DNA from: Agelas oroides
Lineage: Eukaryota > Porifera > Demospongiae > Agelasida > Agelasidae
Direction: 5' to 3'
DNA length: 64,000 nt
NCBI GenBank assembly: GCA_949130485.1
Contig: OX422186.1
Location: 10,724,271-10,788,270 of the forward strand
Part shown: in pieces, positions 1 through 64,000 of the stretch
Position numbering within the stretch: position 1 is the first letter of the stretch
Layout: every line of letters begins with the position of its first letter
Program-made: the position numbers and the translations under genes
Notes under the pieces: generated by a model
What the model saw: the letters and a program-made list of their open reading frames with translations, nothing else
What the model was told of the DNA's origin: nothing
Databases searched by the model: none

Positions 1-8453
<8,453 letters not shown>

Positions 8454-9439
8454 TTTTCCATGTCCACACACCGGCAGGTAACTGAGGAAGAGAGGTCAGA
8501 TGTGTGTGATATTAGTTGAGGAAACAGTATGAACACACACACACACACACACAGTTCCTACACACAGGATGTACTTCTGAGAGGGAAGCTCTGGTCAGTA
8601 CAATTCTTGGTTACACTCCACACTATGTGGCAACAGGACCTGGTTAGAGGAATCCAACACAGCTGCATGTTTGTGAGTGCCACGGTTACCAAAAGAATTC
8701 ACAGCTGTCAGAATGGTATGCTGTGTTAGTAATTTATTGTTATGGTTCTCGGTTAACAACAACATTACAGGTACGTACTATTGTTACGTTGTTATTTCAT
8801 GTTTTAGTACTAACATCCCATTTCTGAACACTACCAGCCTGCCGCCACTTTACCATACTGCAAGTGGCGGGAAGCTGGGCAGGGCTTGGAAATGACGCTA
8901 ATCCATATGCCATGTAAGATAGGTTGGATTTTTACTTCTTAGCCTAACTGTTTGTTTTACTGTACTTGCTAGCCATCCTCATCTAGTTTATGTGGTTCAT
9001 AGGCTTAAGAAAGTCAGTCAGGAGGTCCGGGGTTGGGCATGTGAGGATCTGGAGTGTGAGGGCTAGGCTACAGCAAGCTCATTCAGTCATTTGTGAGTGT
9101 GCAACAAATATCCCCCTAGATATGGTACCGACCATGTCAGAGGTCAAAGGGCATATATACAATGTATATACTTGGGGTAAGTATGCACTCATTTAGACCC
9201 ACCAACATCTACATATATACATAGCCAATTTGGTATACAAGTACATGTAGGTACTTGACATAATGGCACTCACTTACTTACAAGCACTTAATAAATCACA
9301 CGTGCTTTGCTTATCACATGCTGCTACAGTCTCTGCCAAGAGTCATTTACAGACATGGCAGAAAAGGCAATGTTTTGGTTGAGCAAGTGACAATAGAAGC
9401 CGCATGCACACTTCATAAAGGAATCAAGCAGGAAGCTTA

Positions 9440-9700
9440 TGAGTGAGCAGATACCTTCCTCAATGGAACTTTAACACAGTCAATGGAGAGAAGCACCCTG
9501 GTGAGCAGATACCTTCTTCAATGGAAGTTAAACGCAGTTTAACACAGTCAATGGAGAGAAGCACCCTGGTGAGCAGATACCTTCTTCAACAGAAGTTAAA
9601 CGCAGTTTAACACAGTCAATGGAGAGAAGCACCCTGGTGAGCAGATACCTTCCTCAATGGAAGTTAACACAGTCAATGGAGAGAAGCACCCATCCTAACA
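9440..9700. repeat. About 68-bp minisatellite, 3-4 copies
   Basis: Repeated GTGAGCAGATACCTTCTTCA ... CAATGGAGAGAAGCACCCTG. The first and last units are shorter, lacking the TTAAACGCAG segment. Confidence 0.8.
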
Positions 9701-10031
9701 AGACACTGGGTGCCAGTAGACAGCTGCATGTTTACCTCCACACCCCCTATCCTTCATTTCCGCCCTCCTCCACTCCTCCCCCACCCACTTCAAAGACTAT
9801 GGGCTTCAATTATGCACTGTTAACAGTCAACATCAAGCTGCATCCTGAGAGGTGTCAAACTAAGATGATGTGAAAACTAATCCCACAGCGTTCAAACCAG
9901 CAACTCCACGTTAATCCATGCAAAGGTGTGCTGAGGTTATAACTACATTCCAGTCAGCAACGGCACCAATTATTACAAGTAAACCTTCCCGTCTCTTGGG
10001 GGTATGAGTATGAGAAAAGCCACTGTTCTAT

Positions 10032-10084
10032 TAGTCTCATTCCCAGACCATCCCACAGCAGTCAGTGGTCTGGGAATGAGACTA
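10032..10084. repeat. TAGTCTC palindrome
   Basis: TAGTCTCATTCCCAGACCA faces its complement TGGTCTGGGAATGAGACTA. A solitary short member of the dispersed palindrome family. Confidence 0.8.
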
Positions 10085-11847
10085 CTGTCCTACAAAATGC
10101 CGGAGAAACCTTTCACAGTGTATCATTGTACAACAAGGTGTATATTCACAGTGGTTTCTCAATTGGCTCCTTCATAAAGCTAGAATGGAAAGAGGGTCCT
10201 CTGTTACCAAACTAAGATATGTTTATGCCAATGTTTCAGAGTGAACAGGATACACCACTTTGGAGGTTAAAGGTCAGTGAGATTTGCATGGCAGTAACCA
10301 CCGCCACACTGTACCTTCACTCCTTTCCTGGTTATTCTGATCCTAAATTGGCAAGAGAAACTATTTTCCTGTGTATATTGCAAGCTTGAGAAGGTCATGG
10401 GCAGGTAATAGCATGGATCGACTGGCACATGTACGTTACACTGTGTTTATTTATCAAGGCTTGTTGCAGACTTAAATAATGTCTCATTGTCCAAAACACA
10501 AGACCACCCAAATGCAGTGGAAAATGGTTAAGAAGTGCAGTTTCAAGTAGAAAGATATGGTTTCATAAAGTCGAAACATAGTTTCAACAAACTTGGGTAT
10601 GTAAACATTTAGCACTTTCATTTCAACACAGGTGCAGGACTGGGCGAACAATAAAACAAGACAGTGAATTGGTCTGGCCTTAGCACATGAACACACCAGG
10701 TAGTGGAATACACAGCACATTAACACACCATAACAGATAGTGGAGTAACCCTGGTACATGACCAGGAAACTACCTGCTAAACAACGCTTTTATCGATTGC
10801 CTGGCGATGATGGCTCAAATGGCATGCAGTTTCAACAATCTCCTTTCTTTATTCCCAGTCCTTCACTGCCTCCAACATTTGATCACTTACAGGTAGTGGA
10901 GTACAGGAGTGAAGATGACCTTGATAAAATGGCTATTTCCTTTTGACTTGTCTCTGCTACACTGTTGCATGAATGCCTGACACGAAGCTCTTAAGTGTAA
11001 AAACTTTTATGTCAACTTGTGATATTTATTTGATGATATGCACATGAATTTCAGCAGACGAAAACAGACATGTTACCAAACCAACTTGATTTCTGCTTTG
11101 ATTTCGGCATACAAGGTTTAACCGTGTTGGATCCCTCCCTATTTGTACACGTCATTATGGATTCTAGTACGCCTGTAAGGAGTGTGAGTGGGGATAGCTT
11201 CTGGGAGAAGTCCATTAACAGAGTATGCTCCTGGTGTGTAGTGTATATTCTAACCAAGCTCTCATCTACGCCCACACAAGGGGGCAGGGATCACAATTTG
11301 ATTCACATTGTTGTGAAATGATTCATAAAAATTTTGCTAAGATCGTATCAACGGTAAAGTAATATAATACACTTTCAGTTCGCTGAGAGAGGACTAGTTG
11401 GCCAAGTACATCTCGAAGTACACAGAGTGGCCAAATCGACAAAGAGTTTATAATTTGGACTAATCCCCCCTCCCTGATCCCAAATCACCCACCTGTGAAT
11501 GATAATACCAAGAACAGCAGGAGCAGGGCAGCCTCCGTCTCTCTGATCTGCCAGGCCAGGGGCGATACGTCCACAGCGTCAGATTTTTGATGATTTTCGC
11601 ACATACATTCCAGTCAGCGTTACGTAATTTGAAAACATGTGATTGGAGGCGTGGCATTGCTTCCGGCTGAGGTGGGCTAGGTCCGGTTCCGAATCTCTCA
11701 GCTATGTGACATGAAAAATGCTTGAGCATTCTGTTAACATGCTGGAACCACACACACCTCAGTCCATCCATAAACTCTCTGCTTACCAATGCTAGATATA
11801 ATGATTTTTTTGTGAAAAGTTTGCAATTACACTGTAACATATAATGG

Positions 11848-12061
11848 CTATCTCAATTTAGTGTATCCTTGGAAGACAACGCTACTGCTTGGCCCCTTCA
11901 GTAGTAGCCGCTCTCCAGATGGAAGGTCTACAGCTAGGGAGGTGAACTGCAGTCTCCGGCTCCAGAGGGCAGCTCGCCTGACTCCCATGCTCACCATCGC
12001 ACTCGAATGTTCTCCGTTAACTTGGAACATCAATTGGAGGTTTCCTTGTGTGTGTGTTTGT

Positions 12062-12129
<68 letters not shown>

Positions 12130-13103
12130 ATGCATGTGTGTGTGCGTGCGTGCGTGTGTGTTTGTTTGTTTGTGTGTGTGCAATAATATGTGTGTGTGGT
12201 GTTTACATTCTGGTAGTTAGCCGCTCCACTAAACCAGTTCAATGCTGTAACCACATGAAAAACCAATGCCATTACTGTATTTGCTAAGTTATCATAATAA
12301 CCCTAATGCATGTTGATCGAAGAATTGACAGCATTTGTTAGAATTTTATACAGGACAGCTAAAGAAACTAACAAGTATTTTAAACCATCACTGAGCTGTA
12401 ACATACTAGGTTCAAGTTGCACTTTCCCTCTGTTCCATCCCAGTCCACCAGCATAGGAATAGGCCCTGAACAGCCCTGGCTTTAGATGAGCACCCACTGC
12501 CTTCCGCACCTCTTCATTTGCTCGCAGCAGTGGCAGGACAAAATTGAAGGCTCGCTCAGGACTGGGGTAGTAGTACCTTCGAACCAACTGGACACTGTAC
12601 ACAAGGCCCAGTGCAGATGCGAATCCTGTAGTGAACACTGCAAGTCGTGACCACCTCTCTGAGGGAGAGAAGAAACAGTGTTGAAATCCATTGCAATAGA
12701 GGTTGAAGCTACGCACTGCAGCCTAGAAATTGGCCTCGTTCCCAGGCTCTGCCCATGCACGAGAGCCTGGGGACGAGGCTACCTAGAAATCAGTTCAAAG
12801 AGGAATTAGCCTCGTATCCAGGCCATTCATTATGGCCTGGGTACGAGGCTAAAGAACAGTGGAATATGCAAAGAAATCAAAGTTGACAACAATATTACAA
12901 GCTTCATTGGCAATATGCAATGATGTAGTAGTAATAACTTATGTTACCACCTCTCATGTCCATGTAACATTATTTACTGAAGACATACCAGACTTCTTGC
13001 TTGTGAAATACTCGCTTGCTCGTCTCTGGAGGCGATAACCTTTGACCACTACATATGCAGCAGCTGCAGTAAAGAATAATGTGACGGAGCTAGGTACAAC
13101 CAT
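11848..13103 (-). CDS. COA1/TIM21-like mitochondrial inner-membrane protein, copy 1
   Basis: Exons 13103-12989, 12658-12407 and 12020-11848 join in frame (KKS-ERW and LEP-INGEH) to give about 179 residues. Residues about 5-21 (SVTLFFTAAAAYVVVKGYRL) and about 44-62 (AVFTTGFASALGLVYSVQLV) are hydrophobic. The rest resembles the COA1 (DUF1783/Coa1-Tim21) layout: a membrane span followed by paired aromatics (RRYYY), a helix with A/LRANEEVRKAVG, then a beta-rich end (RRAALWSRRLQFTSLAVDLP). COA1 helps assemble cytochrome oxidase in the mitochondrial inner membrane; that role is inferred from weak similarity, and the extra first hydrophobic segment is unusual. Its stop codon lies at the edge of the duplicated unit. 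The last intron contains a long GT/CA microsatellite. Confidence 0.55.
12046..12180. repeat. (GT)n microsatellite
   Basis: A GT run with TA, CA and GTTT interruptions, in the last intron of the COA1-like gene. The unit 2 equivalent is at 25526-25655. Confidence 0.95.
12732..12851. repeat. Two adjacent TAGCCTCG palindromes
   Basis: 12732-12781 pairs GGCCTCGTTCCCAGGCTCT with its complement. 12807-12851 pairs TAGCCTCGTATCCAGGCCAT with ATGGCCTGGGTACGAGGCTA. Both are conserved in unit 2 (about 26174-26224 and 26251-26295), so they predate the duplication. Confidence 0.9.
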
Positions 13104-13186
13104 TCCTGCTAAAGTACTGAATAAAAGGCATATGCACTCACACTGAATTACAATGGTCTATCCATCTGTGTGCTCAATACTCTGGA

Positions 13187-13359
13187 ATGCAGTACACAGT
13201 TAGTGTTAGGCGTGTAAAGCTACATGGATATGATCGCTATGGTGAGGCGAATGAACCAGGAGAAGTAGATGAAAGCTACACTGGACAGGAGGAGGAACAA
13301 AGAGAAAGTGCTATGAGCCTCAATGAATGTCAGAGTGCCATGAGCCTCAACAAGAAAGG
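13187..13359 (+). CDS. Possible first coding exon of a small divergent gene, copy 1
   Basis: An ATG opens a frame of about 57 codons ending at a good donor (AAGAAAG|GTAAGT). It starts only 84 bases from the ATG of the oppositely oriented COA1-like gene, so a shared promoter is possible. The product is hydrophilic and holds a repeated SAMSLNECQ unit: two partial copies here, three in unit 2, with frame kept. No downstream exon was identified and no family recognised. It may be only a transcribed leader. Confidence 0.3.
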
Positions 13360-13506
13360 TAAGTCCACTGTTCTCCTGGCTTCATTCCTAGGCCATTACT
13401 GTACAAAGCTATTTTTCCTTTCAGTGGCTTCTCAGTTGGCTTCTGCATAAATGAAGAGAAGGTTATCTGTTACTAACTTGAGCTTGGAAAATAACTTGCC
13501 GACGGA

Positions 13507-13886
13507 AATAAGGCCATACCAAATTGATTTTATGCTTCACGGATTGCTTAGGTCAGAAACATGACCCGGTAGGCAGGCAAAAAAATAAAAATAAAAATGA
13601 CCGAACTTCTCATGAATTTAATTAGATACCACTCAGTCACACAAAACTGCTCGCCATCCTCCATTCTTGCCACGTGGTGAGTACTTAGCCTTGTTCCCAG
13701 GCCTTCGCACGTTCGTCGCTTGCTGCACGATAATTTGTAGTGCTATCAACGAATGCGCGAAGGCCTGGGAACGAGGCTAGAGAGTACTGGATTACGTGTG
13801 CATATTTTTACCTTTTTTTTTCAATTTTCAAAAAAAAAGACCCGGCCGGATCCGTGAAACATAAGATCAATTTGGTATGGCCTAAC
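13507..13886. mobile_element. MITE with AGGCCATACCAAATTGAT ends
   Basis: The left end AGGCCATACCAAATTGATTT and the right end are inverted repeats of about 36 bases that also share TTATGYTTCACGGAT. Inside lies a TAGCCTTGTTCCCAGGCCTT palindrome (13686-13779). No coding capacity. Unit 2 carries it at about 27016-27388, so it was present before the duplication. Confidence 0.82.
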
Positions 13887-14208
13887 TTGCCAACATCACT
13901 TTCGCCCTGAAGCAAGTTATTTTCAGAGTTCAAGTTGGTAACAGATAACCTTCTCTTTATCTATTTTTCCTTGGTCTGCAAATTATGCATACTGTGGACA
14001 CTCCTATTAGCCTGTAAGATTACTTTTATACCACCAAGCAGCTGCCAGACACGACACGTTCCCTTGATCTGCGATGCATTATTACTGTGGACACTTGCCT
14101 ATCAGCAGTAGCTACCAGACATGATGACACAATTATACTCCAGTGAAGATATATATCACAGGGCGGGAAACTTGACTGTAGATTAGTCTTAGTGGGATTG
14201 ATGTAAGT

Positions 14209-14500
14209 ATGCATGGAGAATCAGAAACAGGCTCACCCCCACCAGTCCATACTCTGACATACCTCGGTACTAGATTTATGCCGGCGTACTGTAAGTCCTG
14301 CCAAATTTATGCGACCAGTGCCTGCATGGATACTTACCACCGGTACCTGCCGCCAACGCGACCCACCGCCAAGCTGGTAGTGAAGAGAAAACGTGTCGTA
14401 CTCTTTCAGCACTGCTCATGGACATGGCAGCTCGAGTCGGGACAAGGGACGGACAAGTTTCGTTCCTATACGAAACGCCTGGGAACGAGACAAGGTACTT
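14209..14500 (+). other. Open stretch of uncertain coding status
   Basis: An open frame with a cluster of Cys residues (PAYCKSCQIYATSACMD) is conserved in unit 2 (27716-28018), but the first residues and the end differ by small indels that shift the frame. On the minus strand the same bases offer a weak alternative. I do not call a gene here. Confidence 0.2.
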
Positions 14501-14573
14501 TAGAGAATGTAATTCAAAATACAGTTATTTTGTGCACAAAACTGGCTACAAACACTGCTGCTAGCTACTAGTA

Positions 14574-14621
14574 AAACCATAAATAGTAGAGAAGGATCCT
14601 TCTCTACTATCTATGGTAAAA
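14574..14621. repeat. Hairpin insertion present only in unit 1
   Basis: A 28-base perfect palindrome centred on GGATCC (ATAGTAGAGAAGGATCCTTC ...) inside a longer inverted ACCATARATAG end. In unit 2 the flanks (GCTACTAGTAAA and CTAACAAAGTACTATAC) meet directly, so this is either an insertion in unit 1 or a precise loss in unit 2. Confidence 0.85.
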
Positions 14622-14739
14622 CTAACAAAGTACTATACAGCACATTGTGAATTTGTGCAAGCTGAAAAAAAAAACACCACTTGCTAATTGTGATTCGAAA
14701 GTCTGGTAGCTAGCTAGATATAGTTCATTCTGTGATGGT

Positions 14740-17700
14740 TTAGTGTGTCCTACTCCCGGGCCGATACTGTTGCTCGTACCTTCTCCCTTCTCTGAGGAAC
14801 ATGCCTTCACTTTCGTTGGGGAACTCATTTTCGTTCTCCTCCTGGTCCAAGTTGTTATAGCGTTCAGGATGCTGAAGTCGATCTGGGAAGGTGGACACAC
14901 TGAACAGACTCTGGGTGGAATGGTGGGAAGCCTGGTCCAAAAATGTAAAATAATTATCTAGAGCATCATCATCATCTTGATTTTGCCTGTAAAGTTTTGA
15001 GATGCAGTGAGTTCGAACAAATTTTGAGTGAATGCAGAACCAGTATATAATGAAGCCTGCCATGTACAAAGTGGGTATGTGGAACAGGGCGTAGGTAAAG
15101 TACCATAAGCCATGCCGGAAAGACTTGTAAATACGCAGATGATTGTAGATGTATGCCGACGTCAAGTTTGTCACTACTAGGATTGAAATGAAAAGCGAAT
15201 CAAGAATGTTGTATCGATCTTCCTTGTAGGGGCGAAGAATGACAAATGTTAGGATGAAGACAAGGTAAGCTCCTTGGAGGAATGCAAACTGCTCTGAGAG
15301 GTCACTGATTACTGTGTAAATCAAGAATATAGTTATTCGAAATAAAAAGTACATTCCTGCAAAGTACCTTCGTTCTGGTCCCCCGTCTGCCCCATTTTTA
15401 TAGCACCCTTGAAAGGCATCAACAAATGTTTGCAGACCATGTGATTGCAGTTTAAAGAAGTTGAGGAACCTTTGAAATGTTTGACTTGGATACAGCAGCA
15501 GAAGAAGAGGTGGAATCGCTCCGAATGTTACCAAGATGGCGAGTGCAAGTATTGCAAATGGGAGATGATCCCCTTGGAAGAAGTTTACACTAGGGTCGTA
15601 ATTTAGGATTTTCCCCACACTGGTTCCGTTACTTATGAGAACATTGGTAGGAGTCAAAAGAGATATGGAGACGATGAGAATTTTTGTGTACGACAATAAA
15701 ATAAAAGTTGCAAAAGCATCAATGATAGAAGTCTTGGCTTCCCACTTTCTACGAAATCGCACACAGAGAAAACAAAATGGCTTCCACAGCCATACAACTG
15801 GACGGCAATTTCTAGCGTGAAGTTCAATGAGTATATAGGAAATTATCACCAGAAATATTGGGTAGAAGGCTGGGATATACTGCAGTGCTAACACATGTAT
15901 GACTCTTAAGGATTTGTGGAGACATACTTTGTCTGCAAAGAAGATACGAAAAAAGTCAAGACTCCAGATGCTGTATGGAAACAGGAGCACGTCTGTTAGT
16001 ATGTGCGCTTGATGTTTGGAGGTGTGTAGGTTGGTAGTGTCTTGTGCTAACACTAATGTCCATGCTGACTTAATCACCAGTTCTACTAGCGGTATGGTGA
16101 TAATCTGACTGAAGAAGATGTACCCATTTGCTTGGGGAGATGTCACACCCACTTGGAAGATGACAATGATGAGAAAAAAGATAGTAAGTGGGAGGAACGT
16201 CACGGCAATGTAAATCAGCCAGTTGGTGACAGATTCAGTGCATTTAATACAGTCATAAGTGCTTGAAAATACAGATATGCCTGTGTTATTGTTGCAGTTG
16301 CTACAGAGCTTCCCTGTTCTGGACCAGTTTTTTCTGCAGAAAGCTTCGTCCAACTCATTTACATTCATCGGCAAGGAGATAGTTGCTCCAGATAGTTGAT
16401 ATCCAGCAAAAAAAGGACACCTTGCGAGAATGACCTCCTTGGATGTAATTCCCTTGATTTTGATCTCACTATAACTAATACAGTTGCCCACAAATATTGA
16501 AGAATTTGTGTATTGCGGACAAAACACATACCCTGCGAAACTTTGACCCCCCAAACATTTACATGCCATTGATCCAGTTGTGTTCTGTGTGTAACCAGGT
16601 GGACATGGGAGAAGGTTGATTTTGAGTCTACTGTAGACTGTTCGGGTGTCTGAAGTCTGCAGTAAGATGAATGAAGACATGTTGGGGCTGCCATGCACAG
16701 TAAGGTCATTGTTGCTAGTTATGATACTCTGTAGCCACGTGTCTGATTCACTAGAAACAGTGAAAATAGTTGTGTTTGTGACTGGCTGAGCAAAATCATC
16801 ATATACTTGAACGCCTAATGGTTGTGGTATACCAGGATGCATCGAAATGTTGTATTCATTCATTCCAAACTTGTATGCAGAGGTAGTTATATCTGCAGTG
16901 CAGTTTCTGTCAGTGTCAAACACCCAGCTGTTATTCCAGTCACAAAATGTTGCCTTGATGTCACTCTGTACATCAAAGTTTGGGCCAGATGGCCACACAC
17001 AGGGGAGGATTGAGCTGGCATAGATTGAGTTCTGTTGTCTTCCAGTGCCAAGCGCAAACTCTGAGTTGTTTCTGAAGTACAATGTCGCATTCCAGTGATT
17101 TGGATGTATGTCAGGTTCAAAGTATCGAATGAAACAGGAATAGGAATAAACTGAATAGAAATTCTGAAGCTGTGCAGCATAAATTGCCCCTCCTCTTTCT
17201 ACTGCAGCATTGCTATCAAATATGACATTTGTCTCCTCATATAGTACCATCCACGACTTTCCCATGAAGGTAATCCCTCCTCCATTTCCGGCAATGTTTC
17301 TGGTAAAGTTCAGGAAGGCAGATGGCATGACCTGGGTGACAGTCTCTTGTAAACCAAGAGCTGATCCCTCATTTTCATAGAAAGTTACGTTGCCCCTGAA
17401 GATTGCTTGAAGGTGCTCCAGGTTCACTATTGTAAACGTTGCACCCCACGAGCCATTTGGATAGGTGTACATTCCGCCATTGTTTACAAAGGTGCAGTTG
17501 ATTATTTGAGGAGTTAGTGAGTATCCTTGGGAAGTTATGCTCCTGTGATACATGTCAACAGCAGCTCCAATTCTGGCCATGTTTCTCTCAAAATGACAAT
17601 CTGTAATTTTCATCATATCTGCGGCTCTTTCCCCTTGTGATACGGTTTTAGAGTAGAGGGAGAACCCCCCTCCCCAATGTGCAGAATTGGTAGTAAAACT

Positions 17701-18750
17701 GCAGTCGCTGATGATTGCTCGATTGTCAAGTGACAAAGATTCAAAGTTTATGTGTGCCCCACCTCCTGCAGAGTATCGACTCACAAGTGGTGGCACCATA
17801 GAACAGTTGTTGATTTGAAATGTGCTTGAAGTAATTTGCACTTTGTTGTTTTTGCTGCTGCCCAAAAAACTAACAGATAATCCACCCCCAAGTTCAGCTG
17901 AGTTATTCGTAAAGTTGCACTCGTGAACAAAAATGTTGTTCCAGGTTGCATTGCCATTGAAATACACTGTCATCCCTCCACCCTTCCCAAACGAAAAGTA
18001 GTTACTGTGATTGTAATGGTGGGTAATGTGTGTTGGTTTATTAATGTCACCAGTTGTCACCTGGTTCTCTAAGAATTTGCAGCTGAAAACATGGTATGTT
18101 GTTTCTGTGTTCCTGGTCTCGTTTTCACCATATGGAAAATCGGTTGTAAACTCTATATATAGGCCTCCTCCCCCTGCAGTCAGTTTGTTCTGGCTAATTC
18201 CATTGCTAGAAAATTCAGAATTTGAAATTTCAACTCTATCCGCAGTATTGAGAAACGCTAGCCCAGTTCCATTGGAATGAAGAATTGCAACACCAGACAC
18301 AGTCACATTTCTGCAGAACTTGAAATACAGAGCTACATGAAATGAAAGGAATTTCGTATAGTTGTTGATATTTCTGGTGGTGCTTGTGTAGTTTGCTCCA
18401 CAGCCTACAATTGAAAGGTTGTAGACTTCTATCCCATTTGAGTTCACGAACGCAATTCCTCCGTCCGGCCCATCACAATTCAGAATAGTCAAGTCTTGAC
18501 CAGATCCGACTATGGAAATCTCTGATTTATTTTGAAACTGATGACTGCAATGCATGGTGTAGTTACCAGGTTGTATGTGTATTGATACGGTGCCATCCAG
18601 TGACTGGGCATGTTCAAAAGCATCGTCTGTGTTATTGTAATCCCCCATTGTTTGTTTTGAGCAGCAAGAAACAACGATCACATGGTTTGCATTCATGCCA
18701 TTTGGAGGCAGTGCCAGCATCATGATAAGGAGGACGGTCAAATGAAGCAT
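14740..18750 (-). CDS. Intronless beta-helix, Cys-rich, multi-pass membrane protein (1336 aa), copy 1
   Basis: A single open frame. Residues 1-22 form a signal peptide (LLIMMLALPPNGMNA). About 25-600 is a right-handed beta-helix or polymorphic-outer-membrane-protein-like region, with recurring GGG/GGA turns and F.NN/NNSA strands (HECNFTNNSAELGGGLSVSF) and dense N-x-S/T sites, so extracellular. About 715-840 is Cys-rich (CPPGYTQNTTGSMACKC; CRKNWSRTGKLCSNC). About 845-1240 contains roughly nine or ten hydrophobic segments, with FVILRPYKEDRYNILD between late ones. The last 95 residues are a charged tail (QNQDDDDALDNYFTF; LDQEENENEFPNE). The layout suggests a cell-surface receptor or channel-like protein; ligand and function are unknown. 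Related large proteins are, from memory, expanded in sponges and some other basal animals. Being intronless beside intron-rich genes suggests retroposition or a single-exon family. Confidence 0.85.
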   Translation of the reverse strand: MLHLTVLLIMMLALPPNGMNANHVIVVSCCSKQTMGDYNNTDDAFEHAQSLDGTVSIHIQPGNYTMHCSHQFQNKSEISIVGSGQDLTILNCDGPDGGIAFVNSNGIEVYNLSIVGCGANYTSTTRNINNYTKFLSFHVALYFKFCRNVTVSGVAILHSNGTGLAFLNTADRVEISNSEFSSNGISQNKLTAGGGGLYIEFTTDFPYGENETRNTETTYHVFSCKFLENQVTTGDINKPTHITHHYNHSNYFSFGKGGGMTVYFNGNATWNNIFVHECNFTNNSAELGGGLSVSFLGSSKNNKVQITSSTFQINNCSMVPPLVSRYSAGGGAHINFESLSLDNRAIISDCSFTTNSAHWGGGFSLYSKTVSQGERAADMMKITDCHFERNMARIGAAVDMYHRSITSQGYSLTPQIINCTFVNNGGMYTYPNGSWGATFTIVNLEHLQAIFRGNVTFYENEGSALGLQETVTQVMPSAFLNFTRNIAGNGGGITFMGKSWMVLYEETNVIFDSNAAVERGGAIYAAQLQNFYSVYSYSCFIRYFEPDIHPNHWNATLYFRNNSEFALGTGRQQNSIYASSILPCVWPSGPNFDVQSDIKATFCDWNNSWVFDTDRNCTADITTSAYKFGMNEYNISMHPGIPQPLGVQVYDDFAQPVTNTTIFTVSSESDTWLQSIITSNNDLTVHGSPNMSSFILLQTSDTRTVYSRLKINLLPCPPGYTQNTTGSMACKCLGGQSFAGYVFCPQYTNSSIFVGNCISYSEIKIKGITSKEVILARCPFFAGYQLSGATISLPMNVNELDEAFCRKNWSRTGKLCSNCNNNTGISVFSSTYDCIKCTESVTNWLIYIAVTFLPLTIFFLIIVIFQVGVTSPQANGYIFFSQIITIPLVELVIKSAWTLVLAQDTTNLHTSKHQAHILTDVLLFPYSIWSLDFFRIFFADKVCLHKSLRVIHVLALQYIPAFYPIFLVIISYILIELHARNCRPVVWLWKPFCFLCVRFRRKWEAKTSIIDAFATFILLSYTKILIVSISLLTPTNVLISNGTSVGKILNYDPSVNFFQGDHLPFAILALAILVTFGAIPPLLLLLYPSQTFQRFLNFFKLQSHGLQTFVDAFQGCYKNGADGGPERRYFAGMYFLFRITIFLIYTVISDLSEQFAFLQGAYLVFILTFVILRPYKEDRYNILDSLFISILVVTNLTSAYIYNHLRIYKSFRHGLWYFTYALFHIPTLYMAGFIIYWFCIHSKFVRTHCISKLYRQNQDDDDALDNYFTFLDQASHHSTQSLFSVSTFPDRLQHPERYNNLDQEENENEFPNESEGMFLREGRRYEQQYRPGSRTH

Positions 18751-18789
18751 GATGCTGGTATTGATTTCTGCTTATTTCTTGGAAGCCTT

Positions 18790-20150
18790 TCTCTGTTTGT
18801 ATGCATATTTGAGGTTAGTTACACAGTAAAAAACATTAATCAAAACATTGTTGTTATTGTTATTGCAAAGCAATCAAGTGGTCCGTGATTGATCTAGTGT
18901 TTCAGCTAATGGACTGTAGTTTCCCTGGCAGCCCACCAACTACTGAAGGGACTATTTGTAGTTGGTGAAAGAATTCTATTTCATTGATGTACGTACACTA
19001 CCAACCAACCAATTGGAGTTAGTTATACAGCACATATAACACTAGGTCACAAAACAAAGTTTGTACCCTTTCTTTGAAACATTTCAATTGAATCTTTTTG
19101 CACAGTAAAGCTATAGTACCTGAATTATACAACTCAGTTGAGTTTAATGTAGCTGCTATGGTATAGCTATAATGGCAGTGCTGTACATCCACTAATGTAT
19201 GTTGATCACTGTACGTATAAATGCCAATATTCTATCATGCTTCCAATTGACCAGCTATAATGGCCAGAAGCATATATACGTGGTGTGGGTCCCAAAGGTG
19301 CTATCTTTGTCAGGATAATCTCACTAAGATTTCTCTACATATGTAATCATAGTATGTGGATGAATATTTTTTGGTGAAGTTACTCTGACAGAGGCAATAG
19401 ATAATCTCACCGATTTCCCTACAGCCATGACTATATACTGTTGCCAGCTAGGTTAAATTTATTTTGCCTTTCAGCTGAGTAGCTACATATGTACCACCTC
19501 AACAACAACTAAAACCCAACCAGCATGAGTTTAGCAATCTCAGCACTTTAGTACCATATACTAAAACTCAACTTCTGACTCTGGGACACTACAAATGTAA
19601 GACTGCTATAGCATAGCTAACAACATGTACATGCTAAATTTTGTGACTCACCACATCCACTGTAGATATCCTACTAGTCCACAGATGGTAACACTATAGA
19701 CAGTGATAGCTAGGCAAATGTTTTCTAGCTACTCAAGTCTCTACATGAAAATAGTTCAAATTTTTGGTTAGTTGGCCTTGTTCCCAGGCACTCACTCAAA
19801 TCAGCGAACTATATATTTACTATTTTAGGGGATTCCTCAGAAATCATAGCATCAACAAGGCCAAGTGTATGCTGAAACTGAAACCAATAAATAAAAAAAA
19901 AACTGAATTTTTTTACAAGTTGTTTACTTTTTGCAGAGCAAAACAATCCTCCCACACACACATGCATCATTAACCAGCATACCAACACACATGACTGTAC
20001 TTGGGCCCATGCAGAAGAGAGGTTGGTCGTGCAGACCTTTTAAGACTTTTGTTTACACAGAAAGGTTTTTCAACCCTCCAATAATAAAATACAACTTTAC
20101 CAGCAATTTCATAAAAACAGGACAATAACAGAAGCCTCTGTCAGAGTTTC
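18790..20150. other. Intergenic interval between receptor and cyclophilin, unit 1
   Basis: AT-rich, no gene seen. It matches unit 2 (32250-33600) with scattered small indels. It must hold the promoter of the receptor gene and the 3' end of the cyclophilin gene. Confidence 0.6.
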
Positions 20151-21644
20151 ACCAAAGAAACTAATTCGAAAGCTCAGCAAGTCCAAATACATCTTCTGTA
20201 TCAGATGTCCTTCTCTCTCGCCTACTGTGCTGGTAGGCGAACTCCAGCTCACGATCTTCCTCTGAGCTGCTGCTAGTAGTGGTGTCATGATGTCGTGCCC
20301 ACTTACTGGAAGGCATGTTGCTTGTGTCCTCTGAAGAGGTGGACTTGTTTCGTTTTGAGTGCCTTCTGTGGTACCTTGGACGGTTATATCTCTGTGGAGA
20401 ACGTGAGCTTGATTTTGAACTTCTATGCCTCCTTCTGTTAGTAGATTTCTCCTTTCTAGTTGGAGGTGAACTGCCACTTTCATCTGAATGTTGGCTCCTG
20501 TGCCTTCTAGGTTTCTTCTCATCTATTCTCCTGGTAGGAGTTGGAGAACGTGCGGAGATCCCAGGCTCTGAATCAGATTCATTGGATCTTGTGACACCAC
20601 TCACTTCTCTTCTTTGCAGTTGATGCTGATCTTCCCATTCTCTGCTTGCAGATCTTCGTCTGGCTCCCTGTCTTTCTCTACTCCTTGACCGCTTCTCATT
20701 TGGACTGTGTGATCTATGCAACCGTCTACCTCTCTTGCCCCTACTTTCACGTTCTATAGGACTTCTAGATCTGGATCTCTCTCTCCTTTGGAATTGACCT
20801 TTGGGGCTAGCTCGTCGTCTTTGTGTTGGACTCAGAGACTTCTGTATGTGTGCTGATCTTGGCGAATACCTCTCCCTCCTAGACCTCTCTCTGCTTCTAG
20901 ACCGTGGTCTCTCTCTGCTCCTAGATCGTGGTCTTCTGGAGTGCTGTTCCCACCTTCTTCTTTCAGCATAAGGAGGTGCTCTGTCAGCAAAGTCACCTCC
21001 AAACCTTGGAGGTGTACGGTAGCGCTAGATGAAGAAAATTAATTCAGTGATTATACGTCTGATCCCAAACAGGCCCAAAATTGCATGATTAGTAGATAAT
21101 TTGACTGTGATAATTTCTAACGATTATGTGGCAGTCCCAGGTAAGAACTGAACATTGTTCATTGCCTACTTTGATCACATTACCTCGTTGAAAGAGGATA
21201 AAATGTGTTGCGTAGATGCACAGATACCCGACACATCTATGTAGCATGTGTGAACCCCGCCCTTAAGGAAGGTCTGTGCTACGGCACTTTGAAAGTGGTA
21301 ATGCAATCAAATGGATTAATGTTCGATTTTCACCCAGGACTGCCATATATGGTAAAAAGAGATCACTCTCCCAAAGCTGCTCACCCCACCCCCACAACAT
21401 ACCATTATCCCTCTTCCCTTCAGTTTTCTTCCAGACTGTGAGACCTGTAAAAGAGAATTTTGATTATAGTGAAATCAAACACCGATTGCTAGAATCAACA
21501 ATCAACTACCAGGATACTGGGGTACATGGTAGATATTGTACTAACATTAGTGGCAAGAGTTGGCTCGTCACACTAGTTGTACAAACTCGGTCGAAGCTGC
21601 TAATGTACGGCACATGACGAAGGGTTGTCTATCAGTACATTTCC

Positions 21645-22032
21645 AGGTCATAGCGGGAAATTTTCGCTGGGTGCAAATTTTCGCAATTTTCGCAGACAGA
21701 CCTGCTTCCACGAAAATAAAAACCGCGAAAAAATGAACTAAGATGGAAATTGCTGACGTCATACGTGCGTACGTTGAGTACCGTGTGAACGTGATGGTTC
21801 TCTACAGTCTGTCTGCCCTCTAAATGTTTGCTGTAAAGAAGAATCAGCCTCTTACTGTACAAAATACCAACGAAACCGTAAGAGATGCTCCGAAGATGTC
21901 GCATCAACCGGTAGGGGTGTGGTCAGAGCGTCCCACGTTCCGCGAAAATAAAAACTGTGAAAATTTCTTCTGAAGAGTCTAGACGCTTTTCCGCGAAAAT
22001 TTGCACCAGCGAAAATTTCCCACTATACGGTA
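21645..22032. mobile_element. MITE with TAGCGGGAAATTTTCGCTGG ends, unit 1 only
   Basis: The left end TAGCGGGAAATTTTCGCTGG and right end, which reads TAGTGGGAAATTTTCGCTGG on the other strand, share about 35 bases as terminal inverted repeats, continuing TGCAAATTTTCGC. Further CGAAAATAAAAAC-type internal repeats also pair. No coding capacity. Unit 2 has no element at the matching site (about 34915-34935). Confidence 0.85.
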
Positions 22033-22155
22033 GTTGAGTTCAAAAACAATTCTTTTCCAGTGTTGGCAAAAAACATGCATGATTTTTGGGTGATTTCAGT
22101 CATGTGGGCATCCATGTGTTCCATTACTGATATTTTGCTTGTTGTATGTGTGGAT

Positions 22156-22231
22156 TAGCCTTGTTCCCAGACCCTGCCCAGCTTTTCGTCGCTTGCAGTT
22201 TGTGTGTGGGGAGAGCCTGGGAACGAGGCTA
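22156..22231. repeat. TAGCCTTG palindrome
   Basis: TAGCCTTGTTCCCAGACC...GAGCCTGGGAACGAGGCTA around an imperfect core. The unit 2 copy is at about 35054-35129. Confidence 0.8.
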
Positions 22232-22403
22232 TGTGTGGATCATAAAGTGATGTGGAAATCTATACGAGTTCAGTTTGCTATTGGTTTGTCTTGAGTTAAT
22301 CTCTGCAGTGGTTCTATGATAGGCGCATACTATATATGGAGTGTTCCCCGATCCAAGTCAAGTGACACCATACATAGAAACACATAAAAGGGTATAAGAT
22401 GAC

Positions 22404-22659
22404 CCAAGAGCCCATAAGAACGGGTGGCTCAAGTAAGAGCATGTAACTCCAATAGAAGCCCATAGTCCGGTCAAAATTATTGAACCATACTAAAAATAGA
22501 ACACCCAGTCACGTACTTAGCAACAATGGCTTACATTTACGCACAGCTGCGCAGTACATGTTACTATTTTTAGTAATGGCGGTAAATTCCGACCACTTTC
22601 AAATTTTACGGAGTTACACGCTCTTACTCAAGCCGCCCGTTCTTATGTGCTCTTAGATG
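22404..22659. mobile_element. MITE, AAGAGCNCATAAGAACRG family, copy a
   Basis: Terminal inverted repeats of about 45 bases (AAGAGCCCATAAGAACGGGT ... and TCAAGCCGCCCGTTCTTATG), also pairing around GAGTTACACGCTCTTACTC. It is about 255 bases long, non-coding, in a cyclophilin intron. Unit 2 counterpart about 35291-35515, shortened. Confidence 0.85.
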
Positions 22660-23765
22660 ACCACACTGTCTACACAATTTTACTTGATTCTCTCTGGGTT
22701 TGAAGGTGGAGTCTGAGGCCTGAAGAGGAGCAGATCTGTGGAGATAAATAATACCATAATAATGATAATCATCATTTTGAGAAACTAGCTTACGGTGCCA
22801 GCATTACGTACATAACCAACAACACAAGATCGTACAAACACACTATGAACCCTGAACCAATGACAGATATATCTTTCTACTGACCGTTTTTTCCCTGAGT
22901 CTCTCTTGGGGCTAGGACTCCTGCTGTGTCGGTAGAGCCATGAGCGAGATGTGGAAACTATATCTGAAGGCACCACTTCCTCTGGCATGGTAGAGGTCAC
23001 TGCCTCATCTGGAGGGGGACTGTTCTCATCTCCAGTACTCTCTGAGTCAGAGCTCGTGTCTGAACCACTGAGAGAAGAAGACAGTGCAGGTTAAATGCTA
23101 ATGCAATTTCCAATGTGTATCCCACAAAGCTCTTGTGAAAAGGAGAAATGTGCCATGACATCATTGTTGGTATGGTGACACGATCACATTTGAGAAGGAG
23201 AAGGAGACTTCCACAGACAGGGAGCAATAGGTCCATGAGAGCATCAAAGCATTGGCTGTCAGTAGTACAAGACTACATAGTAGTTTACTCATGTATTCAG
23301 CTACATCTACCATGAAAATGGGCACAGTTTAGCAAGATAATCGTATTCCATACTTATTTCTACAGCTGTCTTTGCCTGGAATCAACATGCACTGTTGGAG
23401 AATATGTACCAACCTCTCTGATTCCTTTGTTCTCTTCTTTGCTCTCCCTTTACTCTTCTTATCTTTCCCCTCTCTCTTTCTTTTCTTCCTCTTCCTCTCC
23501 TCCTTCCATGAAAGTTGCTTTGTCTTCTGTTGCCTTTTTTTCCTCCTCCTCTTCCTCCTCCTCTTCTTCTCCTCCTCGCTGCTCTCACTCTTGCTCTCAG
23601 ATGAACTCTCATCACTGGATGAGGATGAAGTCTCTGTTGTACTACTCTCACTGGACTCCTCCACCTTTGACCTCTTGGACCTTGATGCTTTACCAGCTAA
23701 CAGAGGGAAGCAACATCAGTGTACATCAAGTAACAGATATGTGCAAGTGCAGTGCATACTACACA

Positions 23766-23973
23766 CAAGAGCACATAAGAACAGCGGCTCGAGTAAGAGC
23801 GTGTACCTCCAATAGAAGCCCATAGTTCAGTCAAAATTATTGAAGAACACCCGGTCATGTGCTTAGCAACAATGGCTTATGTCTACATGGAGCTGTGCAG
23901 TACGCGTTACCAGTTTCAAATTTTACGGAGTTACATGCTCTTACTCAAACCGCCCATTCTTATGCGCTCTTAG
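23766..23973. mobile_element. MITE, AAGAGCNCATAAGAACRG family, copy b
   Basis: Same ends as the 22.4 kb copy (AAGAGCACATAAGAACAGCG ... GCCCATTCTTATGCGCTCTT) but a different, shorter core. Unit 2 counterpart 36660-36865. Confidence 0.85.
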
Positions 23974-24743
23974 GTGCATAAAATGACTTGGAGGTGGAGT
24001 TATAAAAAACAGATAATACATGTACACCTCTCTCCCCAAGTATACTACTACTGCAATCAAAAGCTGATGGAAATAGAATGCTCCATGCATCTACACACGT
24101 ACCTTTCACCAGCACAAGTTCCCCCGAGTTGGATATCCTGAAATCAGCATACGGTCTGTGGTTAGTGTCCACCTTCTGGTTTTCAATCTCCACTACAAAC
24201 TGTTCTCCCTCAATGACACGACCAAACACAACATGCACCCTGCAGTAGGCAAATAGTAATACAGGTCTACTAGCTACTAGCTACTAAGATTTCACTACCA
24301 TTTACCACCTAATGAATTGAGTGAAATTCGCAGGGATTGCAATGACATGGAATCCTGCTACTTGTGTTAAATGTTTGTGGTCAATCTGGAAGGGTCGTGA
24401 GGAGAGGTTATTCAACCGCATTGTTATTTGAAAATGTTATTCCTGCAAACTGGTAGACTCACCCATCCAAATGAGATGCTGGTCTTGTGGTACTAAAATG
24501 AAAAAGAGAAAACAGATCAAGATCTGCCATGAAGCATGACTTGGTCACTTACATGAAAAACTGTGAACCGTTTGTGTTTGGTCCTTTGTTGGCCATGGAG
24601 AGTAGGAACGGTTGGTCATGTTTGAGCTGGAAGTTCTCATCTACACATCAGAAGAACAAAAGTGACTCGGTACACAGAATTTGTATTGCACAGTTCAACC
24701 ATAATTGTATTCCAAGCTGTGCAACACAGTTTGGTTCTAGCAT

Positions 24744-24789
24744 AGCCTTGTTCCCATGCTCTCGTGCAGGGGCCTGGGAACGAGGCTAG
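24744..24789. repeat. TAGCCTTG palindrome
   Basis: TAGCCTTGTTCCCATGCTCT paired with GGGGCCTGGGAACGAGGCTA. Unit 2 copy at about 37659-37703. Confidence 0.8.
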
Positions 24790-24857
24790 TGCTAGCACAG
24801 ATAGTAGGGTAGTACATGTACTAAAGACATGTTTTGATGTCATGAGGACAAGGAGAG

Positions 24858-24950
24858 AAATTGCTGGGAATTGGACCCAGGATCCTGGCTTAAGCTGCCC
24901 AGGTTCTGACCACTGAACTCTGTCCACTGAGCAACCACCAGCCCTCACTA
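24858..24950 (-). mobile_element. tRNA-derived SINE, unit 1
   Basis: On the minus strand a box-A-like TTGCTCAGTGGACAGAG and a box-B-like GGGTCCAATTCCC lie at roughly tRNA spacing. Only the head is clear and no tRNA fold is complete, so it is a SINE relic, not a tRNA gene. Unit 2 copy about 37795-37885. Confidence 0.6.
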
Positions 24951-25104
24951 TATTCTGCACAGATTGAATACTACAGTTGGACACATGGCCCACACCCACC
25001 TTTGAACATTCCACCATAGATTGACTCTCCACCAGTGCCATCGCCTGGGGGGAGGGAAGGGGAGGGGCACAGGAATACATACAATAGCTATATAGCACCT
25101 GTAA

Positions 25105-25305
25105 CATAGTCTTGTGCCCAGCCCACACGTACCTCCTGGCGAAAAACGGTCTAGTGAACAAAGTCAAATTTCTCGGGCTTACTTCTAAAGACTAATGAGA
25201 TTACAAATCACTAATTATTATGTAGCACTTCCCTTACAATAGTATCTCTACTTGGGTATCCATACTTTTTTTGAGTGGGTTTGACGCAAAATGTTTTGAC
25301 TGTTG
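25105..25305. mobile_element. Truncated inverted-repeat element at the duplication junction
   Basis: It matches the left part of the complete element at 38020-38343 (TTGTGCCCAGCCCA ... GAGTGGGTTTG.CGCAAAATG), then stops where unit 2 begins (AATAATGGCTATCTCAG). The right breakpoint of the duplicated unit therefore falls inside this element. Confidence 0.82.
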
Positions 25306-25326
25306 CTACATGTACGTTAATAATGG

Positions 25327-25522
25327 CTATCTCAGTTTAGTGTATCCTTGGAAGACAACACTACTGCTTGGCCCCTTCAGTAGTAGCCGCTCTCCAGATG
25401 GAAGGTCTACAGCTAAGGAGGTGAACTGCAGTCTCCGGCTCCAGAGGGCAGCCCGCCTGACTCCCATGCTCACCATTGCACTCGAATGTTCTCCGTTAAC
25501 TTGGAACATCAATTGGAGGTTT

Positions 25523-25606
<84 letters not shown>

Positions 25607-26547
25607 TGTGTGTGCGCACATGAGAGTGCATGTGTGTGTGTGTGTGTGTGTGCAATAAAATGTGTGTGTGGTGTTTACACTCCGGTAGTTAGCCACTCCA
25701 CTAAACCAGTTCAATGCTGTAACCACATGAAAAACCAATGCCATTTACTGTATTTGCTAAGTTATCATAATAACCCTAATGCATATTGATTGACTAAAGA
25801 TTGAAGCAAAACTAACAAGTATTTTAAACCATCACTGAGCTGTAACATACTAGGTTCAAGTTGCACTTTCCATCTGTTCCATCCCAGTCCACCAGCATAA
25901 GAATAGGCCCTGAACAGCCCTGGCTTTAGATGAGCACCCACTGCCTTCCACACCTCTTCATTTGCTCGCAGCAGTGGCAGGACAAAATTGAAGGCTCGCT
26001 CAGGACTGGGATAGTAGTACCTTCGAACCAACTGGACACTGTACACAAGTCCCAGTCCAGATGTGAATCCTGTAGTGAACACTGCAAGTCGTGACCACCT
26101 CTCTGAGGGAGAGAAGAAACAGTGTTGAAATCCATTGCAATAGAGGTTGAAGCTATGCACTGCAGCCTAGGAATTGGCCTCGTTCCCAGGCTCTGCCCAT
26201 GCACGAGAGCCTGGGGACGAGGCTACCTAGAAATCAGTTCAAAGAGGAATTAGCCTCGTATCCAGGCCATTCATTACGGCCTGGGTACGAGGCTAAAGAA
26301 CAATGGAATATGCAAAGAAATCAAAGTTGACAACAATATTACAAGCTTCATTGGCAATATGCAATGATGTAGTAGTAATAACTTATGTTACCACCTCTCA
26401 TGTCCATGTAACATTATTTACTGAAGACATACCAGACTTCTTGCTTGTGAAATACTCGCTTGCTTGTCTCTGGAGGCGATAACCTTTGACCACTACATAT
26501 GCAGCAACTGCAGTAAAGAATAATGTGACGGAGCTAGGTACAACCAT
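25327..26547 (-). CDS. COA1/TIM21-like mitochondrial protein, copy 2
   Basis: Exons about 26547-26433, 26102-25851 and 25499-25327, with the same splice sites as copy 1. The protein differs by only a few residues (for example ASALGLV becomes TSGLGLV, NRGKV becomes NRWKV, EEVRKAVG becomes EEVWKAVG). The stop codon lies within about ten bases of the duplication junction, so its 3' untranslated region and polyadenylation signal must come from what was intron sequence of the left cyclophilin gene. Function as inferred for copy 1. Confidence 0.55.
25526..25655. repeat. (GT)n microsatellite, unit 2
   Basis: Counterpart of 12046-12180, with different interruptions (GTGCGCACATGAGAGTGCAT) and length. 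It lies in the last intron of the COA1-like gene. Confidence 0.95.
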
Positions 26548-26663
26548 TCCTGCTAACATCCAGTACTAAAGTTGTGAGTATACAAGTAAAGTGATGAATA
26601 AAAGGCATATGCACTCATACTGAATTACAATGATCTATCCATCTTTGTGTTCAATACTCTGGA

Positions 26664-26863
26664 ATGCAGTGCACAGTTAGTGTTAGGCGTGTAAAGCTAC
26701 ATGGATATGATCGCTATGGTGAGACGAATGAACCAGGAGAAGTAGATGAAAGCTACACTGGACAGGAGGAGGAACAAAGAGAAAGTGCCATGAGCCTCAA
26801 TGAATGTCAGAGTGCCATGAGCCTCAATGAATGTCAGAGTGCTATGAGCCTCAACAAGAAAGG
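26664..26863 (+). CDS. Possible first coding exon of a small divergent gene, copy 2
   Basis: Same frame and AAGAAAG|GTAAGT donor as 13187-13359, but one more 27-base SAMSLNECQ unit. The change in copy number keeps the frame, which is mild support for coding. No other exon or domain was found. Confidence 0.3.
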
Positions 26864-27015
26864 TAAGTCCACTGTTCTCCTGGCTTCATTCCTAGGCCAT
26901 TACTGTACAAAGCTATTTTTCCTTTCAGTGGCTTCTCAGTTGGCTTCTGCATAAATGAAGAGAAGGTTATCTGTTACTAACTTGAGCTTGGAAAATAACT
27001 TGCCGACGGAAATAA

Positions 27016-27388
27016 GGCCATACCAAATTGATTTTATGTTTCACGGATTGCTTAGGTCAGAAACATGACCCGGTAGGCAGGCAAAAAAATAAAAATAAAA
27101 ATGACCGAACTTCTCATGAATTTAATTAGATACCACTCAGTCACACAAAACTGCTCGCCATCCTCCATTCTTGCCACGTGGTGAGTACTTAGCCTTGTTC
27201 CCAGGCCTTCGCATGTTCGTCGCTTGCTGCACGATAATTTGTAGTGCTATCGACGAATGCGCGAAGGCCTGGGAACGAGGCTAGAGAGTACTGGATTACG
27301 TGTGCATATTTTTACCTTTTTTTTTTTCAATTTTCAAAAAAAAAGACCCGGCCGGATCCGTGAAACATAAGATCAATTTGGTATGGCC
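27016..27388. mobile_element. MITE with AGGCCATACCAAATTGAT ends, unit 2
   Basis: Counterpart of 13507-13886, with the nested TAGCCTTGTTCCCAGGCCTT palindrome at about 27190-27284. Confidence 0.82.
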
Positions 27389-28200
27389 TAACTTGCCAAC
27401 ATCACTTTCGCCCTGAAGCAAGTTATTTTCCGAGTTCAAGTTGGTAACAGATAACCTTCTCTTCATCTATTTTTCCTTGGTCTGCAAATTATGCATACTG
27501 TGGACACTCCTATTAGCCTGTAAGATTACTTTTATACCACCAAGTAGCTGCCAGACACGACACGTTCCCTTGATCTGCGATGCGTTATTACTGTGGACAC
27601 TTTCCTATCAGCAGTAGCTACCAGACATGACACAATTATACTCCAGTGAAGATATATATCACAGGGCGGGAAACTTGACTGTAGATTAGTCTTAGTGGGA
27701 TTGATGTAAGTATGCATGGAGAATCAGAAACAGGCTCCACCAGTCCATACTCTGACATACCTCGGTACTAGATTTATGCCGGCGTACTGTAAGTCCTGCC
27801 AAATTTATGCGACCAGTGCCTGCATGGATACTTACCACCGGTACCTGCCGCCAACGCGACCCACCGCCAAGCTGGTAGTGAAGAGAAAACGTGTCGTACT
27901 CTTTCAGCACTGCTCATGGACATGGCAGCTCGAGTCGGGAAAGGGACGGACAGGTTTCATTCCTATACGAAACGCCTGGGAACGAGACAAGGTACTTTTG
28001 AGAACATGGAGAATATAATTCTAAACACATGCAGTTATTTTGTGCACAAAACTGGCTACAAACACTGCTGCTAGCTACTAGTAAACTAACAAAGTACTAT
28101 ACACCACATTGTGAATTTGTGCAAGCTAAAAAAAAAAAACCACTAGCTAATTGTGATCCGAAAGTCTGGTATATTGTAGATATAGTTCATTCTGTGATGT

Positions 28201-31200
28201 TTAGTGTGTCCTACTCCCGGGCCGATACTGTTGCCTGTACCTTCTCCCTTCTCTGAGGAAGATGCCTTCACTTTCGTTGGGGAACTCATTTTCATTCTCC
28301 TCCTGGTCCAAGTTGTTATAGCGTTCAGGATGCTGAAGTCGATCTGGGAAGGTGGACACACTGAACAGACTCTGGGTGGAATGGTGGGAAGCCTGGTCCA
28401 AAAATGTAAAATAATTATCTAGAGCATCATCATCATCTTGATTTTGCCAGTACAGTTTTGAGATGCAGTGAGTTCGAACAAATTTTGAGTGAATGCAGAA
28501 CCAGTATATAATGAAGCCTGCCATGTACAAAGTGGGTATGTGGAACAGGGCGTAGGTAAAGTACCATAAGCCATGCAGGAAAGACTTGTAAATACGCAGA
28601 TGATTGTAGATGTATGCCGACGTCAAGTTTGTCACTGCTAGGATTGAAATGAAAAGCGAATCAAGAATGTTGTATCGATCTTCCTTGTAGGGGCGAAGAA
28701 TGACAAATGTTAGGATGAAGACAAGGTAAGCTCCTTGGAGGAATGCAAACTGCTCTGAGAGGTCACTGATTACTGTGTAAATCAAGAATATAGTTATTCG
28801 AAATAAAAAGTACATTCCTGCAAAGTACCTTCGTTCTGGTCCCCCGTCTGCCCCATTTTTATAGCACCCTTGAAAGGCATCAACAAATGTTTGCAGACCA
28901 TGTGATTGCAGTTTAAAGAAGTTGAGGAACCTTTGAAATGTTTGACTTGGATACAGCAGCAGAAGAAGAGGTGGAATCGCTCCGAATGTTACCAAGATGG
29001 CGAGTGCAAGTATTGCAAATGGGAGATGATCCCCTTGGAAGAAGTTTACACTAGGGTCGTAATTTAGGATTTTCCCCACACTGGTTCCGTTACTTATGAG
29101 AACATTGGTAGGAGTCAAAAGAGATATGGAGACGATGAGAATTTTTGTGTACGACAATAAAATAAAAGTTGCAAAAGCATCAATGATAGAAGTCTTGGCT
29201 TCCCACTTTCTACGAAATCGCACACAGAGAAAACAAAATGGCTTCCACAGCCATACAACTGGACGGCAATTTCTAGCGTGAAGTTCAATGAGTATATAGG
29301 AAATTATCACCAGAAATATTGGGTAGAAGGCTGGGATATACTGCAGTGCTAACACATGTATGACTCTTAAGGATTTGTGGAGACATACTTTGTCTGCAAA
29401 GAAGATACGAAAAAAGTCAAGACTCCAGATGCTGTATGGAAACAGGAGCACGTCTGTTAGTATGTGCGCTTGATGTTTGGAGGTGTGTAGGTTGGTAGTG
29501 TCTTGTGCTAACACTAATGTCCATGCTGACTTAATCACCAGTTCTACTAGCGGTATGGTGATAATCTGACTGAAGAAGATGTACCCATTTGCTTGGGGAG
29601 ATGTCACACCCACTTGGAAGATGACAATGATGAGAAAAAAGATAGTAAGTGGGAGGAACGTCACGGAAATGTAAATCAGCCAGTTGGTGACAGATTCAGT
29701 GCATTTAATACAGTCATAAGTGCTTGAAAATACAGATATGCCTGTGTTATTGTTGCAGTTGCTACAGAGCTTCCCTGTTCTGGACCAGTTTTTTCTGCAG
29801 AAAGCTTCGTCCAACTCATTTACATTCATCGGCAAGGAGATAGTTGCTCCAGATAGTTGATATCCAGCAAAAAAAGGACACCTTGCGAGAATGACCTCCT
29901 TGGATGTAATTCCCTTGATTTTGATCTCACTATAACTAATACAGTTGCCCACAAATATTGAAGAATTTGTGTATTGCGGACAAAACACATACCCTGCGAA
30001 ACTTTGACCCCCCAAACATTTACATGCCATTGATCCAGTTGTGTTCTGTGTGTAACCAGGTGGACATGGGAGAAGGTTGATTTTGAGTCTACTGTAGACT
30101 GTTCGGGTGTCTGAAGTCTGCAGTAAGATGGATGAAGACATGTTGGGGCTGCCATGCACAGTAAGGTCATTGTTGCTAGTTATGATACTCTGTAGCCACG
30201 TGTCTGATTCACTAGAAACAGTGAAAATAGTTGTGTTTGTGACTGGCTGAGCAAAATCATCATATACTTGAACGCCTAATGGTTGTGGTATACCAGGATG
30301 CATCGAAATGTTGTATTCATTCATTCCAAACTTGTATGCAGAGGTAGTTATATCTGCAGTGCAGTTTCTGTCAGTGTCAAACACCCAGCTGTTGTTCCAG
30401 TCACAAAATGTTGCCTTGATGTCACTCTGTACATCAAAGTTTGGGCCAGATGGCCACACACAGGGGAGGATTGAGCTGGCATAGATTGAGTTCTGTTGTC
30501 TTCCAGGGCCAAGCGCAAACTCTGAGTTGTTTCTGAAGTACAATGTCGCATTCCAGTGATTTGGATGTATGTCAGGTTCGAAGTATCGAATGAAACAGGA
30601 ATAGGAATAAACTGAATAGAAATTCTGAAGCTGTGCAGCATAAATTGCCCCTCCTCTTTCTACTGCAGCATTGCTATCAAATATGACATTTGTCTCCTCA
30701 TATAGTACCATCCACGACTTTCCCATGAAGGTAATCCCTCCTCCATTTCCGGCAATGTTTCTGGTAAAGTTCAGGAAGGCAGATGGCATGACCTGGGTGA
30801 CAGTCTCTTGTAAACCAAAAGCTGATCCCTCATTTTCATAGAAAGTTATGTTGCCCCTGAAGATTGCTTGAAGGTGCTCCAGGTTCACTATTGTAAATGT
30901 TGCACCCCACGAGCCATTTGGATAGGTGTACATTCCACCATTGTTTACAAAGGTGCAGTTGATTATTTGAGGAGTTAGTGAGTATCCTTGGGAAGTTATG
31001 CTCCTGTGATACATGTCAACAGCAGCTCCAATTCTGGCCATGTTTCTCTCAAAACGACAGTCTGTAATTTTCATCATATCTGCAGCTCTTTCCCCTTGTG
31101 GTACAGTTTTAGAGTAGAGGGAGAACCCCCCTCCCCAATGTGCAGAATTGGTAGTAAAACTGCAGTCACTGATGATTGCTCGATTGTCAAGTGACAAAGA

Positions 31201-32211
31201 TTCAAAGTTTATGTGTGCCCCACCTCCTGCAGAGTATCGACTCACAAGTGGTGGCACCATAGAACAGTTGTTGATTTGAAATGTGCTTGAAGTAATTTGT
31301 ACTTTGTTGTTTTTGCTGCTGCCCAAAAAACTAACAGATAATCCACCGCCAAGTTCAGCAGAGTTATTGGTAAAGTTGCACTCGTGAACAAAAATGTTGT
31401 TCCAGTTTGCATTGCCATTGAAATACACCGTCATCCCTCCACCCTTCCCAAATGAAAAGTAGTTACTGTGATTGTAATGGTGGTTAATATGTGTTGGTTT
31501 ATTAATATCACCAGTTGTCGCCTGGTTCTCTAAGAATTTGCAGCTGAAAACATGGTATGTTGTTTCTGTGTTCCTGGTCTCGTTTTCACCATATGGAAAA
31601 TCGGTTGTAAACTCTATATATAGGCCTCCTCCCCCTGCAGTCAGTTTGTTCTGGCTAATTCCATTGCTAGAAAATTCAGAATTTGAAATTTCAACTCTAT
31701 CCGCAGTATTGAGAAACGCTAGCCCAGTTCCATTGGAATGAAGAATTGCAACACCAGACACAGTCACATTTCTGCAGAACTTGAAATACAGAGCTACATG
31801 AAATGAAAGGAATTTCGTATAGTTGTTGATATTTCTGGTGGTGCTTGTGTAGTTTGCTCCACAGCCTACAATTGAAAGGTTGTAGACTTCTATCCCATTT
31901 GAGTTCACGAACGCAATTCCTCCGTCCGGCCCATCACAATTCAGAATAGTCAAGTCTTGACCAGATCCGACTATGGAAATCTCTGATTTATTTTGAAACT
32001 GATGACTGCAATGCATGGTGTAGTTACCAGGTTGTATGTGTATTGATACGGTGCCATCCAGTGACTGGGCATGTTCAAAAGCATCGTCTGTGTTATTGTA
32101 ATCCCCCATTGTTTGTTTTGAGCAGCAAGAAACAACGATCACATGGTTTGCATTCATGCCATTTGGAGGCAGTGCCAGCATCATGATAAGGAGGACGGTC
32201 AAATGAAGCAT
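28201..32211 (-). CDS. Intronless beta-helix, Cys-rich, multi-pass membrane protein (1336 aa), copy 2
   Basis: Same length as copy 1, fully open and intronless. I count 15 amino-acid differences. Most are in the extracellular beta-helix (for example NQVTTGD to NQATTGD, ATWNN to ANWNN, TVSQGE to TVPQGE, SALGLQ to SAFGLQ); a few are in the membrane part (IYIAVT to IYISVT, SILVVTN to SILAVTN, KSFRHG to KSFLHG) and tail (LYRQNQ to LYWQNQ, RYEQQ to RYRQQ). Signal peptide, Cys-rich module and all hydrophobic segments are kept, so both copies look functional. Domain positions and doubts as for copy 1. Confidence 0.85.
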   Translation of the reverse strand: MLHLTVLLIMMLALPPNGMNANHVIVVSCCSKQTMGDYNNTDDAFEHAQSLDGTVSIHIQPGNYTMHCSHQFQNKSEISIVGSGQDLTILNCDGPDGGIAFVNSNGIEVYNLSIVGCGANYTSTTRNINNYTKFLSFHVALYFKFCRNVTVSGVAILHSNGTGLAFLNTADRVEISNSEFSSNGISQNKLTAGGGGLYIEFTTDFPYGENETRNTETTYHVFSCKFLENQATTGDINKPTHINHHYNHSNYFSFGKGGGMTVYFNGNANWNNIFVHECNFTNNSAELGGGLSVSFLGSSKNNKVQITSSTFQINNCSMVPPLVSRYSAGGGAHINFESLSLDNRAIISDCSFTTNSAHWGGGFSLYSKTVPQGERAADMMKITDCRFERNMARIGAAVDMYHRSITSQGYSLTPQIINCTFVNNGGMYTYPNGSWGATFTIVNLEHLQAIFRGNITFYENEGSAFGLQETVTQVMPSAFLNFTRNIAGNGGGITFMGKSWMVLYEETNVIFDSNAAVERGGAIYAAQLQNFYSVYSYSCFIRYFEPDIHPNHWNATLYFRNNSEFALGPGRQQNSIYASSILPCVWPSGPNFDVQSDIKATFCDWNNSWVFDTDRNCTADITTSAYKFGMNEYNISMHPGIPQPLGVQVYDDFAQPVTNTTIFTVSSESDTWLQSIITSNNDLTVHGSPNMSSSILLQTSDTRTVYSRLKINLLPCPPGYTQNTTGSMACKCLGGQSFAGYVFCPQYTNSSIFVGNCISYSEIKIKGITSKEVILARCPFFAGYQLSGATISLPMNVNELDEAFCRKNWSRTGKLCSNCNNNTGISVFSSTYDCIKCTESVTNWLIYISVTFLPLTIFFLIIVIFQVGVTSPQANGYIFFSQIITIPLVELVIKSAWTLVLAQDTTNLHTSKHQAHILTDVLLFPYSIWSLDFFRIFFADKVCLHKSLRVIHVLALQYIPAFYPIFLVIISYILIELHARNCRPVVWLWKPFCFLCVRFRRKWEAKTSIIDAFATFILLSYTKILIVSISLLTPTNVLISNGTSVGKILNYDPSVNFFQGDHLPFAILALAILVTFGAIPPLLLLLYPSQTFQRFLNFFKLQSHGLQTFVDAFQGCYKNGADGGPERRYFAGMYFLFRITIFLIYTVISDLSEQFAFLQGAYLVFILTFVILRPYKEDRYNILDSLFISILAVTNLTSAYIYNHLRIYKSFLHGLWYFTYALFHIPTLYMAGFIIYWFCIHSKFVRTHCISKLYWQNQDDDDALDNYFTFLDQASHHSTQSLFSVSTFPDRLQHPERYNNLDQEENENEFPNESEGIFLREGRRYRQQYRPGSRTH

Positions 32212-32249
32212 GACGCTGGTTTTGATTTCTGCTTATTTCTTGGAAGCCT

Positions 32250-33610
32250 TTCTCTGTATGTTTGCATATTTGAGGTTAGTTACACAGTAAAAAACATTAA
32301 TCAAAACATTGTTGTTATTGTATTGCAAAGCAATCAAGTGGTCCATGATTGTTTCAGCTAATGGACTGTAGTTTCCCTGGCAGCCCACCAACTACTGAAG
32401 GGACTATTTGTAGTTGGTGAAAGAATTTTATTTCATTGATGTACGTACAATACCAACCAACCAATTGGAGTTAGTTATACAGCACATATAACACTAGGTC
32501 TCTAAACAAAGTTTGTACCCTTTGAAACATTTCAATTGAATCTTTTTGCACAGTAAAGCTATAGTACCTGAATTATACAACTCAGTTGAGTTTAATGTAG
32601 CTGCTATGGTATAGCTATAATGGCAGTGCTGTACATCCACTAATGTATGTTGATCACTGTACGTATAAATGCCAATATTCTATCATGCTTCCAATTCACC
32701 AGCTATAATGGCCAGAAGCATACATATGTGGTGTGGGTCCCAAAGGTGCTATCTTTGTCAGGACAATCTCACTAAGATTTCTCTACATATGTAATCATAG
32801 TATGTACGTGGATGAATATTTTTTGGTGAAGTTACTCTGACAGAGGCAATAGATAATCTCACCGATTTCCCTATAGCCATGACTATATACTGTTGCCAGC
32901 TAGGTTAAATTTATTTTGCCTTTCAGCTGAGTAGCTACATATGTACCATCTCAACAACAACTAAAACCCAACCATCATGAGTTTAGCATTCAATCTCAGC
33001 ACTTTAGTACCATACTAAACTCAACTTCTGACACTACAAATGTAAGACTAGCTATAGCACAGCTAACATGTACATGCTAAATTTTGTGACTCACCACATC
33101 CACCGTAGATACCCTACTAGTCCACAGATGGTAATACTATAGGCAGTGATAGCTAGTCAAATGTTTTCTAGCTACTCAAGTCTCTACATGAAAATAGTTC
33201 TGGTTAGTTGGCCTTGTTTCCAGGCACTCACAAAATGGCTAAGCCATTCAAATCAGCGAACTATATATTTACTATTTTAGGGGATTCCTCAGAAATCATA
33301 GCATCAACAAGGCCAAGTGTGTGCTGAAACTGAAACCAACACAGAATTTTTTTTTTTTTACAAGTTGTTTACTTTCTGCAGAGCAAAACAATCCTCCCAC
33401 ACACATATGCATCATTAACCAGCATACCAACACACATGACTGTACTTGGGCCCATGCAGAAGGGACAGGCGGAGGTTGGGTACTTATAGGTTGGTCGTGC
33501 AGACCTTTTAAGACTTTTGTTTACACAGAAAGGTTTTTCAACCCTCCAATAATAAAATACAACTTTACCAGCAATAAAAACAGGACAATAACAGAAGTCT
33601 CTGTCAGAGT
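32250..33610. other. Intergenic interval between receptor and cyclophilin, unit 2
   Basis: Matches 18790-20150 with small indels; no gene seen. Confidence 0.6.
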
Positions 33611-33623
33611 TTCACCAAAGAAA

Positions 33624-36600
33624 CTAATTCGAAAGCTCAGCAAGTCCAAATACATCTTCTGTATCAGATGTCCTTCTCTCTCGCCTACTGTGCTGGTAGG
33701 CGAACTCCAGCTCACGATCTTCCTCTGAGCTGCTGCTAGTAGTGGTGTCATGATGTCGTGCCCACTTACTGGAAGGCATGTTGCTTGTGTCCTCTGAAGA
33801 GGTGGACTTGTTTTGTTTTGAGTGCCTTCTGTGGTACCTTGGACGGTTATATCTCTGTGGAGAACGTGAGCTTGATTTTGAACTTCTATGCCTCCTTCTG
33901 TTAGTAGATTTCTCCTTTCTAGTTGGAGGTGAACTGCCACTTTCATCTGAATGTTGGCTCCTGTGCCTTCTTGGTTTCTTATCTATTCTCCTGGTAGGAG
34001 ATTGAGAACGTGCAGAGATCCCAGGCTCTGAATCAGATTCATTGGATCTCGTGACACCACTCACTTCTCTTCTTCCCAGTTGACATTGATCTTCCCATTC
34101 TCTGCTTGCAGATCTTCGTCTGGCTCCATGTCTTTCTCTACTCCTTGACCGCTTCTCATTTGGACTGTGTGATCTACGCAACCGTCTACCTCTCTTGTCC
34201 CTACTTTCACGTTCTATAGGACTTCTAGATCTGGATCTCTCTCTCCTTTGGAATTGACCTTTGGAGCTAGCTTGTCGTCTTTGTGTTGGACTCAGAGACT
34301 TCTGTATGTGCGCTGATCTTGGCGAATACCTCTCCCTCCTAGACCTCTCTCTGCTTCTAGACCTAGGTCTCTCTCTGCTTCTAGAGCGTGGTCTTCTGGA
34401 GTGCTGTTCCCACCTTCTTCTTTCGGCATAGGGAGGTGCTCTGTCAGCAAAGTCACCTCCAAACCTTGGAGGTGTACGGTAGCGCTAGATGAAGAAAATT
34501 AATTCAGTGATTATACAGGCCAATGTCTGATCCCAAACAGGCCCAAAATTGCATGATTAGTAGATAAGTTTGCCTGTGATAATTTCTAACGATTATGTGG
34601 GACTGCCATATATGGTATAAAGAGATCACTCTCCCACAGCTGTTCCACCCCACCCCCACAACATACCATTATCCCTCTTCCTTTCAGTTTTCTACCAGAC
34701 TGTGAGACCTGTAAAAGAGAATTTTGATTATAGTGAAATCAAACACCGATTGCTAGAATCAACAATCAACAGTCAACTACCAGGATACTGGGGTACATGG
34801 TAGATATTATACCAACATTAGTGGCAAGAGTTGGCCCATCACACTAGCTGTACAAACTCGGTTGAAGTTACCGATGTATGCCACATGAAGAAGGGTCGTC
34901 TAACAGTATATTTCCAGATCTGAATATAGTCAAGTTCAAAAACAATTCCTTTCCAGTGTTGGCAAAAAAACATGCATGATTTTGGGTGATTTCAGTCATG
35001 TGGGCATCCATGTGTTCTGTTACTGATTATATATGCTTGTTGTATGTGTGGGTTAGCCTTGTTCCTAGACCCTGCCCAGCTTTTCATTGCTTGCAGTTTG
35101 TGCACGGGGAGAGCCTGGGAATGAGGCTATGTGTGGATCATAAAGTGATGTGGAAATCTATACGAGTTCAGTTGCTATTGGTTTGTCTTGAGTTAATCTC
35201 TGCAGTGGTTCTATGATAGGCGCATACTATATATGGAGTGTTCCTCGGACCCACTATACACAGAAACATATAAAAGTGTACAAGATGACCCAAGAGCCCA
35301 TAAGAACGGGTAAGAGCTAACTCCAATAGAAGCCCATAATCCGGTGAAAATTATTGAACTGTACTAAAAATAGAACACCCAGTCACATGCTTAGCAACAA
35401 TGGCTTGCGTTTATGCACAGCTGTGCAGTATGTGTAACTATTTTTAGTACTGGCAGTAAATTCCGACCAGTTTCAAATTTCACGGAGTTACTCAAGCCGC
35501 CCGTTCTTATGCTCTCTGTCTACACAATTTTACTTGATTTTCTCTGGGTTTGAAGGTGGGATCTGTGGCCTGATGAGGAGCAGATCTGTGGAGATAAATA
35601 ATACCATAATAATAACCATCAATTTGAGAAACCAGCTTACGGTGCCAGCATTACAATATAACCAACAACATAAGATCCTAATGTACAAACACACTATGAA
35701 CTCTGAACCAGATGACAGTAATGTTTATATCTTTCTACTGACCGTTTTTTCCCTGAGTCTCTCTTGGGGCTAGGACTCTTGCTGTGTCGGTAGAGCCATG
35801 AGCGAGATGTGGAAACTATATCTGAAGGCACCACTTCCTCTGGCACGGTGGAGGTCACTGCCTCATCTGGAGGAGGACTGTTCTCATCTCCAGTACTCTC
35901 TGAGTCGGAGCTCGTGTCTGAAGCACTGAGAGAAGAAGACAGTGCAGGTTAAATGCTAATGCAATTTCCAATGTATATCCCACAAAGCTCTTGTGAAAAG
36001 GAGAAATGTGCCATGACATCATTGTTGATATGGTGACACGATCACATTTGAGAAGGAGAAGGGGACTTTCACAGACAGGGAGCGATAGGTCCATGAGAGC
36101 ATCAAAGCATTGGCTTTCAGTAGTACAAGACTACATAGTAGTTTACTCATGCATTCAGCTACATCCACCATGGAATGGGCACAGTTTAGCAAGATAATCG
36201 TATTCATACTTATTTCTACAGCTGTCTTTGCCTGGGAATCAACATGCACAGTTGGAGAATATGTACTAACCTCTCTGATTCCTTTGTTCTCTTCTTTGCT
36301 CTCCCTTTACTCTTCTTATCTTTCCCCTCTCTCTTTCTTTTCTTCCTCTTCCTCTCCTCCTTCCATGAAAGTTGCTTTGTCTTCTGTTGCCTTTTTTTCC
36401 TCCTCCTCTTCCTCCTCCTCTTCTTCTCCTCCTCGCTGCTCTCACTCTTGCTCTCAGACGAACTCTCATCACTGGAGGAGGATGAAGTCTCTGTTGTACT
36501 ACTCTCACTGGACTCCTCCACCTTTGACCTCTTGGACCTTGATGCTTTACCAGCTAACAAAGGGAAGGCAACATAATGTAGTGCATACCACAAATACATT

Positions 36601-38844
36601 GAAGTGCGTAAAGTGTACATAAAGTAACAGAAATGTGCAAGTGCAGTGCATACTATACACAAGAGCACATAAGAACAGCGGCTTGAGTAGGAGCGTGTAA
36701 CTCCAATAGAAGCCCATAGTTTAGTCTAAATTATTGAAGAACACCCGGTCATGTGCTTAGCAACAATGGCATGTCTATGTGGAGCTCCGCAGTACGTGTT
36801 ACTAGTTTCAAATTTTACGGAGTTACACGCTCTTACTCAAACTGCCCGTTCTTATGCGCTCTTAAGTACATAAAATGACTTGGAGGCTGAGTTATAAAAA
36901 ATAAATCATACATGTACACCACCTCTCTCCCCAAGTATACTACTACTACATTGCAATCAAATGTATATGGAGATGGGAATAGAATGCTTCATGCACCTAC
37001 ACACGTACCTTTCACCAGCACCAGTTCCCCCGAGTTGGATATCCTGACGTCAGCATACGGTCTGTGGTTAGTGTCTACCTTCTGGTTTTCAATCTCCACC
37101 ACAAACTGTTCTCCCTCAATCACACGACCAAACACAACATGCACCCTGCAGTAGGCAAATAGTAATACAGGTCTTCAACCTACTAGGTACTAAGATTTCA
37201 CTACCATTTACCACCTAATGAATTGAGTGAAATTCACAGGGATTGCAATGACATGGAATCCTGCTATTTGTGTTAAATGTTTGTGGTCAATCTGGAAGGG
37301 TCGTGAGGAGAGGTTATTCAACCGCATTGTTATTTGAAAATGTTATTCATGCAAACTGGTAGACTCACCCATCCAAATGAGATGCTGGTCTTGTGGTACT
37401 AAAATGAAAAAGAGAAAACAGATCAAGATCTGCCGTGAAGCATGACTTGGTCACTTACATGAAAAACTGTGAACCGTTTGTGTTTGGTCCTTTGTTGGCC
37501 ATGGAGAGTAGGAACGGTTGGTCATGTTTGAGCTGGAAGTTCTCATCTATGCGTCAGAAGAACAAAAGTGACTCGGTACACAGAATTTGTATTGCACAGT
37601 TCAACCATAATTCTATTCCATGCTGTGCAACACAGGTGCATTAGTTTGGTTCTAGCATAGCCTTGTTCCCATGCTCTCGTGCAGGGGCCTGGGAACGAGG
37701 CTAGTGCTAGCATAGATAGATAGTAGGGTAGTACATGTACTAAAGACATGTTTGATGTCATGAGGACAAGGAGAGAAAAGTGAAAAGTTGGTAGTCGCTA
37801 GGAATTGAAGCCAGGTTCCTGGCCTGAGCTGCCCAGGTTCTGACCACTGAACTCTGTCCACTGAGCAATCACCAGCCCTCACTATATTCTGTTGGACACA
37901 TGTCCCACACCCACCTTTGAACATTCCACCATAGATTGACTCTCCACCAGTGCCATCACCTGGGGAGAATGAGGGAGGGGGCACAGGAATACATACAATA
38001 GCTATATAGCACCTGTAACATTCTTGTGCCCAGCCCACGCTCACCTCCTGGCGAAAAACGGTCTAGTGAACAAAGTCAAATTTCTCGGGCTTACTTCCAA
38101 AAAGTGGTAAGGACCAATGAGGTTACTAAATCACTAATTATTATATAGCACTTCCCTTACAATAGTAATTGTTTTTATCTCTACTTGGGTATCCATACCT
38201 TTTTTGAGTGGGTTTGGCGCAAAATGTTTTGAATGTTGCTAGCTAGGTTACACTGTCACAAGAGTGTGCACTACCCCAAGAAAATGGACTTGGTTCACCA
38301 GACCGTTTTTCCTCATGAGAGGGTGGGGTCTGGGACGAGACTACCTGTAACACAGTACAAAGCTCACAAATATGCCTTTTTACCGACACTGAAGTCTCCT
38401 CCCTGAACAATGAACCCCTTCACAATCCTGTGTATGGGAGTGCCCTTGTAGTGCAACGGTTTGAAGGTAGTCTTGCCCTCCCCTCTCTCACCTAATGAGG
38501 GAATTAGCATAGTGGCATGATCATGAAGGACAGTTATCAAAATTGTGTAGTCACATGACTGATTTCTGATTGGATGAAGGTCATGTGACCTGCACTAACT
38601 CATGCACTTCCTTTCGTTCTATCATTAGGTATCATGGAGACTTACCAGTGCAGAGGCACCTGAAATTTTCACATGTTTTGGGGCAGACATCAGTGAATAG
38701 TTCAAACACAATTCGTCCAGCTATGATCAGAGACAGAAAATTGATGGAAACCAAATCATGTGGTCTATGATACTTAGCTATACGTATAAACGTACATGGA
38801 ACACCATTGATAGTGATATCAAAGAAGACCCTTGGAAGTGGCAT
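33624..38844 (-). CDS. SR-cyclophilin (PPIG/NKTR-type peptidyl-prolyl isomerase), copy 2, complete
   Basis: Exons begin 38844-38796 ([16 protein letters not shown]), 38720-38646 ([20 protein letters not shown]), 38491-38384 (catalytic [14 protein letters not shown]), then about 37960-37915, 37547-37460, 37395-37365, 37145-37015, 36555-36270, 35928-35750, about 35591-35540 and the RS exon 34484-33624. Phases were checked through the cyclophilin domain. The Trp of CypA is His (PASHLDGVHVVFG), as in PPIG/NKTR. After the isomerase come a Ser/Glu then Lys/Arg block and an RS tail with RYRTPPRF, the conserved motif of Moca cyclophilins, and [16 protein letters not shown] runs. Such proteins sit in nuclear speckles and act on splicing factors and the RNA polymerase II tail. 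The second intron-containing 5' part lies outside the duplicated unit, which is why only this copy is whole. Its ATG is 113 bases from the head-to-head UBL gene. Confidence 0.9.
37795..37885 (-). mobile_element. tRNA-derived SINE, unit 2
   Basis: Counterpart of 24858-24950, with box-A-like TTGCTCAGTGGACAGAG on the minus strand and a degraded box B. Confidence 0.55.
38020..38343. mobile_element. Complete inverted-repeat element containing the duplication breakpoint
   Basis: The left arm 38020-38100 (TTGTGCCCAG ... CGGTCTAGTGAACAAAGTCA) pairs with the right arm about 38260-38343 (GACTTGGTTCACCAGACCGT ... TGGGACGAGACTA). Non-coding, in the intron after cyclophilin exon 38491-38384. Same family as 1869-2184 and 47298-48196. 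Confidence 0.8.
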
Positions 38845-38957
38845 AGCTAAGCGGAGGTGAGCTCTAAATAGAGCACAATAGTACTGTTCGACGCATGCGC
38901 ACACTAGCTCGTCCCCGGGACAAACAGTAAACAAAGACTTTTGCACTATATACAATC
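38845..38957. promoter_or_regulatory. Putative bidirectional promoter between cyclophilin and UBL gene A
   Basis: Only 113 bases separate the cyclophilin ATG (38844, minus) from the first UBL ATG (38958, plus). It contains CGCATGCGCAC, an NRF1-like palindromic motif. The paralogous interval near 49.5-49.84 kb keeps CGCATGCGCACAC but is enlarged by a palindrome insertion. Confidence 0.55.
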
Positions 38958-39985
38958 ATGGCAATCTATGTTAGATTCCTCACTGGTACGATACTAGCGC
39001 TAGATATTCGAACAAGCGATAAAGTAGAGGATGTCAAAGCCAAGATCGAATGAATGAAAGGAATTCCTTCTGACCAGCAACGAATTGTAGCAGTTGGATG
39101 ATAGTCACGCCCTAATTGACTACTCCGGTCACCGCCATTCGCCCAAAATATGACGTCACTCTGCAAATAAATTCACGTGACTTTTCCGTTTGGCGAAAGG
39201 ACTGTCCAGGTGGGGTCAACCTTGCATCTTGTTCGCAAACTGCCACGTGGAGGGATGCTAATATTTGTCAGGACCCTGCATGGGAAAACAATAACACTAT
39301 ACGCTGAATCCAGTGACACAATAGAGGATGTCAAGGCAAAAATCCAAGACCAAGAAAGAATTCCACCCGACCACCAACAATTGATCTTTAATGGTAAAAA
39401 GGTAGAAGATGGCCGAACATTGAGTGACTACAACATTCTAAAAGAGGACACTCTGCACTTAACGATCAAGTTTGCGGTCATACGACGTGAGGAATTTCGA
39501 ATATTTGTCAAGACCCAGACTGGGAGGACACTAACACTAGAAGTTGGATCCACTGACACAATAGAGTGTGTCAAAGCAATAATCCTAGACAAAGAAGGAA
39601 TCTTACCCGACCAGCAACAACTGTTCTTTGCTGATAAAGAACTAGAAAATGACCAAGCATTGATTGACTACAATGTTCAAAAAGAGTCTACACTGCATCT
39701 TGTACTTGGACAAACTAAAAGATCATACGGTATGTCAATAGTGCTAGTACAATAGTTCATCACCTCATATCTTAAGTGTGTAGAAGTCCAGTGAACTCTC
39801 ACTGAGTTTTACGCCACATTTCTCTCAGGCTATCAATCCAAGCAAAGACTTATCGAACCCTTGCTTATCAAGCCGCTTTTGGCAGCTTGATAAGCCCTTG
39901 CTTCGCCCCCACGATCGAAGCCATTTTGGCAAAGACTAGGAGACACTAAATCTGATTTGCCTGAAGTACAATCTTCATGTAAGTT
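38958..39985 (+). pseudogene. UBL gene A: two intact ubiquitin-like repeats, degraded flanking parts
   Basis: The first UBL starts at ATG 38958 (MAIYVRFLTGTILALDIRTS) but hits a stop after about 31 codons and has lost part of its second half. An open frame resumes near 39177 with [12 protein letters not shown], a ubiquitin-like C-terminus joined to the next unit. It encodes UBL2 (from ATG 39255, [14 protein letters not shown] ... [14 protein letters not shown]) and UBL3 ([15 protein letters not shown] ... [16 protein letters not shown]), ending at a donor at 39729. The next exon (from about 39843), homologous to 52217-52297, is disrupted by about 80 bases of self-complementary sequence (TTATCAAGCCGCTTTTGGC) and contains stops. 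No ZU5 exon follows. It is either a decaying paralogue of gene B or, if 39729 splices to 43087 (phases match), the front end of the ROC-COR-Death gene. Confidence 0.6.
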
Positions 39986-40039
39986 TTGCATTCTATGATC
40001 TCTATGGGTTCATCTGGGATTGTTACTGTAATAGCAGAT

Positions 40040-40804
40040 TTAGGGGAAGCTCTTTAGGTTTGTATGCACTAGCCAAACTGTAAAAAATAATTTGGGGTGT
40101 GCCTGAGCAAGCCACACAGTATAAGTAAACATTAGGTGGATACACTGAGTAGAGAGAAGTTGGTAACATTTGTAACAGGGACACAGGTAGTGGAGCGTAC
40201 ATGTCTTAAGAGGGCCATAGTTAGCAATGAAATGGTTCCAGAAAAATTGTTTCAACTCAGAGATTATGGTAGGCAGTGGTTGATTGAGGTCGATAGTTAG
40301 TAGGGAATTCCAGAGACGTGGAAGTCTGTTGAAGTAAAAGTGTGTAGTTTTGTTAGTGCAGGAGACAGATTGCTTCAGTTTGTGGTGAGTTGATGATCTG
40401 GTGCCATGTTCACAGAAAGAAACATAGTTCAAAATGTTGAGGGAGCTGGTAATACTGTAACAGTTGAACGATTTGACAAAGAAAATGATATCATTGAGCT
40501 CAAAGAGCATCATCAGAGGGAGCAGTTGGAGTGAAACTAGACGTGATTTATAGTCAGAAGAGTAGTCGTTTAGTATGAATTTGGTTGCCTGTCTTTGGAT
40601 CTTCTCCAGCATGAGGATATCCGTGTAAATAGGGGCGCCAAATGATGGAGCAGTGAGTTGTGAGCATACCAGGGATAGATAGAGCAGCTTTATAATGTGG
40701 ACAGAGTTGGTTGTGTTGAAGGTGTGACGTAACAAGCCTAGAGTCCTATATGCATGAGATGAAATAAGGTCATAGTGCTTTCGCCAGGACAGGTCAGCAG
40801 ACAT
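40040..40804 (-). mobile_element. 5'-truncated non-LTR retrotransposon (LINE), reverse transcriptase C-terminal end
   Basis: An open frame of about 254 codons reads SADLSWRKHYDLISSHAYRT, then GLLRHTFNTTN, MLEKIQRQATKFILNDYSSD, RLVSLQLLPLMMLFELNDII and FNRLPRLWNSL. This is the region after the catalytic core of I/Jockey/CR1-like LINE reverse transcriptases. The frame is intact, suggesting a young insertion, but everything upstream of about 40804 (endonuclease and catalytic palm) is missing, as expected for 5' truncation. It lies between UBL gene A and the ROC-COR gene. Confidence 0.85.
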
Positions 40805-41164
40805 GACTATGCAAGGTCGGTATGTGAATCTGTGGGAGACAGTTGTTGGTGATTAATAGTGTAGTTGCTCTGGTATGTGGTTTGGGGACTAGAACAGAAT
40901 CTAAGAAGGGTACATTTATATATATATGTATATGTAACATATACATACATACATACATATCAGAGAGTCGGTAGACTGTAGGGATGGCGCCGACGCGCAA
41001 TATATGCAATACTTAAGCTAAAGCCGTATAACTTCACCACAAACACGCTAAAAGCACCCAGGCTTCCTCCTTTGTGATCAGCAAGACTCATATAAGTGGC
41101 CAAAAGCTACGCAGAAGACAGCTAAACGCGAAAGTGTGCGGTAGCGAAAGTGCCATTTTCCGTA

Positions 41165-41197
41165 CTCTTCTTTCTTTCTTTCTTTCTTTCTTTCTTG
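41165..41197. repeat. (TTTC)n microsatellite
   Basis: About eight TTTC units. A TA/CATA-rich tract lies at 40917-40962. No gene is seen in 40805-43086 apart from the repeats listed. Confidence 0.9.
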
Positions 41198-41906
41198 TTA
41201 AGACCACTATGTTTCAACAACAATATCTCGCAAACGGTTTAAGTACTCACCGTCATTTTAGCACGAAACTGATGCTTATCACAGTGCGCAGCTCTACGAC
41301 CACTCAGCGTCTTCATAGCTTCAAATTCACCCTGGTCAACAAAAGCCATTCACAACACTCTGAGGCTGCTGTCCGTTGCTTAGGACACCATTTTCTAATT
41401 TTGTACGCATGCGCACACGAATCCTCGTTCCCAGACCAAAGACCATGGTCATTGGTCTGGAAGCGAGAGTACACAAGCGAGCACGGGCATGGCTGGCACG
41501 GTCTTTTCCCCCCGCGGCATTGGGCAAGGCTTATGAACACCACGTAGGTAAGGCGCTGCATTCAGCTGCCTACTTGTAGCTACACTAAAGATAGCCTACT
41601 CACAGCTTTAGTGAACTGTAAAGCTGATGGTCAGTTGTCAGTATGATAGTTTTCTGTGCTACAGCTGGTCAGTCGTCATGTGATTGACAACTGAATCATG
41701 AAATTGGTTTCACAAAGTTAGGTACGGAGAGTGGTTGGCCCTTCATCAGGTTTTAGCTGGCTATATTGCACATAATTATTACAATCATGCCTGGAATCAC
41801 TACTAAACTGTCAACGCCGTTCCAAGTTCTGGTGTTGTGGTTACACTTGAAATATTCTTCTTAGGATTAGGTCTAACTGTAACTGAGATCATCACAGAAA
41901 CAAGAC

Positions 41907-42508
41907 TTAAAAAATGTAAAAAGATGTAGGGATGGCATGCCAAAAAGTATGCAAACAAGGTAGGGATGATGCATGAAAGCAAAGGTCTACATATTGGCAA
42001 AGCCCCATCCCTACATCGTTTTCACACTGCAGTTAGACAGTGTGCTTGAGAGCTGAATCTGCATCCATCCATATAGTTATTAACGCTGTGCATGAGTGCT
42101 TGAGTTTTACACACTGATTACTATGACCAGTCTGCAGCCCACTCGAGCTCACTGTCTAGGTTATACCAGAGGTATATAACAAGGGTACCACTGTCACTAC
42201 AAGTAGTATGTTGGCAATAAAACTACTAACCTTGGTAGCCACCTACAAGGTACACATATCTATACGCTCATATTAGTCTCGTTCCCAGGCCATGTGGGAG
42301 GAGCTAGGAAGTGCATGGCCTGAGAACGAGGCTACAGCCATGAACTGCCAGTAAAGACTACCCATGCACTGTCTAACTGCAGTGTGAAAAAGATGTAGGG
42401 ATGGGGCTTTGCCAATATGTAGACCTTTGCTTTCATGCATCATCCCTACCTTGTTTGCATACTTTTTGGCATGCCATCCCTACATCTTTTTACATTTTTA
42501 ATGTTTTT
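41907..42508. mobile_element. Foldback element with about 135-bp inverted arms
   Basis: The left arm about 41907-42043 (AAAAATGTAAAAAGATGTAG ... GCAGTTAGACAGTG) pairs almost perfectly with the right arm about 42368-42508 (CACTGTCTAACTGCAGTG ... CTACATCTTTTTACATTTTT). Inside lies a TAGTCTCGTTCCCAGGCCAT palindrome (42274-42335). Non-coding. Confidence 0.9.
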
Positions 42509-42953
42509 TTAAGTCTTTACATATGCATGTATCTGGTATACATATTTCAGACTGTAATTTAATGCATCCGCGCACCGCATACGGACAATAAGTAGCATTT
42601 TCACTCTGCAAGCTATCGACATCCTGATGCAGCCAGCGCAAGCAGTGTGAGTGAAGACGGCTATGAGAGACATGCTTGGGAGGAGTAGCTGGAGCATGAG
42701 CATCTACTGTATGAGGGCTGGAAGTTGTGCAGACAAATCTTGCTACTTACAGAATGCAGAAGGCGGCTTTGATTGAACAGTAGTGTTTCGTTGCCTCTGC
42801 TACTGTACTCACGTGTTGTTAAGCACATATACTTACATCTCCACAGCCAGGAAATGAGCATCTAAAAGTGAAATGCGACTAACAGCGAGATGCATTCAGT
42901 GTGTGCTTTATTTAGAGTTATGCAGTGACTGCACGTAAACCAGTGCTTGGTCT

Positions 42954-43020
42954 CATTCCCAGGCCCTCAGCAAACCTCCCAGAAGTGTGCACCATACTGA
43001 GGATCTAGGGACCAGACTAA
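42954..43020. repeat. Degenerate TCTCATTCCCAGGCC palindrome
   Basis: GGTCTCATTCCCAGGCC paired loosely with GATCTAGGGACCAGACTA. Confidence 0.5.
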
Positions 43021-43086
43021 CCAGCACTTAAATATGTATTCTTATGTTCATTCTATCTTACCTCCATCTCTCTTCTTCCCCGACAG

Positions 43087-46000
43087 ATGAGGAGAGACAC
43101 CTTGCTGTCCTTAAGCTGGCCATCCGGCAGAAAGGTTCGCTGGACAAAACCATCATGCAGTGTGCCTTTATTGGCCCACCCCGCTCAGGTAAAAGCACCC
43201 TGATGAAACGTATGGTAGGTGAACGCCCCTCTCCTACCTCCTCCAGCACTGGAGTAGTTAACAAAGTGGTGCAAGTAGTCGTGAGATCATCAGCGGAAGC
43301 ATTTGACTCAACTTGGGTCAAGCTCAGCCATGATGACGAGACTGTTATGGTTGTCATGGATGCTAGTCAGGTAGCTGGCAATGAAACACATTTACAGGCT
43401 ACGGTACCTATAAAAGCTGTGCCTCAGACGGAGCATTGTACCACATTGCTTGACAAGAGTGTATCAGAGCATACATGTAGCAAGCATCAAGCTAAGCTTA
43501 GCAAGTGTAAATCTGCTAATTCTGATGTGGCTGATGCAAAACTTGCAGTTTCTTTTTGTAGAAGTGCTCTCCAGAGAAATCTTCAGAATGCAGAAAAGAT
43601 TTTACGAGACAAAGGCTGGTTGGTGTACCTGACAGACACAGGGGGTCAGATTGAGTTCCAAGAGCTCCTTCCTGTGTTGGTCTCAGGTCCGTCATTGTTC
43701 TTCTTGGTCTTCCGATTAGATCACGACCTGAACAAGCGATTCACAGTGCAGTATGTCCGCCCCAATGGGACACTTTCAGAACCCTACCAGTCCACTTTCA
43801 CAGTGAAGGAGGCCCTCCTCCAGTCCCTTGCCAGCATTGCCTCCATGGTGACGTATATCAACAGGGGTGGTGAGCAAGTTCCACTGAAATCCCAGGTGTT
43901 CTTTGTGGGGACACATAAGGATATGGTTTCTGATCAGGAAATTGATCACATTGATTGTGCACTTCAACAGTTGGTGACCTCCACAGGTCTGTTCCGTAAA
44001 GGCATAATCCAGTTTGGCACTAAGTCCCACATGTTACTGGCAGTGAACAACCTATCTGATGATGATTCTGACGTCCAACTAGTTCGAGCTGCTGTGGAGC
44101 GACTAGGCAGGCGGGGTGGCTTCAATGTCAGGGCCCCTCCTTCCTGGCTGATTTTCAGCCTGATCATTCGACAACACGAGGGCCGTGTTCTTAGCTATGA
44201 GAAGTGCTTCGAGGTAGCCAGGCAGTGTGGCATCATGACACAAGGGGAGCTGAATGAAGCTCTTTGGTTTCTCCACACGAAGGTAGGTCTGATCCGTCAC
44301 TTCCAGGGAGAGGGGCTGGAAGACCTCCAGAAGATTGTGATCCAAGACCCCCAGGTTCTCTTTGATATGATAACTGACCTGGTGGTGGAGACATTCACTT
44401 TTGATAAAGCTGACCCAGTCGTTCAGGAAGATTTCAAGAGAAAAGGTATCTTCCCATTTAGCAGCTTTGAGAGGATTAGTGGGAGTTCAGGTCATCTCCT
44501 GACTCCGTCCCGGCTAGTGAATCTCCTGGAGCACCTTCACATCATTGCCCCACTTGAAGAGGAAGGGGAGAAGAAATACTTCATGCCATGCGTACTGTCA
44601 CATGCCCAGCCTGCAGAAGATGTTTCAGGGTTATCTGGAGAACAATCAGCTGAACCAAGCTCCAACAGCTCCTCCCTCCTGATTGGCTTCAGATGTGGCT
44701 ACTGCCCCAAGGGTCTCTTTGCAGCCCTGGTGGTGTACCTCTTAGCTAACGAAAAGAGTCACTTTCGATGGAGGCTCCAATGTGATAGAATCTTCAAAGA
44801 TCAGATCTCATTTTCTGTTGGTCCCTATGACACGGTCTCGATAACAGTGCAACTGAAATATTTCGAGATTAGCTGCACCCCTGAGTTGAGTGACGATCGC
44901 TGTTTTCCTCTTGCCACAATGTGTGGAGAAGTACGACGTTGCATCGAGACAGGGATCAACAAAGTTACTTCAGCTCTGCACTACACACAGGACACCCACT
45001 ATCTGGCCTTCTACTGTCCTGGGGACCATCAAAGTTCTCACTCAATGGAACCTCACCCGGCAGAAATCATCGACATCTATGGCAACATCCTATCCATGGC
45101 AACACCTGATGACATCGTACCATGCACCCTCCGGTGTGAACTAGCAAAAGGGAAGGTGTTCAAACTACCCCCTGGACATATGAGGTGGTTCACTAAGGTA
45201 CATAGTGGAGTTTGAATAGCCTAGTTTCCAGGCCTTCCTTGGAGGTGGAGAAGACCTGGGAGATGCAAAAAAAGTACTACAAACATTCAAAAACTGAAAG
45301 AGGGAAGGCCTGGGAATAAAGCTAGAATTTGTATGGATGTGGGGTGTGCAGTGCATTGTGTCATGTGACAGCTTCTCCATACATGTGATGTTAGTTTCCT
45401 GCTCTAATTATCAGGCACGGTTTAGTATTACTAGTCATTGTCATGTGACTGGATGTGTTTCATTACATACAGGAGTGCAGTGGAAGGCAGCAACAAGAGA
45501 GACAGTCCCCAGGAGAAACCGGTGTGTGTGCGTGCATGCATGCATGCGTGCACATGTGTGTGTGTGTGTGCGCATGACTATAACTGTATGCATGATACCG
45601 TAGGGCCAGTTTTAATTGTGGAGCTTAATGTTTACGTTCCACACTTTTTCAAGCCAATTGCATATTTAATTATTGCCAATTGGGATGGGCTATTAATAGA
45701 ATAATTCAGTACGTGACATGTGACAGCACAGAGAGCTAGAGAAGATGGCAAGTCGAGTCATCGTACCCGAGATGTACAGCCTGAGAGTGTTGTTCTCATA
45801 TTATTTTACAAATGAGTATGGTGGGAGAAAAGCTACATGTAGATATCGAAGAAGACAATGCCAAAAATGATCCAAGGGCAGTTGCAGCTTGAAAGTGTGG
45901 CATTGTTGTCAGCCACATACTGAGGGAGGCAGCCAGGACAGTGTGGCTTGTTCACTGGCTTAAGTATTGAGGAAGACTCATGATGGCAGGTTAACGTTAG

Positions 46001-46798
46001 CAACACTAATGCTAGCCACATGCTCGTGCACCAGTATACCCCATATACTCATTGATTATGTAAATTAATGTTTGCGTTCCAATTTTTGTGAACTAAACTA
46101 AACTCTCATTTTGCAATTATTAGACCATTGCAATTAAAAACAGTCCTACAGTATTATTGTACTTCCACAAAATACTATATATCACTTCTTCCTCTCCTAT
46201 AGTTCTACCACCTTTGTTCTCCACTGCTGCCACAGGATCAGGGACTGCATGTCCCAGGATAGGTCAGTATACCTGTGGGATATGAGCATTAAACAGTATA
46301 CCTAGAGAAGTCAGTGTGCATGTTGATGTACACAAAGGGTGACCACTAAACAAACCAGGGATTATCAGTAGTGCAGTTTCTGTGTAAACTACTTGTAGTG
46401 TAATACTACTTGTAGTGTAATACTGCACCATGTGAGTATGATATTGCCATGGTAACCAATAGTAAGCTTGAATTGTGTTGCCTCCGGCAGGAGACAGACC
46501 TGAGATGTGGCAGCTGCAGAAATTTGTCGGAGTGAGAGGAAGGGTGGTCAGGGTGATAGAGGAGATCTCTGCAGACTGGGAAAAACTGGCTCTGGCCCTC
46601 CGCTTCCGTGGTGTGGTCATTCGGGCAGTGAGGGAGAGTGAGCACTTCCAGGTGGAAAGAGCATGTCACACCATTCTCCATAGGTGGCTGGATGGGCAGA
46701 GCTTACAGCCAGTGACCTGGGACACCCTGGTGGAGTGTTTGGAGGACATTAATCATGGGTCTCTCGCTGGAGACCTGAGAAAGGAACTGGACCGATGA
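43087..46798 (+). CDS. ROC-COR-Death (ROCO-type GTPase) protein
   Basis: Exons 43087-45197, 45473-45521, 46236-46262 and 46491-46798 join in perfect phase (WFTK-ECSGRQQQ, ETG-SGTACPRI, RIG-DRPEMWQ). Seen: a P-loop GPPRSGKST about 30 residues in, DTGGQIEFQELLP (switch II/Walker B, as in ROC GTPases), FVGTHKDM (G4-like THKD), then a COR-like region (PPSWLIFSLIIRQHEGRVLS, GLIRHF, VIQDPQVLFDMITDLV, MPCVL) and a C-terminal globular part. The last exon is a Death domain (WQLQKFVGVRGRVVRVIEEI ... CHTILHRWLDG, TWDTLVECLEDI). ROCO proteins are GTP-regulated dimers; the Death domain implies homotypic coupling to an apoptotic or inflammatory complex. There is no kinase, LRR or ankyrin part in view. The first exon starts in phase 1, so at least one upstream exon is missing from this model; gene A at 39.2-39.73 kb is one candidate. 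Confidence 0.82.
45218..45324. repeat. TAGCCTAG palindrome
   Basis: TAGCCTAGTTTCCAGGCCTT ... GGGAAGGCCTGGGAATAAAG, immediately after the large ROC-COR exon. Confidence 0.8.
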
Positions 46799-47069
46799 AG
46801 GCCTCCAGAAAAGGTATGTAAAGGACCTAGACTACAACCACCTTGTGAAAGATCAAATTTTTTAGCATCCAATTCAAGTATATATATATAAGACCTGTTA
46901 TACACTATCTGAAAGTCAGTGCTTGAGTGAAGCTGAGGTGGTACCAAGGGCAAAACCTCAGCTGAACGAACAGTTAAAGTGCTGACCTTTCATGAGGGAT
47001 GCAGATCTTATATTGGCAGGGACACTTAAACATGCTTAGACTGAGCTGTTCTGAGGCACAACAATGGCT

Positions 47070-47192
47070 ATGGTCTACTTCTTTGACAAGAGTGCTAGTA
47101 CTAGTTTTCCTAGTGAAAGTGTCTAGACCGTATTTTTCGACAAGACTGCAGGGTGCACGCAAAAAATTTGGGTCTGGAAACAAGGCTAAGCA
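47070..47192. repeat. Diverged relative of the 49.57 kb palindrome
   Basis: TATTTTTCGACAAGACTGCA and AAAAAATTTGGGTCTGGAAA are diverged forms of the core and right arm of 49574-49678. The left arm is no longer recognisable. Confidence 0.6.
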
Positions 47193-47297
47193 AATGGTAG
47201 CTGTTGCAAGATTCAAATAGCATTAGATTTGTATAGTGTTATGTGGGATGAATAGACTTCGGTATAGCCAACTTGTGCAGTAGCCGAGCATGTTGTT

Positions 47298-48196
47298 AGT
47301 CTTGTGCCCAGATCTCACCCTTTCATGAGGAAAAAATGGTCTGGTGAACCAAGTCAAATTTCTTGGGCTAGCACGTACTTTGTGACTAGTGTAACCTAGC
47401 AGTGTTCAAAACCTTTTTGTGCCACACCCACTCAAACAATCTTGAGTAGAGAGGCAAATTTTACTGATGTAGGGAAATGCTAGCCTCGTTCCCAGGCCCT
47501 GCGCGCGTTCGTCACTTGCAGTACGAAATTCGCGCAGAGGGCCTGGGCTCGTTCATCACGTGATGTGTGCTGCAGCTTACGTCACGAACCTTCTACTAGA
47601 ATCAATGATGTCATAGATGAGCTAGCACCTTGTTTACCGTTGAAAGAGGCCCCCTGAGATCACAGTAATGGTTCGCGTGCGAACTTACCTAAGTGTTAAA
47701 AGTCTCGGCAGCGCAAGAGCACAAGCTGCCATGCTTAGCTGGATAGTAGACGTCTATATTGAGATACCTTGGCCACATCGTGTTACTAGGTCGTCATGTT
47801 ACTAGGTCGAACCTGGATTTCGGCTCCTCGTCTTCTTCAGCTCGAGTTGACTATTGTAGTCTATCGTACGCGCGTGACCTGTTCCAAGTTCTTCCAACTC
47901 CATTTGTGCTTGTGGTTATCTCTGCAACACAGCAATTTTGCTATGTCTGGTGTGATGTAAAATGACGCCTGCGGCACGCACCACGTGATGAACGAGCCCA
48001 GGCCCTCTGCGCGAATTTCGTACTGCAAGCGACGAACGCGCGCACGCAGGGCCTGGGAACGAGGCTAGGGAAATGCCATGTAATAATTAACGATCCTGCG
48101 ATGTCATTGGTCCTTACCACATTTTGGAAATAGGCCCAAGAAATTTGACTTCATTCTTTCTCACCAGGAGGTGCACATGGGCTGGGCGTGAGACTA
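47298..48196. mobile_element. Nested inverted-repeat elements
   Basis: The outer element starts TAGTCTTGTGCCCAG (about 47298) and ends GGGCGTGAGACTA (about 48196); its arms share the AAGTCAAATTTCTTGGGC and GGTCTGGTGAACC-type motifs of the 38.0 kb element. Within it, 47482-48068 is a second element whose arms of about 100 bases (TAGCCTCGTTCCCAGGCCCT ... GTTCATCACGTGATG) are strongly complementary. An open frame at 47759-47965 lies in its core and shows no domain. Confidence 0.8.
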
Positions 48197-48636
48197 GCAT
48201 GTTTTGTTAATGTTAAACTCTTTCAGATCAAGCAAGATAAGCCTGCAAAATTATATTGGATGTTCTTTAGCAAGACAGGGAAAGAATTAAGGGATGGCAA
48301 GATTTTTGAGGTGTAATTATCTCAGGCCTTCATGAATTAGGTAGTGAATGAAATTCATTTTATAGTTATACATGTAGTACATGTTTGTACCAGAGAAAGA
48401 TTGAAACTCTGGCTATTATATTGGATGAATTCTGGAAATATTCATGTGCAATGGGTTAACTTCTAGGCAGTATTTGTGTACTGTTACACTCATGCCTTAT
48501 TGGAACTTGGAGTACAACTGAGGTGACCCATGGTTAAATTTGTATTTAATTACAATTACAAATTGCTACTACAACATCACTGCAGTCCCCATGGAGAGAT
48601 TTTTTTTACTGTGAAAATGTGTGTTCTCTTTCATAG

Positions 48637-48842
48637 CTGATGAGCCAATGCTGGTCAATTTGCCTTGGGGGTTGAGGATTACTCAGTTGAGAAAATCAAG
48701 TTTGTCATCACATAACATCAAGCTTATGTCTCATGTTTTGTACACCTATCACCCACCCACCACACCACTGACATTACCACGCTACCCTGTTGTGCAATTA
48801 TTCCACTTGCTTACAGCTAGCTCACTCAGGCTTGTCTCATGA
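48637..48842 (+). other. Orphan exon-like start resembling the Death-exon acceptor
   Basis: TTCTCTTTCATAGCTGA at 48625-48641 is the same as the acceptor of the Death exon at 57146, and the following frame starts SDEPMLVNLPWGLRI. The similarity stops after a few codons. It could be a decayed Death exon or chance; no gene is called. Confidence 0.2.
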
Positions 48843-49027
48843 TGCTCTATTTCTATAGTAAATTGTGTCGTGCATGTATAGTAGACGTCTATGGAATTAT
48901 AACATTTTTAGTAACCATCACCATGGCAAAAAATTCCTTATACATTCCTTATATATCTGTTTCATAGTGTAATTGTGCGAAAAGAAAGATCTAAAAAAAA
49001 AAATCAAAAAAGAAAAAAATCTAACAT

Positions 49028-49262
49028 GTACTTGACATAAGCCCCGTTTACACTAGCACTTAAACCGCTTTCAAATCGGTTTAAACGTAAACCGATTTGA
49101 AAGCGGTTTAAGTGCTAGTGTAAACGGGGCTTATGTCAAGTACGTGGATTTTTATTTATTTATTTTTTATTTTCGCATTAGGGGCATTTACATAGCACTG
49201 CCCTAAACCAATTTGAAACCGCTTTGAAACCGGTTAAAACTGCTAGTGTAAACGGGGCTATA
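49028..49262. repeat. 116-bp perfect palindrome plus a third diverged arm
   Basis: 49028-49083 (GTACTTGACATAAGCCCCGT ...) and 49088-49143 are exactly complementary over 56 bases around a four-base centre. A third, diverged copy of the arm (GAAACCGGTTAAAACTGCTA then GTGTAAACGGGGCTA) lies at 49212-49262 beyond an AT-rich spacer. Confidence 0.93.
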
Positions 49263-49324
49263 CAGTTTGAGATAGTATTACCATAGATAGTATAGCCACT
49301 GTGGCTATACTATCATACACCATA

Positions 49325-49479
49325 TACATCTTGCTGCTGGACATCCGTGAATAGTTCCAACACAACTCTTCCAGCTATGATCAGAGACAGAAAATTGAAG
49401 GATGGAAACCAAATCATGCAATCTGTAACAGGAACATCGTTGATAGTGATATCAAAGAAGACCCTTGGAAGTAGCATAT
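49325..49479 (-). pseudogene. Orphan 5' exons of an SR-cyclophilin
   Basis: The minus strand encodes [16 protein letters not shown], a short intron, then GRVVLELFTDV, matching the first two exon parts of the cyclophilin at 38844-38646. The match breaks at ELFTDV, where 38.7 kb continues CPKTCENF. No further cyclophilin exons follow, so this is a stranded fragment from the duplication that also copied the adjacent UBL gene. Confidence 0.8.
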
Positions 49480-49573
49480 TGGTAGCTAGTCTCGTGACCA
49501 GCCGGAAAAAACTACGGAAAATCAAAAACAAAGAAGGATCATCCCTAATAGCAACAGTAGCCTCGTCCCCACG

Positions 49574-49678
49574 CCTAGTCTCGTCCCCAGACACCAAATT
49601 TTTCGCGCGCGCGCCCTGCGGCCTATTTTTCGACGAGTCCGCAGGGCGCGCGAAAAATTTGGTCTGGGGACGAGACTA
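49574..49678. repeat. TAGTCTCG palindrome with long arms
   Basis: TAGTCTCGTCCCCAGACACC then AAATTTTTCGCGCGCGC faces its near-perfect complement. It is inserted between the orphan cyclophilin exons and the UBL gene. Confidence 0.9.
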
Positions 49679-49836
49679 CCCCACGCCCATGGGCCACGCG
49701 CCATGGCCCACCCAAGGTTGGTCACGAGACTAACCGGTAGCTGAATTCTACAACGAGTACTTGCGTCGATATCGGATACGCATGCGCACACCATGCTGTC
49801 GAACTGGCAGCTCTGCGCTTGTGTAGTTGCATACAT

Positions 49837-50086
49837 TATAGCTATCTATGTTAGATGCCTTACCGGCACGATACTAGCGCTAGATATTCGAACAAGCGAT
49901 AAAGTAGAGGATTGTCAAAGCCAAGATCGAGCAAGTGGAAGGGATTCCTCCTGACCAGCAACGAATTATCTTTGCTGTTTGCTGGAAAGCAGTTGGATGA
50001 TAGTCACGCCCTAATTGACTACAACATCCAAGTGGAGTCAACCTTGGCCTTGCTGCTTGCATCTTGTTCGCAAACTACGTGGAGGG
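49837..50086 (+). pseudogene. Degraded leading ubiquitin-like unit of gene B
   Basis: Starts IAIYVRCLTGTILALDIRTS with no ATG (ATA in its place), contains small insertions that change frame more than once, and ends [10 protein letters not shown] followed, in another frame, by LVRKLRGG directly before the intact array. The homologous unit in gene A is also damaged, but differently. Confidence 0.7.
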
Positions 50087-53000
50087 ATGAAATTATTTGT
50101 CAAGACCCTGACTGGGAAGATAATAACGCTAGAAGTTGAATCCAGTGACACAATAGAGAATGTCAAACGAAAAATCCAAGACAAAGAAGGAATCGCCCCT
50201 GACCAGCAACAACTGATCTTTGTTGGTAGAGAACTAGAAAATGGCCAAACATTGAGCGACTACAACATTCAAAGAGAGTCCTCATTACTCTTAGTTCTTA
50301 GATTACACGAATTTCAAATATTTGTCAAGATCCCGAATGAGCAGCCAATAACCCTAGAAGTGGAAGCCAATGACATAATTAAAAACGTCAAAACAAAAAT
50401 CCAAGACAAAGAAGGGATTCCACCTGACCAGCAACAACTGAGGTCTAACGGTAGACAACTAGAAGATGACAGAACACTTGGTGACTACAATGTTCAAGAA
50501 GGGCACACACTGGATCTTGTACTCGGACCGCATGGAGGACCGAGCATGCAAGTGTACATACGAAAATCGTGTGGTACGTCTATAGCACTTCAAGTTGAAT
50601 CAATTGCCAATATCAAGGCCAAGATTGAAAGTGAAGAGGGAATCCCAGTACACAACCAAACGTTGATTTATAATGGCAAGAAAGTTGAAGATGGCCGAAC
50701 ACTGTCAGATTACAATATTGAAAAGGAAGCTCTGTTGCATTTAGTTGAAACAAAGGGTTTAATGCGAATCACTGTCAAGACCCAGGATGATAAGACCACT
50801 TTTGTAGATGTCAACCCCACTGAAACAGTCCTCAGTCTCAAAGTCAGAATATGGAGTGAAGTACCAGAAATGGTGACACCAAGTCTACAACGATTGATCT
50901 ACAATGACAAAGAGTTAAAGCAGAGCGAACCATTGAGTCACTATTCCATCTGTGCTGGCAGCACCATTTTTTGTGAGTGCATTCCAGAAGATACACTTGT
51001 ACGTGTTAAGTTGCTCAGTGGTAAAAGTATAAGTATAACAATCCATCTCAATGCGAAAATTGCAACACTAAAATCCAAACTAAAGCCTCAGTCAGGGATT
51101 GAACCTGATTATCAGCAGCTCTTTTGTGATGGACAACTACTGGAAGATAGACGCACCATACGCAGCTACCATTTGAATGCAAGCTCTTCACTCATTCTCG
51201 GTAAGTTCACTGCCTATAAGACCGTACGCAATATTATGTTCGCATTCAGATACAAGCAGACTTGTACCAGGCCCCAAAAATACATGAATGCTGCCTGAGT
51301 TCCATCCCTCGCAACATTTTAACCCAGGATTAGCCTCGTCCCCAGGCCCATTCAATGTTTCACACGGGCCTGCGAAATGAGGCTAACCAATGGTGGTCCT
51401 ATTAATATGCATTATTAATTTCCCAGATAATAGACTGAATATTTATCCTATGCTCGTAGTATTGTTGCATAAGCTGGAATGTCTCTTGTGCAGGGGGAGA
51501 TATAACCTGTAAACCTTTAACTTGCAAAAGAAGCTAAGGCCGAGACAACCTATCTTGAGCCTTGTCAACTTCTTTTTCCAATGATAGTAGCTGAGCTGTG
51601 ATTTTCTAAGTATAAGACTGGGTGCTAAAGAAACCTATGTTTCTCATTATTACACGAGTTTTAATGATTAACTTCTGTAGGTAAAGCGGACTACATCAGT
51701 GAGCGAATGGAAGAGTCAGTTGATTCGAGAGGGAAGCAACTAGCATGGAGAGAAGAAGGTGTGCAAATTGAAGTGCCGGCAGGAGCTGTCCCAGAAGGAA
51801 AAGAGGCTGTAATAGGGATGCGCAAGTACGAGACCCAGCACACACAGTTCACTTTTCTTGATGACACAGACCCTGTTAGTCCAGTGTACGAGCTGTACTG
51901 CTCCCACAAAGTCTTCAAAGAGAGGATCAACGTATCATTCAACCAAGCTGGCACCGATCAAAGGTGCTTTATGCAGGCCTCACGAGTGCCTCAATGGAAG
52001 AAAGACTTCACTCCTGAATACCAGTTCAGTTGTATTCCGGGAGGAGAGTTCAAACCGCGAAGTGGTGGAATCATCCAGCTGGAGCGGCTCAATTGCTATC
52101 TTCTCATAGCAAGTAAGTTGACTTTAAACCTCATGACAATTCCTTAGTAATGAACTGTGTGCAGATGTGCTTGTTCCAACAAACTCTCGCTGAGTTTCAC
52201 ACTGTATTTCTCTCAGGTCCCAGACCCAAGCCATTTTGGAAGAGGTTGTTCAGGATTGGAGACACTGGATCTCATACGCCTGAAATACTATCTTTATGTA
52301 AGTTTTTTCATCTGAAAGATATATGGTCTTTCAGTTACACTGTAAACAAGTCAGTCCTTCAGATATGTTCAATATGACTTGGTATGTAGGAGTGGTCATT
52401 AATTGGGTATGAGTGAGCCTTATGTTAGTTGTAGAGTGAACATTGTTAGCTGCCCAGGATGGTGACCGCTTTTTCGTTATAGTATTTTCATAATTTTGTC
52501 AGTGTGTGGTCTAAATGCTGTTCTTGTTTCCAGTTGCATTCTGGAAATGTACACTCAGTCTATAGTCTAGTCTGTAGTCTAGTCTGTAGGCTTTGCTGTC
52601 AGATCAGTGGTTAAAACAACCATCTTGTGCTGGTAGTGATAGATAATTACCCCGCGCGCATGCGCAAGGGGTAAAGTGATCGGTCGTGTCCGTCTGTCGT
52701 CGTCGTCCGTCCGTCTGTCGGCACAAAAAACGCCAGTTCTCCAGATCCAGGCCATTCTATTAGTGCTAAATACCTTCAAACTGTGCAAAATGTTGACAAA
52801 CTGCCTTGTCTGTGCTTATTTCGCTAGATACATTCTACAAATACCTAAAATCCTGCGTTTTGAGTTGGCATCGTGGGCACGCCTATCGATCATACCCAGA
52901 TACCTGGCCACTGCGTGAGACGACGGTTTCAGTGTTCCTAGGGCTCACTCTACAGCGTGCATTTGTGAGATGACGATTTGCTCCTATCCTCAAGGAAGCA

Positions 53001-56000
53001 CATGCATAGCTATGTGGCATGCGGGGTATGTGCTCTACAGAGCTCTAGTTCAATTAGCCATGACCCGAGAAGCATAGCTACTAATTGATCTATATCACTG
53101 CCAGCACAAGTTGGTTGTGGAGTGGTTACCTTGGTTGCAGACAAGCTGAAGATTTAGGGGTTTTGTTATAGCCTCATCCCCAGGCCCCGCTCCAAAAATC
53201 AGGAAAAGGGCCTGGTCACACTTACAAAAATTCCCGTATGTGCTGTGTCAGCAGTTTTTGTTTGGAGTAGACGAATCATGTTCGTCCATTACTAATTGCT
53301 AAGTTCTTGACCATGTGAAAGTAGTAGACTCATTCCAAGACTATTTGAAAATGCGAATGAGGCTAGCAGACTTATCTTAGACCTCGAATTTTAGAAACTT
53401 AGAACTTTTGCCTCCCAGGATTTGCCTGAAGTCGCTCCATATCAAGATCTGTTCACCTACTCTGTAATGCCATCATCAACAGTAGCTGGCTACCATGTGA
53501 TCACGTAATTGTTACATAATATGCTGACTTAGCACATACAGGAAATTTTGCAAGTGTGACCAGGCCCTTTTTCCCTGATTCTTTGAGCAGGGCCTGGGGA
53601 TGAAGCTATGGTTTGGTGTAATTGCATAAGGGGAAGTTGTTCCAGGTTATCATACAACCATAATCCTGCAGCTCTTTAACCACTGAACATGTGATGTGTG
53701 AGGGAGTCACCTGATTTGCTAGTGGTAACTTCCTCATGTTGACACATTGACATCTTTGTGTTTGATCTGCCTCATAGGTTGTAGTACTAAAATAAACCTC
53801 TTATCTTTTCATTTTCTTTGCAACCAGAGTAACCACTCTTGTTTTTGTGGTGAACTATGCAACTCCTAGTCACCTAGTCTGCATGTGCAGGCTGTGCTTT
53901 CCTGATGCACTTACAATGTAGCTTGTTAACGGTTGTATGGCAATGGCTGCAGTCTGAAGACGTAGATAGCAGTGAAGAAAGCGTTTGGCTTGACAGCGGT
54001 GGTCTCAAACTTAACCATTTCACACGGAGTTTACCTACAGTTTCATTGGGAGCCATAGGTAGTTATCGTTCAAGAAAGCGCTAGTAATCGCTCAACACAA
54101 CACACTCACCAGGAAGTTCATGATGTAATAGGGTGGGACATTCCAGTCTCATTCTCAGGCACTCTGAATTTGAATCCCAATCACTAACTAGCGAGCATTG
54201 CCGAGCCAGCAGAAAGTTGAATCGTTGGAAGGTCAGCGAACAGCTTGAAAGAGAGCTCACTCATTGAGAATTTGAACTGTAGCCATTGCTAGGCAGTTTT
54301 GTCGCTAAGGAGAGAAATGCTACACAGTTTTGTTGCTAAGGAGATAAACAATTTGATTGGCCATAGTATAATTAAAATAATGAAACCCTCGGGGCCTACG
54401 GGACCGATTTAGATCCCCTTGGAAACCATAAACACCCTTGCACTTCGCACGTGGGTGCTTATATAGGTTTCCGCAGGTATCTAATTCCTGTAGACTCCGA
54501 GGGTTTCATCGTACAAACTATATATATTCTCTTGGTTAAGACTGGAAGCTAACAAAGCAATTAAGGTTTGTCTCATGCACCTGCCAGGCTAGCCTCGTTC
54601 CCAGGCTCTTGTGCGGGGGAGGAGGAAAGAGAGCCTGGTACACACTGTTCGCGCATGCGCCAAATTCCCTTGGTAACCTGCATACTACTCCGCTACACTA
54701 AAATTACGGTCAATTTCTGTTTACCTGCTGAAAGGCCGCACTGCATAGTTACACTCCCTGTGGGACACATACGGGCGGTTTTGAAGTCAAAAACAATATC
54801 GCTTTGCCAGTAACGATCTGCATTGCTTCGTTCGAGGCAATCGGTGAACTTCAAAGGGACAGATTGCATCATTCACGTGCCGCAGCATTTAGCTGGAATG
54901 GACGAACGTGTGGACAATTCCTGCAAGCGAAGAGCTGAGTACCTTCATCGCTCCCTCATCATCGTCTACACAGAGCGTGGTCAGTGGCAGGCATCTTTTA
55001 TACGGGAGAAGTCGGCGTGCCTCGCGGAGGTTAGTGTAACGGAGCATATTTTACGGAAATTTCCAAATTCCCAGAAATCCTGGGAAAACTGAGCATGCGC
55101 AAACAGTGTGTACCAGGCTCTTTTCTCCCCGCCCACGCACAAGAGCCTGGGAACGAGGCTACTGCCAGGCATAAGATTCTCCACTTCACCCTTGTTTCTG
55201 TGGTAACAGATGGGTACTTTTCCAGATACTGACAGGAAGTTGTAGATATACCACAGGAAGTTGTAAAATGATGTTTCTAGTTCTATAAGCTAAGCTACCT
55301 TGTTTACAGTACAAAACTACTTTACTAATGACATACAATGAATCAAAACTACCATGTGTGTTTACTAACTAGGGGAATGCAGTGCATTGTGGGGCGAGCG
55401 TGAATGAGTTACATGATGCATTAGAGTTTCATATACACTGCAAAAACACTTAGGTTACTTTAACCACATTTTTAGGTTGTCTCAGTTGCATCAGTGCGAC
55501 TAAGGAATGCTACCAAATAGGTTTTCTTGAAAGTTCATTGAGAAGGTTTCCTTTAGTTACATTAGCTAGTCTCCTATTTCAGAAGACCTATTTGGCTACA
55601 TTCCTGGCATTTCCTGGCATTTCTAACCACAGCCATGCAACCAAGGAACTCTCCAGGAGCAGATATGTAAGATCAAAGAAACAACGAACCTCACTAAAAA
55701 TGCTGGCTTATAGGCTTTCTGAAATGAGATACTAATTAGGGAAGCTTCCTAACTACAGCACTCCTTGAACTTCAAGTGTCACGCACACAAAAGGAATGCA
55801 ACTGAGGTGACCAAAACATGGTTAAAGTAACCTAAACCTTAATTTTACAGTGATAGCACTACATTTACCCACTTGCATACACTAAGTCTCACATAACAAT
55901 AGGCTCGTTCCCAGGTCTTCTCCACCTCCAGCTGTAGCCTGTAACAGTAGAGGCGGGAAATCCCCAGGGGTGAGGCTAGGGTATCAAATGTATGCCGGTG

Positions 56001-57447
56001 TTCATGGAGCAATATAGCTTGGGTATAGCTATGTGCTCATCTGGGTAGCTATGTGGTTGGGTTCATTGTACACACTCTGTGTCGTTACAGTGGGGTAGTA
56101 GCTACAGCTGTAGGCAACAAATTTAGTCGCCAAGCAATTGGCCTGAAGAGTTGCAAGTCAAGGGTGAGGGTTCAACAGCTTAGTACGAACAAGTATATTC
56201 CATTGGTTTCCTGTGACTCCACATTTCGGCACTGTCTCCTCAAGTGTATGTCTATATAGTGGATATTTGCTGAGCCCATAGAGCTGTGGAATCAGGATTC
56301 TCTCAGCTATGGAGTATGGAGCCAGGTCTTTTTTGATGTAGTCTATATTGTCAGCTCATTTCCTGAGCACAATTACTGGAGTTGTGGTATGGAAGTTTCA
56401 TAAGTTCTTCTCTAGCTGTTGCTCATATTTGATCGAGTCACGCAGGCCTCCGTGATTCGAATTCTCACAAGCTGATCGCTCTGTACACTGAGCACTCTCC
56501 GCTGGTGGCAGAGTCACGAAGCACGCCGTCAATAATCAGTCTCGGTCCCTGTCGCGTTGGTTTCTATGCCTCAGTCTTTCTCTCCTTGTTTCCTCGGATT
56601 CCATAAGTGAGTCGTACATGCAACTTTTGTTCTGGCTTTCAAACGTAGCTAGCTACTATTCACTATTGTAACATGCATGAACAATCAACGAACCACATCT
56701 CCCTTATAAAACAGGCCTAGATGTTATATGACATGTGGAAATATTGCATCACGCACAAATAGGGCAGAATGCATATACGGAATACGCACGTACCATATAT
56801 ATATAGATATATATATATATGAATAAATATATAGACAATTTTCCATTTTCACCACAAGTGTGGGGCTCGCTGCGCTCGCCCCAATAACAACAAGCACCAA
56901 TCAGAGTGGAGAATAAACCACAGTAGACAGGGATTTATCAACCCTTGCCCTCAGGCTGCGCCCTTTATGGACCATAAATTCCTGTCTACTGTGGTTTATA
57001 AAACACCAAGATGCTGCAAATTTGTTTTGGATAACTGAAAATGAGTGGATGATCAACTGCTCTATATACATGTATGCACATGCACTACTGACAGTATATG
57101 AAGCCTTAGTAAGCACTCACCTGAAATTTACATTCTCTTTCATAGCTGAAAGGCCAAAGCTTCAACAATTACTAATACTCAAGCATAATGAAGATCAAGT
57201 GCGAATCATAGATGAGATATCGGGTAGCTGGTCCTATGCAGCAATTGCCTTTGGGTTTGATGGACCTTCAATTGACCAAATCAAATTATCATCACAGCAG
57301 CAAGCAAGGGAAGCATGTAGAATGATGATGACAGAATGGCTCAAAGGAGCAAAACGAGGACCCCCCACCTGGGGGACATTAGTACGAGCCTTACAGGATG
57401 CTGAGTTTGTAGACTTAGCAGACAAGCTACTGAATGTTTTGAAGTAA
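50087..57447 (+). CDS. Five-UBL, ZU5, linker, Death-domain protein (gene B)
   Basis: Exons 50087-51200, 51681-52112, 52217-52297 and 57146-57447, all joined in phase 1; an optional exon may lie at 53891-54058. The first exon holds five ubiquitin-like units: [88 protein letters not shown]. Units 1-2 keep EGI.PDQQQL and DYN motifs; 3-5 are increasingly diverged. Most units lack a terminal RGG, so cleavage to free ubiquitin is unlikely. The ZU5-like exon has [20 protein letters not shown] and a Cys-containing beta sandwich, as in UNC5/PIDD. The last exon is a Death domain ([35 protein letters not shown]). Inferred role: a Death-fold adaptor with a UBL scaffold. Start: ATG 50087 follows directly on the degraded unit; an upstream start cannot be excluded. 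Confidence 0.75.
51331..51385. repeat. TAGCCTCG palindrome in gene B intron 1
   Basis: TAGCCTCGTCCCCAGGCCCA facing GGGCCTGCGAAATGAGGCTA. Confidence 0.8.
52647..53032. mobile_element. MITE-like repeat with ACCCCGC..GCATGC ends
   Basis: The left end TACCCCGCGCGCATGC and right end GGCATGCGGGGTA are inverted repeats of about 15 bases. The core contains a GTCCGTCTGTCG-type simple repeat. Non-coding. Confidence 0.6.
53168..53610. mobile_element. Inverted-repeat element, about 90-bp arms
   Basis: TAGCCTCATCCCCAGGCCC ... GGGCCTGGTCACACTTAC at the left pairs with GCAAGTGTGACCAGGCCCTT ... GGGCCTGGGGATGAAGCTA at the right. It is in the large gene B intron. Confidence 0.85.
53891..54058 (+). CDS. Possible alternative exon of gene B
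   Basis: A stretch of 56 codons is open between an acceptor (CATGTGCAG) and a donor (CCATAG|GTAGTT) and is phase 1 at both ends, so it could be included between 52297 and 57146 without breaking frame. It reads [20 protein letters not shown], then [20 protein letters not shown]. No domain was recognised; splice sites are moderate. Confidence 0.25.
54378..54512. repeat. Imperfect inverted repeat
   Basis: ATGAAACCCTCGGGGCCTAC ... GTAGACTCCGAGGGTTTCAT around a core with its own short pairings. Probably another small non-autonomous element. Confidence 0.65.
54590..55162. mobile_element. Inverted-repeat element of about 570 bp with TAGCCTCG ends
   Basis: Arms of about 75 bases: CTAGCCTCGTTCCCAGGCTC ... 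CCTGGTACACACTGTTCGCG against CAAACAGTGTGTACCAGGCT ... GGGAACGAGGCTA. The core carries an open frame (54823-55092, plus) of 89 codons with no recognisable domain, so it may be chance or captured sequence. Confidence 0.88.
55900..55982. repeat. Degenerate AGGCTCGTTCCCAGG palindrome
   Basis: AGGCTCGTTCCCAGGTCTTC with a weak complementary end at CCCAGGGGTGAGGCTA. No gene is seen in 55163-57145 apart from the repeats listed. Confidence 0.55.
56440..56520 (-). mobile_element. tRNA-like SINE head
   Basis: The minus strand shows box-A-like AGTGCTCAGTGTACAGAGC and box-B-like GAATTCGAATCACGG. The fold is not a complete tRNA. Confidence 0.45.
56917..57002. repeat. Hairpin with 25-bp arms
   Basis: ATAAACCACAGTAGACAGGG paired with TTCCTGTCTACTGTGGTTTAT. 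It ends about 145 bases before the Death exon of gene B. Confidence 0.85.
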
Positions 57448-57709
57448 ACAAGTCACTGTGTATACTTGCAATTTCACTCATTCCACATTACCACATTTGT
57501 TGTTGTTGTGCAAATTTGTTATTCCACTTCATGCCTGAGCTGATTGTGTGAGCTGCCTGCAGGAAGAATCTATTTTCTATGTCGTGTATAAATTAATATT
57601 ACTGTGCACTGTTGTTTTAGTTACAAACCAGTTCTTATTTTGAAAACTGATGACAATATAATATAACTTTAAATAGGTCAATCATTATATGATTTGCATG
57701 CCATCCGCA

Positions 57710-57835
57710 TGTCCGGCCAGAATATACCTCGCTTCTATCACAGCTAACGCTTCAACTGTGATAGAAGGCCTGGGAATGAGGCTAATGCTTTATCATTTCC
57801 AGAATTTGGGGAGGGTTATACCGCCTGGGAACAAG
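57710..57835. repeat. Degenerate GAGGCTA palindromes
   Basis: GCTTCTATCACAGCTAACGC ... AACTGTGATAGAAGGCCTGG forms a hairpin ending GGGAATGAGGCTA; a second GGGAACAAGCCTA end follows. Confidence 0.7.
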
Positions 57836-58045
57836 CCTAAGCATTAGAGCAAGATTGCGTTCAGTGTCGCATATAGCTAGTATCACACACCCTCTCACGC
57901 ATGAGGGAGGGTACGTGATAGTACATAACTACCACAATGTCTTATATACGAAAGACGATAAAAGTCCACACAATAATAAATACTATACAAAATTACAAAC
58001 TCAGTATACACAATCACTAAACATAGTATACATAATACATTATGT

Positions 58046-58051
58046 TTTATT
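58046..58051 (-). terminator. AATAAA polyadenylation signal of the proline-rich gene
   Basis: AATAAA on the minus strand lies about 14 bases after the stop codon at 58067-58065. Confidence 0.6.
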
Positions 58052-58064
58052 ATGTTGTATTATT

Positions 58065-61000
58065 TTAGTCAGGGAGAAGGTTCTCCAGTTGTTGGAGGTC
58101 ATCTAGAAGACTTTGCACTCCTCGTTCATCAGCCTGCTGTGACCCTAGCATCTGCAGGGTGTGGTTGACATACTTGCAGCCAAACATCATCCACAGAACA
58201 ATCTGGGAGTGTCATCACAATCAATCAATCAGTCAATCTTACAATTAATTAATCAATCATGCAATCAATCGATCAATCAGTCAATTTTACAATCAAATCA
58301 ATTGATCAATCATTCAAGTAATAGTTATATCCCTCCCTGGGGTGTGGTCGTTTTACACATTTGTGTCGGGCGTAGCCTGACACCAATGTGCAAGACCACA
58401 CCCCAGGGAGGGATATAACTATTACATAACCTGTTACCTAGGCAACATCACTGTAGAAGAGAGATATGAGCAACATTCTTATATGTTGCCTAGGTAACAG
58501 GTTATATTCATGCAATCAATCAGTTAATCAAACAATCAGTCAGTCAATCAATTAACCAATTGATCATTTACAGTAAACTCCCTCAATTACAATCATCCGT
58601 AAGAGCTTCATGGCTCTAGTTGTCTTGTGCACACATTTGGCTACATAATTCAAACAACTGATCACTGTAGTCTCTACTAAGTTAGACCTTTCGCAGTCCC
58701 AGTAGTTTGAGAAAGAGCAAAGTGAGAGAAATCAGCATAAATTTTAACAGCATAAGTCACCTCCTTAGGATTGCCCTGGTCCTGGCAGTGTGCCACCTGA
58801 GATGTAACATAAGGCTGTGCCTGGGAAGCAATGTGATGGATCAGCTTCACACAGGAGGAGTAGACAGCAGATCCCAGGTCTTCTGCTGAGGGTCTGGGGA
58901 GCACACTGAGGGTACCTAAATCACAGAGACAAATAGTCATCAAATTGGCCAGTGACTCAAGCAAGTACCTCGGGCTTGAAACGTAAGCCTGAGATAAACA
59001 TTTTAACATAACACTGCCTGCATGCCAGCCTGTTTCATGCCTTAATTGTTGAGAGAAATGAACACTGGAAGAGTACGTATAGTGATGGTAACTGCCCAAC
59101 TAACGGGAGAAAATGTAGAATTCCATGGACTACTATAGCTAGCAGCATTTGAAATGAACTTAGACACATTAGGTGGATGATAGTACTGCAAGTAAAAAGT
59201 GGAGTCTGTGGGCGAGGCTAACACACATACCAGTACTCTTTGCTTCAGAGCTGAGATATGGGAGTTTTGCTACCAGAGATGTCAGTAAGTGCATCATCTT
59301 CAGTACTCCCTCAAAGTGTTCACACACCACCTGTGGATATAACAGTCATACCTTTACAATAGCTCTACCTGCTTCCACTGGACCCAACTCTACCACTCTA
59401 ATGTACTCTACTTTCTACTGTACGTAAATTCTACCCAATTCTCTTAGACTAATGGCTATATTGGACTCTACCCTATAATTATATTATTGAGAGATTGAAG
59501 TGTGTACCTACACGTCAAAATTGCCTGCACCGTTCTGACACTCAAAAAACACTCATGTCTGTATACCTGTCTATTTGCATGGCAGACATATCCCTCAAAC
59601 TGCTCCAGACATATGGACACGTATGAAAGCACAGCCCCCACTGCTTGCTTGAGGAGGGAGGGCAGAGAATGGGTTTCTTGCTCAAGCTGATGATCAGCGT
59701 CTTCCTCTACTGCTTGACAGTTGCACTGTGGTTGACCACACTCCCCGGTGAAGCCTTCCATTGTGAAGTAGGGCAGAGCTTCCAGGATTAGGGACAGGCA
59801 GTCTTTCAGCTTCTCTTTCACCTAGCAGTGTGAGAAGATCGGATATGGAGCTGTGACTGTACGGTAATCTTCACCACTCCTTGATTGTTTGTGTAGCATT
59901 TGTTGTTAGATGAATATTTGGCAAGCAACTTTGAGACATAGAATACCATCATCTTGCAAACCCATTTTCTGCAGTACTTTTCGCTACACTGTCCACACAT
60001 ACATGCTCACCTGGGTGGTCCTGAAGCACTTAATGGAGACCAGAATACCACCGATCTTGGCAGCTTCCTCCGTCGAGAGATAGACGAACCTCACCACTAG
60101 GGAGCACAGATAGCACCGAGCCTTGCCCAACAATCTCCCACACACTGGCAGACATAGGTCAGACCATGACCTGCATTCAGAGAGGTTAGAGTGCTTGAAT
60201 ACTTATCTCAGATTATGGTAGGTTTGTGTGGTGTTCAGTTGTTGTGTATAATTTGTCTCTTATAGATTTGGTATAGCCTCGTTCCCAGGCCTGTTCGAAA
60301 AATTTTCGAACGGGCCTGGGAACAAGGCAAACATTTGGTAAAGTTACCTGGCAAGTACGCACATTAAACCCCTTCTACTTGATTTTAACATATTTCAGGC
60401 ACCTAAGAATGTGACCATTCATACAACTTGGAGATCCTTAGCTTGTTTCCAATCAAGGCTTACCGAGCGTTGGTGAGGACAATGGTCCCCCAGTGACGAT
60501 GCTTGGCTTCAAACCCTTCCCTGTGGATAGCAAATAAGGATAAGGTAGTAATATTGAAATGTAGATAGTTGTTATAAATTATGTCATTGGATTTAGGACC
60601 ACCATGTTTTACCTGATGCATGAGAGATGGTGGTGAAGGTTGGAGTAGTGGATCGGCTGCTCTCCACTGGGAACAGTGACATGCTCCATCTCAGAACAGA
60701 TCTGCAGGAGAAATGCAAAGAAGATGTTATTTACCATCAACCATCTCCACGTTAGGAACTGTAGCAATATAGTAACATGTAAGTTGCTACTACCTCGAGC
60801 ACAATACACATTTGATGACACCAACTCTAGTTGGTACATATAACTGCTGGTATTGCACCAATAATACATTCTGAGTGTGACCAGAATATTGAGCATACCT
60901 GTACAAACTCATTCAGTGCTTCTATCTTTCGCTCCAGGGACTTGTAAAGTGGCAGAACATCCTGCGGAGAAAGACATTCACTTGAGCTGCAAGTTTAGTG

Positions 61001-63846
61001 CTGTGATAACTGTTGGAAATACACTCACTACTAGCCTAACCATTGGTATACATAGCCTCATTCCCAGGAAGCTGGGAGAGTCTGGGAACTAGGTTATGGT
61101 GTACAGGCATGAACTTGATGTAGCCCCATTCCCAGGAAGCTGGGAGAGTCTGGGAACTAGGTTATGGTGTACAGGCATGAACTTGATGTAGCCTCATTCC
61201 TAGGAAGCTGGGGGTGTACAGGTGATTTAATTAACACTGTGAGAGCCGGGAGAAAGACATTCACTTGAGCTGCAAGTTTAGTGCTGTGATAACTGTTGGA
61301 AATACACTCACTACTCCATTGGTATACATAGCCTCAGGAACCTGGGAGAGTCTGGGAACTAGGTTATGGCATACAGGCATGAACTTGATGATTTAACACT
61401 GTGAGAGCCGGGAGGGCAGACAGCGTCCCTCACTCACCCTCATCTCCTTGCTTCCCCCTGGGAACCACTGAGAGGCCTCCTGAAGCAGCTCCACTGTGTG
61501 CACCACCTCTGCCATGGTGGTGGGTAAACCCAACCGCAATGCCTGGACAAAGGGGATGCAGACGGTAACGTACAGCTATTGAACACCACAGTGACAGTGT
61601 ATACACTGGACCATACAGGTATACAGCCACACAGTTCACAACTCTAGCATTGGATTGGATGGTACAACACAGCTATTGGAGTATCACAGCTATGAATATA
61701 CAGTACACACACCTATGCACTCCCCACCCTTAGCATAGCCCACGCATACAAAACCATACAGTCCCCACATTAGAATGTATATAGCACAGATACTTGAGCA
61801 TCACACTGTGCACATACACTGGACATAAATTTACACAGCCACACAGTTCCCACCTCTAGCATGGCCTGTGTCTCTTGCCTCTTCCGCTCTGCCAGTGCCA
61901 GAAACTCCTGCAATGGGACTTTGCGACTATGGGCTTGGATCTCAGCCCACCGACACACCTACAGAGGTCAACATTGGGTCAGTTACATGCATGGTGGCAT
62001 GCTCCCAGCTAGCCTTGTACCCAGGCAACAGTTGGGGGGGGGGGGGAGGAGGGGCGGGGGTGAGAGGCCCGATTGTGCTTGGGTACGAGACTAGTGAAAG
62101 AGGAACCCCCTATAAAGGAAGCTTGGGAGAGAGGATCGAAGTGGTGGGGGGTTTCCCTTAAGAGATCTCGAGATCCACTTTCACTGTATTAGCAATTACA
62201 TCACACATAATGCATCATTATCCACAACATGTGACCAGAAAATGAAAGCAAAAAATGAAAGCAGAAAATGAAAGCAGAAATGTCCTCTAAGAGAAGTTAC
62301 AGCAAACCTTTTACATGACACAACAAAGATGAACAAACCTTGATGTCTGTCTTGGCACCCACAATCTCAACTCCTCCATCTGTCCCTGCAGGCTGTTCCT
62401 CTCCTGCCTTCCGCTTGATCCTCCTCCTCAGTCTGTGCTGCATCTTCTGAAGGAGATCCTTCGAGAGGTCTATGGGCTCGTCTCCTCTCCCCTGCTGATC
62501 AGCAGGTAGCTTTGGGGTGGGAGGGGGCAGGGGGATGCTAGGAGGGGGTGGAGGGAGGGGAATGGTGGAAGTGGGAGGGGCTGGGGGAGGAGGAGGTGGG
62601 ACCAAAGATCCAGCGGCAGCTTGGCCTTGTCCTGTGGAGAAGATATGTACCAAATACAAATGCATAATGTCCAGTAATCAAGTACATAGTACAGATGTTA
62701 TAGTTCTGCAATCTACAATTGCTATATATAACCATAAGTAGTTAGCCTTGTTCCCACACTTGCATGTACTGCAGCAAGTGATAAAAAGGTGGAGGCCTAA
62801 AATGTAGTCTCGTCTCCAGATCTTCTAACCCTGTTGCTTGCAGTACTTCCCTGCATTAGTACTGCAAGCGACAAATGCAAATGAGGCTGCTGGAAATGCA
62901 CCTTTTAAGTACTTAAGTTCATGTATACATAACCACTGCTGCCCACCTGTTAGCTGTGGACTGATCTTCTCTGTATCTTGCTGTAGCTCAGCATCAAGCA
63001 ATCCTCTCCCCACATATGGGCTGTTCACACTGCTCCCATAGTACACTCTCAGAGCAGGCCGACGAATCTTCCTATGTGAGACCAGCATTGGAGGGGAGTC
63101 CGGAGATCCGTCCAGAATGGTATTGAGGCCGTTGTGAGAAGACTGGAACTTCTTGGCGGAGCTGAGCAGTGACAATGTGCTGCAGACGCCTGGTTTCACA
63201 GCAGTGTTTTCATTCTGAGATGGAGAGTTCACTTGTAGGGTGCTTGAAAGGTCTTGAGCGAGGAGGGTAGTGGGAGATTTGAATTCTGGTACAGAGTGGG
63301 TCTTGGGGACAGGAGATTTGCTTGGTGAGGATTTGAACTCCTTGATCGGCTCCAAAGAAGGCCTGCAGAAGAGAGACAACAAGTAATCACACTAGCAATC
63401 CACGAAACAGGTTAACAAAAACAAAACTGGCTCAGTGGATACTGGTGAGATGTAGATGAACAGCTCAAGTTCTAGTAAAGCATTTGAGTAGCTTCTTGGG
63501 AAATGCATAAAGTGCCATCACTGTCCATCTTATCTACTGAGTGAGCTTTGACAAATGAGAGTGGCCCTGGTGTAGATTTCCCCATTCAGTATGGGCAACC
63601 ATGGCAGTCTGCATGATTATGTCATTCATGTACTAATTCCAGTGCACACACTTACCCAGATTTGCTACCATGTTCTCGGACTGTCCTAAAGGCACCAAAG
63701 GACACTCTTCTCTTGCCCTTCCCCTTGAGCAGATCTCTGCGCATACATCTCTGCCCTGGCTCCTCCTTCCCAGAGTGAAGTCTGGGCACCTTCACTGCAG
63801 GAACATCTGCAGGAACATCTACAGACACCTCGGTGAGTGGACGTTT
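58065..63846 (-). CDS. Unrecognised proline-rich, helical protein with a PP1-docking-like motif, 5' end off the window
   Basis: Thirteen exons, all with GT/AG ends and matching phases: 63846-63656, 63362-62947, 62631-62339, 61958-61854, 61542-61438, 60961-60899, 60701-60613, 60520-60464, 60170-60011, 59821-59567, 59330-59231, 58915-58797 and 58202-58065. The visible part is about 700 residues. Near its start KGKGKRRVSFGAFRTV contains RVSF, a PP1-docking type motif. A Ser/Pro-rich linker follows, then a polyproline segment (LVPPPPPPAPP ... IPLPPPPPS) and basic LLQKMQHRLRRRIKRKAG, which could bind an acidic partner. The C-terminal half is helical with many Cys and Leu (AEIQAHSRKVPLQEFLALAE, PLYKSLERKIEALNEFVQ, VKEKLKDCLSLILEALPYF, LLDDLQQLENLLPD). 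I do not recognise the family. The exon structure makes a real gene nearly certain; a nuclear or cytoskeletal scaffold is only a guess. Confidence 0.8.
58215..58320. repeat. (AATC)n degenerate microsatellite
   Basis: CAATCAATCAATCAGTCAAT-type repeats, resuming at 58512-58565. The hairpins of 58.32-58.51 kb sit between the two tracts. Confidence 0.9.
58320..58507. mobile_element. Two abutting foldback hairpins inside the AATC repeat
   Basis: 58320-58427: AGTAATAGTTATATCCCTCC then CTGGGGTGTGGTC pairs with its complement over about 33 bases. 58428-58507: ATAACCTGTTACCTAGGCAA pairs with TTGCCTAGGTAACAGGTTAT. Both are near-perfect, so recent. Confidence 0.88.
60273..60330. repeat. TAGCCTCG palindrome, nearly perfect
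   Basis: TAGCCTCGTTCCCAGGCCTG then TTCGAAAAATTTTCGAA and the complementary arm, in an intron of the proline-rich gene. Confidence 0.9.
61010..61410. repeat. Direct repeats with AGGAAGCTGGGAGAGTCTGG
   Basis: Units of about 76 bases at 61060-61200, and a longer segment including AAGACATTCACTTGAGCTGC at 60970 and again at 61254. Local tandem duplications within one intron of the proline-rich gene. Confidence 0.8.
62010..62093. repeat. TAGCCTTG palindrome with poly-G core
   Basis: TAGCCTTGTACCCAGGCAAC ... TTGGGTACGAGACTA around a G-rich core. Confidence 0.7.
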
Positions 63847-64000
63847 CTAAGGAGGAAACCCAAAATGTACCTCATTCTCTGACTTGCCCGCTTGTTAGCC
63901 ATCCCTTTTCACAAATGAGTCCCGTATCAACCCAGCCATACTTTGCATATATGTATTGGATAATTATACTACCTATACGAGGAGTACTCCGAGTGTAGGT

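Follow-up and report, generated by a model that had tools for sequence, protein, structure and literature searches.

A candidate gene joining five ubiquitin-like units to ZU5 and Death domains

An exon chain leading to a distant Death exon

Do five ubiquitin-like (UBL) units, a ZU5 domain and a distant Death exon belong to one gene, and if so, what would its product do? In the window (the whole 64-kb stretch of DNA analyzed), plus-strand exons at positions 50087..51200, 51681..52112, 52217..52297, and 57146..57447 could be joined into a 642-aa product with no internal stop, in the order UBL(x5)-ZU5-linker-Death and in a single frame. The three introns (480, 104, and 4848 nt) were all in phase 1 with GT-AG borders, and each donor read GTAAGT. 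Exon 1 contains the presumed start codon and the five UBL units, exon 2 the ZU5 domain, exon 3 (delimited by its splice sites) a basic linker of 27 residues, and exon 4 the Death domain followed by a stop codon. The single frame through five diverged UBL units, ZU5, a short linker, and Death claimed in the original prediction was thus recovered, and the Pfam check proposed with it detected ubiquitin in 5 stretches (2.1e-94) and ZU5 (23.3 bits; cut-off, 21) in the spliced product, where Death stayed below its cut-off (21.8 versus 22.6 bits). Taken singly, the ZU5 exon (25.7 bits) and the Death exon (26.7 bits) each exceeded the cut-off. The open exon chain and its domains point to a protein-coding gene, in which splicing to the last exon is predicted. 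A chance open frame was ruled out by the Pfam E values, the acceptor phase of the Death exon, and the dN/dS ratio described below.

Pfam searches of the 642-aa product gave no CARD match and, at E values up to 1, no match to NACHT or to TRADD-N, of which the extended clades of PMC8195603 may lie outside Pfam. NCBIfam returned a Rad23 match below its cut-off (135.6 versus 207.3 bits) and one trivial match for the UBL exon, and no match for the ZU5 and Death exons; Rfam at gathering score yielded 0 matches in the whole window. Compared with plasmid sequences, the UBL exon gave a single match, to a Ruminococcus record, at 68% over 36% of its length. Elsewhere in the window, a related UBL locus occupies 38.96-39.75 kb, and another Death exon lies at 46.5-46.8 kb.

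The length of intron 3 (52298..57145) speaks for an alternative in which the UBL-ZU5 message ends elsewhere and 57146-57447 is part of another gene, as does the result that the 30 kb examined on C20, where the locus has a duplicate, yielded no copy of the window Death exon (two more distant Death exons were present there). Against this, 28 of 30 related Death exons of the genome agree in the position of their phase-1 acceptor, and an exon of this kind therefore needs an upstream phase-1 donor. Neighboring ZU5 and Death rows lay on one strand in 13/13 pairs (9/9 without added rows), and in 8 of the 13 ZU5 preceded Death on one strand at 1.9-11.3 kb, in a comparison of 83 ZU5 rows (80 listed, plus the window, C20, and C9 rows added by hand) with 82 Death rows, where 4 pairs involve added rows and one C6 Death counts in three. 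Pfam scanning of 10 open reading frames, 8 of them inside intron 3, found no domain above cut-off, and UBL and Death are fused in one frame elsewhere in the genome (see below). Since the acceptor phase is kept in 28/30 exons and ZU5/Death neighbors are consistently co-stranded, the distant Death exon probably belongs to the UBL-ZU5 gene, as judged by phase, strand, and kin; two separate genes appear improbable. A profile of the window Death exon and its same-genome relatives (28 rows) matched the solved Death domains of ankyrin-2, RIPK1, PIDD, and FADD (best, 5.6e-7).

A diverged array, a broken upstream unit, and a decayed duplicate

UBL units 1 to 5 lie at about 50087-50311, 50312-50539, 50546-50761, 50762-50992, and 50993-51200 on the plus strand (genome-wide ubiquitin rows 50093-50305, 50318-50524, 50597-50749, 50768-50974, and 50999-51196, respectively). 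As in polyubiquitin, head-to-tail units share one exon, and unit 1 is identical to ubiquitin at 58/76 positions; unlike polyubiquitin, the array falls to 25/76 in unit 5, has no LRGG-Met joints between its units, and is followed by ZU5 and Death. The unit tails read, in order, LRLHE, HGG-PS, ETKGL, CIPED, and LILG. Because the diverged units lack LRGG-Met joints, the array is read as a fixed scaffold, as originally suggested, and a ubiquitin precursor was ruled out.

Unit 1 retains L8, I44, V70, R72, and L73 together with I36 and L71 (residues of the Ile44 and Ile36 patches), but carries K48R, K63R, and H68L and has also lost Gln2. Unit 2 retains Q2, F4, and T14 of the Phe4 patch as well as E16, and has lost Glu64. 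In linear chains, a distal Ile44 patch and a proximal Phe4 patch are read by NEMO CoZi, HOIL-1 NZF, and OTULIN, according to the available text of PMC5135002. The pairing proposed for a mimic, with residues of the Ile44 patch in one unit and of the Phe4 patch in the unit that follows, was found here despite H68L, in an argument made post hoc; a plain divergence gradient from unit 1 to unit 5 may explain the same pattern.

Five units are in frame, as originally counted, but the count omits a decayed sixth unit (first in order) at 49793..50086 on the plus strand, located by tblastn pieces and by alignment to the 38.9-kb and C20 copies. Its original ATG is gone, and its frame is broken by 1-, 7-, and 13-nt insertions. 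Five ATGs from 49780 onward each reach a stop before 50087, and the decayed unit is probably now 5' untranslated. None of the three copies (window, 38.9-kb, and C20) has an unbroken unit ahead of the present start, and the C20 duplicate of the window locus carries a 22-nt deletion and a TGA. Both observations favor a reading in which the window gene is a relic, a UBL-ZU5 family copy becoming a pseudogene like its C20 duplicate and without present function.

However, the 642 codons and splice sites of the window gene are free of lesions, and dN/dS between window and C20 was 0.29 over 531 codons (bootstrap, 0.19-0.44), omitting codons that touch gaps and, in the total, the single C20 stop codon, which was kept in the ZU5-exon value. 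When changes in units 1-2 were polarized with the 38.9-kb copy, the window lineage showed 6 synonymous and 4 nonsynonymous changes and the C20 lineage 4 and 8, with 1 change unassigned to a lineage. Although the numbers are small, the window ratio (4/10 nonsynonymous) would have a probability of 0.010-0.047 under neutrality (assumed fractions, 0.78-0.70), whereas that of C20 (8/12) fits neutrality. Indels between window and C20 numbered 0 in exons 2 and 3 and 2 in exon 1, compared with 7 in intron 1 and 7 in the first 363 nt of intron 3. Intron 2 (95.2% identity) equals the exons (92.4-94.4%) in conservation, and in this part identity by itself is therefore no sign of constraint; exon 3 differs by 4 nonsynonymous and 1 synonymous changes. 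This conserved intron and the relaxed exon 3 weaken the argument from constraint. We regard a relic as rather unlikely. Sequence of intron 2 together with exon 3 was located twice in the genome, once in the window and once on C20.

A ZU5 domain without the self-cleavage motif

A profile of the window ZU5 exon and its same-genome relatives (26 rows) matched the solved ZU5 domains of ZO-1, ankyrin, and UNC5B (best, 5e-11; UNC5B, 0.0028). The comparison with UNC5, PIDD, and ankyrins drawn in the original prediction therefore stands for ZU5 and Death, with Pfam matches for both, profile matches to ankyrin, UNC5B, and PIDD structures, and ZU5 upstream of Death. It extends no further: the window gene has a linker exon, a UBL array in front, and no UPA recognized by Pfam in the modeled product. 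Nor did five exon-like queries reveal a UPA-like exon in intron 3 below E = 1, although similarity among the queries is itself weak (E, 0.085-0.15) and Pfam gave no match for the three of them that were scanned.

At the self-cleavage site, HFS was present in 14 of 26 aligned ZU5 rows and HFC in 4, but the equivalent residues of the window ZU5 (52085-52093) are RLN, as in the C20 copy. A self-cleaving ZU5 with an HFS/SFS motif was ruled out on these grounds. The HFS and HFC rows would suit a sensor of the NLRP1/CARD8 type, in which ZU5 cleaves itself, the proteasome destroys the UBL half, and the Death half is freed; CARD8 self-cleaves, and its ZU5-bearing N-terminal half is degraded, according to the available text of PMC9213247. 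These FIIND (ZU5-UPA) proteins also couple ZU5 to a Death-fold domain, but the window product differs in its RLN at the cleavage site and gave no recognized UPA and no NACHT or CARD match. According to the text available from PMC3210808, CARD8 and NLRP1 both need the motif's second serine, and the Phe-to-His variant of CARD8 has a severe defect. With RLN in both copies and UPA recognized neither in the product nor, by weak queries, in intron 3, such a released sensor is very improbable.

Related fusions and a proposed Death-fold platform

A UBL array in front of ZU5 and Death was originally described as unfamiliar, which holds in part. The order UBL array-ZU5-Death was not found in the open-access PMC text searched; however, polyubiquitin and UPA-ZU5 fusions to TRADD-N/Death-fold proteins are already published in the accessible part of PMC8195603, and among the matches listed, four other places in this genome have UBL and Death in a common frame. 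A partial UBL unit runs into Death at C1:30500452-30502983 and C11:1713537-1715321, and Death comes first at C20:6275494 and C20:6301148. This comparison took 59 of 136 UBL rows, one or few per array, from genome-wide lists of the best-scoring candidates (Death, best 150 of 870 and best 150 of 327; ubiquitin, best 150 of 164). The four frames differ from the window gene in that no ZU5 lay within 15 kb among the matches listed (65/136 UBL rows used). The C1 locus has nine full-length UBL rows; in its frame, the last UBL unit is truncated with an acceptor-like AG at the UBL/Death junction, and splicing inside the frame may occur. C1 also has an array of 21 rows at 30.577-30.582 Mb.

The joining of UBL copies to Death here and elsewhere in the genome suggests that the proteins carry a ubiquitin-chain signal of their own for signaling in cell death or immunity. 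In the part of PMC8195603 available, large, variable Death-fold repertoires of marine invertebrates are read as immune or anti-invader systems. The window product resembles those expansions in such a repertoire and in the fusions mentioned, but has no Pfam TRADD-N match and joins a UBL array and ZU5 directly to Death, their architectures being compared from that text. For sponge NLRs, a figure legend of PMC12909245 includes UBQ in its list of domains.

We tentatively propose, at somewhat less than even confidence, that the gene product imitates linear polyubiquitin on a Death-fold platform and can be neither cleaved nor conjugated. Exon chain, domains, constraint, lost processing and cleavage motifs, and kin fusions are read directly from the DNA; reader binding, assembly, and an immune role for the product are inferred. 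A very large Death-domain repertoire would have supplied the phase-1 ZU5 and Death exons to which a diverged polyubiquitin array was joined. The head-to-tail array would permanently imitate linear (Met1-linked) chains in genetically encoded form, with unit 1 presenting Ile44- and Ile36-patch residues and unit 2 the Phe4 patch. Because diglycine-Met joints are absent, it should resist deubiquitinases, and it could not be conjugated, with Arg at the Lys48 and Lys63 positions of unit 1. The Death domain would self-assemble or bind Death domains of partners, ZU5, carrying RLN instead of HFS, would serve as a noncleaving spacer, and ubiquitin readers would gather on the platform with no ligase step. 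Alternatively, the array might be a soluble decoy or competitor that damps signaling by keeping ubiquitin readers or the proteasome occupied, Death being no more than an address. Unconjugatable tails and the binding-patch residues retained in unit 1 suit decoy and activator alike, and nothing in the analysis separates the two; we consider a decoy doubtful. It is also unlikely, though slightly less so, that the genome has a whole family of hard-wired linear-polyubiquitin mimics on Death domains, bypassing the marking of a Death-domain complex by a linear-ubiquitin ligase. If it did, scaffolds would carry their own uncleavable, ligase-independent chain (five units in the window gene, nine full-length rows on C1), and the evolving part would be array length and domain order (UBL-ZU5-Death, UBL-Death, or Death-UBL).

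In vertebrates, linear ubiquitin chains on Death-domain complexes help decide among survival, inflammation, and death. UBL chains and Death in one polypeptide, occurring repeatedly and in either order, would represent a further way of coupling ubiquitin with Death. This makes it testable whether an encoded, uncleavable chain can replace the ligase step, and would extend the shuffling already known among Death-fold proteins of marine animals by a branch that uses ubiquitin. One NEMO-type (CC2-LZ) match was present in the genome, at 30.1 bits (cut-off, 35.3) and with one stop inside. Among the matches listed, C15 carried a polyubiquitin-like array, with 7 top-scoring rows in a 554-aa frame.

Gene model and the Death exon

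In the 259-Mb assembly (141 contigs), of which the window is C4:10724271-10788270, the gene at 50087-57447 (+) was modelled as four exons, 50087-51200 (five ubiquitin-like [UBL] units), 51681-52112 (ZU5), 52217-52297 (linker) and 57146-57447 (Death), which join to 642 open codons. Each of the three introns (480, 104 and 4848 nt) interrupts the frame in phase 1, starts with a GTAAGT donor and ends in an AG acceptor; the single frame claimed in the original prediction is borne out by the model. In a Pfam search, the product matched ubiquitin over five stretches (2.1e-94) as well as ZU5 and Death, as predicted, with Death over the cut-off only on the single exon (26.7 bits, versus 21.8 bits on the whole product; cut-off, 22.6). 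Using profiles that included relatives from the same genome, ZU5 retrieved structures of ZO-1, ankyrin and UNC5B, and Death those of ankyrin-2, RIPK1, PIDD and FADD. No UPA domain was recognized in the product or by weak queries in intron 3. Overall, the exon anatomy as modelled is highly probable.

Among 30 Death loci of the genome, the acceptor AG coincided with the phase-1 position in 28 (for L061, the start was extrapolated); the remaining 2 had, by eye, an AG three bases earlier that preserves the phase. This suggests that Death exons of this type are normally spliced onto an upstream phase-1 exon. Pairing of 83 ZU5 matches (including those of the window, C20 and C9, which were added by hand) with 82 Death matches revealed 13 same-strand and 0 opposite-strand pairs within 15 kb. 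Death was downstream of ZU5 in 8 of these 13, at 1.9 to 11.3 kb, and in 6 of 9 pairs when the hand-added matches were left out. Ten ORFs were scanned, of which eight are inside intron 3, seven of these on the plus strand; none contained a domain over the cut-off. The 30 kb examined at a broken duplicate of the gene on contig C20 contained only two more distant Death exons and no match to that of the gene, and was therefore of no help on this point. We consider it likely that the exon at 57146-57447 is part of the gene. The Death repertoire of the genome is very large (870 first-look candidates; all of the best 150, which were scored, matched), and there were 80 ZU5 matches.

Duplicates, constraint and presumed start

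In the C20 duplicate, unit 2 has lost 22 nt and ZU5 is interrupted by a TGA. Between the gene and this copy, dN/dS was 0.29 (bootstrap, 0.19 to 0.44; 531 codons), with 0.28 (0.16 to 0.46) for the UBL exon and 0.26 (0.10 to 0.59) for the ZU5 exon; exon 3 had 4 non-synonymous changes and 1 synonymous change. Identity was 94.4, 92.4 and 93.8% in exons 1 to 3 and 76.3, 95.2 and 89.9% in introns 1 to 3, and intron 2 is thus conserved to the same degree as the exons. Two indels fell in exon 1 (the C20 lesion and one in frame) and none in exons 2 and 3 or intron 2, with seven in intron 1 and another seven in the first 363 nt of intron 3. With a related UBL locus at 38.9 kb as the outgroup, the changes in units 1 and 2 divided into 10 in the window lineage (6 synonymous, 4 non-synonymous) and 12 in the C20 lineage (4 synonymous, 8 non-synonymous), with 1 change unassigned. 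For these small numbers, the probability of at most 4 non-synonymous changes in 10 was 0.010 to 0.047 at assumed neutral fractions of 0.78 to 0.70.

Directly upstream of 50087 lies a sixth ubiquitin unit, whose ATG is gone and which is broken by insertions of 1, 7 and 13 nt. Its equivalent is also lost in the 38.9-kb copy, via a stop codon and inserted DNA, and in the C20 copy, via an inverted-repeat insertion (by eye); the lesions differ among the three. Each of five ATGs from 49780 onward runs into a stop ahead of 50087. With the sixth unit broken, translation is presumed from the sequence to start at 50087. In the C20 stretch L044, an insertion of ∼5 kb with long inverted ends was seen by eye at ∼1510-6550, within the copy's first ubiquitin unit.

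The 38.9-kb copy retains two units (Pfam ubiquitin, 161.6 bits), and the DNA downstream of them looks, by eye, like the intron 2/exon 3 boundary. A cyclophilin exon (38632-38955, −; Pfam, 31.9 bits) lies head to head with it, and a cyclophilin-like peptide (∼49313-49480, −; by eye) lies upstream of the 50-kb gene. Since such sequences accompany both UBL loci, a shared promoter may be part of the duplicated unit. Between the two loci, a 727-aa frame (43032-45215, +) matched COR (28.2 bits), Roc (21.4) and GTPase (19.7), each below the Pfam cut-off, and is followed by a second Death exon (46472-46798, +; 28.0 bits, over the cut-off). DNA related to this stretch occurs at two places on C20. Many weak tblastn matches linked ∼11.9-21 kb with 25.4-34.5 kb of the window, with identical peptides ∼13.5 kb apart, as if this part of the sequence were a tandem duplication.

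Lost motifs and a possible role of the array

The unit tails lack LRGG-Met joints, which rules out a ubiquitin precursor and agrees with the predicted loss of RGG ends. A self-cleaving ZU5 was likewise rejected: the site reads RLN in the gene and in the C20 copy where HFS is expected (among 26 aligned ZU5 matches, HFS in 14 and HFC in 4; six others have RFC, SFC, QLS, QFS, HIS or a gap). In the passages of PMC3210808 on this motif, CARD8 and NLRP1 need its second serine, and UNC5b has Leu at the Phe position, as does the RLN of the gene.

Unit 1 is identical to ubiquitin at 58 of 76 positions and retains L8, I44, V70, R72, L73, I36 and L71, with the changes H68L, K48R and K63R; unit 2 retains Q2, F4, T14 and E16, while its Ile44 patch is mostly gone. 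According to the pertinent part of PMC5135002, what NEMO CoZi and HOIL-1 NZF contact in Met1-linked diubiquitin is the Ile44 patch of the distal moiety and the Phe4 patch of the proximal one; OTULIN likewise engages both moieties. By this likeness, which was framed after the residues had been inspected, the array would resemble an uncleavable linear diubiquitin with diverged units after it, attached to a Death-fold nucleator. The same retained patches may simply reflect a gradient of divergence along the units. The sole CC2-LZ match in the genome was below threshold, with a stop inside. The explanation of the gene as a whole, mechanism included, is put forward tentatively, as somewhat doubtful.

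UBL and Death domains across the genome

At least 136 ubiquitin matches were found genome-wide (best 150 of 164 candidates scored). On C1, nine UBL matches and a Death match share a single 884-aa frame, whose 233-aa end stretch (from the last 701 nt) scored over the Pfam cut-offs for both ubiquitin (110.9 bits) and Death (23.8 bits). Because the last UBL unit is partial and an acceptor-like AG is present at the UBL/Death joint, splicing there is possible. On C11, profile matches placed four UBL units (one partial) and Death in a common 407-aa frame; a further unit upstream carries a TGA. The order is reversed, with Death first and UBL after a 66-nt gap in the same frame, at C20:6275494-6275988 (+; 278-aa frame) and C20:6301148-6301642 (+; 659-aa frame). 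UBL matches within 15 kb of ZU5 were confined to the ZU5 of the window and C20:6433200, among the ZU5 matches listed and 65 of the 136 UBL matches. Thus, UBL with Death recurs in the genome, and UBL-ZU5-Death is the variant at the locus of the gene.

In the part of PMC8195603 that concerns them, large and variable TRADD-N/Death-fold expansions of marine animals, in which polyubiquitin and UPA-ZU5 are reported as fusion partners, are read as immune systems. The gene combines UBL, ZU5 and Death, and its product had no Pfam match to TRADD-N; we file it with these expansions, as a variant of them. The unfamiliarity claimed for the architecture stands, within the literature consulted, for the full order at this locus but not for the union of UBL with Death, given its recurrence on C1, C11 and C20 and the polyubiquitin fusions described in PMC8195603.

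The nearest Death exon, on C9, is 65% identical, with a ZU5 match 1.9 kb upstream (21.2 bits; cut-off, 21). Upstream of it, 2450-4612 and 7250-7984 of the C9 stretch L077 contain this ZU5 exon and a 720-aa repeat frame; the repeats appeared LRAT-like by eye, and Pfam gave no match to them with E as high as 0.01. One open frame on C6 (L037, 1303-3342, −) combines TRAF/MATH with ZU5 (21.6 bits; cut-off, 21). A very long UBL array was present at C1:30577333-30582129 (−), with 21 ubiquitin-family matches in one 1804-aa open frame.
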